Source of the DNA: Archaeoglobaceae archaeon
GTDB taxonomy: Archaea; Halobacteriota; Archaeoglobi; Archaeoglobales; Archaeoglobaceae
Assembly (NCBI GenBank): GCA_026986375.1
Contig: JALSOQ010000009.1
Coordinates: 1-64,000, forward strand
Direction: 5' to 3'
DNA length: 64,000 nucleotides
The position numbers were made by a program, and so were the translations under genes. Under the pieces are notes generated by a model. The model searched no databases. It was given only the letters and a program-made list of their open reading frames with translations, and was not told the origin of the DNA. Numbering within the stretch: position 1 is the first letter of the stretch; the number at the start of each line of letters is the position of its first letter. Positions 1 to 64,000 of this stretch are shown piece by piece.

Positions 1-5
1 TACAT

Positions 6-608
6 GAATCTCAAATAGAGGACTGAAACTTTGACTGTGCCAGCACCCCAATGGCTATATAGTCGTTCCGAATCTCAAATAGAGGACTGAAACATTGTTA
101 TCCCTTTTACATAGAATTTTTCTGCATCAATGTATGAATCTCAAATAGAGGACTGAAACTTTCTTTGAGTAGCTCAATATCAAGATCAAGACTATTAATG
201 AATCTCAAATAGAGGACTGAAACCAACCTTTGCACCCATTAGTGGGTGCAGGTGGATGAACAAGGAATCTCAAATAGAGGACTGAAACGTTTACGAAAGA
301 TAGGCTCATCGATTTCATATCCAACCAGAATCTCAAATAGAGGACTGAAACAACCACCTCCACTTTCTCCGCCCCGCGGGCTTACCCCGCCCGAATCTCA
401 AATAGAGGACTGAAACTATTATACGTCTGGGATTATCGAAGCTCGTGAGTAAAAGAATCTCAAATAGAGGACTGAAACTCCATTAACATTCACATAACAT
501 TTATACTTGAATCCCCTTGGGATCTCAAATAGAGACTAAAACTGTTTGTGCTGTAATAAGGCTTGCATAAACGGGCTGGAAGAAGAATCTCAAATATAGG
601 ACCAAAGC
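6..608 (+). CRISPR. CRISPR array, trailer end, 10 repeats
   Basis: Eight identical 24-nt repeats begin GAATCTCAAA and end GGACTGAAAC, starting at 6, 70, 136, 200, 265, 328, 393 and 455. Two degenerate copies follow: 521-542 (two single-base deletions and a substitution) and 585-608 (several substitutions). The nine spacers are 38-42 nt and all different. Decay at the right end marks the trailer, so the leader and newest spacers lie left of the window and transcription runs rightwards. The GAAAC 3' end fits this direction, because archaeal repeats end that way and supply the crRNA 5' tag. cas6 lies about 1 kb downstream on the opposite strand. No effector-complex cas genes are visible in this window. 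Confidence 0.97.
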
Positions 609-642
609 TTCAATAATAATTGCTATCTTTCGGTAAAATCGT

Positions 643-1588
643 TTAGCCCTTCATCTCGTCTAAAACACGTCTGATAGCTAAGAGGTCGATTCGGTAAAGG
701 TCTAACAGCAAAGCTTCCCCTTCGAAATCCCCCACCAACTCCTCGATCCCCCTAAGATCCCTTTCGAGAAATCTCGAATTTATCTCAAGTCCCCAAATTC
801 CCGTAAAGCTCTCTAAACGTCTTAAGAATGCTCTTAAGTTCTGGCTCATCGATCCTTTCTCTCCAGAAGTCAATTATACTCGAAAGCATGGCGATCGCAA
901 AAAACGTATTTGTAAGGTCAAACCATCCTCATTTACCTCTATCTCCTTGGAACCTTCAATCTCCTCGATAATTTTCAATAATGTCTCCTCCCTCTCTCTA
1001 ACATCGATGTCCATGTTCACCTTCTGCCCCTCAACGAGAAACGTAGGCTATCTTCAGCGATACCTCCTGCTTCCCCTGCAAAATAACTCTGAGTTTTCTG
1101 TAAGTTGCGAACTTCCTCAAAGCTTCGAGCATACTCGTTGCATAGATGTTATGTCCAGTCGAAACGTCCGCGTAGATCTCATCGTATCCACGCTTCACGA
1201 GTTCGGTGAATATGAACGCTATCGTGTTATCTACGGAACCTTCAAAGCGTGCAACGAATTTTCCGGAATAAACTCCGACGGAAGGTATCATCAAAACATC
1301 GGCTTCAGTCTCGTCCAGCAGTTCGAGTATTCCCTCCTTGAACTTCTCTCTATCTTTCAGCAGATCGACGGCGTTATCGCCGTCATCTTCAACCCTCGTG
1401 ATGAGACTGTCCGGAGCCAAAAGGATGATTTTCGCATCTCTACCATGATCCTTCAGCCATTCGTAAATTGCAACGGCTGACAGATTTTCCCTGTATTCAT
1501 TTCCATCGATCACGAATCTAAGCGTCTTGTAAGTTCTGGGGTCTCCTAAAACCTGAAGAACTGCTGTAGTCGTATGAGCTACTTCGTT
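643..1588 (-). pseudogene. csx1: Broken csx1-type (DxTHG) CRISPR gene
   Basis: Conceptual translation across several frames rebuilds a Csx1/DxTHG-family protein, a type III accessory protein with a ligand-binding Rossmann (CARF) domain and a C-terminal HEPN RNase domain. A VLGDPRTYKT start region lies in frame but upstream of the first GTG (1513), with no start codon. The 1513-1031 frame holds the ADVSTGHN version of the DxTHG motif and ends in a TGA. The next frame continues with VEGQKVNMDIDVRERE. A third frame around 900 gives TNTFFAIAMLSS, typical of the Csx1 helical domain. A fourth frame (to 643) gives the C-terminal helices. The HEPN R-x4-6-H motif was not found. Several frameshifts and a lost start make this a probable pseudogene. 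Family assignment is from motif recognition only. Confidence 0.75.
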
Positions 1589-2358
1589 TTAAACTTAAAT
1601 ACCCTTATCATTCCCAAGCCGGATGTCCTTCCCCCTCCCACGTTTGAGTATTCGCCGAAGCTTAGCAGTTTCGACGTGATCATTGCAAATTCTTCGTTGA
1701 AAGTATCGTCTGGGATTGAGAATTTTACCTCACCGACGAAACCAACGGACCACAAACCCTTCTTCAACAGGACCTTTTCAGTTCTAATATCGCAACCAGA
1801 CACGGCAATCCCCCACTTGTCGAGCCAATCTCTGTATTCCTTCGGTAAGCTTGAGACATATGCTTCGTAGAGTCTCGCTAAACTTCTGAAAAGAAGTTGT
1901 GGAAGTGGCAATGGAACGAATCTGTAATCTAAATTTGGAATCCTAAAATAGCACGGCGTTAAAAACGTTATTCTGAACTTTCTAACCTCTTCACTTTCAA
2001 AATCGCTAACGTATCTGACCTCAATTCCGTCCACCTCGTTAAGCATGCCCGCAAAGGGTATTCGATCGATACTCATTAAGTATTCTTTAAGAGCTTCCCC
2101 AAGCTCTTCCACGAATACTGAGATCGTAAAGGTATATTTCTCTCCCTCCACAAGCTTTTCTATGGAGTAGTTATCATCTTTAAATACTGGTGAGGTTGCA
2201 AACGGCGCCAATCCCTTGCTGGAATGAAGTTCCTCAGCTAAAATTCTGTTTATCTTCCTCAAAGCCCAGTATAGGAACCCTCTAACGTAAGCCCCAGAAT
2301 ACATCCAAAAGAATCTCGATTCTGATGCTACGAAATTTATGGTGAAGTGGACTATCAT
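1579..2358 (-). CDS. cas6: Cas6 CRISPR pre-crRNA endoribonuclease
   Basis: About 259 residues. Cas6 cuts the repeat transcript to release crRNAs. Two ferredoxin-like halves are suggested, and the C-terminus carries the glycine-rich signature of the family (SNVGGGRTSGLGM near the end). An early residue such as H4 could act in catalysis, but this is not certain. Start chosen at ATG 2358: a TATA-like TCTTAAATAT (minus strand, 2381-2390) lies about 27 nt upstream, which fits a leaderless mRNA. An in-frame GTG at 2367 would add three residues. The gene is just upstream of, and in the same direction as, the broken csx1 gene, whose remnant overlaps its last codons. The protein looks intact, so it may still serve arrays elsewhere. 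Confidence 0.9.
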   Translation of the reverse strand: MIVHFTINFVASESRFFWMYSGAYVRGFLYWALRKINRILAEELHSSKGLAPFATSPVFKDDNYSIEKLVEGEKYTFTISVFVEELGEALKEYLMSIDRIPFAGMLNEVDGIEVRYVSDFESEEVRKFRITFLTPCYFRIPNLDYRFVPLPLPQLLFRSLARLYEAYVSSLPKEYRDWLDKWGIAVSGCDIRTEKVLLKKGLWSVGFVGEVKFSIPDDTFNEEFAMITSKLLSFGEYSNVGGGRTSGLGMIRVFKFKTK

Positions 2359-2380
2359 CCTAAACACCTAAAAAATCCAA

Positions 2381-2390
2381 ATATTTAAGA
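2381..2390 (-). promoter_or_regulatory. TATA box for cas6
   Basis: TCTTAAATAT on the minus strand is centred about 27 nt upstream of the cas6 ATG at 2358, the spacing expected for a leaderless archaeal transcript. Inferred from spacing and composition only. Confidence 0.45.
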
Positions 2391-2818
2391 CATGTTAGTT
2401 TGGGGTTGCGATGGCGACGATTTTTCCAACTGACCGAGTGAAAATATAAAACATTCGTATAAAATAGGGACAATCTTACAGTTTTTTTAAATTATTAATA
2501 TTATGTCATAAAAATTTTAACATCAGATTGCAAATTTCTCGAAAGTAAAATCGTCCGAAATTCAAACACATACTCAGAGATTTGATTTCTCTGCAAACCC
2601 TTGCGACGCTTATACCGTTTGCAAGTATTTTGATATTTGATAATTAATTTTTATTGGTTTCAGAAATACTGCTTTTTTCGAGCCTTTTAAGCTTTCTTTA
2701 TCGATAGATCTCCACTTTTCCATGTCGACAGCGACTTTTAGACTCACGTTGTTATCTTTCTCGAAAAAGACATTTAAGGGGTTGAAGTTTGTCCCCGCGC
2801 CTCTAACACCCTTAAGAG
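2391..2818. other. Intergenic stretch without a clear gene
   Basis: About 430 bp between cas6 and tRNA-His, AT-rich in its middle part. The minus strand stays open from the tRNA to 2610, but that frame is only convincing as the translation of a tRNA gene. Its tail of about 37 codons after an ATG near 2720 is lysine-rich and unrecognised. No guide RNA, repeat copy or convincing CDS was seen. Confidence 0.6.
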
Positions 2819-2891
2819 GGCCCGGACCGGGACTCGAACCCGGGACGACAGGATCCACAGTCCTGCGCTCTACCCCTGAGCTATCCGGGCC
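2819..2891 (-). tRNA. tRNA-His (GTG)
   Basis: Full cloverleaf on the minus strand. The acceptor stem GCCCGGA pairs with TCCGGGC, and the D arm is GCTCAGGGGTAGAGC. The anticodon stem CAGGA/TCCTG holds loop CTGTGGA, giving anticodon GTG. The T arm is CCGGG-TTCGAGT-CCCGG. An encoded extra G (position -1) faces a C discriminator, the identity pair specific to tRNA-His. No intron and no encoded CCA. Confidence 0.97.
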
Positions 2892-2946
2892 ACGTTTCAA
2901 CTTAACATGAATCTACTTAAAACGTTTACTCAAAAAAATTTTTAAA

Positions 2947-4296
2947 TCACATACCCAGCATCCTCTCCTCCCACCTCTTGAGGTATTCCGAGCTCTGACT
3001 GACATCCACGAATAGCTGCGAAGCTCTTTCAACGTCTTCAAGCTCGACCTTTCCAGAATTTCTCAGCTTCGCGAGTTCGTTCGCAGGGGCGAGTAGCTGT
3101 ATTGCGTATCTAAGGCTGTTCTTAACGCCCAACTCCGTAAGCTTGTCCAGAGCTTCTTTGCTCAGCGTTATTCCAGATTCTGCCGCTCTGATCTCGATAA
3201 TCGTTCTTATCTCTTCTTCGCTGTATGGTTCGGTCGTTATTATGAGCAGTCTGTCGAGCAAGTCCGGTGGAATTCCGTGAGGAGCGACCATGTCCGTCCC
3301 TCTTATCTTTGCAAATCCTCTGTTAGAGGCGAGTATTATTATCGGAGCCATCTCGGACTCCATAGCCCTGTTCATGAAGGCGAAGAGCTCTATGTCCATC
3401 AGATGCGTTTCGTCTATGAAAAGAACTCCCGGAACCAACTCAGCCCTTCCCTCCTCAACCCACTTCTTAACCTGCTCGTCCACGGCCTCCCTAACTTCGT
3501 TGTCGATCTCCTTGCTTACGGGCTCGAAGATGCTGAATATCCCGCCCCTTCTCGCGTTCGCCTCGTCCAAATCGTGCAGGGTTATGACGTATGTGAACTC
3601 CTTCTCCTTCTCTATTCTCCCCTTCGGAACGTCCACGAGCTCGTAATCTCCTATGTCGAACTTCTTCTTCGCCTTCTTACTCCTTCCGACCTTCGCAACC
3701 CTCCCCGTCTCCTTGTCTATGACTATAACGTCCCCAACCTCGATCCCCTGATACAGAAACTGCAAAGCGAGCCTACCGCTAACGCTGAACGTCTTCTGCT
3801 CGTCCGTAGTCGCTAAAGTCAGCGTCGCGGATTCTGGGATCTTCTGAGTAGGATTGTATGGGTTCGGAACCATGTTGTAGTCCAAGCCGACGACCTCACC
3901 CTCCAAAACCACCCTCGTCTCCTTTATCCTCACTCCTATCGCCTTCCTCATCGCCTGAATAAGAGCTTCGGTTTTCTTCATCTCGGTGCTGTAAAACTCG
4001 CTCGCTGAAACGTGGACGAAGGGTATGTCTTTACCGAGTTCCTTGCTTATCGCAACAGCTATCGCCGTCTTTCCAGTTCCCGGGGGTCCGGCAATTAGAA
4101 TTCCCCTTCCAGCCATCTTACCCTCCTTTATGAGCCTCACTATTATTCCGGCAGCCTCTCTCGCTCTCTTCTGTCCAACGAGTCCGTCCGCAACGTCCTT
4201 AGCCCTCAAGTTCTCGTCCAAACCCAACCCTCCTATATGGGAATGAGCGCTTATCCTTTCGAACTTCTGGGCGATTTCCCTAATCTCCACGGCCAT
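2947..4296 (-). CDS. tip49: TIP49/RuvB-like AAA+ ATPase
   Basis: 449 residues, the usual size of archaeal/eukaryotic RuvBL1/2 (TIP49) proteins. The Walker A motif is GPPGTGKTA (about residues 70-78). An inserted OB-fold-like domain II (about residues 125-240) contains a lysine-rich stretch (SKKAKKKFD). Walker B is LFIDETHLMD (about 298) and sensor 1 is in ILASNRG. It is an ATPase that forms hexameric rings; eukaryotic relatives act in chromatin remodelling and RNP assembly, and the archaeal role is not settled. Start ATG 4296 follows a ribosome binding site (GGAGGTGG on the minus strand). It stands alone, divergent from a NUDIX gene. Confidence 0.95.
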   Translation of the reverse strand: MAVEIREIAQKFERISAHSHIGGLGLDENLRAKDVADGLVGQKRAREAAGIIVRLIKEGKMAGRGILIAGPPGTGKTAIAVAISKELGKDIPFVHVSASEFYSTEMKKTEALIQAMRKAIGVRIKETRVVLEGEVVGLDYNMVPNPYNPTQKIPESATLTLATTDEQKTFSVSGRLALQFLYQGIEVGDVIVIDKETGRVAKVGRSKKAKKKFDIGDYELVDVPKGRIEKEKEFTYVITLHDLDEANARRGGIFSIFEPVSKEIDNEVREAVDEQVKKWVEEGRAELVPGVLFIDETHLMDIELFAFMNRAMESEMAPIIILASNRGFAKIRGTDMVAPHGIPPDLLDRLLIITTEPYSEEEIRTIIEIRAAESGITLSKEALDKLTELGVKNSLRYAIQLLAPANELAKLRNSGKVELEDVERASQLFVDVSQSSEYLKRWEERMLGM

Positions 4297-4397
4297 TTTG
4301 CCACCTCCTTTATAATGACTTCATTATTAGTGGGTTTATATGACTATATAAAAATTTTGCAATTCGCTATTAATCCGCCGAAGTTGAAGGTTGGTAT

Positions 4398-4808
4398 ATG
4401 AGGTGCATAACTCTGACCGTGGATGCGATAATTCCGTTAGAAGGGAAAATAGTTCTGATAAAGAGGAGGAATGAGCCCTTCAAAGATCACTACGCTCTGC
4501 CGGGAGGGATAGTCGAATACGGGGAGAGGGTGGAGGATGCACTCGTTAGGGAAGTGAAGGAGGAGACCGGATTGGATGTGGAGATACACAGGCTCGTCGG
4601 AGTTTACTCCGATCCCAACAGAGACCCAAGAGGACACTTCGTTTCCGTATGCTTCATTGCGGTTCCCAAGGGCGGAAGGCTCAGAGCGGACAGCGACGCC
4701 AAGGAGATCGCACTGTTCGGATTGGACGAAATTCCGAAGTTGGCTTTCGATCACAATAGAATGATAGAAGATGCCAAGCCGTATTTGGTCGATCTACTTC
4801 GGCGATAA
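4398..4808 (+). CDS. NUDIX hydrolase
   Basis: 136 residues, one NUDIX fold. The box GX5EX7REUXEEXGU is complete: it starts at GGIVEYGERVED and ends at REVKEETGL (about residues 38-60), so the metal-binding glutamates are present. The N-terminus (MRCITLTVDAIIPLEGKIVL) resembles ADP-ribose or nucleotide-sugar pyrophosphatases, but the substrate cannot be read from the sequence. No clear ribosome binding site precedes ATG 4398. The gene ends about 45 bp before the TFS gene and reads in the same direction. Confidence 0.92.
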   Translation: MRCITLTVDAIIPLEGKIVLIKRRNEPFKDHYALPGGIVEYGERVEDALVREVKEETGLDVEIHRLVGVYSDPNRDPRGHFVSVCFIAVPKGGRLRADSDAKEIALFGLDEIPKLAFDHNRMIEDAKPYLVDLLRR

Positions 4809-4855
4809 AGTTTTAAGGACTTACGTCCAACCTTAGGTCTGCTGGAGGTGATCAT

Positions 4856-5167
4856 GTGGAATTCTGTCCTAAGTGTAAAAGTTTAATGGTATACAAAGGG
4901 GACAAGGTCGTGTGCAGGAAGTGCGGATACGAGAAGCAGGCGGATTCTGAGGAAGAGATGGTCATAGTTTCGAAGAAGAACAGAGAAGAAGTGCCCGTGA
5001 TTGAAGGAGAGAACATAAAGACGTTGCCAACGGTCAGAGTCGTCTGTCCTGCCTGCGGAAACAAGGAGGCTTACTGGTGGATAAGACAACTCAGGGCTGC
5101 GGACGAACCGGAAGTCCGGTTTTACAGATGCACGAAATGTGGGAAGACTTGGAGAGAATACGCTTAA
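4856..5167 (+). CDS. tfs: Transcription factor S (TFIIS-like)
   Basis: 103 residues with two zinc ribbons. The N-terminal CPKC/CRKC ribbon (residues 4-23) resembles RPB9 and the C-terminal CPAC...CTKC ribbon (about 63-95) resembles TFIIS. TFS stimulates transcript cleavage by stalled archaeal RNA polymerase. The catalytic acidic pair is present in the C-terminal ribbon as RAADEPE (A-D-E context). The start is GTG at 4856: GGAGGTG ends about 5 nt upstream, and the overlapping ATG at 4854 is out of frame. Confidence 0.94.
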   Translation: MEFCPKCKSLMVYKGDKVVCRKCGYEKQADSEEEMVIVSKKNREEVPVIEGENIKTLPTVRVVCPACGNKEAYWWIRQLRAADEPEVRFYRCTKCGKTWREYA

Positions 5168-5362
5168 TTTTTTTAAAAATTTATATTTTATAGTAGATTA
5201 TTAAATAATATTTTAATATTTTTTATTATTTTTATACATATGTCACAACTTATGCAGGTGTATGGGTAATTACATAATTATTATAATTATCATCTTGACT
5301 TTTAAGCGTGTTTCGAACATCAAAAACCGAAACGTTTATATTAGCAAAGTTTAGCACCTTTA

Positions 5363-5512
5363 ATGATGATTATAAATATTATCACTAAAATGTTAGCTGA
5401 AAGTTCGTCAAATTTTCAAAAAAGTAAAGATAAAATATCTAATTGGTTACATATAATTCATCATTATTATAATAATTATTTTATAAATTTAGTTAAATAT
5501 AAATATCCGTAA
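5363..5512 (+). CDS. Possible 49-residue leaderless ORF
   Basis: The ORF starts MMIINIITKMLAESSS and ends NLVKYKYP, and is rich in I, N, K and Y. A BRE/TATA-like CGAAACGTTTATATT (5329-5342) lies about 25 nt upstream of the ATG, perfect spacing for a leaderless mRNA. No family recognised. The local AT bias makes chance ORFs likely here, so the call rests mostly on the promoter spacing. Confidence 0.22.
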   Translation: MMIINIITKMLAESSSNFQKSKDKISNWLHIIHHYYNNYFINLVKYKYP

Positions 5513-5540
5513 CGTGCAGTATGTGTTGGGGGTGAACGGA

Positions 5541-5624
5541 ATGGAGAAGAAGGTGGAGGTTAGGAAGGAGAAGGAAGAGGCCGAGAAGGTGTTTAAGGGA
5601 ATAAGATTGTACTTTACAGGTTAA
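5541..5624 (+). CDS. Possible 27-residue charged peptide ORF
   Basis: The ORF begins MEKKVEVRKEKEEAEKVFKG and ends RLYFTG, almost all Lys/Glu/Arg/Val. A ribosome binding site (GGGGGTGA, 5528-5535) precedes the ATG, and a TATA-like TTAAATATAAATAT (about 5492-5505) lies upstream. Codon use resembles real genes better than the surrounding AT-rich DNA. It may be a genuine small protein, a leader peptide for the prenyltransferase gene 75 bp downstream, or the 5' stub of a truncated gene. Confidence 0.35.
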   Translation: MEKKVEVRKEKEEAEKVFKGIRLYFTG

Positions 5625-5698
5625 ATTTAAAATCTTGTATGCGATCGTATTAAAAATTTAGTAAAATTTAAAATTTTAATTTTAAAATTTTAATTACT

Positions 5699-6586
5699 AT
5701 GCCAAACATTAAATGTGTTATAGAAATTCTTAAACTTTCTGCGACTCCTCCGAACATAATCTATCCCATACCACTGCTCGCACTCTTGGTCTTTTCGCAG
5801 TCAAACCACGACGTTAAATCGCTGTTGCTTGCGGTTGTATTTTCATCAGTCTTTTATGCCGGAGTCAACCTGTGGAATCACGTAAACGACATCGAAGAAG
5901 ATATTTTAGCCGGTAAAAGGAATATTCTGATCGAAAATCGTAGAGTTCGGAAAGTGACGGCCGTTCTGGTCGTATTTCTATATTTAACGTCGTTTCTGCT
6001 TGTATTTTTCGAATCGAAAGAGGGATTGCTTCCGTTTTTAATTTGTGCATTTGTGACGTGGATATATTCGGACAGAATTATCTTCGGTAAGTTCATCAGG
6101 AGATGGAAGGAACACTATATCAAAGAACTTTTGACTTTCATAATAGCTGTTCCAACGTTTACCCTAACTCTCTGGTCTCTATTCGAAGATATAAACGTTA
6201 AAGCCGTAGCCTTATCGATCACTGTAACGTTCCTGATGCTTTCCGGGACGTTTCTCAAAGACATAAAGGATACGACCGGCGATGAACTCGCTGGTTTGAA
6301 GACCCTCGCCGTAGTTTTCAGTCCGAGCAAACTTCTGAAGTTCTCGGTAGCCTTGCTGTGGTTATATTATTCATTAATTTTAATGTTTATTTTATTAAAA
6401 ATATATGACAACTTAGCTCTGTTGGCATTACTGCCGTTACCGCTCTTGTCGTATTCTACGGCAAGTTATTTCAAAAGTAGCTGGAAGATATCCCGAGAGG
6501 TTATGAAACCCTTGAAGGTAATGATATTTTCAACTATCATTTCGCTAATAGTGTTCATTATCTCAGGTGTTCTATCTCGATCATGA
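5699..6586 (+). CDS. UbiA-family prenyltransferase
   Basis: 295 residues with about eight or nine hydrophobic helices. The first Asp-rich motif is NHVNDIEED (about residues 61-69) and the second is KDIKDTTGDE (about 187-196), both typical of UbiA enzymes that transfer a polyprenyl chain onto an aromatic or polar acceptor in the membrane. Candidate roles are menaquinone synthesis (MenA type) or archaeal lipid or heme prenylation. Sequence alone does not decide, although menaquinone is likely here because mqnC is present at 31426-32502. The 3' end overlaps the convergent FIST-like gene by 29 bp. Confidence 0.85.
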   Translation: MPNIKCVIEILKLSATPPNIIYPIPLLALLVFSQSNHDVKSLLLAVVFSSVFYAGVNLWNHVNDIEEDILAGKRNILIENRRVRKVTAVLVVFLYLTSFLLVFFESKEGLLPFLICAFVTWIYSDRIIFGKFIRRWKEHYIKELLTFIIAVPTFTLTLWSLFEDINVKAVALSITVTFLMLSGTFLKDIKDTTGDELAGLKTLAVVFSPSKLLKFSVALLWLYYSLILMFILLKIYDNLALLALLPLPLLSYSTASYFKSSWKISREVMKPLKVMIFSTIISLIVFIISGVLSRS

Positions 6587-7910
6587 CCGATGTCCCCGAT
6601 ACGTTAAAGCATAGGTTTCTTTCGATTTCACTTAGATATGGTCTATCCAATAACTTCGATTTAAATGATGGATTTGATGAAAATAAACCCATGAAGTTGC
6701 TACAGAATTCCTTAGCAAAGTCGACTATTCTGTGAATTTTTCTACCGAACATCGGAATCGTGTTGTGGTCGATTACGAACAAATCGAACGAATCACTGAA
6801 TATTTTCTTTTCGAATAATCTTCCGAAACTCTTAATTCCATCTCTAAACTGTTCTCCCAAAAATACGGCGGTGTCGTAAAAAACATCCAAATCGAACAGA
6901 GACGGATATATGCTTATGGGATACGGCAGTAAACCCAACACAGAACTACCGAACGTCTCCTTGCTTATGAATGCAATTCCGTAAGGGGAAACGGTCTGAA
7001 ATCTGCCACTTTCAAGCTTTTCCAGCGTAGCATCCTTGTTTAACGTCTTATACGCTCTGACCTTCATCTCCAGAAAGTCCACGGGTCTAATACCGTTTAT
7101 CTCACCGATTGCGATGCCCTTCTTAACTACGTCGACTATTTCAACGTTCGGAAAGTATGTTTTCAGGATTTCGACAGTCTCTTCAAAGCTGTTACCTCTT
7201 TCGGGAAACACGTCGTGAAATACCGAATTTACTTTACCTTTGAAGCAAACGGCAACTCCTCCTCTTCCTATATTCTCGTAATCGACAAATATTCTCGGAG
7301 TTCCGAATTTTGCTTCGAGGGGCATCAAATTCATTCCGATAATCGGCGTGCCCTCTGGCATCGATCTGAGGACTCTGTTAACTGGGAATATATATCTGGA
7401 TTCGAGCATTCTCGAATAGTCTTTCAGAACCTTGATCTTCTCTTCTACAGTTCTCGCCCTCCTGTATCGTAGGTTGTAGTAGTATATGTTGTTGAAGTAA
7501 ACCTTCAGAGCGTCGAACTTTCCGGGGAAGTAAAATGCCGGGAAGATCAACAGCACGGAATCCCAACCCGAACCGATCTCACTACCGAGTTTGGTAAACG
7601 TCTCGGCCGTGTTCCTTCCCTTCGCCCAAAATACATCCACTCCATCCGAGTCGATGAGCAGAATCACTAAACCTCTCATCCACGAGCTTTCTGGAGTCGC
7701 GTAACCTTCGACGAAACACCCGGCCATTCTGGTATTGGGAAACTTACTTTTAAGATATTCGAGAACCTTCTCGTGATCATCCCAAACGCTGTCCGTAAGA
7801 AATACGAGCAAAATTTTTGGATCGAAATCTAATTCGGAGAATTTCGATTCTAAGTCTCTAACGATTTCTTCGTATCTGCTAAAGGGCGTGCAGATCGTCT
7901 TTACGTTCAT
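6558..7910 (-). CDS. FIST-domain-like sensor protein
   Basis: 450 residues, soluble, no signal peptide. The N-terminal half shows features of FIST N domains (TRMAGCFVEGYATPES near residue 60; IAIGEINGIRPVDFLE near 265). The C-terminal half fits a FIST C domain. FIST proteins are thought to bind small ligands and feed signalling proteins. It is the third gene of an operon behind a KaiC-like ATPase and a small roadblock-like protein, and its ATG at 7910 overlaps the preceding gene by 32 bp. The assignment is from motif shape and gene context and is moderate. No transmembrane or kinase domain is present. Confidence 0.6.
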   Translation of the reverse strand: MNVKTICTPFSRYEEIVRDLESKFSELDFDPKILLVFLTDSVWDDHEKVLEYLKSKFPNTRMAGCFVEGYATPESSWMRGLVILLIDSDGVDVFWAKGRNTAETFTKLGSEIGSGWDSVLLIFPAFYFPGKFDALKVYFNNIYYYNLRYRRARTVEEKIKVLKDYSRMLESRYIFPVNRVLRSMPEGTPIIGMNLMPLEAKFGTPRIFVDYENIGRGGVAVCFKGKVNSVFHDVFPERGNSFEETVEILKTYFPNVEIVDVVKKGIAIGEINGIRPVDFLEMKVRAYKTLNKDATLEKLESGRFQTVSPYGIAFISKETFGSSVLGLLPYPISIYPSLFDLDVFYDTAVFLGEQFRDGIKSFGRLFEKKIFSDSFDLFVIDHNTIPMFGRKIHRIVDFAKEFCSNFMGLFSSNPSFKSKLLDRPYLSEIERNLCFNVSGTSVMIEIEHLR

Positions 7911-8262
7911 ACCTGACGAGCTCCCTAATTCTATCGCATACCGATTCTATATCAGCTTCAAGCTTATATAAAGAAAATTCATCGCTTGCCATTATTGCCA
8001 GAACCAACGTTCTCGATATAGGATACATCCTAATGACCGTGTCCTTAAACTTGAAGCTGACTTCATCGATATTTCTGTTAAATATGTAATAGAGCATGCT
8101 CTTAATCTGGTTTTCGAGGTGGAACAGAACGTTCAGCATGCGCATGTTCCTTTCCTTTATTTCGGTTAGCAGAGGAATTCCGTCGATTCTGTATAGAACT
8201 ACCATCTGAACGTTCCTGTCGAATACTATCGGCTTAACGATTTCCGATATTTCTAAGAGCAT
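7879..8262 (-). CDS. Small roadblock/LC7-like protein
   Basis: 127 residues. The pattern VVLYRIDGIPLLTEI, then a central helix, then VIRMYPISRTLVLAIMA fits a roadblock/LC7 (Longin-like) alpha-beta fold: strand-turn-strand, helix, strand pair. Such proteins partner with GTPases or ATPases in signalling complexes. The start codon follows the KaiC-like stop directly, with no spacer, so the two are translationally coupled. Family assignment is tentative. Confidence 0.5.
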   Translation of the reverse strand: MLLEISEIVKPIVFDRNVQMVVLYRIDGIPLLTEIKERNMRMLNVLFHLENQIKSMLYYIFNRNIDEVSFKFKDTVIRMYPISRTLVLAIMASDEFSLYKLEADIESVCDRIRELVRYERKDDLHAL

Positions 8263-9126
8263 TTATATCACTCTCCTTAGTATTCTGATAAGTTCTTCCT
8301 CCGAAATGGGTATATCTTCCTCCATAAGCTTCTGTAATTTTTTGAGGATGTTCGGAGGAATATCCTTCAAACTGACGTTCAGACTTTTCAGAACTTCCTC
8401 CAAGCTCGCTCTAACCCTTGCTCTGGTTACGTATTCCAGTCCTTCAACCACTATTCCCAAACCTCTAAGTATCCTGTAAGGAAAGACACCCTCCGCATGC
8501 CAGGAGCCACGGTGCTTGATTATTCTCAGGGTTCTGTTGAAAGCCTCCCCGTAACCCAAGTTTTTCAGATGAATCACGCTGTCCCCCAAGAACACCGGCA
8601 CGGTTATCGAAGGGTTGTTTAGGTTTCCGTCCAAGGGTTCCTCTATGGTAACGACGGACGTCCCGACCTCTCTCAACTTTGAGAAAAACCAATTAACGTC
8701 CTTTCTCATTTCAAAGCTTAGAGAGGCTATCAGCGGAGTAAAGGAGTCTATGACTATTCTGACGTTATCTTCGGATGCGTTGCTCAGTATGAAATCCAAT
8801 AGATTGCTGTTCAGGTATGATATGTCCTCAACGTGAAAGTTGCTACCGACGAGCAGATCGCCGTCATCTATGTAATTTTTGACATCGTCCCAGCCCATGG
8901 ACAACGCCAGTTCCACTACGCTCTTTTCATCCATATCGAACGATACGAAAATCCCCTTCTCTCCGCTTTCTAACCCTTTAAGCAAAAATTGCAATGCAAA
9001 AATCGTTTTTCCAACTCCGGCGGATCCCAAAACTATGTTCACGGTGTTTCGGTGGTATCCTCCACCCAATAACTCGTCCAACCCGAATATTCCCGTCTTG
9101 ACTCTCTTTGTGTTGTTGAACTTCAT
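8263..9126 (-). CDS. KaiC-like RecA-superfamily ATPase
   Basis: 287 residues, one RecA/KaiC domain plus a helical C-terminal tail. The N-terminus [17 protein letters not shown] and Walker A GSAGVGKT (about residues 34-41) are typical of archaeal KaiC-like proteins. Walker B is VRIVIDSFTPL (about 122) and the catalytic glutamate region is SFDMDE (about 62). The C-terminal about 60 residues (SLNVSLKDIPPNILKKLQKL onward) form a charged helical extension. It heads the operon with the roadblock-like and FIST-like genes, so it is likely the switch ATPase of a signalling module rather than a repair protein. Confidence 0.88.
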   Translation of the reverse strand: MKFNNTKRVKTGIFGLDELLGGGYHRNTVNIVLGSAGVGKTIFALQFLLKGLESGEKGIFVSFDMDEKSVVELALSMGWDDVKNYIDDGDLLVGSNFHVEDISYLNSNLLDFILSNASEDNVRIVIDSFTPLIASLSFEMRKDVNWFFSKLREVGTSVVTIEEPLDGNLNNPSITVPVFLGDSVIHLKNLGYGEAFNRTLRIIKHRGSWHAEGVFPYRILRGLGIVVEGLEYVTRARVRASLEEVLKSLNVSLKDIPPNILKKLQKLMEEDIPISEEELIRILRRVI

Positions 9127-9224
9127 TATAATCAGGATGTTACGCCGTGTATTTATAGGTTTTTTAACGTTTGACGTGTTTAATTTTTAAATTAATTTAA
9201 AAATAAATAAATAATTCTGGAATG

Positions 9225-10208
9225 TCATTTATCTTCGATGCCCCTTTCGGTTATCTTGAAAACCACCTCTCCCTCCGGAAGGTGGGGAGAATCTATGAGC
9301 CTCGCAACTCTAAGCTCACCCTTGCTCTTCTTGAGGTATATCCTGAACGTCGCGGTGTGTGCTACGACGTGCCCGCCTATCGGCCTCGTGGGATCTCCGT
9401 AGAAAGCATCTGGCTTGGCCTGAACCTGATTCGTCACGACTATGGCGGCGTTGAATATCTCCCCGAACCTCATGAGGTCGTGGAGATGCCTGTTGAGCTT
9501 CTGCTGTCTGTCCGCCAGAGTCCCCCTCCCCACGTATTCCGCTCTGAAGTGGGATGTTAGGGAATCCACTATCAAAAGTCTTACCGGCCTTCCTTCCTTC
9601 ATGAGTTTCTGGGCAAGTTCTTTAGCCTGATCGACGAGCAACATCTGATGGTTCGAGTTGTAAGCCTGAGCGACGTATATGTTCTTCAAAACCTCCTTCG
9701 GATCGAGTCCTTTCGCTTCAGCCATCTGAACTATTCTCTCGGGTCTGAACGTGTTTTCCGTGTCGATGACGATCACCGAACCTTCGAGACCGCCCTTATC
9801 CTTAGGAAGCTGAACGTTTACGGCCAGTTGGTGACATATTTGCGTCTTTCCACTACCAAACTCTCCGAAGAGCTCCGTAATGGCTTGAGTCTCGATTCCA
9901 CCGCCCAAAAGCTCGTCCAAAGCCTTGCTTCCAGTGGTGATCTTTCCTATGCTTTGCCTCCTTTCGAGCAGCTTCTCCCCGCTCTCGAATCCGCCCATGT
10001 TGGCAAGCTTCCTCGCGGCAGCTATGATCTGCATAGCCTTCGATTCCCCTATCTCCGCTACAGCGCTCAACTCCTGAGGAGATGCAACCGCTACGGCCTC
10101 TATTGTAGTGTATCCCGCCTCTCTCAACTTCTCAGCTATTGCAGGCCCTACTCCGGGCAAGTCTTCGAGATCCAACATCTTTCCTTCAACATCAGCATCC
10201 TTCGCCAT
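9225..10208 (-). CDS. radA: RadA recombinase
   Basis: 327 residues. The N-terminal helix-hairpin-helix domain contains [17 protein letters not shown] (about 15-31) and the RecA core has Walker A GEFGSGKT (about 115) and Walker B LLIVDSL. The DNA-binding loops include the conserved [21 protein letters not shown] (split here as TNQVQAKP and PTRPIGG). It forms the filament for homologous strand exchange. ATG 10208 follows GAGGTGAAGG. Its promoter region is shared with a divergent H/ACA RNA candidate: a minus-strand TATA (AGCTATATACA, 10250-10260) fits a short leader. Confidence 0.97.
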
Positions 10209-10228
10209 ACCTTCACCTCTCCGTTACC

Positions 10229-10238
10229 CTTAAATACA
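10229..10238 (+). promoter_or_regulatory. TATA box for H/ACA RNA candidate
   Basis: CTTAAATACA on the plus strand lies about 25 nt upstream of the first base of the 10257 hairpin. It interleaves with the radA promoter on the other strand. Confidence 0.45.
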
Positions 10239-10256
10239 TCCCGTCCAACTGTATAT

Positions 10257-10315
10257 AGCTCCGCCCCTCACGCCCGAGTGACAAACATGATCTCGGGTCG
10301 GTTGGCGGAGCTACA
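10257..10315 (+). ncRNA. H/ACA guide RNA candidate
   Basis: One complete H/ACA unit. The lower stem AGCTCCGCC (10257-10265) pairs with GGCGGAGCT (10304-10312). The pocket is CCTCACG on the left and TCGGTT on the right. The upper stem CCCGAG (10273-10278) pairs with CTCGGG (10292-10297), capped by a 13-nt loop with GA...UGA, as in an archaeal K-loop. The ACA box follows at 10313-10315, 15 nt after the upper stem, the canonical 14-16 nt spacing. A TATA box sits about 25 nt upstream. Such RNAs guide Cbf5 to isomerise a uridine. A target of the form AACCGA-UN-CGUGAGG is predicted by pairing but was not matched to rRNA here. Confidence 0.72.
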
Positions 10316-10576
10316 ATTTTACCTATAAATTCTTTTTCCCGGTAATCTCTATGGGAAGTTGGCGTCATGGCTATTTTAACCTTACGAGTATATATTTCAG
10401 TATAGATTATAAAAATATTGAAAGTTTCATAAAATTTATGAACGGGTCTTAAAAGGATTAAAAAATCCTTAGTTCTTCCAAGCATCTTTGAAGAATCTTT
10501 AGCGCCGTTGAAATTCATCGAAAAAATTATATAGCTATGATATGAGCGTTATGAAAAAATTTGAGAGGGTGATGAA

Positions 10577-12025
10577 ATGGACGTAGAACAGGCGAAGAAG
10601 ATTTTGGAGGAAAATAAAGTAAAACAAGTTCTCTGCGCTTTTCCGGACGTTAGGGGCTATTTGATGACTTTCTCCATCCCGGCGAGGGAGTTCATCGAGG
10701 GCGACGCTTTTGAGGGAATAGGATTCGACGGATCTTCAATAAGAGGTTTCAAGACGATAGAGCAGAGCGACATGGTTTGGAAGGCCGACCCGAGCACTTT
10801 GAGAATAATCCCGTGGATTGACGACCCGATTCAGAAGAGCGCAATAATGTTCGGAAACGTTTACGAGGCCGGAGGAGAGGAGTTGGCGGAGTGCGACCCG
10901 AGAGGATATGTGGCGGAGAGGATAGAGAAGAAGCTGAAGGAGGAGGGCAAGTCGGCGATATTCGGTCCCGAAATAGAGTTCTTCGTATTCGAAAGCTTGG
11001 ATCCGACGATGCTCGCTTGGGATCTCTGGGTATCTCCGAACGGCGGTGCTGGGGACAGCTGGGGTCCGCCGAGGGTGATGCCCGAGAGTCCGGAACTGAT
11101 GGCCGGAAACAACTTCATAATAAGGCCAAAGGAGGGATACTTCAGGCCTCCGCCGGAGGACACCACGGTGGAATACAGAAACTTGCTCGTCCACTACTTG
11201 GATCAGATGGGCGTTACTGTCGAATACCACCACCACGAGGTTGCCACAGCTGGACAAGTCGAGTTGGACTTCAAGCCTAAGCAGGTCGTTGAAGTCGGTG
11301 ACGCCTTCTACATCTACAAGTTCGCGGCGAAGAACTTGGCGAAGATGATGGGGATGATAGCGACTTTCATGCCGAAACCGCTCTACTTGGACAACGCGAG
11401 CGGTATGCACACCCACCAGAGCCTTTGGGAGGGAGAGCCGTTCAAGGGCAAGAACCTCTTCGCAGATCCCGACGACGAGTTCGGACTGAGCCAGACCGGA
11501 AGGTATTACATAGGAGGTTTGCTCGAGCACGCCAAGGCTCTTACTGCTCTCTGCTGTCCGACCGTCAACTCCTACAAGAGGCTCGTTCCGGGATTCGAGG
11601 CTCCGATTTACATCTGCTGGAGCCCGAGAAACAGATCCGCTCTGGTTAGAGTTCCGGTTTACTTCAAGAAGCCTTCCGCGATAAGAGCGGAATACAGAGG
11701 AGCGGATCCGAGTTGCAACCCGTATTTAGCGATTCCGGCGATGCTCGCCGCTGGATTGGACGGAATAAAGAAGAAGATCGACCCCGGAGATCCGTTGATG
11801 AAGGACGTTTACGAGCTCTCGCCGAAGGAGAAGAAGGAATACGGCGTCGGAGAGTTGCCAACGACCCTAAGGGATGCGCTGGATCACTTGGCGAGCGACG
11901 AGGTTCTGCAGAAGGTCTTGGGATCGCACATATTCGACGCTTTCATGGAGATCAAGACGGACGAGTGGAACCAGTATTGTCTCTACATCACGCCTTGGGA
12001 GTTCATGAAGTATATGGACATCTAA
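10577..12025 (+). CDS. glnA: Glutamine synthetase
   Basis: 482 residues, GSI type: makes glutamine from glutamate, ammonia and ATP. The beta-grasp N-terminus is followed by the catalytic barrel with FGPEIEFFVF, the metal site EVATAGQVELD, the ATP loop region NASGMHTHQSLW and VPGFEAPIYICWSPRNRSA. The C-terminal adenylylation-type tyrosine region is not conserved, in line with archaeal control by other means. GAGGGTGATGAA precedes the ATG. Upstream there is an AT-rich promoter zone with TTATATAGC (about 10526-10534), so a leader of about 25 nt is expected. Confidence 0.97.
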   Translation: MDVEQAKKILEENKVKQVLCAFPDVRGYLMTFSIPAREFIEGDAFEGIGFDGSSIRGFKTIEQSDMVWKADPSTLRIIPWIDDPIQKSAIMFGNVYEAGGEELAECDPRGYVAERIEKKLKEEGKSAIFGPEIEFFVFESLDPTMLAWDLWVSPNGGAGDSWGPPRVMPESPELMAGNNFIIRPKEGYFRPPPEDTTVEYRNLLVHYLDQMGVTVEYHHHEVATAGQVELDFKPKQVVEVGDAFYIYKFAAKNLAKMMGMIATFMPKPLYLDNASGMHTHQSLWEGEPFKGKNLFADPDDEFGLSQTGRYYIGGLLEHAKALTALCCPTVNSYKRLVPGFEAPIYICWSPRNRSALVRVPVYFKKPSAIRAEYRGADPSCNPYLAIPAMLAAGLDGIKKKIDPGDPLMKDVYELSPKEKKEYGVGELPTTLRDALDHLASDEVLQKVLGSHIFDAFMEIKTDEWNQYCLYITPWEFMKYMDI

Positions 12026-12245
12026 CTTTTTTATTAATTTTGAGAAATTTTTATTTAGTTTCTCAAGTTTATCGACTATGTTCAATTTTAACGTTTGAAC
12101 TTTATAAATTCTGTTGAAAAATTTTTATCGTTCGGCTGTATTCTTTAACGATGTTTCAGTTTACGCTATATTTTGATCAAGATTTTATAAATGACGAAAA
12201 TATTAAATATGAGAAAAAATATAGAAAATATTGGAGGTGTTCGAG

Positions 12246-12560
12246 ATGGGGGTTCATAGAATAACGAGCGAGGCCGCGAAGTATTACGCGAAGAGGGAAA
12301 AGGTTTTGGGTGCCGGAATAGTTTTGCTCGGCTCCGCGAGCGAAAAACTCGATCAGCTTTCGAAGGAGCAGTTGGAGAAGTTGGGTGACATCGCGGCCGA
12401 GTTGTTCCCTCACGCTCCCGGTTACGCCGGAAAGCTGTTGCCGATAATCGCGAGGCTCTTCTGGAAACTCGCCGGAGTTGGGGAGAAAGAATACAAATAC
12501 GTGGAGCTCGAAGAACTTGAAAAGATGATAGAAGAACTGAGGAAGGAAATAGGAGAATAA
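12246..12560 (+). CDS. Unknown 104-residue protein
   Basis: Not recognised. The start is ATG 12246 after GGAGGTG (12232-12238); the TTG at 12231 lies inside that ribosome binding site. The protein is mostly helical: an N-terminal stretch HRITSEAAKYYAKREKVLGA, a proline-containing middle (FPHAPGYAGKLLPIIARLFW) and a highly charged C-terminal helix (ELEELEKMIEELRKEIGE) that could form a coiled coil. Own AT-rich promoter region of about 220 bp after glnA. Codon use matches the neighbours, so it is likely a real gene. Confidence 0.75.
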   Translation: MGVHRITSEAAKYYAKREKVLGAGIVLLGSASEKLDQLSKEQLEKLGDIAAELFPHAPGYAGKLLPIIARLFWKLAGVGEKEYKYVELEELEKMIEELRKEIGE

Positions 12561-12563
12561 TAT

Positions 12564-14237
12564 TCAGGCTTTTTTCTTTTTTAATTGACTTTCGTATAGC
12601 TTCGCGATCCTTTCTATCGTATCCGCTTCCTCTGGGCTCTTGTCGTCCCTAACCCTTATGAAACGCGGAAATCTAAGGGCGAATCCGCTCTCATACTTTG
12701 GACTCTTCTGTATCTCTTGATACGCAACTTCGAAGACTATTTTAGGCTGGAACTTGATCTTCCTCCCTTCCTCGTATTCTATGAGGGGTTTGAAGAGCTC
12801 CGTGAGCTCCTCCAAGTCTTCGTCCGTAAACCCTGTCCCCACCTTACCCACCGGCAAGAGCTTTCCGGTCACGGGATCCCTGCAAGCGAGTTCGAAGGAA
12901 CTTATCAGATGGCTTCTCCTTCCCTCTCCCCACTCCCCTCCTATCACTACCAAATCGAGGGTCTCCATCACCTCCTTGAGCTTCAGCCAGTGCTTACCCC
13001 TCTTCCCCGGGATGTATGGGGATTTCGGATTCTTCAGCATGGCCCCCTCGTGCCCGGCATCCAAAGCCTCTCTGAAGACCCTCTCTATCTCGTCCTTTCT
13101 GTTCGTGACTATCTGATTGGCTATTCTAACGATTTCGTTTTCTTTGACGACGGATTCGAGAATCTTCCTCCTCTCCTCCAAAGGAAGATCTATGACCTCT
13201 CCGTCGTTGTAAAGGATGTCAAAGAAGTAAACGATTAGCGATATCTCTCCCATAACCTTCGTAATCTCGTGCTTCCTCCTGAACCTCCTCAGCACGTGCT
13301 GGAACGGCATCGGCTTCCCGTCCTTCACCGCTATGACTTCCCCGTCCAAAATCACACCTTCCTTGACGCACCTCTTTACAGCCTCGACTATTTCCGGCAA
13401 GGCTTTTGTGACGTTTTCGAGCCTCCTTGAGTATATCGTGACCTTCCCGTTACCCCAGTGAACCTGCACCCTGCTCCCGTCGAACTTCCACTCCACGGCC
13501 ACGTTCTTCATCTCCCTTATAGCCTCTTCTATGCTCTCCGCAACCTGAGCGAGCATCATTCTAACCGGCACGTGCAACTCTATCTTAAGCTCTTTAAGTC
13601 CTTCCTTCCCCCTGTTCTTCGCAACGACCGCTACCCTCCCCAAATCGTTCGTTATCATGTAAGCTCTTTCCACGAGCTCGGGATCGACCAAAAACGCCCT
13701 CGCAATCGCATCCCTAATTATACCTTCCCCTACTCCAAGTCTCATCTCTCCCAGCACGAGCCTCGTCAGATACCTCGCCTCTATGGGCGTTGCGGAAACG
13801 TAGAGATCTGTCAGAAGCATTATCTTCCTCTTCTGACTACCTTCCCCTTCAAGGCTGGCTATTTTATCGAATATCTCTCTAACTTTCGCTATCGTAAGCT
13901 CTTCGGCGAAAAGCGTCATCTGTGACTTGCCCCTTATGAGCTTCTCCGCAGCCAATCCCAAGTCCCCGTATTCCTTCACGAGTTGCTCTATTCTTCTCCT
14001 ATCCACTCCGCTCACGACCTTCAAAGCTTCGTAGATAAGCCCGACTCCGACTCCGAGTTCCCTCTCATCCCAAGTAGGATAAACCTGTCCCATGAGGAAT
14101 AGGATTACGTTGTAGAGGTCGTTATCGTCCTCTATCTTCTTGATGAATGTCGCTATCCTCGCGGTCATTTCGAGAGTCGAGGAGATCCTCTCCAAAATCG
14201 AACAGAATTCCGCGAATTCACGGAACTTGAGGCTCAT
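12564..14237 (-). CDS. lig: ATP-dependent DNA ligase
   Basis: 557 residues, the normal size for archaeal replicative ligase. The N-terminal helical DNA-binding domain is followed by the adenylation domain with motif I EWKFDGSRVQVHW (catalytic lysine, about residue 249), motif III SLIVYFFDILY, motif IV EGAMLKNP and motif V HWLKLK. The OB-fold domain closes the protein, ending in a short basic tail (QLKKKKA), where PCNA-binding motifs often lie. It joins Okazaki fragments and repair nicks. It is convergent with the 12246 gene, with only three bases between stop codons. Confidence 0.97.
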   Translation of the reverse strand: MSLKFREFAEFCSILERISSTLEMTARIATFIKKIEDDNDLYNVILFLMGQVYPTWDERELGVGVGLIYEALKVVSGVDRRRIEQLVKEYGDLGLAAEKLIRGKSQMTLFAEELTIAKVREIFDKIASLEGEGSQKRKIMLLTDLYVSATPIEARYLTRLVLGEMRLGVGEGIIRDAIARAFLVDPELVERAYMITNDLGRVAVVAKNRGKEGLKELKIELHVPVRMMLAQVAESIEEAIREMKNVAVEWKFDGSRVQVHWGNGKVTIYSRRLENVTKALPEIVEAVKRCVKEGVILDGEVIAVKDGKPMPFQHVLRRFRRKHEITKVMGEISLIVYFFDILYNDGEVIDLPLEERRKILESVVKENEIVRIANQIVTNRKDEIERVFREALDAGHEGAMLKNPKSPYIPGKRGKHWLKLKEVMETLDLVVIGGEWGEGRRSHLISSFELACRDPVTGKLLPVGKVGTGFTDEDLEELTELFKPLIEYEEGRKIKFQPKIVFEVAYQEIQKSPKYESGFALRFPRFIRVRDDKSPEEADTIERIAKLYESQLKKKKA

Positions 14238-14418
14238 CGTTCCAATTACACGGTTAAAATATAAGCGTCTTTCGACTGAAAAAATTATATATAAATTTAT
14301 TTTATTTATTTAAAAATTTTTCATATGTTAAAAACCTCTCCGAACGCTGGGAATATCCCCTGCTCGCAACCGTGCAATCGCCTTAGCTGTTTTACTTACG
14401 AATGGGAACTCCTTTCGT

Positions 14419-14604
14419 ATGATCAAAGGAAGATTAATTTACCCTATTACAGACGACAAAGACTTTGGAGAACTTGTTTTTAGGTTGGGTAAACCTTCAA
14501 ACGGTGTTATACTCATAAGAACATCCACTACAAATCCTAAGAAGAGATTCGAACTGTTAAAGATTTTACTGAATACTGTTGACGTAAGAGATAGGTTCAT
14601 ATGA
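14419..14604 (+). pseudogene. Truncated DUF5615-like (PIN-like) fragment
   Basis: 61 residues beginning MIKGRLIYPITDDKDFGELV, continuing FRLGKPSNGVILIR. This matches the C-terminal half of DUF5615 PIN-like proteins, where a conserved TxDKDFG motif follows a GRLI strand. The N-terminal half with its first acidic residues is absent: upstream in-frame sequence (14340-14418) does not resemble it. The fragment is therefore probably inactive, a relic of a toxin-antitoxin-type gene. The call is from memory of the motif. Confidence 0.55.
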
Positions 14605-14635
14605 TGTCGTGAAGACCAGAAAAATTAAATGATTG

Positions 14636-15295
14636 TCATCTCAAACCTACAAGCTCCTCCAAAGCTTTCTTGGGATCTTTAGCTTTAACTATACCACTTG
14701 CGAGCAGAACCCCCTCAGCACCCAAATCCAACGCTGCAACGTAGTCTTCGTGATTCGTAATTCCGGCCCCGCAGAGAACTTTGACGTTCGGATTTACCTC
14801 CTTTGCCGCTTTAACCGCACCTTCAACAACTTCCGGCTCCGCCTTGCTGACGGGTATACCAGTTCCTATTAGTTCCGGCGGTTCGACGGCAACGTAATCC
14901 GGATTCAGCGCTGCTGCTGCTTTTGTCGTAGCGACATTGTTCGTGCATACGACCGAAATTAGATCGAGCTTTCTGAACTTGCTGACCAAAAACTCAATGT
15001 CCGCGAGCTTCAACCTTCTTTCGCTGTGGTTTATGAGACTTCCCTTAGCCCCCTTCTCCTTTATCATCTCCGCCGTAATTCTTCCCGTGTGACTTCCGAA
15101 TTCTACAGCATCCACGTGCTGTGCGTAAACGTCTATTTCCAGCTTTGCGAACTCGGCCAGATCTAAGAACGTCGGAGCGATCGCTATGTAGTCGTCCACC
15201 TTCTTGGCAACCTCTTCAGCCGCTTTGGCTATCTCGTATCCCTTCTTCCCGAAACCCTCAGCGTAGGCCTTGAAGTTTATGATGATCACGCCCAT
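14636..15295 (-). CDS. tpiA: Triosephosphate isomerase
   Basis: 219 residues, the compact archaeal tetrameric form. Motifs: substrate lysine NFKAYAEG (residue 8 region), the general-acid histidine in NHSERR (about 91-96), the catalytic glutamate loop AVEPPELIGTGIPVSK (about 138-153) and the phosphate-binding CGAGI and GVLLASG. Interconverts DHAP and glyceraldehyde 3-phosphate. ATG 15295 is divergent from the PfkB kinase gene with about 50 bp between. Confidence 0.96.
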   Translation of the reverse strand: MGVIIINFKAYAEGFGKKGYEIAKAAEEVAKKVDDYIAIAPTFLDLAEFAKLEIDVYAQHVDAVEFGSHTGRITAEMIKEKGAKGSLINHSERRLKLADIEFLVSKFRKLDLISVVCTNNVATTKAAAALNPDYVAVEPPELIGTGIPVSKAEPEVVEGAVKAAKEVNPNVKVLCGAGITNHEDYVAALDLGAEGVLLASGIVKAKDPKKALEELVGLR

Positions 15296-15344
15296 GAGTA
15301 AAGGCCGGCAACAAAATATAAAGCGTTATTGCCTAAGCGTTGAC

Positions 15345-16241
15345 ATGGATGCCATAGGATTCGGAGCGCTCAACGTCGACAAGATATACCTCATCAACAA
15401 AATTCCCAAGGCGGAGGAGGAGGCTTACGTTAAAGACGTCAAGATTTTCGCCGGAGGTTCCGCTTCCAACACAATAGCCGGGCTGTCAAAGTTGGGTTTG
15501 AAGACGGGTTACATAGGAAAGGTCGGAAACGATGCGGACGGGGATTTTCTGCTTGGGGATTTGAGGAGTTGGGGTGTCGATACCCACAACGTTATCAGAG
15601 CAGACGGGAGAAGCGGAAACGCCCTCATACTCGTCGACGAATACGGGAACAGAGCCATATTGGTTGATCCCGGAGTAAACGACACCATAAGCTTCGAGGA
15701 GATAGATTTGGATTACGTCTCGAAGTTCAGACTGCTCCACCTCACATCATTCATCTGCCGGATTTCCAACGAATCTTTCGAGTCGCAGAAGAAGTTGGTG
15801 AGGGAATTCGAAGGAATCGTAAGCTTCGATCCGGGAGCGGTTTACGCGGAGAGGGGATTGAAGGAGCTTAAGGAGATAGTGAAAGAAACGACGGTTTTCA
15901 TGCCGAACGCGATCGAAATGGAAATAATGACCGGATTGAGCTATAGAGAGGGGGCTATGGAGGTAATAGGGATGGGTGTGGAGGTTGTGGTGGTAAAGCT
16001 CGGCGAGAGGGGTTGTTACGTAACCGATGGAAATGTAGAGCTCGAAATTCCAGCGTTTGATGTGGAAGTGGTCGATACTACGGGAGCCGGAGATGCGTTC
16101 AACGCGGGATTTTTGTTCTACTACTTGAAGGGCAAGGACTTGGAGGAGTGCGGGAAGTTCGGAAATTACGTTGCTTCGCTCTGCGTTCAAAAGATTGGAG
16201 CAAGAGAAGGTTACAAGCTTATATCGGCCGGGAACTCGTAG
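15345..16241 (+). CDS. PfkB-family carbohydrate kinase
   Basis: 298 residues. N-terminal motif AGGSASNTIAGLSKLGLKTG (split: AGGSASN, GLSKLG) and the C-terminal PfkB signature DTTGAGDAFNAGF with the catalytic aspartate (about residue 247). This ribokinase-like family phosphorylates sugars or nucleosides; the substrate is not evident. Start placed at ATG 15345 rather than the longer 15270 reading, because the shorter start begins right at the family N-terminus (MDAIGFGALNVDKIYL) and AAAATATAA (about 15313) gives a leaderless-type promoter spacing. Confidence 0.92.
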   Translation: MDAIGFGALNVDKIYLINKIPKAEEEAYVKDVKIFAGGSASNTIAGLSKLGLKTGYIGKVGNDADGDFLLGDLRSWGVDTHNVIRADGRSGNALILVDEYGNRAILVDPGVNDTISFEEIDLDYVSKFRLLHLTSFICRISNESFESQKKLVREFEGIVSFDPGAVYAERGLKELKEIVKETTVFMPNAIEMEIMTGLSYREGAMEVIGMGVEVVVVKLGERGCYVTDGNVELEIPAFDVEVVDTTGAGDAFNAGFLFYYLKGKDLEECGKFGNYVASLCVQKIGAREGYKLISAGNS

Positions 16242-16414
16242 ATCTCGGTATCTATGTCTCCCAACTTTATTATCCTGCCGACGGTTCCGCAGTCCTTGCA
16301 TTTGACTTCCAAAACCTCCCTCCTCTTCTTCTCGCTTTTGATCCTCTTCAGGACGATACCTTTATGCTTCTTTCCGTCGTCGCAGACAGGGCAGTCGAAC
16401 TCTATTTCCTCCAT
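16211..16414 (-). CDS. Small zinc-ribbon protein
   Basis: 67 residues from ATG 16412-16414 (MEEIEFDCPVCDDGKKHKGI). Two Cys pairs, CPVC and CKDC about 30 residues apart, form a zinc ribbon. The rest is a basic strand region and a short acidic tail. It may relate to archaeal HVO_0476-type zinc-finger proteins, but it is shorter and this is unproven. An upstream ATG at 16456 would add 14 residues (MLERVLCGDN). It is divergent from the RecJ-like gene and overlaps the 3' end of the PfkB gene by 31 bp. Confidence 0.7.
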   Translation of the reverse strand: MEEIEFDCPVCDDGKKHKGIVLKRIKSEKKRREVLEVKCKDCGTVGRIIKLGDIDTEIYEFPADISL

Positions 16415-16486
16415 GTTGGAGGAAGGATTGTCTCCACATAAAACCCTTTCCAACATCCTTTTAGTCTTGGGAGTGATATCTCTTCG

Positions 16487-17857
16487 ATGCGCGAAATGCT
16501 GAGGAGGGCGAGGGAAATAGCGGAGGTGATAGGGAAGCACGATGAGGCGATCGTCGTAACTCACATCGACGCCGACGGGATCACGTCGGGAGCTATAGCC
16601 ATTGAATCGCTGAGGAGGGCGGGGATAGAGGGGGACATATACTTCGTGAAAAACTTGGATTCCGAATTTCTGGAGAAGATTGCGAATGCCAACGGATTCG
16701 TGTGGTTCACAGATCTGGGTAGCGGATCGCTCGATATCATACTCAAGCTGGACATAGACTGCGTAATAACCGATCACCACACTCCCGCGAACTGCCACTA
16801 CAGATACCAGTTAAATCCCCACGACTTCGGATACGACGGGGCATACGACCTCTGCGGGGCCACCACAACGTATCTCGTCGCCAAGTGCTTGGGATTAAAC
16901 TACGATCTCGTTTCCATCGCCATCGTAGGTGCAGTGGGGGACCTTCAGGATTCGAGGGAGGGGAGACTGATCGGATTGAACCGCAGTATTTTGAAGGAAG
17001 CAGTGGAGGGAAGATTCATCGAAGTGGTTAAGGATCTGAGGTTCTTCGGAAAGCAGACCCGCCCGGTCTATAAGATGCTCGAATACACGTTCGATCCCTA
17101 CCTTCCGGGAATAAGCGGGAACGAGAGGGGTGCCATAGAATTCTTCGAGAGCTTGGGGATTCCGCTGAAGGATGGGGATGCGTGGAGGAGGTGGATAGAT
17201 TTAACGCCGGAAGAGAAGAGAACAGTCGTTTCCGAGCTCGTTAGGATTTGCGTGGAGGCCGGGATGCCCGTAAACGTGATAAAGAGGCTCGTTGGGGAAA
17301 CATACATCCTCCTGCATGAGGAGGAGGGAACGGAATTGAGGGATGCGATGGAATATTCGACGTTGCTGAACGCGACTGCGAGATACGGCTACTGCGACGT
17401 TGGACTGAAAGTTTGTTTGGGAGATAGGGGGGAAGCTTTCAGGAAGGCGAAAAGCCTTCTGAGAAATCACAGGAGGAACCTCTCCGACGGGATTAAGCTC
17501 GTGGACGAGATAGGAATAGTGGAGCTTGAGAACGTCCAATACTTCCACGCGGGAAACGAAATTCTGGATACGATAGTTGGAATAGTGGCTGGGATGTGCT
17601 TTTCCAAGGCGAATCTGAACAAGCCCATAGTAGCTTTCGCATACTGCGAGGACGGAGTTAAGGTTTCCGCGAGAGCGACGCAGAGATTAGTTGAGAGGGG
17701 AGTCCATCTGGCCGAGGCGATAAAAGAAGCGTGCAAAAAGGTTGGAGGTCAGGGTGGAGGACACAGCATCGCCGCCGGAGCTACTATTCCTAAGGGGACG
17801 GAGGAGGAATTTTTGAGAGAGCTGGATAGGATCATTGGGAAACAGCTTGGTAGATGA
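16487..17857 (+). CDS. RecJ-like DHH single-strand nuclease
   Basis: 456 residues. DHH phosphoesterase motifs: THIDADGITSG (about residues 24-34), FTDLGSG, the DHH triad DHHTPANCH (about 95-103), and the DHHA1 C-terminal motif GGQGGGHSIAAGA (split as GGQGGGH, SIAAGA; about 425). This is the archaeal RecJ/GAN type associated with the CMG helicase and with repair. ATG 16487 is preceded by GGAGTGAT, and the gene is divergent from the zinc-ribbon gene. Confidence 0.93.
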   Translation: MREMLRRAREIAEVIGKHDEAIVVTHIDADGITSGAIAIESLRRAGIEGDIYFVKNLDSEFLEKIANANGFVWFTDLGSGSLDIILKLDIDCVITDHHTPANCHYRYQLNPHDFGYDGAYDLCGATTTYLVAKCLGLNYDLVSIAIVGAVGDLQDSREGRLIGLNRSILKEAVEGRFIEVVKDLRFFGKQTRPVYKMLEYTFDPYLPGISGNERGAIEFFESLGIPLKDGDAWRRWIDLTPEEKRTVVSELVRICVEAGMPVNVIKRLVGETYILLHEEEGTELRDAMEYSTLLNATARYGYCDVGLKVCLGDRGEAFRKAKSLLRNHRRNLSDGIKLVDEIGIVELENVQYFHAGNEILDTIVGIVAGMCFSKANLNKPIVAFAYCEDGVKVSARATQRLVERGVHLAEAIKEACKKVGGQGGGHSIAAGATIPKGTEEEFLRELDRIIGKQLGR

Positions 17858-18383
17858 CCCCGTCTCTGTATTCCAGTTCCATGACCCTTGGGGAGTAGTG
17901 TAAGATCGGCACCAGAACGACCTTATCGCTTCCCACCCTCTTCAACTTAAAAACCGCGTCGAATAAGGCGGAAATCAAAAGCTCGTCCCTCCTGTCCTGA
18001 GCTTCGTCTATGAGCATGCAGAGCAACCTCTTAGTCGAGTTTAGAAGTCTTACGAGGAACGTATGTATTTTTTTGATGCCGTGGTGCATTATCAACTCCG
18101 AAAGGCAGGAGATTATAACGCACGCTTTTTCCAAGCTTTCCTCGTGAATTTTGAGGCTTATCTCGTTCAGATTCAGAGGATCGACGACGTTTCCCGTCTT
18201 AGAGTGAAATCCGAAAACCTTGGCTTTTCCCCTATACGAGTTCGCGTTCAAAATCTTTGACGGAAGATATGTGTTGGAGGATACCCAAACTATAACGTCA
18301 AAATCCAAAGCCAGCTTCGCGAGCAACGACAGACCCTCTACTCCCAACTCGGATACAAGAAGAATCTTATCTTCCTTGAACAT
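17832..18383 (-). CDS. KaiC-like protein lacking a P-loop
   Basis: 183 residues, soluble. The middle part (CVIISCLSELIMHHGIKKIH, then FLVRLLNSTKRLLCMLID) has the look of the Walker B strand and following helices of KaiC/RadA-like proteins. No GxxxxGK[ST] P-loop exists at the N-terminus (MFKEDKILLVSELGVEGLSL instead). It may be an ATPase-dead regulatory paralogue of the KaiC family; this is an inference from pattern only. It overlaps the RecJ-like gene end by 26 bp and is divergent from the winged-helix gene at 18479. Confidence 0.55.
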   Translation of the reverse strand: MFKEDKILLVSELGVEGLSLLAKLALDFDVIVWVSSNTYLPSKILNANSYRGKAKVFGFHSKTGNVVDPLNLNEISLKIHEESLEKACVIISCLSELIMHHGIKKIHTFLVRLLNSTKRLLCMLIDEAQDRRDELLISALFDAVFKLKRVGSDKVVLVPILHYSPRVMELEYRDGVIYQAVSQ

Positions 18384-18478
18384 GACGACACCTTAGGAAG
18401 TAGTTTAGGATTAATCGTTGAAATACCTATCGCTATTGATGAAAAACGATTTCAATTAAGCATTTTAGAATTACTACT

Positions 18479-18733
18479 ATGCCGGAGAATGTAAGAGATA
18501 GGGAGCATCACGAGAGGCTCTTCAAGGCTTCCATGAACCCTATAAGAAGGAAGATCGTAGCTTGCATCGGAATTCACGGAAAAACGAGAGAAGAGATTAA
18601 AGAAGAGCTCGGCCTCTCTGATTTCCAGCTTAAGTTCAATTTGGACTGGCTCATAGCCAACGGATTCGTGGTTGAGAAAGATGGAAAGCTCAGACTTACG
18701 GAAGACGGCATAGAACTGCTCGAAGCTGGATGA
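18479..18733 (+). CDS. Small winged-helix DNA-binding protein
   Basis: 84 residues. Helix-turn-helix in the pattern PIRRKIVACIGIHGKTREEI, KEELGLSDFQLKFNLDWL, then a wing (VVEKDGKLRLTEDGIELL). It resembles ArsR/MarR-like archaeal regulators and is DNA-binding only, with no ligand domain. Its position 85 bp upstream of modA, in the same direction, makes control of molybdate uptake one possibility; no operator site was identified. Confidence 0.85.
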   Translation: MPENVRDREHHERLFKASMNPIRRKIVACIGIHGKTREEIKEELGLSDFQLKFNLDWLIANGFVVEKDGKLRLTEDGIELLEAG

Positions 18734-18817
18734 ATTATGATTATTTATGATTTTTTGTTAAAGTTATTCTACTAAATCGTAAAATAATTTATATATTTTG
18801 TCAAGCTCTGGCACGTT

Positions 18818-19585
18818 ATGAGGTTTTGGTTTGGTATCGTGCTGATAGTTTTGACCTCTGTTCTCTTAGGCTGTTCTCAAAAGGCCGAAACCGGAAAGGT
18901 AATCCACGTTTACTGCGGTGCGGGGATGAGAAAGCCGATGGACAAGATAGCGAAGGAGTTCGAGAAGGAATATGGGGTCAAGGTTCTCTGCGATTACGCC
19001 GGAAGCGGTTACCTTTTGGCCAAGATAGAGGCGACGAAGAGCGGGGACATATTCATGCCCGGAGACTACATTTACGTGAAGAAGTTGCTCGACAAGGGGG
19101 ATATAATCGAATACAAGAATTTTACGAAGCACATACCGGTAATAGTCGTTCCAAAGGGTAATCCGAAGCACATAACCTGCTTCGAGGATCTCGCCAAGCC
19201 GGGGGTCAGGTTGGCGGTGGGGGACGAGAACATAGCGATAGGTGTTGCGCTGAAGAAGATACTCGCGAAGGCCGAGAAGTATCATCCCGGGATTGGCGAG
19301 GAGATAATGAAGAACGTCGTCGTTAAGGGAGCCACCGTTAAGCAGGTTCTGCTGTATGCGATAGAGGGTCAGGTGGATGCGGCCATAGTCTGGAGGGCCG
19401 ATGCGCTCGAAAACAAGGACAAGGTGGAAATAATTCTGATAAACGAAAGCTACAACGTTATAAAGACTGTTCCTATCGCGATACTGAAGTTTACGAAGGA
19501 CGAAGAATTGGCCAAGAAGTTCTGCGACTTCGTGCTTACTAAGGGGAGGAAGATATTCGAAAAGCACGGATTCGTAGTCCTATGA
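18818..19585 (+). CDS. modA: Molybdate/tungstate-binding lipoprotein
   Basis: 255 residues. A signal peptide ends in a lipobox (VLLGCSQK), so the protein is likely membrane-anchored on the outer face. ModA-type binding protein: YCGAGMRKPMDKIAKEF and YAGSGYLLAKIEATKSGD mark the oxyanion site residues, followed by GDENIAIGVALKKIL and DAAIVWRADAL. It delivers molybdate or tungstate to ModBC. A TATA-like AATTTATATAT (about 18786-18796) lies about 25 nt upstream of the ATG, giving a leaderless mRNA. The stop overlaps the modB start (ATGA). Confidence 0.93.
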   Translation: MRFWFGIVLIVLTSVLLGCSQKAETGKVIHVYCGAGMRKPMDKIAKEFEKEYGVKVLCDYAGSGYLLAKIEATKSGDIFMPGDYIYVKKLLDKGDIIEYKNFTKHIPVIVVPKGNPKHITCFEDLAKPGVRLAVGDENIAIGVALKKILAKAEKYHPGIGEEIMKNVVVKGATVKQVLLYAIEGQVDAAIVWRADALENKDKVEIILINESYNVIKTVPIAILKFTKDEELAKKFCDFVLTKGRKIFEKHGFVVL

Positions 19586-20346
19586 GGGCCTTAGCCTCTT
19601 TGGCTCTTGCTTTTTTTATATTCGCCGTCCTTTCGGTAGTCCTTTCGATAGCCGGGAAGATATCCCCCCAAGTCCTTCAAACCGCGTTTAGCTCCGAGGA
19701 AGTTCAGTTCGCAATATCTTTAAGCCTGAGATCGGCGTTAGTGGCCACACTATTCGCCCTACTCGTAGGAGTCCCTTCCGCATACGCTCTGGCGAGGTTC
19801 GAGTTCAGAGGAAAGGAGGTGCTCGACAGCCTGATAGATCTGCCGGTAGTTCTTCCTCCTCTGATTACGGGTTTCGGACTACTTATTTTCTTCGGAGAGA
19901 CCGAAATAGGAAAGTTCGTAACGGAGCACCTCGTTAGAGTCGTTTTCACGCCATACGGAATAATAGTAGCACAGTTCTTCGTCGCCACGCCTTTCGTTGT
20001 CAGAACCACGAGGGCGGTTTTCGAGAGCATAGATCCGAAATACGAACTCGTCGCCCAGAGCTTGGGTTCGAGCAGGTTCGAGAGTTTCTTGAGGGTGACG
20101 CTCCCGATGGCGAAGAAGGGGATTTTGGCCGGAGCAATACTCGCTTGGGCGAGGTGCATGGGTGAGTTCGGTGCGACTCTGATGCTCGCCGGAGCGACTA
20201 AGATGAGGACGGAAACACTCCCAATTGCGGTGTTTCTGAACATATCCGTCGGAAACATAGAACTCGCACTCGCGATAGCCTTCATAATGCTCGTAGTGGC
20301 GATTCTAACGATCCTTTCGATAAAAACCGTCGCGAGGCTGAAGTAA
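19582..20346 (+). CDS. modB: Molybdate ABC transporter permease
   Basis: 254 residues, about six membrane helices. The EAA loop (AQSLGSSRFESFLRVTLPMAKKG, within residues 152-175) is the contact site for the ATPase, and LPVVLPPLITGFGLL is typical of ModB/WtpB. It overlaps modA by four bases, so translation is coupled. A/T and poly-T runs after the stop (20346-20366) form a likely terminator, which separates it from modC. Confidence 0.93.
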   Translation: MRALASLALAFFIFAVLSVVLSIAGKISPQVLQTAFSSEEVQFAISLSLRSALVATLFALLVGVPSAYALARFEFRGKEVLDSLIDLPVVLPPLITGFGLLIFFGETEIGKFVTEHLVRVVFTPYGIIVAQFFVATPFVVRTTRAVFESIDPKYELVAQSLGSSRFESFLRVTLPMAKKGILAGAILAWARCMGEFGATLMLAGATKMRTETLPIAVFLNISVGNIELALAIAFIMLVVAILTILSIKTVARLK

Positions 20347-20367
20347 TTTTTTAAAAAATAAAAAAAC

Positions 20368-20442
20368 TCAACCCTCTTCGAGCCACCAGTCTTCAACCGG
20401 AATGAACGTGACCATCTCGACCCAAACCTCTCCTTCCTCCAT
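20368..20442 (-). CDS. Possible 24-residue protein or gene remnant
   Basis: Minus-strand ORF starting MEEGEVWVEMVTF and ending VEDWWLEEG. The frame stays open about 21 codons upstream without a start (reading ...NRDTAPKGS before the Met), so the real product could be longer, or this is the 3' end of a damaged gene. Composition (acidic, Trp-rich, no AT bias) looks coding. It is convergent with modB. No family recognised. Confidence 0.35.
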   Translation of the reverse strand: MEEGEVWVEMVTFIPVEDWWLEEG

Positions 20443-20583
20443 ACTCCCTTTTGGAGCTGTATCCCTATTTAACTGTGATTGAGATCCGATGTGACCGTTT
20501 AAGATACCTTCTCACTCTTTTTCATAAAAATTATGAATAATTATAAATTAGAATTATAAATCGGACATTCGCACGATTTAAAA

Positions 20584-21639
20584 ATGCTCGTAATCGAAAA
20601 TCTCAGGAAGAAGTTGGAGAACTTCATGCTCGAAATCGAAAGGCTCGAAGTTGGGGATGGGGAATACTTCGTGTTCTTGGGATCGAGCGGTGCGGGAAAG
20701 ACGACGTTGCTCGAAATCATAGCCGGATTTAGGAAGCCCGATTCCGGAAGAATAATTTTAGACGGCGAAGACGTGACGAACAAGTCGATAAACGAGCGAA
20801 AAATCGTGATGTGCCACGGGAGGTATCTCTTTCCCAACATGAGCGTCGAGGAGAACATAGGATACGGAATTAGGGGAGGTAGCAGGAAGGAGAAGGTTAG
20901 GGAAGTTGCGAGGATGCTCGGAATAGAGCATCTGCTTAAGAGAAAGCCCGACACGCTCAGCATGGGAGAACAGCAGAGGGTGGCACTTGCAAGAGCTCTG
21001 GCGGTGGAGCCGAAGGTTATACTGCTCGACGAACCGCTGAACTCGTTGGACAGACTAACGCACGAGAGTCTTCTGCTAGAACTGAAGAGAATTCACGAAA
21101 AAACGGAAACTACTTTCGTTCACGTAACCCACGACTTCATAGAGGCGATATCTCTCGCGGAGAGAATGGCCGTTCTGAGGTATGGGAAGATAGAGCAGTG
21201 CGGTAGCGTGGACGAAATCCTAAGGAATCCGAAAAACCTTTTCGTAGCGAAGTTCGTAGGAGTCAAGAACCTGCTCAAAGGGAGGATAGTTAGGGAGAAC
21301 GGACGCTACGTTTTCGAAGGAGGGTTGAGGATAGTCCTCGACGGAACGCACGAATGCGGTAATGTAGTGTTGGGAATCCGTCCCGAGGATGTTCTGATAA
21401 TAAGCAGTAGCAACTGCAAATTTAGGAGCGAGAACGTGTTCGAAGCGGAGGTCTTGGACGTGTACCCCCTGACGCTTTCCACAGTCAGAGTCGTGCTGGA
21501 TGTGAACGGAATAGAGCTCGTCGCGGAAACGATAAAGTCTAAGGCGATAAGAATGGGGTTGAAGAGGGGAGATACAGTAACGATATGCGTGATGTCTGCG
21601 ATTCCCGTAGCGGAACGTTTATATCCTCCCGTATCCTAA
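20584..21639 (+). CDS. modC: Molybdate ABC transporter ATPase
   Basis: 351 residues. Walker A GSSGAGKTT (about 37-45), signature LSMGEQQRVALARAL (about 124-138), Walker B VILLDEPLN and the switch histidine in HVTHD. The C-terminal about 130 residues form a TOBE/MOP-like regulatory domain (GNVVLGIRPEDVLI). It powers ModAB uptake. It is unusual in being about 240 bp from modB behind a terminator-like run. The C-terminal codons carry the TATA box of the downstream H/ACA RNA candidate. Confidence 0.93.
   Translation: MLVIENLRKKLENFMLEIERLEVGDGEYFVFLGSSGAGKTTLLEIIAGFRKPDSGRIILDGEDVTNKSINERKIVMCHGRYLFPNMSVEENIGYGIRGGSRKEKVREVARMLGIEHLLKRKPDTLSMGEQQRVALARALAVEPKVILLDEPLNSLDRLTHESLLLELKRIHEKTETTFVHVTHDFIEAISLAERMAVLRYGKIEQCGSVDEILRNPKNLFVAKFVGVKNLLKGRIVRENGRYVFEGGLRIVLDGTHECGNVVLGIRPEDVLIISSSNCKFRSENVFEAEVLDVYPLTLSTVRVVLDVNGIELVAETIKSKAIRMGLKRGDTVTICVMSAIPVAERLYPPVS
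21615..21626 (+). promoter_or_regulatory. TATA box inside modC 3' end
   Basis: ACGTTTATATCC overlaps the last codons of modC and lies about 25 nt before the first base of the H/ACA hairpin at 21647. Spacing supports an RNA promoter rather than chance. Confidence 0.45.
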
Positions 21640-21646
21640 GATGTCA

Positions 21647-21707
21647 GGGTCGCATGGGGGTTAGGCTCCGACTTCGGAATGAGGGGCCGATACGGGCGAC
21701 CCGCACA
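21647..21707 (+). ncRNA. H/ACA guide RNA candidate
   Basis: The lower stem GGGTCGC (21647-21653) pairs with GCGACCC (21696-21702). The left pocket is ATGGGGGTTA and the right pocket GATACGG. The upper stem GGCTCC (21664-21669) pairs with GGGGCC (21683-21688, one G-U). Its loop contains GA...TGA, the archaeal K-loop. The ACA box is at 21705-21707, 16 nt after the upper stem, inside the canonical 14-16 nt window. A TATA box lies about 25 nt upstream. Five bases later a C/D box RNA begins, so both may come from one transcript. The predicted target form CCGUAUC-UN-UAACCCC was not matched here. Confidence 0.72.
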
Positions 21708-21710
21708 AAC

Positions 21711-21764
21711 CGATGATGTAGCTGGTGAGCTTCTGAGAAATGATGAAAGGATGGCTGTCTGAGG
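21711..21764 (+). ncRNA. C/D box methylation guide RNA candidate
   Basis: C box ATGATGT (21713-21719, last base off consensus), guide of 13 nt, D' box CTGA (21733-21736), C' box ATGATGA (21740-21746), guide of 12 nt (AAGGATGGCTGT), D box CTGA (21759-21762). Spacings are right for archaeal C/D RNPs (L7Ae, Nop5, fibrillarin). It lies between the H/ACA candidate and the end of cofD. Predicted paired targets are ACAGCCAUCCUU for D and AAGCUCACCAGCU for D'. Confidence 0.68.
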
Positions 21765-21768
21765 ATCT

Positions 21769-22671
21769 TTACATAATTTCCAGCAAAAATTCTGCCAGAT
21801 TCTTTGCATCATTTTTATCTCTCATGATGATATCGGTCGCTAAGACTTCTATTCCATCATACTCTCCTGCAAAATCCGTATCCGAGCAGTGAACGACGAG
21901 GACATCTAAAAAATCAGCATAAACGTCCGCAACTCCTAAAGGAGAGACGTCGAATCCCTTCGCCTTCATGAACTTTCCGGCCGGCCCGCTTACGGGCTTA
22001 TTCCCTATAATGGGCGATACGGCAACGACCTTCTTTCGCCTTAACCTTTCCTTTACCCCTTTAACCGAAACGATCGGCATTATACTCGTGATCGGGTTAC
22101 TCGGGCCGATTATAATACCATCACACTTCTCTAAAGCCTTAATCACGTCATCCGTAGCCTTAGCATTCTCAATTCCTTTAAAATATACGTCCAGAACGTC
22201 CGGCTCACCCCTACGCTTGACCCAGAACTCTTGGAAGTGCATCTCCCCCTCGGGAGTTACTACGATCGTTGCGACCTCCTCCTCGCACATCGGCAACACT
22301 TCCGCCTTAACTCCGAAAGCGTTCTTCAGAATCCTCGTAGCTTCCGTCAGCGTGTGGCCTCGTCTAAGCAATTCCGAACGAAATATGTGCGTCGCTCTGT
22401 CCAGATCTCCTATCACCATGAACTCGTCCCATCCGAGCTTCCTTAATTGCTCGTGCGTTCTGAACGTATCCCCCCTTATCCCCCACCACCTTTCCTCGTC
22501 TATGATGTCCGCTAAAGCGTAAATCACGGAATCTATGTCCGGACAGAGCTTGTTTCCAGAAATCCAGATGTCCTCGGCCGTGTTCACTATGACCGCGAAA
22601 TCGTCAACGATCTCTTTCAACCCCCTCAAAAGCTTCGGAGTTCCGGTTCCTCCTGAAAGAATTGTTATCAA
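21769..22671 (-). CDS. cofD: 2-phospho-L-lactate transferase (F420)
   Basis: 300 residues. The N-terminus [20 protein letters not shown] is the CofD/YvcK-type nucleotide-binding motif. Other family marks are [39 protein letters not shown] and [13 protein letters not shown]. It makes dehydro-F420-0 or F420-0 from Fo, giving the deazaflavin cofactor used by Archaeoglobus-type sulfate reducers. Overlaps map by four bases (ATG inside the map stop region), so the two are coupled. Confidence 0.95.
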
Positions 22672-23525
22672 GTTATCACCCTCGCCCCGTTTTCCTCGAC
22701 TATTACAGTATGTTCCGCTTGGCTTACGAGTCCCTTCGAAACTTCGGTGAGCACGGGATACGCCCTAAGAATACCCTCCCTCACGAGCTTCGCGAGGATT
22801 ATTTCCGAAACTTTCACCCACCTCTTCGCAAACGGCAACGTTTTGTATTTTTTCAGAATCTCCTCAACGAGCACCCTCGCCTGCCTCATCCTGACGGGCT
22901 TCAACGCTATCAGAGAGTATATCTCGCACTCCCCCCTCTCGGTAACTTTCCCAACACCGTTCGTCACGAAGGGCTCTATCGCTATCACCATCCCTTCCTT
23001 AAGCTCGACACCCTTCTCCACTCTGAAGTTGTATATCGTAGGAGGTGCATGGGCGAGGTAGTGATCCAAGCCGTGTCCGGTTAGGTTGAAGACGGGCTTG
23101 AATCCGAATTCGGTTATGGTTTCGTATATCGCGTTGCTGATCTCAGCCGTATTCACTCCGGCGTGAACGACCTCTATCGCTTTCCTGAGAGCCTCTTCTG
23201 CCGCCTTAACGAGATTTTCGTGATCCCCTAAATCGACCGTCACAGCCGTATCCGCTATGTAGCCGTCGACGTGCACGCCTATGTCGAGCTTCACTATGTC
23301 CCCTTCCTTAAAAACCCTCTCGTCGTTCGCCTTGGGTGTGAAGTGGGCTGCGTCGCTGTTTACGGATATGTTGCACGGAAAAGCCGGCTTTCCTCCCAGT
23401 TCCCTGATTCTGCTTTCAACGAACTCCGCAACATCCAAAAGCTTTACTCCCGGCTTTATCAGCTTTACGGCCTCTTCCCTAACCTGTTTAGCTATTTTTC
23501 CTGCCTCCAAATATTTTTCGAGCAT
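22668..23525 (-). CDS. map: Methionine aminopeptidase, type II
   Basis: 285 residues. The metal ligands of the pita-bread fold are visible: [16 protein letters not shown] (two Asp), [10 protein letters not shown] (His), EPF (Glu) and [11 protein letters not shown] (Glu). The insert after the second Asp region marks type II. It removes the initiator methionine from new proteins. It is upstream of cofD in one operon, and its promoter region faces the minus-strand C/D RNA candidate. Confidence 0.95.
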
Positions 23526-23558
23526 CGGGAAAATTTCGATCTCTGGAAGATATAGTTT

Positions 23559-23612
23559 GCTCAGAGGCGGAACATATCATCACGAATCAGTGCGTTGGCC
23601 CCTCATCATCGC
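23559..23612 (-). ncRNA. C/D box methylation guide RNA candidate
   Basis: On the minus strand: C box ATGATGA (23603-23609), 12-nt guide GGGGCCAACGCA, D' box CTGA (23587-23590), three-base spacer, C' box GTGATGA (23577-23583), 12-nt guide TATGTTCCGCCT, D box CTGA (23561-23564). All four boxes are consensus and both guides are exactly 12 nt, the ideal archaeal layout. It sits just upstream of map and is head-to-head with a second C/D candidate on the plus strand. Predicted targets are AGGCGGAACAUA (D) and UGCGUUGGCCCC (D'). Confidence 0.82.
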
Positions 23613-23648
23613 CAAGGATATATCGTCGGATGTAAAAAAATAGGGTTG

Positions 23649-23699
23649 CGATGATGAGAGCGAGCCGCTGAACGGTGATGAACTTTACCACTACTGAGC
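23649..23699 (+). ncRNA. C/D box methylation guide RNA candidate
   Basis: C box ATGATGA (23651-23657), 10-nt guide, D' box CTGA (23668-23671), C' box GTGATGA (23675-23681), 12-nt guide ACTTTACCACTA, D box CTGA (23694-23697). The D' guide is a little short. A TATA-like GGATATATCG (23616-23625) is about 25 nt upstream of the expected 5' end. The D end overlaps the last codons of the convergent secreted-protein gene. The D guide predicts target UAGUGGUAAAGU, a sequence like a tRNA D-loop. Confidence 0.72.
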
Positions 23700-25709
23700 C
23701 CTCTTCCTCCAGTAGCGGACTCCTATCGCCACTCCTATCACCGCCAGTGTCATCGCGGTGATAGTTAGCGGGTTTATTAGGGGGGTATTTTCGACTTCGA
23801 CTGATATCGTTATAGCGTCGGACGTGTAGGAATACCCCTGAGAGTCGTAGTATTTTATCTTCACCGTAGCTGGATAGCTTCCGGCTATCGCATGCTTGTC
23901 CACCTTAACCCTGAACTTCGCGACCTTAACCTCTCCCGGTCTTAGAGTTCCTATGAAATAAGTTCCGGGCTGTGACTGGCCTATTATCCCTCCGAGCTCG
24001 CTCGTTCCCGCGATGCTTAATGGATTCTGAACGTAGAGCAGAACGACCGCGTTGTAAACCGCAGAAGTTCCGGCGTTCTTCACGCTCACGTAAACCGTTC
24101 CGGTCGAATCGGGAAACATCCCCTCGCTTTTCACGGAAACTATCTGGAAGTATGCGGTTTTCGGCTTGACGTAAACTTCGAACTCCGCGACGCTCGAAAG
24201 ATCCTTCAAATCCCCACAATCGAACCTCTCCACCACGTAAAGCCTGTGGTATCCGGGCAAGGCGTTTCCGCTGACCTTAACCCTGAACTTCGCAATTCCA
24301 CCCGTTACGGTTGAGAACGAAGTTAGGGGCTGAACGCTTTCGTCCGGAGAGAGGAGGTAGAGTTCCGCTTTTGTGTAGTTCCCCCGAAGTTTGAGGTCTA
24401 TCTCCCCGTCCATTCCTACCGCCAAGTTGGAGGTGACATTCTCTATTTTCAACGCAGGAACTCCCAAAACTTTCAATCTAACGTAGAGCTTCGGACTTAC
24501 GAGCTCGTCCCCGAACTTCTTGTATTTTATCACGAGATAACCCACGTAGCTCCCCGGAGGGGCGTAGCACGTCAGGTAAAACCTGAGGATTCTCTTCTCA
24601 CCCTTTTTGAAATTTCCGATGTAAACCATATTTTCGGCCTTCAGCAGTGGATTGTCGGTTAAGAGAACCGCGTATGCGTTCTTCATGGAGTATCCGTCGT
24701 TCTCTACTTCGAGGACTACGAAGCCCTTTGAAGGAATCGTTACTATTCCGGAAGTTGTAATCACCTTCTGCTGGACTTTAAAGGGTGGAAATGCCGGAAT
24801 GTTCATCTTTTCTGCACTCGAAACTCTCACAGTTTTTCCCTGAGTTATTAGAGATTCGAGAACCTTTACCTTTAAGAATTTCCCGTCTTCAACCCTTACT
24901 CCAAACGACTTTCTTAAAATCAAGGGTCTGTCGGATTCGGTGGTGAACGCTAAAACTACGTTCGCCGGATACGTTCCGTTGAAAGCTCCATCAGCGCAGA
25001 AGACCTTGAACTCCACTCTCCTCTTTTCACCCGGTTTGAGGTCTCCCAAAAAGGCTGTCATCCCCTTTGGATTGGGTTTCAGCGGGGGAGTGGTGTTCAG
25101 AATCGCCGTAACGTTTTTCATCTCGTATCTACCGGTGTTGGTTACTTCTAAGACTATAACGCTCTCCCTTCCCTCGAAAGCTATATTCTTCAAAGGCTTC
25201 ACCGAAAAATCGTAATCTCTCTTAACTATCTTTATCTTGAAGTATGCGGTGTAGGTGTCCTCCTCCGAGGAGATTATTAAGCCCGTGGACGATGGGTAGA
25301 AGTCGTATTTGACGTATTTTATTCTCACCGGGATACTGTAAACTCCTTCGCTCGCGTTGTTCCAAACTTTGACGATGAAAACGGCCTTCATCATGCCCCC
25401 GTTAGGGATCGACGCTAAAAGCTGAGGATTCACGTTTTCCACGGTTATCGGAACGTCGTATGGTTCCAACTCCACCCTCACGTTGTATGCGGTCGTTAGC
25501 ATAGGAATGGCTTGAGACGTATTCTCGTTCATGGGAAAGTTCTTGAGCTCCGCTTGGTTTTCCACGAGTATGGTAAGCGGTGTTTTATCTCCGGGATGCA
25601 GAACGCTGTTAATCGGAGTAACGTGAAACGTGAAGTCCGCGCTCTCAGCCTTAACGCACTGCACCGCTAATATCAGAAGCACCAGAGCCAGTAACCTCGA
25701 CGCCCTCAT
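23691..25709 (-). CDS. Large secreted membrane-anchored repeat protein
   Basis: 672 residues. N-terminal signal peptide (MRASRLLALVLLILAVQCVKA), then about five or six immunoglobulin-like beta domains of the CARDB/COG1361 'S-layer-like' kind, with recurring patterns such as VLEVTNTGRYEMKNV, VVLEVENDGYSMKNA and VYVSVKNAGTSAVYN, each followed by LKPGEKRRVEFKV-type strands. A C-terminal membrane helix (TLAVIGVAIGV) and a short basic tail (RYWRKRAQ) anchor it. It probably acts at the cell surface. The start at ATG 25709 is preferred over a longer frame that would overlap the divergent exporter. Divergent from a DHA2 exporter with an operator-like palindrome between them. Confidence 0.82.
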   Translation of the reverse strand: MRASRLLALVLLILAVQCVKAESADFTFHVTPINSVLHPGDKTPLTILVENQAELKNFPMNENTSQAIPMLTTAYNVRVELEPYDVPITVENVNPQLLASIPNGGMMKAVFIVKVWNNASEGVYSIPVRIKYVKYDFYPSSTGLIISSEEDTYTAYFKIKIVKRDYDFSVKPLKNIAFEGRESVIVLEVTNTGRYEMKNVTAILNTTPPLKPNPKGMTAFLGDLKPGEKRRVEFKVFCADGAFNGTYPANVVLAFTTESDRPLILRKSFGVRVEDGKFLKVKVLESLITQGKTVRVSSAEKMNIPAFPPFKVQQKVITTSGIVTIPSKGFVVLEVENDGYSMKNAYAVLLTDNPLLKAENMVYIGNFKKGEKRILRFYLTCYAPPGSYVGYLVIKYKKFGDELVSPKLYVRLKVLGVPALKIENVTSNLAVGMDGEIDLKLRGNYTKAELYLLSPDESVQPLTSFSTVTGGIAKFRVKVSGNALPGYHRLYVVERFDCGDLKDLSSVAEFEVYVKPKTAYFQIVSVKSEGMFPDSTGTVYVSVKNAGTSAVYNAVVLLYVQNPLSIAGTSELGGIIGQSQPGTYFIGTLRPGEVKVAKFRVKVDKHAIAGSYPATVKIKYYDSQGYSYTSDAITISVEVENTPLINPLTITAMTLAVIGVAIGVRYWRKRAQ

Positions 25710-25712
25710 GTA

Positions 25713-25726
25713 GTAGTTGCAACTAC
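25713..25726. promoter_or_regulatory. Perfect 14-bp palindrome, likely operator
   Basis: GTAGTTGCAACTAC reads the same on both strands. It lies in the 54-bp gap between the divergent secreted-protein and exporter genes, next to a shared TATA-like AGATATAAAT (25731-25740). On the minus strand it falls between TATA and start, which fits repression. On the plus strand it lies upstream of TATA. Confidence 0.55.
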
Positions 25727-25763
25727 GAAAAGATATAAATGTCTTCCCATCACTGCAAGGGCT

Positions 25764-27257
25764 GTGAGGAGGAACCCTTGGCTGTCGATGATTCCAATAT
25801 CTATGGGAATATTCATGGCAGTGCTGGACATGAGCATTCTGAACGTAGCACTCCCCAAGATCGCCCAAGCTTTCAACGCCACCGCTTCCGACATCCAGTG
25901 GATTCTGAACGCCTATCTTATCACGTTCGTTGTCCTCCTTACGACCTTCGGAAGGATAGGAGACGTTTACAGAAGGGATTTGGTTTACGTGGCGGGAATA
26001 GGATTATTCACGATAGGGAGCTTTCTCTGCGCTCAATCTTGGAGCCTGATGGCGTTGATATTCTTCAGAATAGTTCAGGCCATAGGCGGGGCGATGATGT
26101 TGAGCAACAGTTCCGCATCGATAGCGGAGCTCTTCCCTCCGGGTAAGAGGGGAGTTGCAATGGGAGTTCAGTCGATTCTGACCGTCTCATCCTTCGCTTT
26201 GGGGCCCGTAATCGGGGGATGGGTTACCACACATCTAAGCTGGCACTGGGTGTTCTACATCAACATACCCATAGGAGTTGCGGGCGTGATTTTGGGTCTT
26301 CTTCTCCTTCCTCCGATGGGTGAAAAGACGAGAGAACCGCTCGACATCGTCGGTCTCGTTTTAATAGCCATCGGCTTGGGCTCCTTCACCCTCGCGATAA
26401 TAAAGGGTCAGGACTGGGGATGGGATTCTCAGAAGACGATATGTTGCTTTCTGATCTCCTTCCCGTTCCTCTTCGCATTCGTCATGAGAGAGCTGAGCTA
26501 CGAGCATCCCCTCCTCGATCTGAAGCTCTTCAAGATAGGCAACTTCAGCATAAGCATTTTGGGACTATTCTTCCTATCGATGGGTCTATCCGCATCCCTC
26601 TTCCTCCTCCCCTTCTTCTTGGAGGGGGTCAAGGGGCTTACTGCTGAGGAGTGCGGAATCTGGCTCCTACCGCTTACGCTTGTCAACATCTTCACGAGCC
26701 CGATAGCCGGAAGGCTCAGCGATAGGGTGAATCCCAAGTATCTGATGAGCGTCGGGCCTTTAATATTCTCGATAGGACTCCTAATGCTCTCTGGAATTCC
26801 CAAAAACATAGAATACCACGAGCTCGCGATGATATTCATGTTCTTAGGCTCTGGAATGGGATTCGTAATGCCGGTGGCAATGAACGTCATGATTACCGCG
26901 GTTCCCGAAGAAAAGACGGGAATGGCCGGAGGGACTTTCATGACTTTCAACTCGTTGGCGAGGGCGATGGGGATAACGTTCGGCTCAATACTCTTCACGA
27001 AAAGGATGAGCGAGATTACGGGATTGGAGAACGTGATTCCGAGCCCTATGATGTTCAAGATGACCGAACTCCTCGCATTGATCGGTAAGCCTCAGGCGTA
27101 TGAATTGCTCGTTAAAGCGTTCATGGAGAGCTTCCATCACGTTTTCTTGGGAGTCGAACCGCTGATAATAACGAGCTTCCTCATAATAATCCTGTTTCTG
27201 AAGGGGGAGCAACATTTGGAGAGGATAAGATCCTCAGCCCTGGCTCCGTCATCATGA
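25764..27257 (+). CDS. DHA2-type multidrug exporter (MFS)
   Basis: 497 residues, about 14 membrane helices. Family marks: FMAVLDMSILNVALPKI (motif D1, helix 1), GRIGDVYRRD (motif A between helices 2 and 3), ALGPVIGGWVTTHLSWHWVF (motif C, drug antiporter). It would export hydrophobic compounds using the ion gradient. The start may be GTG 25764 or ATG 25788. A GAGGAGG just after GTG could serve the ATG, which begins MIPISMGIFMAVLD. Divergent from the large secreted protein, which could be a surface partner or receptor; this pairing is an inference. Confidence 0.92.
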   Translation: MRRNPWLSMIPISMGIFMAVLDMSILNVALPKIAQAFNATASDIQWILNAYLITFVVLLTTFGRIGDVYRRDLVYVAGIGLFTIGSFLCAQSWSLMALIFFRIVQAIGGAMMLSNSSASIAELFPPGKRGVAMGVQSILTVSSFALGPVIGGWVTTHLSWHWVFYINIPIGVAGVILGLLLLPPMGEKTREPLDIVGLVLIAIGLGSFTLAIIKGQDWGWDSQKTICCFLISFPFLFAFVMRELSYEHPLLDLKLFKIGNFSISILGLFFLSMGLSASLFLLPFFLEGVKGLTAEECGIWLLPLTLVNIFTSPIAGRLSDRVNPKYLMSVGPLIFSIGLLMLSGIPKNIEYHELAMIFMFLGSGMGFVMPVAMNVMITAVPEEKTGMAGGTFMTFNSLARAMGITFGSILFTKRMSEITGLENVIPSPMMFKMTELLALIGKPQAYELLVKAFMESFHHVFLGVEPLIITSFLIIILFLKGEQHLERIRSSALAPSS

Positions 27258-27289
27258 ATCAGAAGGGGTTATGGTCTTCATCGGAAAAG

Positions 27290-27363
27290 TGGACCGGTGG
27301 GGATTTGAACCCCAGGCCTTCGCCATGCCAAGGCGACGCTCTACCAGGCTGAGCTACCGGCCC
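27290..27363 (-). tRNA. tRNA-Ala (GGC)
   Basis: Full cloverleaf on the minus strand. The acceptor stem GGGCCGG/CCGGTCC has the G3-U70 pair that specifies alanine, and the discriminator is A. D arm GCTCAGCCTGGTAGAGC; anticodon stem TCGCC/GGCGA with loop TTGGCAT (anticodon GGC); T arm TGGGG-TTCAAAT-CCCCA. No intron, no encoded CCA. Confidence 0.97.
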
Positions 27364-27420
27364 GTCCGAAAAATTCGTTTACGCAAGTGATTATAAACGT
27401 TTCGGTCGTTGGTGGGTTGT

Positions 27421-28449
27421 ATGTGGAGATTCGGGAGGAGAGAGCTTTTAATGGTTCTAATACTGCTCAGCCTTCCGTGCTGTAGCGGGAACGTTAAGCC
27501 GATCGTTAGGGTTACATACTACAGCCCCTACCCCTTAGCCTTCTACAACGCCTTCTGGGAGCAGAGGATTCCGGACGTGACTTTCAAATTGACCAATCCG
27601 TCCGACATGCCGATAACGGTCAGAATCACCTCGGAATACGTCGGAATTAGCTACAAGGCGGTAACGACCGTTACGATTCCTCCGAGAAAGACCGTGGAGA
27701 TAAACCAAACCATCCCCCTCATTTTGGACAAGATCGAGGAGATAAAATCCGAAACGAAAATCCCACTCCATTACGTCGTGGAATGCAGGAGAGGGAATGG
27801 ATGGTATGTTATCTGCGAACAGACGGAGATGGTGGACGTTTATCCGATAAACGTCATGGTATGGGCTTTAAAGCTTAAGGACGGGAGGATGAAGAACATG
27901 CAGGATTACATAGCGGTTTTCGTGACTCCAAACAGCGAGGCAGTTCAGGAGTTGCTCGCCAAGGCCAAGAAGTTCGCTCCGAACCACGAGCTTAAGGGAG
28001 TTGAGGGAAAGGTTCTGCCGCAGGTGGAGGCGATATTCGACGCCTTGAAGTTCGAATACAACGTCAGCTACGTTAATACCCCTTTCCTATACGGAAGGGA
28101 TTACGTTCAGAGGGTGAGGTTTCCATCAGAATCCTTAAAGCTTAAGGCGATAAACTGCGTCGATGGAGCGGTTCTCTTCGCATCCGCTCTTGAGGCTTTG
28201 GGTATAAGGACTTTCATAGTCCTTCTGCCCGATCATGCACTGGTTGCTTGGGAAGATCCTCATAACAAGCTGATGTATGCTCTCGAAACGACCCTTATCA
28301 ATTCGAGCTTTAACGTAGCTTTAAACGAAGGTTTGAGGGAGTTGAACGAGAATTGGAAGAATTTAACGGATAGAAATCCATGGAACGGATACTTAGTCGA
28401 CATCGAAGCTTGTAGGAAGGCGGGCATAGTTCCACTACCTCTCTATTAA
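27421..28449 (+). CDS. Secreted transglutaminase-like protein
   Basis: 342 residues. The signal peptide LLMVLILLSLPCCSG contains a possible lipobox. A beta-sandwich region (FKLTNPSDMPITVRITSEYV onward) is followed by a transglutaminase-like core with the nucleophile in AINCVDGAVLFASALEALGI and the catalytic histidine in LPDHALVAWED. In archaea such proteins are annotated as surface transglutaminase-like cysteine peptidases; the substrate is unknown. Start at ATG 27421; a TTG at 27409 would add four residues. The end overlaps the SSS symporter gene by 15 bp. Confidence 0.78.
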   Translation: MWRFGRRELLMVLILLSLPCCSGNVKPIVRVTYYSPYPLAFYNAFWEQRIPDVTFKLTNPSDMPITVRITSEYVGISYKAVTTVTIPPRKTVEINQTIPLILDKIEEIKSETKIPLHYVVECRRGNGWYVICEQTEMVDVYPINVMVWALKLKDGRMKNMQDYIAVFVTPNSEAVQELLAKAKKFAPNHELKGVEGKVLPQVEAIFDALKFEYNVSYVNTPFLYGRDYVQRVRFPSESLKLKAINCVDGAVLFASALEALGIRTFIVLLPDHALVAWEDPHNKLMYALETTLINSSFNVALNEGLRELNENWKNLTDRNPWNGYLVDIEACRKAGIVPLPLY

Positions 28450-29775
28450 GCCGATCGCAAGGAACACGACGAAGGAAACCAAGAACGTTGCTATCGAAAC
28501 CATAGGATGCTTAATCACCGAAAGGGCTACGGCCGTAGTGAATCCACATACCAGCGTCGCCAGACCCGTTTTCTCCCCACCTCTCTTCCAGTGAAAGACT
28601 CCTAAAATCAGCGGTAGCTGGCAGAGAAGAATCGTCGAGGATAGCACGGCCAACTCCACTATATAGCTCACCCTCTTCAAAGCGAAAATCGCCACCAGAA
28701 CGGTCAAAACAATCACTATTACCTTTCCTCCGACGACCTTGGCTTTTTCTCCGATGACGTCCCTCAAAACCATAGAAGACAGGGTTAGGATTATCGAATT
28801 TGCGGTGGTTACAGCAGCCGCTATTATGCTCAGAGCCAACGGAAGGGCAATCCAAGCGGGCATGATGCCGAGCAGAGTCGGAGTGACCTTATCCCTGTCC
28901 GCAACGAACGGAAACCTCCCTACTTCGGTTCCAAATCTTAAATCCAATCCCAAGAACGTTACGAGCACCGTGTAAATCAGTCCGAAAATGCCGAAGAGAA
29001 CGACCATCCTCTTTATAGCCTTCTCGTCCTTCGGAATGAACAGCCTCTGAAATACTTGGGGATTCGTAAGTGCGAAGAAGAACCACGGAATCGTTAGCGT
29101 GGCGAACTTGAGGGGGGTCCAGAACTCGTTCGGAACTACTGCAAGCTCCTTAGGAATCTCGAACCCTCCGACGTAGTTGAAAGTCCAAAGGACCGCCAAT
29201 ATCGCGACGGTGAGCATGAAGATCCCTTGAACCGCATCCGTCCAAGCCACTCCCCTAAGCCCGCCTAAGAAAGCCCAGAGGGCTATCAGGATGGATGCAA
29301 TCGCTACACCGCTCGCAAAGCTTATTCCGGCGTTCTTCTGCAGTATGAGAGCTATTCCGATCATCTGAATCGATGTGTATGGGATCAGAGCGATTAGCGC
29401 AAGTATGGTGGCGAGTTTGGCAGTCGTGGCTCCGTATCTGAAAGCCAAGAGCTCGGCCGGAGAAACAAAACCCTTCTCCTTCCCGAGTCTCCAAACCTTC
29501 GGAGCGTAGTAAGAAAGCAGAAAGAGTGTCCCGACGAGATACATCAATTCGAAGCCTGCCGCCCCAACTCCGGTCATGTAGCTTAGTCCTACCAATCCGA
29601 CCATCATGAACGCCGAGTAAGTAGTTGCGGCGTAGGTTAGTGCAGATATGATTCCCCCGATGTTTCTACCACCTATGAAGTAATCTTCCTGTGTCCTAAC
29701 GCCCCCCCTCGCGTAGATGGCTATTGCCGTTCCTAAGATTGCGTAGATGATCGTTAGGGCTATGAATTCATTCAT
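28435..29775 (-). CDS. Sodium:solute symporter (SSS)
   Basis: 446 residues, about 12-13 membrane helices. Typical SSS marks: the N-terminal TQEDYFIGGRNIGGIISALTY (split as EDYFIGGRN, GGIISALTYAA) and RLFIPKDEKAIKRM. It would import an organic solute with sodium; the substrate (such as pantothenate, proline or a carboxylate) is not readable. The ribosome binding site GGAGGTGGGAG lies in the 3' end of the small partner gene, which overlaps it by eight bases. Confidence 0.92.
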   Translation of the reverse strand: MNEFIALTIIYAILGTAIAIYARGGVRTQEDYFIGGRNIGGIISALTYAATTYSAFMMVGLVGLSYMTGVGAAGFELMYLVGTLFLLSYYAPKVWRLGKEKGFVSPAELLAFRYGATTAKLATILALIALIPYTSIQMIGIALILQKNAGISFASGVAIASILIALWAFLGGLRGVAWTDAVQGIFMLTVAILAVLWTFNYVGGFEIPKELAVVPNEFWTPLKFATLTIPWFFFALTNPQVFQRLFIPKDEKAIKRMVVLFGIFGLIYTVLVTFLGLDLRFGTEVGRFPFVADRDKVTPTLLGIMPAWIALPLALSIIAAAVTTANSIILTLSSMVLRDVIGEKAKVVGGKVIVIVLTVLVAIFALKRVSYIVELAVLSSTILLCQLPLILGVFHWKRGGEKTGLATLVCGFTTAVALSVIKHPMVSIATFLVSFVVFLAIGLIER

Positions 29776-29911
29776 ACTCCCACCTCCTAAGTGCTATGTA
29801 TGCTAAGTAAGCTGTGGCTACCGCGATCCAGTAGTAGTAGGTCCATTCCGTTTGAACTGCGAACGGAATCAACATCGCTATTACGAACGCCGACTCCATC
29901 AACTTCATCAT
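29768..29911 (-). CDS. Small membrane partner of SSS symporter
   Basis: 47 residues, two hydrophobic segments (ESAFVIAMLIPFAV and YYYWIAVATAYLAYIAL) then RRWEYE. It overlaps the symporter start by eight bases (stop TGA inside the symporter's first codons), so translation is coupled. Small two-helix proteins of the DUF997/YhdT kind sit next to SSS permeases in bacteria, and this looks like an archaeal equivalent. ATG 29911 or 29908. Confidence 0.7.
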   Translation of the reverse strand: MMKLMESAFVIAMLIPFAVQTEWTYYYWIAVATAYLAYIALRRWEYE

Positions 29912-29983
29912 CGAACACGTGTTCGGTAGATATTTAATAGTTTCGCCGAAACGTATAATAAATCTTGTTCGCTACGTTACGCG

Positions 29984-31429
29984 ATGGCAAAGGTCAAAAT
30001 AGTCGATCTAACCCTTAGAGACGCTCATCAGTCCCTCTTAGCTACGAGAATGAGGACGAGGGACATGCTTCCCATTCTCGAAACTTTCGATCAGGCCGGA
30101 ATTTACTGCTTCGAGGTTTGGGGAGGAGCGACTTTCGACGCCTGTCATAGATTTCTGAACGAGAACCCCTGGGAGAGGCTGAGGGAGATAAGGAAGAGGA
30201 TAAAGAACTCCCTCATATCCATGCTCCTCAGGGGGCAGAATTTAGTCGGTTACAGACACTATCCCGACGACATAGTGGAAAAGTTCGTTCAGAAAACGGC
30301 AGAATACGGAATGGACGTATTCAGAATTTTCGACGCTTTAAATGATGTCAGAAACCTCGTTACCGCAATAAAGACCGCGAAAAAGTGCGATGCACACGTG
30401 CAAGGGACGATATGCTACACGATAAGCCCCGTTCATACGATCGAGAAATATATAGAAATTGCGAACGAATTGGCGTATCTTGAGGTGGATTCTCTCTGTA
30501 TAAAGGACATGGCCGGGCTTCTTTCTCCGAAGATGGCCTACCGCCTCGTGAAGGCCTTGAAGAAGGAGGTCGGATTGCCGATAGACGTTCACTCCCACTA
30601 CACGAGCGGAATGGCCTCCATGGCATTGCTTAAAGCTGTAGAGGCGGGGGCGAAGATGATAGACACTGTGATGTCTCCTCTGAGCGGAGGAACGTCCCAT
30701 CCACCTACGGAAAGCATGGTTTACGCTCTTAACGAGTTGGGTTACGATACCGGTGTCGATTTGGACGTTCTGCTTGAGGTTAGGGAGTATTTCATGAAGA
30801 TTAGGGAGAAGTATTCCGGATACCTCGACTGGAGATCGACCATTCCCGACACGAACGTTTTGGTTTACCAGATTCCGGGCGGAATGTTCTCGAACCTCAT
30901 TGCCCAGCTTAAGGAGAACAACGCTCTCGACAAGCTTCCCGAGGTTCTGAAGGAGGTTCCGAGGGTGAGGGAGGATTTGGGATACGTTCCTCTGGTCACA
31001 CCGACGAGCCAGATCGTTGGAGTTCAGGCGGTTCTGAACGTTTTGACGGGAGAGAGGTATAAGGTGGTAACGAAGGAAACGAGGGATCTCGTTAGGGGGA
31101 TGTACGGCAGGACTCCCGCACCTATAAAGGAAGAGATAAGGAAGAAGATCTTAGGTGATGAAAAGCCCATAGACTGCCGTCCCGCCGATTTGCTCGAACC
31201 AGAATTCGAAAAGAGGAGGCAGGAGCTCATTGAGGCTGGAATCGAGAATCCGAGCGACGAGGATGTTTTGCTATACGCCCTATTCCCTCAGACTGGCTTG
31301 AAATTCTTGAAAGGGGAGATGGAGGAAGAACCGTTCCCCGTTCCGGGAGGGAGGATAGAGGGGAAGTTCAAAGTGGAAATCGAAGGGGAAGTTCTTGAAG
31401 TGAACGTTATACCACTTGAGGAGAGTTAA
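29984..31429 (+). CDS. pycB: Pyruvate carboxylase subunit B / OadA-like
   Basis: 481 residues. Carboxyltransferase barrel: DLTLRDAHQSLLATRMRTRDM (split, residues 8-28), the metal and substrate site VFRIFDALND, the carboxylated-lysine strand SLCIKDMAG (about 171) and metal histidines in DVHSHYTSGM. It moves CO2 between biotin and pyruvate/oxaloacetate. Family members are usually about 570 residues with a C-terminal biotinyl domain (AMKM). Here the protein ends soon after the conserved PYC-OADA helical domain, with no biotinyl lysine motif, so a separate biotin carrier protein must serve it. ATG 29984 lies about 25 nt after AATAAAT-type TATA sequence. Confidence 0.88.
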   Translation: MAKVKIVDLTLRDAHQSLLATRMRTRDMLPILETFDQAGIYCFEVWGGATFDACHRFLNENPWERLREIRKRIKNSLISMLLRGQNLVGYRHYPDDIVEKFVQKTAEYGMDVFRIFDALNDVRNLVTAIKTAKKCDAHVQGTICYTISPVHTIEKYIEIANELAYLEVDSLCIKDMAGLLSPKMAYRLVKALKKEVGLPIDVHSHYTSGMASMALLKAVEAGAKMIDTVMSPLSGGTSHPPTESMVYALNELGYDTGVDLDVLLEVREYFMKIREKYSGYLDWRSTIPDTNVLVYQIPGGMFSNLIAQLKENNALDKLPEVLKEVPRVREDLGYVPLVTPTSQIVGVQAVLNVLTGERYKVVTKETRDLVRGMYGRTPAPIKEEIRKKILGDEKPIDCRPADLLEPEFEKRRQELIEAGIENPSDEDVLLYALFPQTGLKFLKGEMEEEPFPVPGGRIEGKFKVEIEGEVLEVNVIPLEES

Positions 31430-32502
31430 AAGAGCTTTAAAATTCTGTAATAGGTGTCCCTCAGCGCCACGGGTCTTCCGATGGACTTGGCGACCTTTAC
31501 CATCTCCTCGACCCTCGCAGGCCTGAACGGTTTGCCTGTAGCCCTGACCACGTTCTCTTCGAGCATGACTCCTCCCAAATCGTTCGCACCGAACTTCAAA
31601 GCGAGGGTGGCTATTTCGAATCCCTGCGTGAGCCACGAGGCTTGGATGTTCCTCACGTTATGCAGGACTATCCTCGATATCGCCAAAACCTGCAGGTATC
31701 TCGTAGGAGGAGCTGGCTCTTTGACCAACTCGTAGAGCTCGGTTCTGTTCGGCTGGAAAGTCCAAGGGATGAAGGCGGTAAATCCTCCCGTTTTAGCTTG
31801 GAGATCTCTTATCTTGAACAGGTGCTCCACTATGTCCTCGTTCGTTTCTACGTGGCCGAACATCATCGTGGCGGTGGTTTTCATTCCTATGGAGTGGGCG
31901 ATCTCCATAACCTTCAGCCATCCGTTCGAATCGACCTTGTTCGGACTTATCACCTTTCTGACCCTGTCGCTGAGTATTTCCGCTCCCCCTCCCGGCAGGG
32001 AATCCAATCCCGCCTCTTTCAGCCTCTCCAAAACTTCCCTAACGCTCATTCCCTCCTTCTTTGCCAGGAAGTAGATTTCCGGGGCGGAGAGGCTGTGAAT
32101 GGCAACGTTCGGAAACTTCTCCTTTACAGATCTAAAAACATCCTCGAACCATTCTATGCCCAAATCGGGATTCATTCCTCCCTGCATCAAAATCTGAGTG
32201 GCACCGAAACTGACAGCCTCCTCCACCTTTTTCAGTATCTCCTCCTTGCTCAAAACGTAAGCCTCTTCTTCGTTTTTTGCGTAGAAGGCACAGAACTTGC
32301 ACTTCGAAACGCAAACGTTCGTGTAATTTATGTTCCTGTCTATTACGAAGGTCACCAAGTCCCCGCACTTCACACGCCTGATTTTGTCTGCAATCCTTCC
32401 CAAAATGGGTAAAGGCAATTCGAAAAGTCGAAGAGCTTCGTCGAACTCCAAATCTTCTCCCATCAAATTTTTCAGGACGTAGAAGTCGATTAAGTCTTTC
32501 AT
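31426..32502 (-). CDS. mqnC: Radical SAM futalosine-pathway enzyme MqnC
   Basis: 358 residues. The radical SAM cluster CVSKCKFCAFY (CxxxCxxC) and the family segments LMQGGMNPDLGIEWFEDVFR, SLSAPEI and GLDSLPGGGAEIL are those of dehypoxanthine futalosine cyclase. It closes the carbocycle in menaquinone synthesis by the futalosine route, the expected route in Archaeoglobus-type organisms whose sulfate reduction depends on menaquinone. CofH-type F420 enzymes are related, but the PGGGAEI signature favours MqnC. It overlaps zpr1 by four bases (sepF-zpr1-mqnC operon). Confidence 0.88.
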   Translation of the reverse strand: MKDLIDFYVLKNLMGEDLEFDEALRLFELPLPILGRIADKIRRVKCGDLVTFVIDRNINYTNVCVSKCKFCAFYAKNEEEAYVLSKEEILKKVEEAVSFGATQILMQGGMNPDLGIEWFEDVFRSVKEKFPNVAIHSLSAPEIYFLAKKEGMSVREVLERLKEAGLDSLPGGGAEILSDRVRKVISPNKVDSNGWLKVMEIAHSIGMKTTATMMFGHVETNEDIVEHLFKIRDLQAKTGGFTAFIPWTFQPNRTELYELVKEPAPPTRYLQVLAISRIVLHNVRNIQASWLTQGFEIATLALKFGANDLGGVMLEENVVRATGKPFRPARVEEMVKVAKSIGRPVALRDTYYRILKLF

Positions 32503-33086
32503 AACTTTTCCAGCCTCATCAACTCCTCCTCGCTCAAACCCGTTATGTCCATGATCGTCATGCCGGTCTTAAGCTTGGAAGCTTCCTCTTCGCTCAACCT
32601 CTCCCTGAAAGCGTCATTCGAGAGAATTACGCTGTTCCCCAAAGGATCTTCGAGTATCAGCGTTAGCTCTTCTTCACCCTCCATAGCCCTCCTCAGCCTT
32701 TCGAGTATCTCCTCGCATATCTTGACCTTCTCTTCATCCTCTTCATTCCACCTCTTCGCCATCTCCACGATCTCCACGAATCTCATGAGAACTCCTTCGA
32801 CGTTCGTTATGAAAGCTTGAGAAGCCGGCCCGGGCTCCACTTCGAGTCCGAGCTCCGGAATCCTTATAGTTCCAGATGTAGATCTAATCACCTTGGCGAA
32901 TAGCGTATCTTTGTTAACCTTTATAGTAAACCTTACCGGCTCCTTGAATTCCGCAACTACAGCATCCGCATGCTTGAATCCGCATTCGCAACTTATGGAC
33001 GTAAGCAAAACCTTTCCGAAGAACGGGGTTTCGTATGTAGTCATCGTTATTCTGAGCTCTCTTCCGCAGATCGGACAGGGGATCAT
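32499..33086 (-). CDS. ZPR1-type zinc-finger protein
   Basis: 195 residues. The N-terminal zinc finger has CPICGRE and CECGFKHAD (C-x2-C ... C-x-C), as in eukaryotic ZPR1. The following jelly-roll-like domain has VEPGPASQAFITNVEGVLMRFV and LEDPLGNSVIL, both conserved in archaeal ZPR1 homologues. Eukaryotic ZPR1 is a chaperone for elongation factor 1A; the archaeal role is unproven. Second gene of the sepF-zpr1-mqnC operon. Confidence 0.9.
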   Translation of the reverse strand: MIPCPICGRELRITMTTYETPFFGKVLLTSISCECGFKHADAVVAEFKEPVRFTIKVNKDTLFAKVIRSTSGTIRIPELGLEVEPGPASQAFITNVEGVLMRFVEIVEMAKRWNEEDEEKVKICEEILERLRRAMEGEEELTLILEDPLGNSVILSNDAFRERLSEEEASKLKTGMTIMDITGLSEEELMRLEKL

Positions 33087-33087
33087 G

Positions 33088-33456
33088 CTAACTTCTTACC
33101 CCCTTTATCTTGTTCCTGTCCACCTTTATTCCCGTGGGGGTAACTATTATGTAATCGTCGCTCAGTCCCGCTATGTCCCCGTTCACGTCCTCGGCCAGAA
33201 GTCTGAGATCTTTCAGTATCCTCTCAAGCTGAAGCTTGTCGTGCTTTATGTATCCGACGTCCGCTATCACTATGTTCCCCTCGTATATCTGCCTCCTTAT
33301 CTCAGGAATCTCGTTTATTCCCGTCACTTCGACGACCCTTATATACGTAGTTCCTTCCTTTTCTATCTCCGCCTCGTATTCGCTCAGATCGAGCTCCTCG
33401 TATTCTTCGACCGGCACCTTCTCCGACTTGCCCAAAAGCTTCTCGAATATACCCAT
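33088..33456 (-). CDS. sepF: Archaeal SepF cell-division protein
   Basis: 122 residues. N-terminal short amphipathic membrane-targeting helix (MGIFEKLLGKS), an acidic linker, then the SepF/DUF552 core (TYIRVVEVTGINEIPEIRRQ, then GNIVIADVGYIKHDKL, ending DDYIIVTPTGIKVDR). It tethers FtsZ rings to the membrane in FtsZ-using archaea. First gene of a three-gene operon; one base separates its stop from the zpr1 start. Confidence 0.9.
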   Translation of the reverse strand: MGIFEKLLGKSEKVPVEEYEELDLSEYEAEIEKEGTTYIRVVEVTGINEIPEIRRQIYEGNIVIADVGYIKHDKLQLERILKDLRLLAEDVNGDIAGLSDDYIIVTPTGIKVDRNKIKGVRS

Positions 33457-33511
33457 GTTAAAGCGTTGTCATAAAAACGTATTTAACTGTGTCGAGATAA
33501 ATATTAAAAAA

Positions 33512-33727
33512 TCACTTGGCGATTTCCTTCTTCAACTCCTCTATCCTTCTCTTTATGTCCTCAAGCTCCGCTTCGAGCTCTTTCTTTATTTCTTCGAGAA
33601 TTTCGAGTTCGTCTTCCGGCCTGTAAGCCCACCACGAAGGTGCGAAGGCCGGGAAGTATGCCCATCTCATCCATCCCGGCATTCCCGTAGCCCAGAACCA
33701 CCATCTCCAGCCCCAACCCCAAGGCAT
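33512..33727 (-). CDS. DUF5320-like small protein with coiled coil
   Basis: 71 residues from ATG 33727: a Trp/Gly-rich head ([19 protein letters not shown]), a linker with aromatic residues, then a long charged helix ([20 protein letters not shown] and following) likely to form a coiled coil. This arrangement fits DUF5320 proteins. The start overlaps the stop of the preceding mini-gene (TGATG), so the pair is translationally coupled. The longer frame from 33778 is less likely because it runs into that gene. Confidence 0.75.
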
Positions 33728-33906
33728 CACCACCACCTCCTTCCGAACCTTCTCCTGAACCTCCACCAGCCGAACCACCTACCTCCGAAGGGAGGCCAGA
33801 CAAACCTGTTCATGAATCCCGGAACCGGATAACCGGAGCAGAGTCCTGCCCTCCTTCCCGTTCTCGGTCCAAATCCCCAAGGCCCCGTTCCGTCTCCCCA
33901 AGGCAT
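33727..33906 (-). CDS. DUF5320-like small Gly/Arg/Trp-rich protein
   Basis: 59 residues. Begins [20 protein letters not shown], with the recognisable DUF5320 start (MPxGDxTGPxGxGPxTGR), continues [15 protein letters not shown] and ends in a basic Trp/Arg-rich tail ([10 protein letters not shown]). The protein has one cysteine. Function unknown; such proteins often lie near metal or redox clusters. It starts about 70 bp from the S2P gene stop. Confidence 0.78.
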
Positions 33907-33975
33907 ATTGAATATTAATTCACAAGACTATATCAATTTTTCGGTCAACCTAAAAATTTGAGAATTTAAATATTT

Positions 33976-35469
33976 TTAAATAAATCTTAAATTTGGAATC
34001 AGAATCGATAGGATTATCGATAAAAATACGACCATCGCGAGCGACTTTACGACCATCGCAGATATTTCTTTCCCCTTTTCTCCTCTAAAGACCGCCGTCA
34101 GAACCTCCTGAAGAACCCTTCCCCCGTCCAGAGGAACGGCCGGGAGACAGTTGAAGAGTCCGACGTAGAAGTTTATCCATCCGACCCAGTAGAGGGTGTT
34201 CAGGATGTAGAAGAGCCAGTTTCCCAAGATCTTTGGTGTGAAGAACTTCATAACTTCCCCGCTGAACCCCTGAAACATGAAGGGCATTGCTACGACGTAA
34301 AGCCACCCTCTAACGTCCGCAAGGGACTTCGGAACGTTTCTCAGGCTTTCGAGCAACCTTCCGGAGTATCCCAAAACCAAACCCGAAACGTAATCACCTC
34401 CTATCAGCACGCCCATGAACCCGTGGTCTCCCTTCCTCGCGAGAGTCATCTTCACGTTTTCCTTCTTTCCGTCGTGGAACAAGGTGACGGTTGCAGTTTC
34501 GTTGGGAGTCGTGTTAAGCATTACCTTTATGAAATCTCCAACTGTCGGCGTCGGAATACCGTTTACCGCTAATATCACGTCTCCTACTTTTATTCCAGCT
34601 TTTTCCGCTGGATAGCCTTTCAGAACTCCAGCTACATATACTCCGGCAACTTTTTCGAGCGTTAAGGTCTTTCCATTTTCCAATCTTACGGTGATAGCAT
34701 TTCCCAAACTCAGAGCTTTTTTCAAATCCGACTCGTCGTAAACCGGGATTCCGTTTATGCTGAGTATCACGCTGCCGTTCTCGACTCCCTTCACGTTGGA
34801 TACCATAACGATAGCGTGCGGTTGAAGAAAGCCTAAGAGGTAGAAGAAAGCGAGGAATGCGATGAAGGCAACGATGAAGTTGCTGATTATTCCGGCGGAG
34901 AATATCCTTATTCTCTGAATCCTCCTGAGCTTTTTTTCGTCCATCAACTCCTTCTCATCCGGCTCCGCGAATCCGCCTATCGGGATCAGCGCCAGTATCA
35001 CTCCCAAAGCCTTGACCCTGACCCCTTCAACCCTGCAGAGTATCGCGTGGCTGAACTCGTGGACTACGAGAGTGACTATCAGGCCTATCAGCCCCCACAC
35101 GAGGGGGATGAACTGGTTTATACCGGGGATCAGAAGTGCGTTTCTCGGATTGGTCGCAGGAGAGGGTTTCGGGGGATTCGTGAACATCACGTAGTCCATT
35201 ATGAGAATTAAGGAGAACATGAAAGCCATTCCCAAGAAAACCGCCAGAATTCCCAGAGTCGCGATAGTCCTCCAAAATTTCTTCGGCTTGGATATCGCTT
35301 CGAGAACTTTTAGGCCTTTCGTAGTTCTGATCATCAGAATAGGGCCTATGGAGGACACGTTGAACTTTTCGAGAGTCCCCCTTCTCCTGAGAACTTCCAC
35401 TGCCGCCCAGTATAAGGCGAAGCAGACTACCGCTAAGATCTCACTCAAGCCCAAGTTCGTCCCTGACAT
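33976..35469 (-). CDS. Site-2 protease family membrane peptidase
   Basis: 497 residues. The zinc motif LVVHEFSHAILC (HExxH, about residues 136-147) and the second metal Asp in PAVPLDGGRVLQE (about 439) mark an intramembrane metalloprotease. Two PDZ-like domains lie between them (PVYDESDLKKAL and GYPAEKAGIKVGDVILAVNG). Several membrane helices flank these. S2P enzymes release membrane-bound regulators by cutting within the bilayer. Last gene of the polyprenol kinase-HD-S2P operon, overlapping the HD gene by 29 bp. Confidence 0.93.
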   Translation of the reverse strand: MSGTNLGLSEILAVVCFALYWAAVEVLRRRGTLEKFNVSSIGPILMIRTTKGLKVLEAISKPKKFWRTIATLGILAVFLGMAFMFSLILIMDYVMFTNPPKPSPATNPRNALLIPGINQFIPLVWGLIGLIVTLVVHEFSHAILCRVEGVRVKALGVILALIPIGGFAEPDEKELMDEKKLRRIQRIRIFSAGIISNFIVAFIAFLAFFYLLGFLQPHAIVMVSNVKGVENGSVILSINGIPVYDESDLKKALSLGNAITVRLENGKTLTLEKVAGVYVAGVLKGYPAEKAGIKVGDVILAVNGIPTPTVGDFIKVMLNTTPNETATVTLFHDGKKENVKMTLARKGDHGFMGVLIGGDYVSGLVLGYSGRLLESLRNVPKSLADVRGWLYVVAMPFMFQGFSGEVMKFFTPKILGNWLFYILNTLYWVGWINFYVGLFNCLPAVPLDGGRVLQEVLTAVFRGEKGKEISAMVVKSLAMVVFLSIILSILIPNLRFI

Positions 35470-36016
35470 TCACCAAACCCCTTATTGCGATCTCGTAAAG
35501 TTTCGTAAGGTCTATTCCCAGCCTTTCTATCATCCTTATCCTATCCCTGTCGCATCCAGCGGCGAAGCTCTTTTCTTTGAACTTCTTCTTAACGGTTTTG
35601 GGTGTAATTTCGGTTATCTTTCCACCCTTAACCAAGGCGCAGGCTATTATCAGCCCGGACAGAGCGTCCGCTGACTGGAGAGCTATTTCCACGGGTTTTT
35701 CGTAATCTCCGAAGATCTTGTGATTGTGCCTTCTTACAACTTCGCATATCTCCTCATCGAATCCGTGCTCCTTCAGAATTTCCGCACCGACTATTCCGTG
35801 CTTCTCCATGTCTCCCCCGACGATCTCGTAGTCTATGTCGTGCAGAATACCTATTACCTCCCATCTGTTCTCATCCTCTCCCAACTCCCTCGCTATCTCC
35901 TTCATTATGGCCCCCACTGCAATGCAGTGTTTAACGAGCCTGTCATTCTTGACGAACTTCTTGAGGAGTTCTATGGCGGAATCGCGATCCATGCTGAGGA
36001 TTGGTCGATCGATCAT
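35441..36016 (-). CDS. HD-domain phosphohydrolase
   Basis: 191 residues. HD motif: VKHCIAVGAIMKEIA (first His), VIGILHDIDYEIVGGDMEKH (His-Asp), AEILKEHGFDEEI and RRHNHKIFGD, the metal ligands of HDIG-type hydrolases. The substrate is probably a nucleotide or phosphate ester, not identifiable. ATG 36016 overlaps the upstream stop in an ATGA arrangement. An internal ATG at 35992 is also possible. Confidence 0.88.
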   Translation of the reverse strand: MIDRPILSMDRDSAIELLKKFVKNDRLVKHCIAVGAIMKEIARELGEDENRWEVIGILHDIDYEIVGGDMEKHGIVGAEILKEHGFDEEICEVVRRHNHKIFGDYEKPVEIALQSADALSGLIIACALVKGGKITEITPKTVKKKFKEKSFAAGCDRDRIRMIERLGIDLTKLYEIAIRGLVNVRDELGLE

Positions 36017-36537
36017 AAAACGATTTCTAAGGCTCGATAGATGAAGGCGGAAACTATCGGAACACTCAGGTTATCGTTTACCCTATCAATCCTCTCCGCT
36101 AAAGTCCCGGCTAAAACTGCCGTTAAGGATTCCGGGGAAAGAAGGCCGATCGCTCCGAGCATAGCCGAGGATGACAACAGCATCCCCAACGACGAGACGT
36201 TCTTTCCGAGCCTGAAGTGATGCTTTAAAATCCCCGCAACTCCATCCCCCAAAGATCCCGTAACTATTCCCACGAAGCACGCTTTCTTCGGAAGGAATGC
36301 GGTTATAACGAAAGCTGCTATTCCGAAGTAGACGTATGCTCCCACGCTTTCCTTCTCGTAATCTCTTAAAAGGAATTCGGGGATAAAATCGTATCTTTGC
36401 CTTAGAAATTCGACTAAAATTGCGATTGCAGTTAAAATCCCTACCGTAACGATCATTCCTTCCTTCCCGAGAAGGTCGTATGCCGGGATGTATGCCAGAC
36501 CAACGAAGTGAATTGACTTTCTCAGAATCTCCCTCAT
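36013..36537 (-). CDS. Polyprenol (dolichol) kinase-like membrane protein
   Basis: 174 residues, about five or six membrane helices. The motif REILRKSIHFVGLAYIPAYD at the N-terminus, and the core segments FLPKKACFVGIVTGSLGDGVAGI and TLAERIDRVNDNLSVPIVSA, match the CTP-dependent dolichol/polyprenol/phytol kinase family (SEC59/VTE5 type). Likely phosphorylates an isoprenoid alcohol for glycosylation or lipid salvage. First gene of the operon with the HD and S2P genes. Confidence 0.85.
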   Translation of the reverse strand: MREILRKSIHFVGLAYIPAYDLLGKEGMIVTVGILTAIAILVEFLRQRYDFIPEFLLRDYEKESVGAYVYFGIAAFVITAFLPKKACFVGIVTGSLGDGVAGILKHHFRLGKNVSSLGMLLSSSAMLGAIGLLSPESLTAVLAGTLAERIDRVNDNLSVPIVSAFIYRALEIVL

Positions 36538-36582
36538 AGCCCGTCATCAAAACTTTTAAACAAATGTTTTCCCCTCGAACGT

Positions 36583-37455
36583 ATGGAAAAAGTTCAGGTT
36601 TTGGTAGAGGCTCTGCCCTACATAAAAGAATTCTACGGCTCGTGCATGGTGATAAAGATAGGCGGTCACGCGATGGTGAACGAGAAGGTGCTCGAAAGCA
36701 CAATTAAAGATATACTATTGTTATATTTTGTAGGTATAAAGCCCATAGTCGTCCACGGCGGAGGGCCGGAGATATCGGAGAAGATGGAGAAGTTGGGAAT
36801 AAAACCTAAGTTCGTCGACGGTTTGAGGGTAACCGACAGGGAGACGATGGAGATCGTCGAGATGGTTCTGGACGGAAAGATAAACTCGAAAATTGTAACG
36901 ACGTTCATAAAAAACGGAGGAAGGGCTGTAGGTTTGAGCGGAAAGGACGGTTTGCTTATAGTGGCGAAGAAGAAGGTCATTAAAAAGAAGGAGAACGGAA
37001 GGGAGGTCGTAATAGATTTGGGATACGTGGGGGAGACTGAATACGTCAATCCCGAAATCCTGAAGATTTTGATAGACAACGGATACATTCCGGTCGTTTC
37101 TCCCGTCGCCACCGACTTGGAGGGCAACACCTACAACCTCAACGCCGACATAGTAGCCGGAAACATAGCTGCGGCTATGAAGGCCAAGAAGCTTATAATT
37201 CTGACGGACGTCCCCGGAATTCTAAGGGATTTGAAGGATAAATACTCTCTGATATCGAAGATGAGTGTCGCCGAGCTCGAAGAGATGCTGAAGGAGGGAA
37301 AAATAGTGGGGGGAATGATTCCGAAGGTTGAGGCGGTTCTGAAGGCTTTGAAGGGTGGCGTGGAGAGGGCGCACATAATCGACGGATCGAGGGAGCACGC
37401 GATTCTCCTCGAACTGTTTACGAAGAAGGGCATAGGGACGATGGTCGTTCCGTAA
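36583..37455 (+). CDS. argB: Acetylglutamate kinase
   Basis: 290 residues. Amino-acid kinase fold: MVIKIGGHAM (nucleotide site), VVHGGGPEIS, the substrate site GLRVTDRETMEIVEM, NLNADIVAGNIAAAMKAKKLI, TDVPGI and GGMIPKVEA. It carries out the second step of arginine synthesis. In some archaea a LysW-dependent homologue does the related lysine step, but no LysW gene is nearby. Divergent from the polyprenol kinase gene. Confidence 0.95.
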   Translation: MEKVQVLVEALPYIKEFYGSCMVIKIGGHAMVNEKVLESTIKDILLLYFVGIKPIVVHGGGPEISEKMEKLGIKPKFVDGLRVTDRETMEIVEMVLDGKINSKIVTTFIKNGGRAVGLSGKDGLLIVAKKKVIKKKENGREVVIDLGYVGETEYVNPEILKILIDNGYIPVVSPVATDLEGNTYNLNADIVAGNIAAAMKAKKLIILTDVPGILRDLKDKYSLISKMSVAELEEMLKEGKIVGGMIPKVEAVLKALKGGVERAHIIDGSREHAILLELFTKKGIGTMVVP

Positions 37456-37487
37456 ACGATTTCTATTATCTCGACAGTCTTAGAACC

Positions 37488-37892
37488 GTGAAGAAGGGAT
37501 ACGGTTACGAGCTCGAACTGGTTCACATGCTCTGGAAAAGAGGTTTCGCCGCAGTGAGAACCCCCGCGAGCGGATCGATCAGCCATCCTTCTCCGGATAT
37601 AATCGCCGGTAACGGTAGGAGATACATCGCTATAGAGGTGAAGATGAGATCCAACCTTCCCGTTTACGTTTCAAAGGAGGATGTGGAAGGCTTGCTGAAG
37701 TTTTCCGAGATATTCGGAGCGGAACCGATCTTGGCCGTTAGGATTGCGAGGGTCGGTTGGAGGTTTTTGAAGGTGGAAATGCTGAAGAGGACCAAGAACG
37801 GATACAAGGTAGATGAAGAGGTTTTCAATTCGGGTTTGGAGTTCGACGAACTCTTGGATCTCTACAGGCAGATGAGGCTTCCCGACCGGTAG
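37488..37892 (+). CDS. hjc: Holliday junction resolvase Hjc
   Basis: 134 residues. Nuclease core with the conserved E (YELELVHMLW), the PSPDIIAG motif carrying the catalytic Asp, and AIEVKMRSN (E-x-K). Dimeric archaeal resolvase that cuts four-way junctions and works with RadA. Starts at GTG 37488, 33 bp after argB; same strand, possibly one transcript. Confidence 0.94.
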   Translation: MKKGYGYELELVHMLWKRGFAAVRTPASGSISHPSPDIIAGNGRRYIAIEVKMRSNLPVYVSKEDVEGLLKFSEIFGAEPILAVRIARVGWRFLKVEMLKRTKNGYKVDEEVFNSGLEFDELLDLYRQMRLPDR

Positions 37893-38088
37893 GAATTATT
37901 ATTTAAAAATATAATGTTAAAAATTAATCGAGAAGTTCGTTTCAGTCTCGGTCAAATTTGCTCCTATAGTGCTTACCTACCAACGGTATGATTTTATTGT
38001 TACAATTTTTTCGAAACGCTTATATGGGTTCGTCAGGATTATCATCATTGACGATATAGAAAAAAATAGAAAACAATATATATGCTGT

Positions 38089-38115
38089 CGTTAATGACGG
38101 TATTGGATACGGAGT
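38089..38115 (+). promoter_or_regulatory. Conserved 27-bp element upstream of sat
   Basis: The element contains GGTATTGGATACGGAGT and begins CGTTAATGAC. It is 24/27 identical to 47248-47274 upstream of tauE. It lies 17-43 nt before the sat ATG and just downstream of A/T-rich TATA-like sequence (CAATATATATGC, 38075-38086; or GATATAG, 38053-38059). It may be an operator or a 5' UTR element shared by sulfate-reduction genes. Confidence 0.65.
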
Positions 38116-38131
38116 CGTTGGAGGTGGAAAG

Positions 38132-39502
38132 ATGGGCAAATTGAGGATGCCTCCACCGCACGGTGGAGAGCTGGTTTATAGAGTTATAGAAAAGAAGGAC
38201 TACGCCGAGAGCATGGCCGCAGGTGCCATAGAGTTCGAACTCAAAGCCACGACCGATCCGAAGGGCGTTCCGATAAGGCACGTTTACAGAGAGATAGTTT
38301 CCGTCTGCTACGGTTTCTTCAGCCCCGTTGAGGGTTCGATGACTCAGAACGAGCTTGAGAGCGTTCTGAACGAGAGGAGGCTTGAAAGCGGGTGGGTATT
38401 CCCATATCCGATTCTGCTCGACGTGAGCGATGAGGATCTGAAGGCTCTCGACGTTAAAGAGGGCGACAGGCTGTTGTTAAAGCTCAAGGGACAGCCGTTC
38501 GCAGTGATGGATGTAGAGGAGATCTACAAGATCGATCCTAAGGACGTCGCCACGAGGACGTTCGGAACTCCGGAGAAGAACCCCGAAGTCGTAAGACAGC
38601 CGTTCGACGAGAAGCATCCGGGTTGGATGATATACAGGTGCATGAACCCGAACGTAATAGCCGGAAAGTGGACGATAATAAACCCGCCGAAGTTCAGGGA
38701 GCCATACGACAGGTTCTGGTTGCCTCCGGCTGAGTGCAGAACCGTTATCAAGCACGTGAAGAAGTGGAGGACTTGCATCGCTCACCAGACGAGGAACGTC
38801 CCGCATACGGGCCACGAGATGCTCATGAAGTGTGCCGCATACACCGGTGACATCGAGCCGTGCCACGGTATTCTCGTAAACGCCATCATAGGAGCTAAGA
38901 GGAGGGGAGACTACCCGAACGAGGCAATTTTGGAGGGGCACGAGGCCGTGAACAAATACGGATACATAAAGCCTTCAAGGCACATGGTGACGTTCACGCT
39001 CTGGGACATGAGATACGGTAACCCGATCGAGTCGTTGTTGCACGGAATAATAAGGCAGAACATGGGTTGCACCCACCACATGTTCGGAAGAGACCACGCC
39101 GCAGTGGGAGAATACTACGACAAATACGCCACCCAGATACTCTGGAGCGAAGGAATTCCGAGCTTCGGATTCGAAGCTCCGCCGAACGAGGTCGACAAGG
39201 GACTCAAGATAATACCGCAGAACATGGCCGAGTTCTGGTATTGTCCTGTATGTGGAGAGATTGCATACAGCGAGAACTGCGGACATGTGGATAAGAAGCA
39301 GAAGTTCAGCGGTTCCTTCCTGAGAGGAATGGTGGCAGAGGGTGTAATGCCGCCCAAAGTGGTCATGAGGCCGGAAGTTTACAAGGCTATCGTTAAGTGG
39401 TGGAAGGTCTTCGGTTACCCGTTCGTGAACAACAGGTATCTTGAGAACCTGAACAAGAACCTTGAAATCGATCTGGAGCCGATGGAAATACCTAAGGCGT
39501 GA
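38132..39502 (+). CDS. sat: ATP sulfurylase (sulfate adenylyltransferase)
   Basis: 456 residues. QTRNVPHTGHE carries the HxGH nucleotide-transferase motif (about residue 228-238). GRDHAAVGEYYDKYA is the second conserved loop. A zinc-site region near the C-terminus reads YCPVCGEIAYSENCGH. It makes APS from sulfate and ATP, the first step of dissimilatory sulfate reduction. GGAGGTGG precedes ATG 38132. First gene of the sat-unknown-aprBA-qmoABC run, behind a promoter with the shared 27-bp element. Confidence 0.97.
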   Translation: MGKLRMPPPHGGELVYRVIEKKDYAESMAAGAIEFELKATTDPKGVPIRHVYREIVSVCYGFFSPVEGSMTQNELESVLNERRLESGWVFPYPILLDVSDEDLKALDVKEGDRLLLKLKGQPFAVMDVEEIYKIDPKDVATRTFGTPEKNPEVVRQPFDEKHPGWMIYRCMNPNVIAGKWTIINPPKFREPYDRFWLPPAECRTVIKHVKKWRTCIAHQTRNVPHTGHEMLMKCAAYTGDIEPCHGILVNAIIGAKRRGDYPNEAILEGHEAVNKYGYIKPSRHMVTFTLWDMRYGNPIESLLHGIIRQNMGCTHHMFGRDHAAVGEYYDKYATQILWSEGIPSFGFEAPPNEVDKGLKIIPQNMAEFWYCPVCGEIAYSENCGHVDKKQKFSGSFLRGMVAEGVMPPKVVMRPEVYKAIVKWWKVFGYPFVNNRYLENLNKNLEIDLEPMEIPKA

Positions 39503-39512
39503 GGTGGTGAAG

Positions 39513-39860
39513 ATGCCGCATTACATCGGTGTTATTTTGGATGAGAGTAGGCTTGCGCAGATAAAGGGAACTCCGCTAGAAGAGAAGGTACAGGATCTCT
39601 TCGGCGGACAGCTAAAGATGCTCGTCGTCGAAGTTCCGGAGGACAAGGCTCAACAGATCCTCAAGGCTTTCGACAGGGCGAGAATAGATTCGAGAGGATT
39701 CCTCGAGGATCTCCCAGTTGCTTTCAAGAGGGCGCTGTTCGAGGAGATAGCCAAGGCCAAGTCCTTGGACGTTATAGACAAGGTTCTCGAAAGGTTGCCG
39801 GAAATTCAGGAAGCTGCGAAGAAGGAAGACGAATACATACCCCCGCCAGAAATCGAATGA
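39513..39860 (+). CDS. Conserved unknown gene between sat and aprB
   Basis: 115 residues, soluble. A ferredoxin-like alpha-beta N-terminus (HYIGVILDESRLAQIKGTPL, KMLVVEVPEDKAQQILKAFD) is followed by helices and an acidic tail (KKEDEYIPPPEIE). No cysteines and no known catalytic motif. It starts 10 bp after sat with its own ribosome binding site (GAGGTGGTGAAG). A small gene of this size lies in the same place in the A. fulgidus sat-apr locus, as far as I recall. Role unknown; a sat- or apr-associated protein is likely. Confidence 0.82.
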   Translation: MPHYIGVILDESRLAQIKGTPLEEKVQDLFGGQLKMLVVEVPEDKAQQILKAFDRARIDSRGFLEDLPVAFKRALFEEIAKAKSLDVIDKVLERLPEIQEAAKKEDEYIPPPEIE

Positions 39861-39875
39861 TCGAAAAAAATAGTA

Positions 39876-39893
39876 AATTTTTTAAATTTTTAG
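39876..39893 (+). terminator. T-rich run between the unknown gene and aprB
   Basis: AAATTTTTTAAATTTTT after the unknown gene. T-runs end transcription in archaea, so sat-unknown and aprBA may be partly separate units. Confidence 0.4.
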
Positions 39894-39951
39894 GCGATTC
39901 AATGGTTTGAAGTATTGGGATTTCGAAAATTTAGAATTGGAGGTGGAAAGC

Positions 39952-40404
39952 ATGCCAAGTTATGTAAACCCCGAGAAGTGTGACGGTTGTAAGGCTTTGG
40001 AGAAGACCGCTTGCCAGTACATCTGCCCCAACGACCTTATGGTGTTGGACAAAGAGCAGATGAAAGCGTACAACCAAGAGCCGGACATGTGCTGGGAGTG
40101 CTATTCTTGCGTTAAGATCTGCCCGCAGGGTGCCATCGACATGAGAGGTTACGTGGACTTCGTTCCACTTGGTGCGCAGTGTGTTCCGATGAGAGGAACC
40201 GACGCTATAATGTGGACGATAAAGTTCAGAAACGGAAAGATCTTGAGGTTCAAGTTCCCGATCAGGACGACTCCTTGGGGCTCGATCCAGCCCTACGAGG
40301 GATTCCCGGAGCCGAACCTCGACAACTTGAAGAACAACCTGCTCGCTGGCGAGCCGCAGATTTTGGATATGGACAAGTTGCCTGAGGTTAAGAAGAAGGC
40401 GTAA
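39952..40404 (+). CDS. aprB: APS reductase beta subunit
   Basis: 150 residues. Two [4Fe-4S] clusters: CDGCKALEKTACQYIC (with the extended first spacing typical of AprB) and CWECYSCVKICPQGA. The C-terminal beta region (FRNGKILRFKFPIRTTPWGS) and tail wrap around AprA. It carries electrons to the AprA flavin. Start ATG 39952 after GGAGGTGG; the longer frame from 39907 lacks such a site. Confidence 0.97.
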   Translation: MPSYVNPEKCDGCKALEKTACQYICPNDLMVLDKEQMKAYNQEPDMCWECYSCVKICPQGAIDMRGYVDFVPLGAQCVPMRGTDAIMWTIKFRNGKILRFKFPIRTTPWGSIQPYEGFPEPNLDNLKNNLLAGEPQILDMDKLPEVKKKA

Positions 40405-40422
40405 TTTTGGGAGGTGTTTTGA

Positions 40423-42363
40423 ATGGCGGTTGAGGTATATAAGAATATAGAGACATACAAGCCCGAGGATGTGGAGGACGTTACGGTAGAGACGGACATA
40501 TTGATCATCGGTGGAGGTTTCTCCGGTTGCGGAGCCGCATACGAGGCGGCATACTGGGCCAAAGCTGCCGGATTGAAAGTAACGCTCGTAGAGAAGGCTG
40601 CAATCGAGAGGAGCGGTGCAGTCGCTCAGGGTCTGTCCGCTATAAACACGTATCTTGGACTTTCCGGCAGGGCCCAGCAGGTCGGAGATAAGCCGAACAC
40701 GATCGAGGACTACGTGAGATACGTTACCCTCGACATGATGGGTATCGCGAGGGAGGACTTGGTCGCGGACTATGCAAGGCACGTAGATGGAACCGTCCAC
40801 CTCTTCGAGAAGTGGGGATTGCCGATCTGGAAGGACGAGAACGGCAAATACGTTAGAGAGGGAAGATGGCAGGTCATGATCCACGGTGAGTCTTACAAGC
40901 CGATTATCGCTGAAGCTGCTAAAATGGCTCTTGGTGAGGAGAACATAATTGAGAGAGTATTCATAACACACCTGCTGATGGATAAGAACGATCCGCAGAG
41001 AGTTGCTGGAGCGGTAGGATTCAGCGTGAGAGAGCCGAAGTTCTACATCTTCAAGGCCAAGGCGGTAATCCTCGCTACCGGTGGAGCTACGTTACTCTTC
41101 AGGCCGAGGAGCACCGGAGAGGGTATGGGTAGGATATGGTATGCGGTGTTCAACACTGGAAGCGGTTACGCGATGGCGATCGAGGCCGGAGCTCACACGT
41201 GCCAGATGGAGCACAGGTTCATCCCGGCCAGATTCAAGGACGGATACGGTCCGGTAGGTGCTTGGTTCCTGCTGTTCAAGTCGGTAGCTACGAACGCTTA
41301 CGATGAGGTTTACATCGAGAAGAAGGAGACCATCGCCGAATACAAGCCATACGCCGATGCCGTCCCGACGCCCACTCCGTTGAGAAACCACCAGATGCTC
41401 GTAGAGCTTACCGAGGGTAAGGGTCCGATCCTCATGAGGACGGAGTGGGCGATCAAGAAGCTCAGCGAGGAGGGTAAGGACCTCAAGAAGCTGATCGAGG
41501 AGGCCTGGGAGGACTTCCTCGACATGACGGTTTCACAGGCGTTGCTCTGGGCAGCCTTGAACATCGAGCCAGAGAAGGTTCCGTCCGAGATAATGACCGC
41601 AGAGCCTTACATGATGGGATCTCACTCGGGTTGTGCCGGACTGTGGGTCTGCGGACCTGAGGATCTGATGCCGGAAGAATACAAGAAGCTGTTCCCGCTC
41701 TGCTACAACAGGATGACGACGATAAAGGGACTCTTCGCAGTAGGAGACTGCTCTGGAGCTAACCCGCACAAGTTCTCAAGCGGGTCGTTCACGGAAGGAA
41801 GGATCGCAGGTAAGGAGGCAGTGAGATACGTAGTAGAGCAGAACCCGACCCCGGAGATCGACGAGGCTAAGGTTCAGGAGTTGAAGAAGAAGATCTTCCA
41901 GCCGATGGTAACATACGAGCAGTTCAAGGGAGCTTCGACAAGAGAAGACGTCAACCCGAACTACCTGTTCCCGAAGCAGGCCCTCTGGAGGTTGCAGAAG
42001 ATCATGGACGAATACGCTGCCGGTGCTTCGATGTGGTACAAGACGAACGAGAAGATGCTGAAGATCGCGTTGGAGAGACTCCAGATGCTCAAGGAGGACA
42101 TGGAGAAGCTCGCAGCGAGGAACCTCCACGAGCTCATGAGATGCTGGGAGATGTGGCACAGAGTCATCGTAGCCGAAGCACACGTCCAGCACATGCTCTT
42201 CAGGCAGGAGACGAGATGGCCAGGATACTACTACAGAACGGACTATCCGAAGCTCGACGACGAGAACTGGAAGTGCTTCGTTGTCGGCAGGAAGAACCCA
42301 GAGACCGGCGAGTGGGAGCTTCAGAAGGTTCCATACATCCAGATCGTCGACTGGCAACTCTAA
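40423..42363 (+). CDS. aprA: APS reductase alpha subunit
   Basis: 646 residues, the standard size. FAD-binding dinucleotide fold LIIGGGFSGCGAAYEAAYWA at the N-terminus, substrate-channel and flavin residues further on (AIERSGAVAQGLSAINTYLG; FSSGSFTEGRIAGKEAVRYV). It reduces APS to sulfite and AMP. Its electron donor in sulfate reducers is thought to be QmoABC, encoded directly downstream. GGAGGTG precedes ATG 40423, 18 bp after aprB. Confidence 0.97.
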   Translation: MAVEVYKNIETYKPEDVEDVTVETDILIIGGGFSGCGAAYEAAYWAKAAGLKVTLVEKAAIERSGAVAQGLSAINTYLGLSGRAQQVGDKPNTIEDYVRYVTLDMMGIAREDLVADYARHVDGTVHLFEKWGLPIWKDENGKYVREGRWQVMIHGESYKPIIAEAAKMALGEENIIERVFITHLLMDKNDPQRVAGAVGFSVREPKFYIFKAKAVILATGGATLLFRPRSTGEGMGRIWYAVFNTGSGYAMAIEAGAHTCQMEHRFIPARFKDGYGPVGAWFLLFKSVATNAYDEVYIEKKETIAEYKPYADAVPTPTPLRNHQMLVELTEGKGPILMRTEWAIKKLSEEGKDLKKLIEEAWEDFLDMTVSQALLWAALNIEPEKVPSEIMTAEPYMMGSHSGCAGLWVCGPEDLMPEEYKKLFPLCYNRMTTIKGLFAVGDCSGANPHKFSSGSFTEGRIAGKEAVRYVVEQNPTPEIDEAKVQELKKKIFQPMVTYEQFKGASTREDVNPNYLFPKQALWRLQKIMDEYAAGASMWYKTNEKMLKIALERLQMLKEDMEKLAARNLHELMRCWEMWHRVIVAEAHVQHMLFRQETRWPGYYYRTDYPKLDDENWKCFVVGRKNPETGEWELQKVPYIQIVDWQL

Positions 42364-42384
42364 ATTTTTCCTTTATTTTTATCG
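42364..42384 (+). terminator. T-rich terminator after aprA
   Basis: ATTTTTCCTTTATTTTTATCG directly after the aprA stop contains two T-runs. A 155-bp gap follows before qmoA, with its own AT-rich promoter zone. Confidence 0.45.
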
Positions 42385-42518
42385 AACAAAATATTCACAA
42401 ATAATTATAAAAATGAATTATTCTAAATTTAAAAAATCGAAATCGTTAAGCTTTGGAATAAATGGAAATGCTTTTAAATTTCTTAAGGTTATTCCAAAAT
42501 GCTTAAAGGAGGGTTATT

Positions 42519-43742
42519 ATGGAAGCGGACATCTTGGTTATCGGTGGCGGTATTTCTGGACTGACTGCTGCAATAGAGGCTGCAGAGACGGGATATAACG
42601 TCGTTTTGGTCGAAAAGAATCCATACCTCGGAGGCAGGGTCGTTCAGCTCACGAGGTATTTCCCCAAGATCTGCCCGCCTTACTGCGGAATGGAAATACT
42701 GCTAAAGAGACTGCAAAACTGCAAGAACCTCAAATACATAACCATGGCGGAAGTGAAGAGCGTATCGGGAAGTGCAGGGAACTTCACGGTTAAGGTGGAG
42801 AAAAAGCCGAGGTTCGTGACAGACGCTTGCACCGCCTGCGGGGAATGCGTTGAGGTCTGTCCCGTCGAAATCCCCAATCCGTTCAACTTCGGAATGGACA
42901 AGTGCAAGGCGATATATCTACCGCACGAGATGGCCTTTCCGCAGATATACGTCATAGATGGAGAAGCTTGCGACAAGTGCGGACAGTGCGTTTCCGCGTG
43001 CAAGTATAATGCGATAGACCTGAACATGAAGTCGGAGGAGATAACGATAAACGCTAAGGCGATCATAGTAGCTACGGGCTGGAATCCATACGACAAGTCC
43101 AAGCTGACGAACCTCCTGCCCGATCACCCTAACGTGATAACGAACATGATGATGGAAAGGTTGGCCTCCCCAAACGGCCCGACGAAGGGCAAGATAGTAA
43201 GGCCGTCGGACGGTAAGGAGCCGAAGACGATAGCGTTCGTCCAGTGTGCTGGAAGTAGGGATGAGAAACACCTTCCCTTCTGCTCCGCGATATGCTGTCT
43301 GGCCACGATGAAGCACGCATTATACGTTAGGGAGCAGATACCTGACGCGAAGGTTTACGTTTTCTACATCGATATAAGAGCATACGGAAGATATGAGGAC
43401 TTCTTCGCGAAGGTTTCGAGCGACGAGAACATTCAGTTCATAAAGGGAAAGGTCGCCAAGATAGAAGACGCAGGAAACGGAAACCTGATAGTTCACGCCG
43501 AAGACACTTCGACGGGTAAGAAGGTGAGCATGGAGGTGGAGATGGTCGTGCTCGCTACTGGCATGCAACCTTCGACTGCGGTTCAGAAGATCGAAGGACT
43601 GGAATACGACGACTACGGATTCGTAATCGAGAAGGAAGGAATAATTCCGTGCGGAGTTGCGAGGAAGCCTGCGGATGTAGCTTCGAGCAATCAGGACGCC
43701 ACGGGTGCGGTTCTTAAGGCAATTCAGATTGTTAGGAGGTGA
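42519..43742 (+). CDS. qmoA: QmoA, HdrA-like flavoprotein of Qmo complex
   Basis: 407 residues. FAD fold VIGGGISGLTAAIEAAETGY at the start. Two ferredoxin motifs, CTACGECVEVCPVEIP and CDKCGQCVSACKYNAI (about 107-170), bind [4Fe-4S] clusters. Related to heterodisulfide reductase HdrA. With QmoB and QmoC it moves electrons from menaquinol to AprBA. AAAGGAGGG precedes ATG 42519; the stop overlaps the qmoB ribosome binding site. Confidence 0.95.
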   Translation: MEADILVIGGGISGLTAAIEAAETGYNVVLVEKNPYLGGRVVQLTRYFPKICPPYCGMEILLKRLQNCKNLKYITMAEVKSVSGSAGNFTVKVEKKPRFVTDACTACGECVEVCPVEIPNPFNFGMDKCKAIYLPHEMAFPQIYVIDGEACDKCGQCVSACKYNAIDLNMKSEEITINAKAIIVATGWNPYDKSKLTNLLPDHPNVITNMMMERLASPNGPTKGKIVRPSDGKEPKTIAFVQCAGSRDEKHLPFCSAICCLATMKHALYVREQIPDAKVYVFYIDIRAYGRYEDFFAKVSSDENIQFIKGKVAKIEDAGNGNLIVHAEDTSTGKKVSMEVEMVVLATGMQPSTAVQKIEGLEYDDYGFVIEKEGIIPCGVARKPADVASSNQDATGAVLKAIQIVRR

Positions 43743-43747
43743 TTCGA

Positions 43748-45994
43748 TTGTCCGAAGAAAAGAAGGTTGCCGTTTACATATGTAAGGGTTGCGGAATTGG
43801 AGATGCTATAGATGTCGATAAGATCAAGGAAGTAGTCGAGAACGAGCTTAAGGTTCCGGTTAAGGTGCACGATCACCTCTGCGGGAGCGAAGGAGTCAAC
43901 ATGATAAAGAACGACATAAGCGGTGAAGGACTTAACGCGGTAGTAATAGCGGCGTGTTCTCCGAGGGTTAAAAAGGAGGTTTTCGACTTCGGAGACGTTT
44001 TCGTCGAGAGAGTGAACCTAAGGGAGGGAGTAGCCTGGACCCACGAGCCGAAGGACGAGAACACGCAGATGATGGCAGAGGACTACGTTAAGATGGGTGT
44101 GGTTAAGGCTCAGAAGGCGGAAAAGCCCGAACCGTATAAGGAAGAAACTTCCAAGGACATACTCGTAGTCGGAGGAGGAGTTACCGGACTCACTGCTGCT
44201 ATAGAAATCGCGAATGCGGGATACAAGGTCTATCTTGTTGAAAAGGAGGCCGAGCTCGGAGGTTGGGTGAAGAACTTCTCCAAGATCCTTCCGGGCAAGT
44301 ATCCTTACAAGGAGATGGTCGATGCGTCCGCTTACTTGGACGAGAAGATTAAGGAAGTAGAAGAGAATCCGAACATAACCGTTTACACTTCCACGATAAT
44401 AAAGTCGATATCCGGCCAGCCGGGAATGTTCGACGTGGTCGTTAGCAGAAACGGTAGCGAGGAGAGTTTCAGAGTAGGTGCGATAGTCGTCGCGACTGGC
44501 TGGAAGCCTTACGACGCATCGAAGCTTGAGAACTTGGGATACGGCAAATACGCCAACGTGATCACAAACGTTGAGCTCGAAAAGATGCTGAAGGAGGGCA
44601 ATCTGGTAAGGCCTTCCGACGGAAAACCGGTTAAAAACGTGGCGTTCATTCTGTGTGCCGGCCAGAGGGATGCCGAGCATATTCCATACTGTTCCACGGT
44701 TTGCTGTCTCACGTCGCTCAAGGAGGCGCTCTGCATAAGGGAAATGAACAAGGATGCGAACGTTTACGTGTTCTACAGAGATATGAGAACCGTAGGAATT
44801 TACGAGGAGTTCTATAAGAGAGCACAGGACGACGAGGGTATATTCCTCACCAAGGGAACCGTCAAGAGCATATACGAGGATGAGTGGGGAGATTTGATAG
44901 TCGAGGTCACGGACACTCTGCTCGGGGAAGATGTGAAGGTTAGAGTCGATCTCGTAGTTCTCGCTACGGGAATGCTCTCTTCGATGTATGGATTATACAC
45001 GACGAAGGAGGAGTATCCGGAGGAAGGAGATCCGCCGTATTCTCACATAAAGCCCGCGGTTCCCAAGGAGGTCGCCTTCGAGAAGAAGGATAAGGAGTGG
45101 ATTCTCAACCTGCAATACAGGCAGGGGCCGGAGCTTCCGACGCTCCGCTACGGAATGCCCGATTCCCACTACATATGCTTCCCATACGAGAGCAGGAGGA
45201 CTGGAATATACGCCGCAGGTTGCGTAAGGGCTCCGATGACCGTAAGGGACTGCGAGTTGGATGCGAGGGGTGCGGCTCTGAAGGCTATTCAGACTGTAGA
45301 GCTCGTCGCGGAAGGAAAGACCATATTCCCGAGGACTGGAGACATAGATTATCCGAACTTCTTCCTGCAGAGGTGCACGCAGTGTAAGAGGTGCACCGAA
45401 GAGTGTCCGTTCGGTTCTCTCGATGAGGATGAGAAGGGAACGCCGAAGCCGAATCCTTTGAGGTGCAGGAGGTGCGGAATATGCTTCGGAGCTTGCCCGG
45501 AGAAGATAATATCGTTCAAGCAGTACAGCGTCGACATGATCTCATCGATGCTCAAGGCGGTTTCCGTTCCTAACGAAGAGGACAAGCCGAGGATAATCGT
45601 GTTTGCGTGCGAAAACGACGCTTATCCGGCGATAGACATGGCCGCAAAGAACGGACTGAAGTTCAACCCGTTCGTCAGAATAATACCGGTGAGATGCCTC
45701 GGTTCCGTGAACGTCGTATTCATTGCGGACTCGCTTTCGAGGGGTATCGACGGAATATTGTTGCTCGGCTGTAAGTTCGGAGAGGACTACCAGTGTCACT
45801 TCATAAGAGGTTCGGAGCTTGCAAACAGGAGGATGGACAACGTTAAGGAAACTCTGCAGAGGTTGTTCCTGGAGCCCGAGAGGGTTAAGCTCGTGGAGGT
45901 TGAGATATCCGACTGGCCCAAGATTCCGGAGATATTGGACGGCTTTGTTGAGGAGATCAAGAAGATCGGGCCGAACCCATACAAGGGCTTCTAA
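43748..45994 (+). CDS. qmoB: QmoB, HdrA-like with MvhD domain
   Basis: 748 residues. The N-terminal cysteine region YICKGCGIGDAIDVDKIKE, then the FAD fold VVGGGVTGLTAAIEIANAGY, two [4Fe-4S] motifs (CTQCKRCTEECPFGS and CRRCGICFGACPEKI, near 540-590), then a C-terminal MvhD-like domain with conserved cysteines (FACENDAYPAIDMA, VRCLGSVN, GCKFGEDYQCHF). Start placed at TTG 43748, because AGGAGGTGA (43734-43742) ends 5 nt before it; the GTG at 43739 lies inside that site. Confidence 0.95.
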   Translation: MSEEKKVAVYICKGCGIGDAIDVDKIKEVVENELKVPVKVHDHLCGSEGVNMIKNDISGEGLNAVVIAACSPRVKKEVFDFGDVFVERVNLREGVAWTHEPKDENTQMMAEDYVKMGVVKAQKAEKPEPYKEETSKDILVVGGGVTGLTAAIEIANAGYKVYLVEKEAELGGWVKNFSKILPGKYPYKEMVDASAYLDEKIKEVEENPNITVYTSTIIKSISGQPGMFDVVVSRNGSEESFRVGAIVVATGWKPYDASKLENLGYGKYANVITNVELEKMLKEGNLVRPSDGKPVKNVAFILCAGQRDAEHIPYCSTVCCLTSLKEALCIREMNKDANVYVFYRDMRTVGIYEEFYKRAQDDEGIFLTKGTVKSIYEDEWGDLIVEVTDTLLGEDVKVRVDLVVLATGMLSSMYGLYTTKEEYPEEGDPPYSHIKPAVPKEVAFEKKDKEWILNLQYRQGPELPTLRYGMPDSHYICFPYESRRTGIYAAGCVRAPMTVRDCELDARGAALKAIQTVELVAEGKTIFPRTGDIDYPNFFLQRCTQCKRCTEECPFGSLDEDEKGTPKPNPLRCRRCGICFGACPEKIISFKQYSVDMISSMLKAVSVPNEEDKPRIIVFACENDAYPAIDMAAKNGLKFNPFVRIIPVRCLGSVNVVFIADSLSRGIDGILLLGCKFGEDYQCHFIRGSELANRRMDNVKETLQRLFLEPERVKLVEVEISDWPKIPEILDGFVEEIKKIGPNPYKGF

Positions 45995-46017
45995 CAAATT
46001 TTTTTGAGGTGATGGGT

Positions 46018-47163
46018 ATGGCGGTTGAGGCGGATCCGACTTTCGTTAGGGAGGTTATCAAGCTCGGTGGAAAGACTTTGAAGAAGTGCATGCAGTGCGC
46101 CACGTGTTCGGTAATCTGCCCCCTAAGCCCCGAAGACAACCCGTTCCCGAGGAAGGAGATGATTTGGGCACAGTGGGGTCTGAAGGAGAAGCTTTTGAGG
46201 GATCCAAACGTCTGGCTCTGCCACAACTGTAACGACTGCTCGAAGTTCTGTCCGAGAGATGCCAGACCGGGAGACGTCTTAGCAGCTTTGAGGGCGAGGA
46301 TGATCGCCGAATACTCGTGGCCGAGCTTCATGACAAAAATAGTGAACAACCCCGTGTTCTTCCCGCTGTTCGTTTTGATACCGATAATACTGATAGGTGC
46401 TTTGATTTCGGTGTTCAATTTGAGCGTTCCTACGAGTGGTGAGATAATATACAGCAGGTTCATTCCCATGGAATATGTCGAGGCTGGAGGTTTCATATTC
46501 GGCGGTCTCGCTGTTGCGATTGCCGCAATAGGCCTCTGGAGGTTCTGGAACGCACTGACGGAGGGAGGAGGAAAGACCGTAGTTATAGAGCCGAAGGAAG
46601 GGGCGGAGGTTGAAGTTCAGGGTGGGATGTGCTTCATAGATGCGGTGTTCTACGCTTTGAAGGACATACTAAAGCACAGCTGGTTCAAGGTATGTGAGGT
46701 AAACAGGAACAGATACTACGCACACCTGCTGATGTTCTACGGATTCTTGGCTTTGGGAGTTACTGCCGGTATGGACGTGATAGCAAAATACGTCTTCGGA
46801 ATGCCCCACCTTCCGATATGGCATCCGGCGAAGATACTGGGCAACTTGGGTGCCATAGCGCTGTTCTTAGGCTGTTCGATGGTAATATACAACAGACTTA
46901 CGAATCCAGATGCTAAGGGAGGTTCATACTTCGACTGGTTCTTCCTTCTGACGCTTTATGCTGTGGCGATAACGGGAATTATAACAGAGCTTGCAAGGTT
47001 GGCCGGTAGCACTGCCGCATACTACCTATACGTCGTTCATCTGATAGCGGTGTTCATGCTAATAGCATACGCACCCTACTCGAAGTTCGCCCACCTCATA
47101 TACAGAGGAGTGGCGATGGCCTACGCGAAGGCAACTGGAAAGGAACCGAAGATACCCTTCTGA
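46018..47163 (+). CDS. qmoC: QmoC, HdrC/HdrE-like membrane subunit
   Basis: 381 residues. The N-terminal HdrC-like part has two [4Fe-4S] motifs (CMQCATCSVICPLSP and CHNCNDCSKFCPRDA). The C-terminal half has about six membrane helices with heme-binding histidine candidates (RYYAHLLMFYGFLALGVTAG; YVVHLIAVFMLIAYAPYSKF), like the cytochrome b subunit HdrE/NarI. It is the menaquinol-oxidising anchor. ATG 46018 is favoured by GAGGTGA 5 nt upstream; GTG 46009 and ATG 46012 overlap that site. Confidence 0.95.
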   Translation: MAVEADPTFVREVIKLGGKTLKKCMQCATCSVICPLSPEDNPFPRKEMIWAQWGLKEKLLRDPNVWLCHNCNDCSKFCPRDARPGDVLAALRARMIAEYSWPSFMTKIVNNPVFFPLFVLIPIILIGALISVFNLSVPTSGEIIYSRFIPMEYVEAGGFIFGGLAVAIAAIGLWRFWNALTEGGGKTVVIEPKEGAEVEVQGGMCFIDAVFYALKDILKHSWFKVCEVNRNRYYAHLLMFYGFLALGVTAGMDVIAKYVFGMPHLPIWHPAKILGNLGAIALFLGCSMVIYNRLTNPDAKGGSYFDWFFLLTLYAVAITGIITELARLAGSTAAYYLYVVHLIAVFMLIAYAPYSKFAHLIYRGVAMAYAKATGKEPKIPF

Positions 47164-47247
47164 CTTTTTTCTGACTTCGAATAATTTTACATCTTTTTGA
47201 ATTACAAAATAAATGGCAAATCTTATATATTGTTATTATCGATTCGC

Positions 47248-47274
47248 CGTTAACGAAGGTATCGGATACGGAGT
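47248..47274 (+). promoter_or_regulatory. Conserved 27-bp element upstream of tauE
   Basis: The element begins CGTTAACGAA and contains GGTATCGGATACGGAGT. It is 24/27 identical to 38089-38115 upstream of sat. A TATA-like TCTTATATATTG (47221-47232) places the likely transcription start at its first bases, so it would lie in the 5' UTR or overlap the start site. Its 3' end is 32 nt before the tauE start codon. Confidence 0.65.
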
Positions 47275-47306
47275 AAAATTCGGAGTTAACGTGGGGAGGT
47301 GACTCC

Positions 47307-48191
47307 ATGGACTGGTGGTTTTGGCCCGTGTTTCTGTTCGTGTTCACGTTGCTGATCGGAATAATATCGCCAGTGTCCGGCGTGGGAGGAGGAGTCCTTT
47401 ACGTTCCACTGGCGACGGTGCTTACGCCGTTCAACGTCGACTTCATAAGAGGCGCGGGACTGATCATGGCAGTAGTTTCGGCACTCTCCTCGGTTCCCTA
47501 CCTGCTCAGGAAAGGATTGGCCAACATAAGGCTCTTCGCAGTAATAGCGCCTATAATGGTCATTACGTCGGTCTTGGGTGGTATAGTGGGGCTTTGGGTT
47601 TCGAACGCTCTACCCAACGGAAAATACTACGTAAAACTGTTGCTCGGTATAATTATACTGCTCGTGTTCCTCATAATGATAACCTCGAAGAGAGTGGAGT
47701 TCCCGGAAGTGAGGGACGAAGATGTCGACCCGTGGTCGAGAAAGCTGGGAATAGTTGGGGAATGGTATGAACCGAGCTTAGACAGGATAGTTCAGTATAA
47801 GATTAAGAACCTGCCCGTGGGTATGATAATGTTCGGTGTAATAGGGTTCATCGCCGGTATGTTCGGACTTGGAGCCGGATGGGCCAACGTTCCTCTTCTC
47901 AACTTGGTCATGGGTGCGCCGATAAAGGTTGCCACAGCTACGAGCATGCTGATCATCACGGCAAACGCTCCGGCCATCGGAATATATCTCGCCAAGGGTG
48001 CGGTGCTTCCGGTGGTGGTAGTCCCGTCGATACTCGGCATAACAATCGGCGCAAGAATTGGAGCCAAAATAGCCGAAATCATAAGACCTGCCTTCGTCAG
48101 ATGGCTCGTGATAGGCGTTCTGTTCTTGGCGGGTGTTTTGAACATAATAAAGGGTCTCGAAGGTTTGGGCTACATACCTCACATAATCTGA
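47307..48191 (+). CDS. TauE/SafE-family anion exporter
   Basis: 294 residues, about eight membrane helices in two similar halves (GIISPVSGVGGGVLYVPLAT in the first, GFIAGMFGLGAGWANVPLLN in the second, the repeated GxxxGxGGG... signature). TauE/SafE proteins are proposed to export sulfite, sulfonates or other sulfur anions. Placement behind qmoABC, and a promoter element shared with sat, point to sulfate, sulfite or thiosulfate movement. GGGGAGGTGA precedes ATG 47307. Confidence 0.92.
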   Translation: MDWWFWPVFLFVFTLLIGIISPVSGVGGGVLYVPLATVLTPFNVDFIRGAGLIMAVVSALSSVPYLLRKGLANIRLFAVIAPIMVITSVLGGIVGLWVSNALPNGKYYVKLLLGIIILLVFLIMITSKRVEFPEVRDEDVDPWSRKLGIVGEWYEPSLDRIVQYKIKNLPVGMIMFGVIGFIAGMFGLGAGWANVPLLNLVMGAPIKVATATSMLIITANAPAIGIYLAKGAVLPVVVVPSILGITIGARIGAKIAEIIRPAFVRWLVIGVLFLAGVLNIIKGLEGLGYIPHII

Positions 48192-48201
48192 GGTGATGGC
48201 T

Positions 48202-48609
48202 ATGGAGGAGAGAAAGATAAGCGTCGATCCGATGGCGTTAGCGTTCGCAAAGGTGATGACGGTATTTACGATAATAGGCATTGCCGTAATGGTCGCCCCT
48301 TCGATACCCTACTTCATGGGCTACAATCAATACATCTCACTACAGATGGCCTCTAAATACTGGAACGAATCGACCGTTAACTTCTGGAAGCACGTTAAAG
48401 GGATAACCGTTCACGGATACGACTGGATATTCACGAATCTCGAATATACAGACTGTCAGAGCATGATAGGCGTCCTACTGCTGATGATCACACCACTGCT
48501 GAGCATGATAGCGGCGATTCCTAAAGCCGATCAGAAGGCTTTCAAGCTCCTCCTTCTGCTGGCGGCGATAGAGTTCGCTGTATCGATGATAGTCAAGGGA
48601 ATTCTATAA
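48202..48609 (+). CDS. DUF1634-like membrane protein
   Basis: 135 residues, three membrane helices (MTVFTIIGIAVMVAPSIPYF; MIGVLLLMITPLLSMIAAI; LLLLAAIEFAVSMIVKG). The GxLLLxxTP pattern in the second helix is typical of DUF1634 proteins, which often sit beside TauE/SafE exporters. Start ATG 48202, spaced from GAGGTGA exactly as at qmoC; upstream GTG/ATG codons overlap that site. Probably a subunit of the preceding exporter. Confidence 0.75.
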   Translation: MEERKISVDPMALAFAKVMTVFTIIGIAVMVAPSIPYFMGYNQYISLQMASKYWNESTVNFWKHVKGITVHGYDWIFTNLEYTDCQSMIGVLLLMITPLLSMIAAIPKADQKAFKLLLLLAAIEFAVSMIVKGIL

Positions 48610-48620
48610 AATAAATTTTT

Positions 48621-49367
48621 TTAAATTCCCGAGAACACCTCCTCCCTCGCGTGCACCACTATTCCCCTGTCGGTTATCTCGAACGGATGTATCTTCTTGC
48701 TGTGATTCGTTCCCCTCATCTTCAGAATTTCGATGCTCCTGACTCTGGTGTTCTCTATCCTCGTGTAATAGAGAACTATCGTTCCCTCGGTGACGAAGTT
48801 CTCCACGCCGAACCTCGAAAACCTGTTCTCTCCCTCTATTATCTCGCACGTGAGGATGGAAGTTAAACCGAGCACTTCCATCGTAGTTGAGATCTTTAGC
48901 AACTCCACCCTGAACTTCGCGACATCGTTTATGGCGAATCCTATCGACGTAGTCGAATCTACAACGGCTCTCCTCGCTCCTATCTCGTCCTGAATCGTTA
49001 TTATCTGATCGAGCAGGGAACGGGTGTCGAAAGGCCTTATGTCTATGTACTTCTCATCGGAAGGTAACCCTATCTTCGTCGACGTAGCGTCGACTATCGC
49101 GAGCATGTTTTCGTCCTCGTATTTCTCCAACTCCCATCCGAACACCGAAGCGTGCTCTCTTATGTGCTGGGGCCTCTCTTCGGTAGCTATGAATATTCCG
49201 GGCTCCCTGAACATCTCTATCCCGTTCACGAGAAACTGGAGTGCGAATATAGTTTTACCGCTACCCGATGGTCCGGATAGGAGGTAACTGCGATCTCTGA
49301 CGAGTCCTCCCTCGCAGAGCTCATCGAATCCGGGAATTCCTGTAGGACATCTTTCCAACCTCCTCAT
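48621..49367 (-). CDS. KaiC-like ATPase (single domain)
   Basis: 248 residues, one RecA/KaiC domain. TGIPGFDELCEGGLVRDRSY start, Walker A GPSGSGKT (about 32-39), ATEERPQHI (catalytic Glu region), Walker B ARRAVVDSTTSIG. C-terminal KMRGTNHSKKIHPFEIT is the conserved KaiC-family ending that contacts the nucleotide of the next subunit. Lies alone and convergent with the sulfate-reduction run, so no partner gene shows its role. Probably regulatory. Confidence 0.9.
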   Translation of the reverse strand: MRRLERCPTGIPGFDELCEGGLVRDRSYLLSGPSGSGKTIFALQFLVNGIEMFREPGIFIATEERPQHIREHASVFGWELEKYEDENMLAIVDATSTKIGLPSDEKYIDIRPFDTRSLLDQIITIQDEIGARRAVVDSTTSIGFAINDVAKFRVELLKISTTMEVLGLTSILTCEIIEGENRFSRFGVENFVTEGTIVLYYTRIENTRVRSIEILKMRGTNHSKKIHPFEITDRGIVVHAREEVFSGI

Positions 49368-49444
49368 AACCGAACACCATTATAATTCTGATGATAAAGT
49401 TTTGACCCCAAAGTTTAAATTGTTTACGCATCATATAAATAATC

Positions 49445-50563
49445 ATGAGCGAAAAGATAACGGTGAGCGTTATAAAGGCAGATGTCGGTAGCGTCGCCGG
49501 GCATACCACAGTTCCCGACGAAATAAAGGTGGTAGCTGAGAAGAAGCTGAGCGAGGCCAAGGAGAAGGGGATAATAATCGATTTTAGAGTGATGAACGCC
49601 GGAGACGACTTGGAATTGATAATGACGCACAGGAAAGGAGTGGACAGCGAGGAGATCCACGGACTCGCTTGGGAAACGTTCGAAGCTTGCGCCAAGAAGG
49701 CTAAAGAGTTGAAGCTTTACGCAGCTGGCCAGGATTTACTTGCTGAGGCTTTTTCCGGTAACATAAGGGGTCTCGGCCCCGGTGTGGCCGAGATGGAGTT
49801 TACAGAAAGACCTGCCGAACCCATAATAGTCTTCATGATGGACAAGACCGAGCCCGGGGCTTTTAATCTGCCGATATTCAGGATGTTCGCGGATCCTTTC
49901 AACACCGCCGGGCTTGTCATAGATCCATCGATGCACAAAGGTTTCAGGTTTGAAGTCTGGGACATAATGGAGCACAGGAGGGTATTCATGTCCACTCCGG
50001 AGGAGATGTATGACCTCCTTGCCTTGATAGGGGCGAAGGGAAGGTACGTTATAAAGAGGGTGTATCCGAAGGAGGGAGGCAAGCTACCGGCTGATGAACC
50101 GGTCGCTGTAATAAGCACCGAAAAGCTCTACCAGATAGCGCACAAATACGTAGGAAAGGACGATCCGGTTGCGGTGGTGAGGGCTCAGTCCGGATTGCCT
50201 GCCGTGGGAGAGATTCTTGAGGCTTTCGCCTTCCCTCAGCTCGTTAGCGGATGGATGAGGGGAAGTCACAACGGTCCGATGATGCCAGTTCCGTTCAGAT
50301 ACAGCAAGTGCACGAGGTTCGACGGCCCTCCGAGGGTGGTAGCCGCTGGTTTCCAGCTTTGCAACGGAAAGCTCGTCGGGCCGGTGGATATGTTCGACGA
50401 TCCAGCCTTCGAATACACGAGGATGAAGGCTATGGAGATATGCGATTACATGAGGAGGCATGGACCGTTCGAGCCACACAGGTTACCTTTGGAGGAGATG
50501 GAATACACGACGTTGCCGGATGTTCTGAACAAGCTAAAGGACAGGTTCGAGAAGGTAGATTGA
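49445..50563 (+). CDS. fbp: Bifunctional FBP aldolase/phosphatase
   Basis: 372 residues. Archaeal class V fructose-1,6-bisphosphatase: N-terminus KITVSVIKADVGSVAGHTTV, metal-binding AGDDLELIMTH, HGLAWETFEACAKKAKEL and the later KLVGPVDMFDDPAFEYTR. One active site first condenses triose phosphates to FBP and then removes a phosphate, committing carbon to gluconeogenesis. It matches the presence of tpiA elsewhere in the window. Followed by a strong T-rich terminator. Confidence 0.96.
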   Translation: MSEKITVSVIKADVGSVAGHTTVPDEIKVVAEKKLSEAKEKGIIIDFRVMNAGDDLELIMTHRKGVDSEEIHGLAWETFEACAKKAKELKLYAAGQDLLAEAFSGNIRGLGPGVAEMEFTERPAEPIIVFMMDKTEPGAFNLPIFRMFADPFNTAGLVIDPSMHKGFRFEVWDIMEHRRVFMSTPEEMYDLLALIGAKGRYVIKRVYPKEGGKLPADEPVAVISTEKLYQIAHKYVGKDDPVAVVRAQSGLPAVGEILEAFAFPQLVSGWMRGSHNGPMMPVPFRYSKCTRFDGPPRVVAAGFQLCNGKLVGPVDMFDDPAFEYTRMKAMEICDYMRRHGPFEPHRLPLEEMEYTTLPDVLNKLKDRFEKVD

Positions 50564-50572
50564 ATTTAATTA

Positions 50573-50611
50573 TTTTTTACTTTTTTTATCTAACTTTTTT
50601 TATCTATCTCC
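50573..50611 (+). terminator. T-rich terminator after fbp
   Basis: Three T-runs in succession (6-7 T each) follow the fbp stop by about 10 nt, without a stem, as usual for archaeal termination. Confidence 0.6.
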
Positions 50612-50668
50612 ATTCTAAGACTCCACAGTTGCGAAAGTGTAGTAAATCCCGGCGGTGTTTCGGCTAAC

Positions 50669-52336
50669 ATGAAGGAAATCGTGATGAAGTTCGTAGTTCT
50701 CAACGCCGTAAAATACGGTAAGCCGAACGAGAAGGCGGTAATGGGAAAGATAATGGCCGAAATGCCCGAGCTAAGAAGTAAAGCTAAAGAAGTCCTCGAA
50801 ATCGTTAAAGAATGTGTAGAGGAGTTCGAATCTCTGAGCGAGGAGGAGAGAAGAAAGCTAATCGAAAAATATTCCGCCAAATCGAAGCCGAAGGAGGAGA
50901 AGAAAAAGGGACTGCCACCGCTCGAAGGTGCGGAGAAGGGAAAAGTCGTCATGCGTTTCGCCCCGAACCCCAACGGCCCTCCCACGCTCGGCTCGGCGAG
51001 AGGTATCGTGGTTAACGACGAATACTGCAAGATATACGAAGGCAAGTTCATCCTCAGATTCGACGACACGGATCCCCGCACGAAGAGACCGATGATAGAA
51101 GCTTACGACTGGTATTTGGAGGATTGCGAGTGGTTGGGTGCGAGGCCGGACGAGGTGATATACGCTTCGAAGAGAATTCCGATTTACTACGAATACTGCG
51201 AAAAACTTCTTGAGATGGAGAAGGCTTATCCGTGCTTCTGTTCCAAAGAGGAGTTCAAGAAGTTCAGGGATGCCGGAGTCGAATGTCCTCACAGGAACAC
51301 TTCTGCTGAAGAAGCTCTTGAAATATGGGAGAAGATGCTCAACGGAGAATTCGGGGAGGGAGAGGTAGTCATAAGGATAAAGACGGACATGAAGCATAGG
51401 GATCCGGCCATAAGGGATTGGGTTGCGTTTAGAATAATCTATGAGGATCATCCCCTCGTCGGAGACGAGTTCTGCGTCTGGCCGACTTTAGATTTTGAAT
51501 CCGCTATAGAGGATCACCTATTGGGAATTACGCACATAATAAGGGGAAAGGATCTGAGAGACTCGGAGCTAAGGCAGAGGTTCATCTACTCCTACTTCGG
51601 CTGGGAGTATCCGCTCACGAAACACTGGGGAAAGGTGAGCATCCACGAGTTCGGAAAGCTATCGACGAGCGAACTCAAAAAGGAGATAGAGGCGGGAAAA
51701 TACGATGGCTGGGACGATCCACGCTTACCAACGATCCGAGCTCTCAGAAGGAGGGGATTCAGGCCGGAGGCGATAAGGAAATTCATACTATCGCTTGGGG
51801 TCGGAGAGAACGACGTATCCGTTAGCGTGAAGAATTTATACGCAGAAAACAGGAAGCTGATCGATCCGATCGCGAACAGATACTTCTTCGTCTGGGATCC
51901 GGTGGAGATCAGGATAGAGGGGCTGGAAGAGGAGGTGGAGGTAAGAGTTCCCCTAAACCCCACGAAAGGCGGATACAGAAAGCTTATCGGATCGAATAGG
52001 GTTTACATCTGCGGAGATGACTTCGAAAGGCTGAAGGAGGGGGATTTGATCAGGCTCAAGGACTTCTGCAACGTCAGGTTGGTGGACAAAGAAAAAGGAA
52101 CGTTCGAATTCGAGGGATTCGAGCTTAAGGGGGTTAAGAAGGGGAGGAACATAATCCACTGGCTTCCGAAGGATGGAGTGGTCGAATGCGTAGTTTTTGG
52201 GGAAGAGAGGTGGAAAGGATTTGCGGAGAGAAACGCGTTAAAAGATATCGGCAACGTGGTTCAGTTCGAGAGGTTCGCCTTCTGCAGACTTGAGTCGTTC
52301 GATGAGATTCTCAGAGCTATATACACCCATCCCTAA
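50669..52336 (+). CDS. gltX: Glutamyl-tRNA synthetase
   Basis: 555 residues, archaeal/eukaryotic GlxRS type. The helical N-terminal extension precedes the Rossmann fold. The HIGH-like motif lies in RFAPNPNGPPTLGSARGI, with HIGH changed to TLGS as in other archaeal GluRS. SKLS-type motif: FGKLSTSELKK. The C-terminal beta-barrel anticodon domain is of the GlnRS type. It charges tRNA-Glu, which also feeds tetrapyrrole synthesis (hemL and hemC are in this window). The end overlaps the convergent PAPS-reductase-like gene by 20 bp. Confidence 0.94.
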   Translation: MKEIVMKFVVLNAVKYGKPNEKAVMGKIMAEMPELRSKAKEVLEIVKECVEEFESLSEEERRKLIEKYSAKSKPKEEKKKGLPPLEGAEKGKVVMRFAPNPNGPPTLGSARGIVVNDEYCKIYEGKFILRFDDTDPRTKRPMIEAYDWYLEDCEWLGARPDEVIYASKRIPIYYEYCEKLLEMEKAYPCFCSKEEFKKFRDAGVECPHRNTSAEEALEIWEKMLNGEFGEGEVVIRIKTDMKHRDPAIRDWVAFRIIYEDHPLVGDEFCVWPTLDFESAIEDHLLGITHIIRGKDLRDSELRQRFIYSYFGWEYPLTKHWGKVSIHEFGKLSTSELKKEIEAGKYDGWDDPRLPTIRALRRRGFRPEAIRKFILSLGVGENDVSVSVKNLYAENRKLIDPIANRYFFVWDPVEIRIEGLEEEVEVRVPLNPTKGGYRKLIGSNRVYICGDDFERLKEGDLIRLKDFCNVRLVDKEKGTFEFEGFELKGVKKGRNIIHWLPKDGVVECVVFGEERWKGFAERNALKDIGNVVQFERFAFCRLESFDEILRAIYTHP

Positions 52337-53522
52337 TCCTTTTGAGTAAAATTCTCTCCCAATCGCTCAAAGAGGGGCAGATCGTGCATCCCAAGCGGTA
52401 AAATCCTTCGTAGTAGAGGGGATGGAGCTTCAGACGGTTCATCAGGACGTAAAGCTGAACCATGCAACCGCTCCAATACTTTATCGGAAATATCTCCTTC
52501 GCCACCCTATACTCCACTTCGCCTCTCTCCCTCCTAACCCTGCTCTCAGCCTCTCGGTCTCCAACTATCAGCGTTCGAGTTGCAATCCTCTGCAATCCTT
52601 CCATCTTGAGCTTCGTGCACCACCTATCGCTGTGAGTGGGCAATCCGAATTTTTCGACGTCGAAGTGCACGTCGGATTTAACGAGTTCGACTCCCAGCCT
52701 TTCGCAGACGTATTCTACGTATTCTTCCGTGCAGGGCATCTCGTGGCTAACCTTGACGTATAAAGCTTTAACTTCGTCGATAGCCTTCTTAGCGAGGATG
52801 AGCGTTGCCGTGCTGTCCTTTCCCCCGCTGAAAGGGACTCCGGCCGTTCCTTCCACGTTCCTCCTTATGAACTCCACCGCAACCTCTTCGAGTTTTTCGA
52901 GCCACGCCCTATTTTTCTCGACCATCCTCTCCAAGTTCAACCTCTTCGGCCTAACGTCCTCTCGACGAAGGATAACTTTCAAAGGCTCTCCGATCTTCTT
53001 GCTTATCACCGCCTTGAGGTCGGGGACGTATATCCACTCCTCGTTGAAGAGCTTCCTGACTACGAGATTTCCTTCCTCGATCTCTATTCCAAAGACTTCT
53101 TTCGTGTTCCGAACGAATCCCTCTCCTATAACAAAGTAAGCATCGTAGTCTGGATGGACTTCCACTCCTAATCTGTTCCTGTTCGTGAACGCGAAAACGC
53201 CGTCGAATTCGAATCCCAGCCTGAGCTTGGCTTTCGCCATCTCGAAAGCTTCGCGGATCTCCTCCATCCTCGTGTTCCTTACGGCCTTCTTGCTTAAGAT
53301 CACGACCTGGTATATCGGAGTAACCTTCCTTATCTCCTCCTCCATCTCCAAAGCCAGTTCGATCTCGCTCCTTCCGAAGAAGAATATTGGAATCTTCTTT
53401 TCGAAAATCGAAAAGTCGAAATTCCCCAAACTCCTCCTTCCCCCGAGACTGACGACTTCGCAGTTTAAAGCATGCTTCAAAGCCTTTGCATCCTTTTTCG
53501 CTCTCGCAACTGCTACGATCAT
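52317..53522 (-). CDS. PAPS-reductase-family PP-loop protein
   Basis: 401 residues. The N-terminal about 150 residues are of unclear fold, followed by a PUA-like stretch (YVPDLKAVISKKIGEPLKVI) and a PP-loop ATP-pyrophosphatase domain with PFSGGKDSTATLIL (about 237-250). C-terminal cysteines lie in WSGCMVQL and GCTICPSLSDWE. Such archaeal proteins are labelled PAPS reductases, but may instead carry out sulfur transfer or RNA modification. Last gene of a six-gene operon with cobA, overlapping pspC by four bases. Confidence 0.85.
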   Translation of the reverse strand: MIVAVARAKKDAKALKHALNCEVVSLGGRRSLGNFDFSIFEKKIPIFFFGRSEIELALEMEEEIRKVTPIYQVVILSKKAVRNTRMEEIREAFEMAKAKLRLGFEFDGVFAFTNRNRLGVEVHPDYDAYFVIGEGFVRNTKEVFGIEIEEGNLVVRKLFNEEWIYVPDLKAVISKKIGEPLKVILRREDVRPKRLNLERMVEKNRAWLEKLEEVAVEFIRRNVEGTAGVPFSGGKDSTATLILAKKAIDEVKALYVKVSHEMPCTEEYVEYVCERLGVELVKSDVHFDVEKFGLPTHSDRWCTKLKMEGLQRIATRTLIVGDREAESRVRRERGEVEYRVAKEIFPIKYWSGCMVQLYVLMNRLKLHPLYYEGFYRLGCTICPSLSDWERILLKRIRDGCI

Positions 53523-53845
53523 GATTTCAGAAGCTTAACGCCTACAGCTATTAGGAGTATCGCTAAAAGGCCGGAAGCTATTAAAGGTAGGAGTTCCTTT
53601 ATCAGAAGCGCGATTCCGACACCTATCAAAACGTATGCTATCAGATCCCTCGTATTCTCCATTTTCTCCCCTTCGTCCGGCATTATTACGGCTAAGAGTA
53701 TGTAGATGAGGGCTATTTTCGGTTCGAAGACGAATGCGACTACGAAGATTATCCTGACGATCGTCGGATCTACTCCCAGGTATTCTGCTATCCCGCTACA
53801 GACTCCGAAGAGAACTCTTTCCTTTCCTTTCTTAAGCCTCTTCAT
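53519..53845 (-). CDS. PspC-domain membrane protein
   Basis: 108 residues. N-terminal PspC domain (RLKKGKERVLFGVCSGIAEYLGVDPTIVR with the membrane segment IIFVVAFVF), then two more membrane helices (DLIAYVLIGVGIALLI and LIASGLLAILLIAVGV). PspC proteins sense or respond to envelope stress in bacteria. Overlaps the aldolase gene by 14 bp and the PAPS-reductase-like gene by four. Confidence 0.9.
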   Translation of the reverse strand: MKRLKKGKERVLFGVCSGIAEYLGVDPTIVRIIFVVAFVFEPKIALIYILLAVIMPDEGEKMENTRDLIAYVLIGVGIALLIKELLPLIASGLLAILLIAVGVKLLKS

Positions 53846-54386
53846 TTCCGAGCCTCTTGAATCTGTAAATGATTTCGCAAGAGTGCTCCAAATAGCAGGC
53901 TCTGTTGAAAGCTTCCCACATGTTCTCGCCGGCGGAATAAATTCCGTGTCCTCTGACTATCACCACACCCCTCTCAGCTATCTCGTCCGCAATCCTCTCC
54001 GCAAGCTCTCTGCTCTTAAACTCTCCTTCGACGACTTTGACTTTTCCCAAAAACATCCTTCCTTCCAAGTCCATCGGAACTATTTCGTTCATGAGGAGCG
54101 AAAGGACGACGTTGTAAACTCCGTGGCAGTGAAGAACAGCTTTGTAATCCGTCTTACTGTATATCTCACTGTGGACTATCAGGTCGCTCGAAGCCTCTTC
54201 GGATTCCTCACCGAGCTTGACGGTTATGAAGTCCTGAGGCGTGAGCTCGTCCAGTATCGCTCCGGTTCTCGTTATAACTACGTAATCGTCCATCCTGCAA
54301 CTCATGTTTCCGCTCGCCCCATCTATGAGTCTAAGCCGTCCGAGCTTCTTTCCGATCTTTATCATATCCGCTATGGCCGATAGCAT
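53832..54386 (-). CDS. Class II aldolase/adducin-family protein
   Basis: 184 residues. SGNMSCRM (phosphate and glycine loop), the metal histidines ahead of VLHCHGVYN, and VIVRGHGIYSAGENMWEAF match L-fuculose phosphate aldolase and MtnB-type enzymes. Substrate unknown; methylthioribulose phosphate or a sugar phosphate is possible. Start at ATG 54386, chosen because GGTGA lies 5 nt upstream, the same arrangement as at qmoC and the DUF1634-like gene; an ATG at 54392 and a GTG at 54395 overlap that site. Confidence 0.86.
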   Translation of the reverse strand: MLSAIADMIKIGKKLGRLRLIDGASGNMSCRMDDYVVITRTGAILDELTPQDFITVKLGEESEEASSDLIVHSEIYSKTDYKAVLHCHGVYNVVLSLLMNEIVPMDLEGRMFLGKVKVVEGEFKSRELAERIADEIAERGVVIVRGHGIYSAGENMWEAFNRACYLEHSCEIIYRFKRLGNEEA

Positions 54387-54395
54387 GTTCATCAC

Positions 54396-55139
54396 CTAAT
54401 CGAACCTCAAAAATTCCGCCAGCTTCTCCCTCAACCTCACGACCCCTCCGATTACGATTACCGCCGGAGGTCTTACCTTCTCTCTCTCAGCGACATCCGC
54501 TATTTCCCTCAGCGGAGCGACTATAACCCTCTGCTCCTTCGTGCAACCTCTCTCTATTATAGCTACTGGCGTTTCGGGATCTTTACCGTGCTTCAACAGT
54601 TTTTCGACGTTCTTACGCAAGTTCGATACGCCCATCAGAATTACTATCGTGGCGTTCAGCTTCGCCAAGGCATCCCAGTTAAGCCTTTCTCTCGCCTCTC
54701 TTCCAGTTATGAAGACCACCGCGGGATCGAACGCTCTGTGAGTAATCGGAATTCCAGCGTAAGCCGGAACGGCTATGGCGGAGGTTATCCCCGGAATTAC
54801 TTCGAAGGGAATACCGTGTTCCGCTAAAAACTCCGCCTCCTCACCACCCCTTCCAAAAACGAAGGGATCTCCTCCCTTAAGCCTGACCACCCTCTTACCC
54901 ATCTTTGCATATTCGACCAACAACCTGTTTATCTCCTTCTGTCCCTTCTTGTGCCTTCCAGCCCTCTTTCCGACGTCTATTAGCTTGGCCTTAGTCTTCT
55001 TTAAAAACTCCTTCAGATCCTCCCCGATTAGTTCGTCGTAAAGGATCACGTCCGCCTCTTTCAAAACCTTTTCTGCCCTCTTCGTAATCAGATCCAAACC
55101 GTCCGGTCCCGCTCCGACTATGTAAACCTTTCCCGTCAC
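54396..55139 (-). CDS. cobA: Uroporphyrinogen-III C-methyltransferase
   Basis: 247 residues. SUMT marks: VYIVGAGPDGLDLITKRAE (SAM-binding start), DELIGEDLKEFL, VRLKGGDPFVFGRGGEEAEF, VIPGITSAIAVPAYAGIPITH and ILMGVSNLRKNV. Methylates uroporphyrinogen III to precorrin-2, leading to siroheme, the cofactor of dissimilatory sulfite reductase, and to heme by the alternative archaeal route. Start GTG 55139. Its stop touches the aldolase gene directly. Confidence 0.96.
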   Translation of the reverse strand: MTGKVYIVGAGPDGLDLITKRAEKVLKEADVILYDELIGEDLKEFLKKTKAKLIDVGKRAGRHKKGQKEINRLLVEYAKMGKRVVRLKGGDPFVFGRGGEEAEFLAEHGIPFEVIPGITSAIAVPAYAGIPITHRAFDPAVVFITGREARERLNWDALAKLNATIVILMGVSNLRKNVEKLLKHGKDPETPVAIIERGCTKEQRVIVAPLREIADVAEREKVRPPAVIVIGGVVRLREKLAEFLRFD

Positions 55140-55157
55140 CGAATGCCAGTAGTCGCT

Positions 55158-55460
55158 TCACTTTAAAGAGTTTATCAAGATCTCCTCGAGAACTTTTCCG
55201 TCGATGACGACTTTGAACTCGTTCGTCTTGTAATACTTCATTACGACCATCCTCTCCTCATCGAATGCGATCCTTACGTCGAGTAGTTTCGCGTTTACGA
55301 GCTTTTTTATGTGGTTTATAAGAAGGGGTTTGGATATTCCAAGCATTTCTCTAAGTTCCCTGCTACTCCTTTCCTTAAAAAGGCACAAGGCGAGAATCTT
55401 CAGCCTGACCGGATTGGCAAGAACCTTTAATATTTCGGCGAGCTCCTCGGCCGTTGGCAT
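55158..55460 (-). CDS. ArsR-family transcription regulator
   Basis: 100 residues. Winged helix: ELAEILKVLANPVRLKILAL, then SSRELREMLGISKPLLINHIKKL (recognition helix), then a wing ending KYYKTNEFKVVIDGKVLEE. No obvious metal-binding cysteine pair (one cysteine only), so it is not a classic metal sensor. Second in the operon, 18 bp before cobA and three bases after the small membrane gene. Confidence 0.9.
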   Translation of the reverse strand: MPTAEELAEILKVLANPVRLKILALCLFKERSSRELREMLGISKPLLINHIKKLVNAKLLDVRIAFDEERMVVMKYYKTNEFKVVIDGKVLEEILINSLK

Positions 55461-55463
55461 GGT

Positions 55464-55676
55464 TCACTCTCTAAGTTCCCTTCTCAACTCCTTTATCTCC
55501 TCTCTAAGCATCCTTATCTCCCGCAACAACTCTCTCATGGTGTCCTCCCTTTCCGAAGAAGACCGTGTGATTTCGGGAATGAGATCTTTGACCAGTATCA
55601 TCAGACCCATTCCGATAAGGAGCATTACGAACAGCCATAGCAGAACGTCCATTCCGGGCGGTAAAGGGGGAATCAT
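55464..55676 (-). CDS. Small membrane protein with coiled coil
   Basis: 70 residues. One membrane helix (VLLWLFVMLLIGMGLMILV), then a charged helical tail (TMRELLREIRMLREEIKELR and following) that should form a coiled coil inside the cell. Heads the operon before the ArsR-type regulator, which suggests it senses or holds that regulator at the membrane; this is an inference. Not assigned to a family. Confidence 0.8.
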   Translation of the reverse strand: MIPPLPPGMDVLLWLFVMLLIGMGLMILVKDLIPEITRSSSEREDTMRELLREIRMLREEIKELRRELRE

Positions 55677-55762
55677 TCCGCGACACCTCTATAAATAAGT
55701 TTATCTGGGTAAAAAATTGTTTACCAGATATTTAAAGTTTTCGGCTTTGGGACCGGGATGGT

Positions 55763-56872
55763 TTAGGCGATAAGAATGATGAGCGTTACCGCCGTTGCCG
55801 CTAAGAAGTAGGGAATAGAATACCTGTGAAAATCCTTCAGGCTTATTTTCGACATCCTGACCGCTATTAGGTTTGCGAGTGATCCGATTACGAATCCAGT
55901 TCCGCCGAGATTCACGCCAATCGCAAGGGGTAGCCAAGGACATCTCGACGACAGTAGAACGGTAGCCGGAACGTTGCTTATCGCTTGGCTGAGCAGTGCG
56001 GAAAGAAGCACGATCTCAAAATTCGAGCCCGCCACACCTATGTGGGGTGAGATCAGTCTTGATATTTCTCCGAAATCGACGAATATCAGCGCGAACACGG
56101 CTACTATTGCGAGGTCTATGGATAGTATCGTCTCCCTTGAGAGCGTTGAATACGTAACGAAGGTAATAAGAAACGCCAAAAATGGAAGGTTTATTTCAAC
56201 GAGGAGCACGTTTAGAACGAACAGCGTGATGGACAGCATAACCAAACGTTTATTCACGCTAACGCTCGGGAACTCCGAGACATTTATACATCCCCTCGCA
56301 CACTTCCACGCGAACGCTAAATTTAACGTCGTCCACGCCAGAACGAACGGAAACATGGAAACAACGAACTCCAAAGCCGGGACGTCGTATTTTCTCCAGA
56401 TGATTATGTTCTGCGGATTCCCGAACGGCGTGAGGGAGGAACCTACGTTCGCCGCGATCGCCACGAGACTTACCGCCTTCGAAAGTTCTATATCCGCAAC
56501 GCTGGAAATCGTTAGGATTAGGGGGATAAATACGAAAATAGCGTTGTCGTTCATTATAACGGTTGATGACAGAGTTACCACTGCGATTAGAATGACTAAG
56601 AGCCTGAACTCGGAACCTCTCGAAAACTCGACTACCTTCCCTGCAACCTTGCTGAAGAATCCCGAGATCTCCAGACCTCTCGAAACGATCAGAAAGGATA
56701 ATATCGTGGCGATGCTTTCGTAGTCTATGAGTTTCGGTGTTCTCCTTATCAGTGAAGAATCGAAAAATAGCAGGGCGACGTAAACTAGTATAAGAATTGA
56801 CAAAAGCCGTTCCCTTTTCAAAAACGATGCAATCCTATAAAATACGTCTTCTAACTTCCGAAGTAATTCCAT
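55763..56872 (-). CDS. ArsB/NhaD-type ion transporter
   Basis: 369 residues, about ten to eleven membrane helices. NDNAIFVFIPLILT, NVGSSLTPFGNPQNIIIW and LGGTGFVIGSLANLIAVR are the discontinuous-helix motifs of the ion transporter (CitM/ArsB/NhaD) superfamily. Substrate undecided: arsenite, a carboxylate or a cation. The start overlaps the upstream unknown gene by 38 bp, so the two are coupled in the hemL-hemC operon. Confidence 0.9.
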   Translation of the reverse strand: MELLRKLEDVFYRIASFLKRERLLSILILVYVALLFFDSSLIRRTPKLIDYESIATILSFLIVSRGLEISGFFSKVAGKVVEFSRGSEFRLLVILIAVVTLSSTVIMNDNAIFVFIPLILTISSVADIELSKAVSLVAIAANVGSSLTPFGNPQNIIIWRKYDVPALEFVVSMFPFVLAWTTLNLAFAWKCARGCINVSEFPSVSVNKRLVMLSITLFVLNVLLVEINLPFLAFLITFVTYSTLSRETILSIDLAIVAVFALIFVDFGEISRLISPHIGVAGSNFEIVLLSALLSQAISNVPATVLLSSRCPWLPLAIGVNLGGTGFVIGSLANLIAVRMSKISLKDFHRYSIPYFLAATAVTLIILIA

Positions 56873-57269
56873 AATCCGGAACGATCTCCTTACCGTCGTA
56901 AGTCACCTTTACATGCATTACTATGAGTTTCCTCCACGATACCGGAACTACCCAAACCCTCTCCGCCTCCCTATACTCTACGCCTTCGAGAACCTTCGCC
57001 TCTTTGAGTGCATTCTCCACAGCCCTCTTAGCTTCCTCAATATCGACGTCGTAACCCTTTACGTGTCTTCCCTTCGGAGAGGGGCCTTTAAGCGACGGAT
57101 CGTAGTGAACCTTGTCCACAGCGAAGTCGAGGTACATCACGGGTATTTCCACCCGAACATCTTTCGGCTCTCTTTTCACTATGGGTTCTCCAACCTTCAG
57201 AAATTTTAACACATTTTTAACGGTTTCCACCGCTCTTTTCGGAAATTCAAATAATATTTCATCGTGCAT
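56835..57269 (-). CDS. Unknown 144-residue archaeal protein
   Basis: Not recognised. Begins [20 protein letters not shown], has a central Pro/Lys-rich stretch (HYDPSLKGPSPKGRHVKGYD) and a beta-rich C-terminus (ERVWVVPVSWRKLIVMHVKV) ending RRRIL. Soluble and highly charged, no cysteines. Lies between hemC (11-bp overlap) and the ion transporter (38-bp overlap), so it belongs to the operon. Codon use is normal. Confidence 0.78.
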   Translation of the reverse strand: MHDEILFEFPKRAVETVKNVLKFLKVGEPIVKREPKDVRVEIPVMYLDFAVDKVHYDPSLKGPSPKGRHVKGYDVDIEEAKRAVENALKEAKVLEGVEYREAERVWVVPVSWRKLIVMHVKVTYDGKEIVPDYGITSEVRRRIL

Positions 57270-58152
57270 TCGGATCCCAACCTTTTCTTATATTTTTCGC
57301 GATCTCCCTTGCCTCCTCGACCGCGCTCGAAGGATTGAGTGTCTCCTTTACACTCGCAACTTCGCGTCCGTCTGGAGTCAGTATCTGGCATATCAACCGA
57401 ACTTTTCCTCTGTATTCTGCATATATCCCCGCGGGAACCGCACATCCTATTCCGAGCTCCCTGAGAACCGCTCTTTCGACTTCAGCTTCTAAAGCCGTCT
57501 TTTCGTCGTTCATGAATTCCACGAGATTTTCCTCACCATCTCTCGTTTCAACGGCTATTATCCCCTGATTCGCCGGAGGGACGAAAGTTTCCGGATCCAA
57601 CCTTTGGTATTCCACCTCTTTGTCCAACCCGAGCCTTATCAATCCAGCCTCCGCTAAAACGATGGCATCGTATAGCCCCTCTCTGAGCTTCCTCAGTCGA
57701 GTATCAACGTTACCCCTCAAATTCTCGAACCTAAGATCCGGCCTGATCCTCTTAAGCTGGGCTCTCCTCCTCAAGCTCGATGTTCCTACGACGGCGTTGG
57801 GCTTGATTTCCTCAAGCTTCGAGCCATCTCTCGAAATAAAAACGTCGCAGGGACTATCTCTTTCAAGCACTGCCGCTATCGAAGTTCCTTCCATCCGAGC
57901 GCTCGGAACGTCCTTGTAGCTGTGAACGGCCACGTCTATCTCTCCCTTCACGAGTGCCTGTTCGAGGGTTCTGACGAACGCTCCCATCCCCTTGAACTCG
58001 TAGAGGGGTCTGTCCTTCATTATGTCTCCCGTGCTCTTGATTATCCTCACTTCTACTTCGTATCCCGCCTCCCTGAGCTTCTTTACCACCTTCTCCGTCT
58101 GAGCCAAAGCTAACTTGCTTCCTCTCGTTCCGACTACAACCTTCTCAGACAT
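57259..58152 (-). CDS. hemC: Hydroxymethylbilane synthase
   Basis: 297 residues. [21 protein letters not shown] start, HSYKDVP, the substrate-binding [19 protein letters not shown] and [13 protein letters not shown], and the dipyrromethane cysteine in [13 protein letters not shown] (about 236). Polymerises porphobilinogen to hydroxymethylbilane. Overlaps hemL by 19 bp and the unknown gene by 11. Confidence 0.96.
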
Positions 58153-59405
58153 ACCCCCACAGCCTCTACCGTCCTTTCAACGTCCTCCTCGCTGTGAGCG
58201 TAGCTGACGAAACAGCACTCATACTGAGACGGCGGGAAGAATATTCCCTCCTTCAGCAGTTCCCAGAAGAACTTGAGGAACTTCTCCTTGTCGAGCTTTA
58301 AAGCGTCGGCGTAATTCTTCGGAGTTTCGCCGAAGTAAACGCAGAACATCGAGGCTATGTATCCGATGGAGCAATCGATATTCGAGTCCTCTATCTGATC
58401 CGCGATTCCCTCGGCGATAGCTTCGGTAGTTCTGTTAACCTTTTCGAGCACTTTATTTTCCATGATGAACTTCACGGTCGTGTATCCGGCTATCAGGCTT
58501 AGGGGATTCCCGCTGAAAGTTCCCGCCTGATATACCGGGCCTGAGGGGGCGATTAGTTCCATTATCTCCCTTCTTCCTCCGAAAATGCCTATCGGCAATC
58601 CTCCTCCGGCAATCTTCCCTAAAGTCGTTAAGTCCGCTTTAACTCCGTAATACTCCTGAGCCCCACCCAAAGCCAGTCTGAATCCGGTTATGACTTCGTC
58701 GAATATAAGCAGAACGTCGTTCTCCTCCGTTATCTTTCTTACCTCCTTGAGGTAGTCTTTTTCGGGCAAGATCAACCCGGCGTTTCCCATAACCGGCTCC
58801 ATTATGACGCACGCCAGATCATCCCTGTTCTTCTCTACGATTTCCGCCAGAGCTTCGACGTCGTTGAAGGGAACTTGGAGAGTGTTCTTAACGAAATTCG
58901 GAGGAACTCCCGCGGAATTTGGAATTCCATGGGTGGTCGCACCGCTTCCAGCTTTGACCAAAACAGCATCGTGAGCTCCGTGGAAGCTTCCCTCCACCTT
59001 CAGTATCTTGTTTCTGCCCGTAAACCCCCTCGCGAGCCTTATGGCGGCCATTGTAGCTTCGCTTCCCGTATTTACGAACCTCAACATCTCTATGCTGTCG
59101 TATAGCTTCGTTATCAGCTTGGCGTATTCCACTTCGAGCTCTATCGGAGTTCCGTAAAGCCAGCCCTTTTCGAGTTGCTCAGCGATCGCCTCCTTTACGA
59201 CGGGATTGGCGTGTCCCAGAATCAGGGGACCGTAGGCGAGGCAGTAGTCTATGTAGCAGTTCCCGTCCACGTCGTATATCTTGGATTCTTTCGCATACGC
59301 TGTGTAGAACGGAAAGGGTTTTACGGCCCTAACCGGAGAACTCACACCGCCGGGCAGAAGCTTCAGAGCTTCTTCATACAGCTTCTTCGACCTCTCGAGC
59401 TCCAT
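58134..59405 (-). CDS. hemL: Glutamate-1-semialdehyde aminomutase
   Basis: 423 residues. [37 protein letters not shown] and the PLP lysine in [19 protein letters not shown] are typical. Converts glutamate-1-semialdehyde to 5-aminolevulinate, the entry to tetrapyrroles in the C5 route. ATG 59405 is chosen; a TTG at 59429 would add eight residues. First gene of the operon to hemC. Confidence 0.95.
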
Positions 59406-59439
59406 GGAAGATCGTGAACGCAAGACCAAATTAAGTTTG

Positions 59440-60618
59440 TCATAGGATGTAGAAGAGCCATACGACCGTGAGCAGAATTAGTCCGGCCGGAACGAGGAAC
59501 CTGTAAACCTTCGCCATCTCCGCGGAGTAGTATTCGGAAGTGAGAATCAGGCAGAGATGTAGCGGGGACATCATGACTCCCAGAAGTCCGGCGCCGAACA
59601 CGAGCATGAGGTTTTTGGGAATCAGATGATACCCCACACCGGTAAAAGCGGTGAGCAGTGGAAGGGCGATTGCGGAGTAGCTTATCTCTATTCCGACTGC
59701 AAATCCGACTACGAAAGATAAGACGAACGAGGCGAGGGGAATGGGGATTCCGAACTCTCTGAGATGGTAGAAGAATATCTTTGCGGAGTTCGTGCAGGCT
59801 ATAAGATCCTTGTAGAACATCACCGCAAAAATCAGCAGGATTATCTTCGGATCGATCGTTCTCCGGAAGATCCTTTTGAGGTCGCTGAATTTCGGTCTCT
59901 TGTGGATGTATAGGATCGCCACCGCAATAGGAAGAGTTATAGCGAGATCGACTTTGAGAACTATAGCCGTAACTGCAACGATTATCAGAGGATAGAGAGA
60001 GGAGATCAGATCCTTGAGACTGATCCTTTCGAACTTGGACGATTCTATCAAATCTTTAGCGAGAAGAACTCCGGCCAGGATCATTCCAAGCGTTACGGGG
60101 TAGCAAGACTCGAGTATTTTCCAGAATTCGACTTCGACGACGGCCATGGCTATGACGAAGCTCGGGTAGAGGGGCCATATCGGAACCCAGAGGTGTCTGA
60201 ACCAGTAGTTTACGAAAGTGGCTTTTTCGGCCTTCAGTTCGTATTTCCTGATTAGATCCGTGAGCATTACGGCCGAAACCAGAGCACCTCCGGGCATCGG
60301 GAGGAATCCGACTATAGCTGGCAAGATCAACAGGCTGAGTTTTCCGATCGAGTTTGAGACGGAATCGCACAACTTCCTTAGCAGTCCCAACTCCTGCATT
60401 GAATAGCCGAGAGTGAATGCGGAAAGGACTATTACCAGCAATCTTAGGGTTTGGAAGCTCGTCGCGACGTAGAACAGTCTGTCGAAAGTTCGGAATTCGA
60501 TCGTTAAAATTCCGAGGAGAAAAGAGCCCGCGAATATCGCGAAGCTGACGTTTACTCTCAGGGCTATCAGAAGGAGTATCAGGGCTATCGATAGAAACAA
60601 GGCCAGAGACGGATCCAT
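59440..60618 (-). CDS. DUF401-family membrane protein
   Basis: 392 residues, about ten to eleven membrane helices. [31 protein letters not shown] and [18 protein letters not shown] match DUF401 permease-like proteins, whose substrate is not known. Begins about 70 bp from the MoeA-fusion gene on the other strand, so the two may share control. The promoter region contains little besides a TATA-like GCTATATCC. Confidence 0.88.
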
Positions 60619-60688
60619 GCTTCAATGGCTTGAGGACTTAATTTTACGCTTACGTCAAAGCTATATCCCCAAGCCCGAACATGCGAAC

Positions 60689-62674
60689 ATGCGGAAGATA
60701 TTCAGAGAACTTATTTCGATCGATGAGGCTAAGAGGAGGCTTTTCGGAAGAGTGAAACTCGAACGAAAGACGGAAATCGTTCCCCTCTTAAAAGCTAACG
60801 GAAGGATTTTAGCAAAGGATTATTACTCCGACGTGGACGTTCCTCCTTTCGATAGAGCTACGATGGACGGTTACGCGGTTAAGGCCGAAGACACCTTCGG
60901 GGCCGAGGAGGATAGGCCCGTGGCTCTTGAGGTGATAGGAAAGGTAGAGGCGGGAGAGTTGCCGGAAGTTGAGGTGGAAAAGGGGTGTGCCGTAGAGATC
61001 TCGACCGGAGCGGTGATGCCCAAAGGAGCGAACGCGGTGGTGATGGTGGAATACACGAGCAGGAAGGGGAATGTCGTTTACGTTTACAGACCCGTGCCCC
61101 CCGGAGCGAACGTAATGTCTGCCGGCTCGGACATCATGGCGGGAGAATTGGTGGTTAGGAAGGGTAGTAAGCTTACAGCGAGGGAGATCGGTGTTCTGGC
61201 CGCAGTGGGCGTTGAGAGGGTAGAAGTGATAAAAAAACCGGTAGTAGCAATAATAGCGACGGGAAACGAGCTCGTCAGTCCGGGGAGTAGGCTGAAGTTC
61301 GGGAAGATATACGACGTCAATTCCTACGCGATAGCTTCCGCGGTGGTTGAGAACGGAGGGGTTCCGATTCTTTTGGGAATCGCGAGGGACGATGAGAGAG
61401 AGATAAGGGAGAAGATAGCCGAAGGACTTGAGAGGGCTGACGTAGTGCTTCTCTCTGGAGGGACTTCTGCGGGAGTGGGGGACATGGTTTACAGAATTCT
61501 TGAAGAGTTCGGAGAGGTGATAGTTCACGGGATAGCGGTAAAACCCGGAAAACCCACAGTCATAGCCGTTTCTAACGGAAAACCTATCATAGGATTGCCC
61601 GGTTACCCTACCTCGGCCCTAATGATTTTCTACATCATAGTGGCTCCCCTTTTAAGACGTCTGGCCGGAATGGAGGACGAGAAACCCAAATCTGTGAAGG
61701 CGAGGATTCCCTTCAGGATTCAGTCCGCAACAGGTAGGAGGGAATTTTTACCAGTGAATTTGGTAGAAGCTGGGGGATTCGTCGCTTACCCGTTCACCGA
61801 CTACTCCGGAGCGATATCCACCCTTGCAGAAGCGGACGGATTCGTCGAAATTCCGGAAAACAGGGTTTTCCTCGAGGAAGGGGAAATAGTGGAAGTTACG
61901 CTCTTCGGAGATCTCAAGCCGGCGGATCTGATGATAATAGGCAGTCACTGCTTGGGAATAGACGTTCTGCTCGAAGTGATGGGTAGGCACGTTAACGCGA
62001 AGGTCATCAACGTCGGATCTACCGCTGGGATATTGGCCGTGAAGAGGGGAGAAGCAGATATAGCTGGAGTCCATCTTTTGGATGAGGAGACGGGCGAATA
62101 CAACGTTCCTTATCTGATCAAATACGGGCTGAGCGGGAAGGCGGTTTTGGTGAAGGGTTACGTCAGGGAACAGGGGTTCATAGTGGCGAAGGGGAATCCG
62201 AAGAAAATTAGGGGATTCGAGGATCTGCTGAGGGATGACGTCACCTTCATAAACAGGAATCCCGGCTCCGGGACGAGGGTTCTTTTGGACATGAACCTGA
62301 AGAGAATTGCTGAGGAGATGGGCGTTGAATTCGATGAGCTAAGGAAAAGGATAAAGGGTTACGACGTAGAGGCGAAAACACACAATGCCGTAGCTGTCGC
62401 CGTTCTAATGGGGAAAGCAGACGTGGGATTGGGGATTAGAACAGTCGCCGAAAGGTTCGGCTTGGACTTCATCCCCGTCAGGCCCGAGGAGTTCGACTTC
62501 GTAATAAGGAAGGACAGGCTCGAAAAGGAATCCGTAAGGCTTTTCTTGGAGGCCTTGAGATCCGAGGAGTTCGAAAAGGAGCTCGAAAAGAGGTTACCGG
62601 GCATGAGAGTTACTGAGAGAACGGGAGAGATAGTCGAAATCAGCGATCTTCGAAAGCCCTCCGAACGAGTTTAA
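60689..62674 (+). CDS. moeA: MoeA fused to periplasmic-binding-like domain
   Basis: 661 residues. The N-terminal about 410 residues form MoeA: FDRATMDGYAVKAED, GCAVEISTGAVMPKGANAVV, IATGNELV and GGTSAGVGDMVYRIL, with PTVIAVSNGKPIIGLPGYPTSA (split). The C-terminal about 230 residues have a substrate-binding-protein fold of the COG1910 kind: LMIIGSHCLGIDVLLEVMGR, INVGSTAGILAVKRGEADIAG and the later FINRNPGSGTRVLLDMNL. MoeA inserts molybdenum or tungsten into the pterin cofactor. ATG 60689 is about 27 nt after GCTATATCC (leaderless). The end overlaps thiC by 35 bp. Confidence 0.92.
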   Translation: MRKIFRELISIDEAKRRLFGRVKLERKTEIVPLLKANGRILAKDYYSDVDVPPFDRATMDGYAVKAEDTFGAEEDRPVALEVIGKVEAGELPEVEVEKGCAVEISTGAVMPKGANAVVMVEYTSRKGNVVYVYRPVPPGANVMSAGSDIMAGELVVRKGSKLTAREIGVLAAVGVERVEVIKKPVVAIIATGNELVSPGSRLKFGKIYDVNSYAIASAVVENGGVPILLGIARDDEREIREKIAEGLERADVVLLSGGTSAGVGDMVYRILEEFGEVIVHGIAVKPGKPTVIAVSNGKPIIGLPGYPTSALMIFYIIVAPLLRRLAGMEDEKPKSVKARIPFRIQSATGRREFLPVNLVEAGGFVAYPFTDYSGAISTLAEADGFVEIPENRVFLEEGEIVEVTLFGDLKPADLMIIGSHCLGIDVLLEVMGRHVNAKVINVGSTAGILAVKRGEADIAGVHLLDEETGEYNVPYLIKYGLSGKAVLVKGYVREQGFIVAKGNPKKIRGFEDLLRDDVTFINRNPGSGTRVLLDMNLKRIAEEMGVEFDELRKRIKGYDVEAKTHNAVAVAVLMGKADVGLGIRTVAERFGLDFIPVRPEEFDFVIRKDRLEKESVRLFLEALRSEEFEKELEKRLPGMRVTERTGEIVEISDLRKPSERV

Positions 62675-63923
62675 TTGCGCAGAGATCTCCGCACATGCTA
62701 CACCCTTCCCCTTTGGGCCTTCTCCTCTCCCATATTTCCCTCGCCTTCTCCGGATCTATCGCGAGCTTGAACTGGGTCTCCCAATCGAACTTCTTCCTTG
62801 CCAGAGACATGAGGTAGTCTATCTGCCTCGCCTTCTCCCTCTGCCCCTCCTTTATCAGATCCACCGCATGTGCTGCTATCTTCGCGGCTATGACTCCCTC
62901 CTTCACGTCTTCAACCGTAGGCAGTGCGAGGTGTTCCGAAGGCGTAACGTAGCATATGAAGTCCGCTCCCGCCATTCCAGCCACGGCGGCACCTATGGCC
63001 GCTGCGATGTGGTCGTATCCCAATGCTATGTCCGTAACGAGCGGGCCTAAGAGGTAGAGGGGTGCGTTTTTCGTTACGAACTTCATGGCCTTAACCGAAG
63101 TTTCTATCTCGTCTAAGGGCACGTGTCCCGGCCCTTCGACTATTGCCTGAACTCCGGCTTCTCTGCACTTCTCAACCAACTCTCCCAAAACTATGAACTC
63201 CATGAACTTCGCCCTATCGCTTGCATCGTGCAGACATCCCGGCCTGAAGGCGTCGCCCAAGCTTATCGTGACGTCGTATTCCTTCAAAATTTCGAGGAGG
63301 TAGTCGAAGTTCGCGTAATACGGATTTTCCTTCTCGTTGTGTAGCATCCAGCCGATTATTATCGCCCCTCCTCTACTCACAACGCCCAAAAGCCTTCCGC
63401 TCCTCCTGAGCCTCTCCACGGTTACCCAGTTGACGCCGGCGTGGATCGTCATGAAGTCCACTCCATCCCTTGCGTGCTTTTCCACAGCCTTGAAAAAGTG
63501 ATCCTCGTCCATGTCAACAACAACCTTCGCCATCCTCGCCGCCTGATATATCGGGACGGTTCCGAAGGGAACATCAACGACGTCCATTATCTTCCTCCTA
63601 ATGTAATCCAAGTCTCCGGCCGTGGAGAGATCCATGACAGCGTCCGCCCCATACTTCTGCGCGACTATCGCCTTTTCTACTTCCTCCTCTACGTTCACGT
63701 AATCGATGGAAGTTCCGACGTTAGCGTTGATCTTCGTCTTAACGAGTCTGCCAATCGCCCTCGCCTTGAATCCGTCCTCCTTCCTAACGTTTCTGGGAAC
63801 TACAACTTCACCCTTGGCGATGAGCTTGACGATTAAATTGAGATCTATACCCTCGTATTTCGCAACATCCTCAAGCCATTCGGGAGCTTTACCCTTCTTT
63901 GCCATTTCGACGAGGGTTTCCAT
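62640..63923 (-). CDS. thiC: Phosphomethylpyrimidine synthase
   Basis: 427 residues, the length typical of archaeal ThiC. Radical SAM, with the cluster cysteines at the C-terminus (CSMCGDLCAIK, a CxxCxxxxC motif). Core: EGPGHVPLDEIE, LGPLVTDIALGYDHIAAAIGAA (split), FICYVTPSEHLALP and DFMTIHAGVNW. Converts AIR to the thiamine pyrimidine. ATG 63923 has a TATA-like ATATTTATC about 25 nt upstream; no TPP riboswitch was recognised in the 77 bp available. Confidence 0.96.
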   Translation of the reverse strand: METLVEMAKKGKAPEWLEDVAKYEGIDLNLIVKLIAKGEVVVPRNVRKEDGFKARAIGRLVKTKINANVGTSIDYVNVEEEVEKAIVAQKYGADAVMDLSTAGDLDYIRRKIMDVVDVPFGTVPIYQAARMAKVVVDMDEDHFFKAVEKHARDGVDFMTIHAGVNWVTVERLRRSGRLLGVVSRGGAIIIGWMLHNEKENPYYANFDYLLEILKEYDVTISLGDAFRPGCLHDASDRAKFMEFIVLGELVEKCREAGVQAIVEGPGHVPLDEIETSVKAMKFVTKNAPLYLLGPLVTDIALGYDHIAAAIGAAVAGMAGADFICYVTPSEHLALPTVEDVKEGVIAAKIAAHAVDLIKEGQREKARQIDYLMSLARKKFDWETQFKLAIDPEKAREIWERRRPKGEGCSMCGDLCAIKLVRRAFEDR

Positions 63924-64000
63924 TGGAGGAATTTTGTCTTAATTAGGATAAATATTTTGCCGACCGCTAAGCAAAAACGTCAAATATCTTGAGGAACAAT

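Follow-up and report, generated by a model that had tools for sequence, protein, structure and literature searches.

The window analysed here, a stretch of 64,000 nucleotides from an Archaeoglobaceae genome (G000; 1.46 Mb in 30 contigs, nearly complete), carries sat and, further along, a gene for a TauE-family transporter, each preceded by a TATA-like sequence and tandem 12-bp units. The relevant features, all on the plus strand, are as follows.

38009 to 38027, plus strand: putative distal promoter P1 of sat, the BRE-like block TTTCGAAA followed by the TATA box CTTATATGG; 14 of 19 positions invariant in five genomes
38065 to 38073, plus strand: BRE-like block AATAGAAAA of the putative proximal promoter P2; 18 of 22 positions between 38063 and 38084 invariant in five genomes
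38076 to 38083, plus strand: putative TATA box of P2, conserved and at a fixed spacing to unit 1; function presumed
38090 to 38101, plus strand: array unit 1, GTTAATGACGGT, predicted to cover -15 to -4
38102 to 38113, plus strand: array unit 2, ATTGGATACGGA, predicted to hold the transcription start
38114 to 38125, plus strand: degenerate unit 3, GTCGTTGGAGGT, overlapping the ribosome-binding site GGAGGTG at 38120 to 38126
38132 to 39502, plus strand: sat, sulfate adenylyltransferase (PF01747, PF14306, TIGR00339)
47223 to 47230, plus strand: TATA box upstream of TauE; the block from TATA to array is nearly invariant in five genomes
47233 to 47240, plus strand: second, weaker TATA-like sequence, TTATTATC, at a sat-like spacing to unit 1
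47249 to 47296, plus strand: TauE array of four 12-bp units, GTTAACGAAGGT ATCGGATACGGA GTAAAATTCGGA GTTAACGTGGGG (42.9 bits)
47307 to 48191, plus strand: TauE/SafE (TSUP) family membrane transporter (PF01925, E 2.4e-38)
48193 to 48609, plus strand: small membrane protein, encoded immediately after TauE and probably in the same transcript

An earlier note on this DNA had reported that 24 of 27 bases match between CGTTAATGACGGTATTGGATACGGAGT (38089–38115) and CGTTAACGAAGGTATCGGATACGGAGT (47248–47274), and a recount confirmed this, with mismatches at positions 7, 10 and 16. About 0.02 pairs as good as this are expected by chance in the whole window on both strands, and about 4e-5 within 60-nt upstream regions; the two copies match nothing else in the window, and 100 dinucleotide shuffles yielded no match. 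Both copies lie shortly upstream of a start codon (sat ATG 38132, TauE ATG 47307) and adjoin TATA-like sequence, as described. When the window was scanned with the profile without filtering, the sat copy scored 44.5 bits, the TauE copy 42.9 bits and the next best position 10.5 bits, which bears out the reported lack of a copy upstream of aprB, aprA and qmoA. The description of a 27-bp element did not hold: a single box of this length was rejected because the units run on past its end, and the conserved stretch extends from the BRE/TATA region through three to four tandem 12-bp units.

These units follow the approximate consensus RTnRAnnnCGGW, a partial dyad GT-N5-AC followed by GG, and between two and six of them make up an array across the sites found, as in the example upstream of a Usp gene in G003 (GTCAATAACGGT ATTAAATACGGA ATAAAGTTCGGA GTTAATTCCGGT). 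Pooled identity at lag 12 was 0.50 against roughly 0.25 at other lags, with lag 24 also raised, and 5000 shuffles yielded no identity above 0.37 at any lag; in the newly found sites alone, lag-12 identity was 0.53. The units are degenerate, with most information at T2, G10 and G11 (1.5–1.8 bits), followed by A5 and C9 (1.1 bits each), and next to none at positions 6–8. The first unit begins 6–8 bp after the TATA box, and this near-fixed spacing is kept in the sat, Usp, TauE2, TauEd and Cys-rich promoters, the exception being the TauE promoter of the window's genus, where the best TATA box lies about 12 bp further upstream. Most arrays are also preceded by an (A/T)nTAGAAA-like block. With the transcription start of archaeal promoters lying about 23 bp past the TATA box, unit 1 would occupy about -15 to -4 and the start would fall within unit 2, so the array probably spans the transcription start predicted from this geometry.

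The region upstream of sat was aligned across five genomes: G000, G002 and G003 from genus g1 (the genus of G000–G004) and G015 and G025 from g12, another Archaeoglobaceae genus. Invariant positions were concentrated in the BRE/TATA region (18/22) and units 1–2 (19/24), against 2/35 in the spacer between P1 and P2; at the position of unit 3, G025 reads GTTAAAGGAGGT. The array precedes every full-length sat copy found in g1 and g12 (5/5). No array was seen in the sat upstream regions compared from genera g4–g9, including g7 (G010, G021, G030), where sat has a single promoter, TTTCGAAAnnCTTATATA, near the start codon, often with TTAATC(A/G)T before it. Conservation upstream of sat, which the earlier note had proposed as a check, thus holds in five genomes of two genera and fails in the other Archaeoglobaceae genera. 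The P1 block is common to genera with and without the array; in the window it lies about 105 bp from the sat ATG, with the array-bearing P2 between it and the gene. These alignments suggest that sat has two putative promoters, a distal, family-wide P1 and a proximal P2 to which the array belongs. Since the array is absent upstream of sat in the other genera examined, it is a lineage-specific addition, which at this gene marks a small group of sulfate-reducing, heat-loving archaea in g1 and g12; counting all its target genes, the array occurs in a few related genera. The closest named relatives of the window's sat are Archaeoglobaceae metagenome assemblies. The G001 assembly, rated 99% complete, has no sat, yet retains the TauE site. 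Separately, TTAATC(A/G)TT occurs in several genera about 10–20 bp upstream of TTTCGAAAnnCTTATATA (L024–L043) and is a candidate control site for sat in its own right.

The TauE array is present in five g1 genomes, where the sequence from the TATA box through the third unit is identical save for a few positions. In g1, TauE and the small membrane protein gene lie between qmoC and a KaiC-like ATPase gene (window 47164–48620; L118); in G025 the KaiC-like gene directly follows qmoC, and the TauE pair looks inserted in the one lineage or lost from the other. The small membrane protein has no Pfam or NCBIfam match, and similar small ORFs follow TauE in G010, G015 and G008. The g7 TauE leaders of G010 and G021 (L057, L056) also show 12-bp periodicity, with different units (..CACGTT.., ..AACGTG..) and lag-12 identities of 0.39 and 0.48, hinting that unit sequence may drift between genera. 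The transporter had been called an exporter. This is a family label, and a survey of sulfate reducers found that the function of TSUP/TauE transporters, including the direction of transport, is not predictable from sequence (PMC5840216); the Archaeoglobus fulgidus homologue AF1562 was proposed to import sulfite (PMC3949148). In the same organism, expression of sat, apr and qmo is constantly high and depends only mildly on the electron donor (PMC3949148).

Profile searches were run on the whole of eight genomes, with 115–150 candidates scored per genome, so weaker sites may be missed. A first model (R1) was trained on sat and TauE sites only, and R2 and R3 were its successors. The best new matches to R1 were Usp promoters and further TauE promoters; R2 identified G000:C13:13180–13233 (E 8.5e-10), upstream of an operon in which the gene for a 68-aa Cys-rich protein is placed between two genes for Usp proteins; and R3 added the TauE (TauEd) and Usp promoters of G025. 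Among the candidates scored in G000, the only strong sites are those of sat, TauE and the Usp/Cys-rich/Usp operon. Across the eight genomes, 20 of 21 non-redundant scored sites at E<1e-3 stand upstream of sat, a TauE-family gene, a Usp gene or a gene for a small Cys-rich protein; several of the 21 are training rows or orthologues of these, and they are not a sample of independent sites. It is fair to state that every unlinked site newly found belonged to this one limited set of genes. The proposed shared control element linking sat to TauE is supported by its conservation upstream of both genes and by the small, coherent set of strong genome-wide sites, which suggests that one regulator may govern sat, sulfur-anion transporter and stress-protein genes.

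Several other matches and patterns were set aside. G015:C6:44576–44606 (L206, E 4.8e-5) is a partial match in an AT-rich stretch upstream of a Cdc6/Orc1-like gene with no matching downstream gene and is probably due to chance, and matches in G003:C6 and G001:C3 lie within coding repeats or genes. A simple core pattern with three mismatches allowed was unspecific (85 matches, versus 51 for the reversed control), and AATAGAAAA..TATAT, tried as a marker of the class, gave few matches in this genome, and these extended beyond the gene set.

The Cys-rich proteins form a family of about 68 aa with the core C-x2-C-(V/I)-x-(G/A)-x-C-P, found in g1, g6 and g7 (L277:1654–1860 and L202:1354–1560, minus strand; also L280, L377 and L378), and have no Pfam or NCBIfam match. 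In G000 and G003 the gene has a Usp gene on either side; in G000:C5 and G002:C11 it lies inside another operon. A protein search for this family followed by inspection of upstream regions revealed arrays at g7 copies in G010, G021 and G030, two of which are weak under R3 (E 0.13 and 1.7). No array was evident upstream of the g6 copies, nor, by eye, upstream of the g7 paralogues in G010:C8, G021:C68, G021:C46 and G030:C35.

We think it fairly probable that the array serves as an operator, positioned at the core promoter, most likely for an oligomerising repressor or a dual regulator. A dimer of this regulator would bind each 12-bp unit, with neighbouring dimers touching along the array, and an occupied array would keep RNA polymerase from being recruited to P2 or from escaping this promoter. 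P1 would keep supplying sat transcript, making the array a switchable output added on top, and one signal would shift sat, TauE and the Usp/Cys-rich genes together. Given the gene set, this signal is probably sulfur- or redox-related, either a sulfur compound or the redox state; the response to sulfate suggested in the earlier note is speculative.

The array could instead act in RNA: an oligomeric RNA-binding protein might recognise CGG/GGA repeats in the 5' leader, or a fold might hide the ribosome-binding site, and either would place control at translation. Units 2 onward would lie within the predicted leader, both sat and the G010 Cys-rich gene have a ribosome-binding site fused with unit 3, and sat transcripts from P1 would carry the whole array. 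However, unit 1 and its fixed spacing to the TATA box are conserved although this unit lies upstream of the predicted start and would be untranscribed from P2, no Rfam match was obtained at E<=1, folding z-scores in five leaders (-0.66 to +1.9) were no better than for shuffles, and possible hairpins were not retained across copies. The RNA element that the earlier note had offered as an alternative to a protein regulator is therefore unlikely. Constant coupling to BRE/TATA at a near-fixed spacing and restriction to related genera would also suit a shared variant of the core promoter or initiation region, copied between promoters and read by no specific regulator. A general promoter type of this kind would be expected at many unrelated genes, whereas the strong sites are limited to sat, TauE, Usp and Cys-rich genes, and we know of no core-promoter feature in which a 12-bp repeat continues well beyond the start site; we consider such a variant quite unlikely.

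One reading frame of the units gives a V/I-x-x-G repeat (for example VNEGIGYGVKFGVN), and the three mismatches of the original pair fall at third positions of this frame, as they would in a leader peptide or uORF; an in-frame ATG is also present in all five g1 TauE leaders (47213 in the window). Against this, 11 of 22 arrays, including all five sat copies, have no in-frame ATG, GTG or TTG, three of the 22 contain in-frame stops, close orthologues differ mainly by amino-acid-changing substitutions (counted by eye), and the frame in G002 is shifted relative to sat. A leader peptide is thus largely refuted, and we regard it as very improbable. The open frame at 47213–47302 (MxNxIYCYYRFAVN..), whose ATG is conserved in the five g1 genomes and which mostly ends at or near the TauE start, is probably incidental to the array and could be translated. 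It is just as hard to credit that a recent duplication gave rise to the sat and TauE copies, which were then kept by accident, with no shared control. The two copies do lie 9 kb apart in one sulfate-reduction cluster, and g1 alone seems to have gained TauE after qmoC (unless it was lost elsewhere), but several genomes carry the same array at unlinked Usp, TauE and Cys-rich genes, and it is conserved against diverged flanks.

An operator array with this distribution raises the possibility, which we put forward tentatively, of a regulon of archaeal sulfate reducers not described before, in which one oligomerising regulator would read a 12-bp phased array across the start of sat, TauE-family and Usp/Cys-rich transcription. 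Sulfate activation and sulfur-anion handling would then be switched as one, in the case of sat on top of a family-wide promoter. In the open-access literature, we found no regulator or operator described for archaeal dissimilatory sulfate reduction. An array that marks sat, sulfur-anion transporters and stress-protein operons would offer a concrete DNA bait for the regulator, and it suggests that an unstudied small Cys-rich family works in the same process as sat and TauE. The phased 12-bp geometry over the start site would be an unusual design for an archaeal operator.

The closest parallel is with the ribbon-helix-helix (RHH) regulators of archaeal viruses (SvtR, AvtR and F55), for which tandem or multiple sites overlap the start site and TATA box, and cooperative oligomers block the preinitiation complex (PMC5569661). 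Tandem repeats at the TATA box and start site are likewise present here, from about -15 on if the start is placed correctly. The arrays differ from the viral ones in sequence, in their 12-bp period and in preceding host genes. Many Archaeoglobaceae encode an RHH_1 protein of about 180 aa next to TauE, as in the TauEd clusters of G003 and G025; loci beside TauE are L323:2990–3544 (minus strand), L332:979–1605, L291:3085–3645 (minus strand) and L370:6110–6646 (minus strand). The TauE-adjacent RHH protein is an attractive candidate for the regulator but is not favoured, being widespread in genera without arrays and having no close form in most g1 genomes; no close RHH_1 copy was found in the array-bearing G000, G001, G002 and G004, and in G000 the family shows no link to the arrays.

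SurR of the Thermococcales, which recognises GTTn3AAC and GTTn3AACn5GTT, shares with the arrays an association with sulfur-related genes and a core-promoter position. Several units in relatives are an exact GTTn3AAC (GTTGAAAAC, GTTAAAAAC, GTTAATAAC), whereas the window units GTTAATGAC and GTTAACGAA lack this core. The long SurR form does not fit, as the next GTT follows after n3 rather than n5 and the array has a 12-bp period with units ending in CGG. G000 encodes a SurR/Phr-like protein (G000:C10:42070, L396) of 220 aa with an ArsR-like N-terminal wHTH, which matches the ArsR-family structure PDB 2p4w, presumably Phr, at E 1e-20 and SurR PF0095 (2qlz) at E 1.6e-8. In this protein, KKPC replaces the redox CxxC of SurR, leaving one Cys. 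A SurR-like N-terminal CxxC was found in none of six HTH_20 proteins inspected, a family of which the genome possibly holds more members, and HTH_20 proteins of similar size also occur in a genus without arrays. The SurR-like protein is a candidate that is not favoured as the regulator: it may not be specific to array genomes, its CxxC is incomplete and the unit spacing does not fit the long SurR site. Compared with ordinary Archaeoglobaceae BRE/TATA promoters such as P1, the array promoters share a BRE-like block directly upstream of the TATA box; P1 itself has TTTCGAAA and no repeat array, whereas P2-type promoters combine a TAGAAA-like block with the array.
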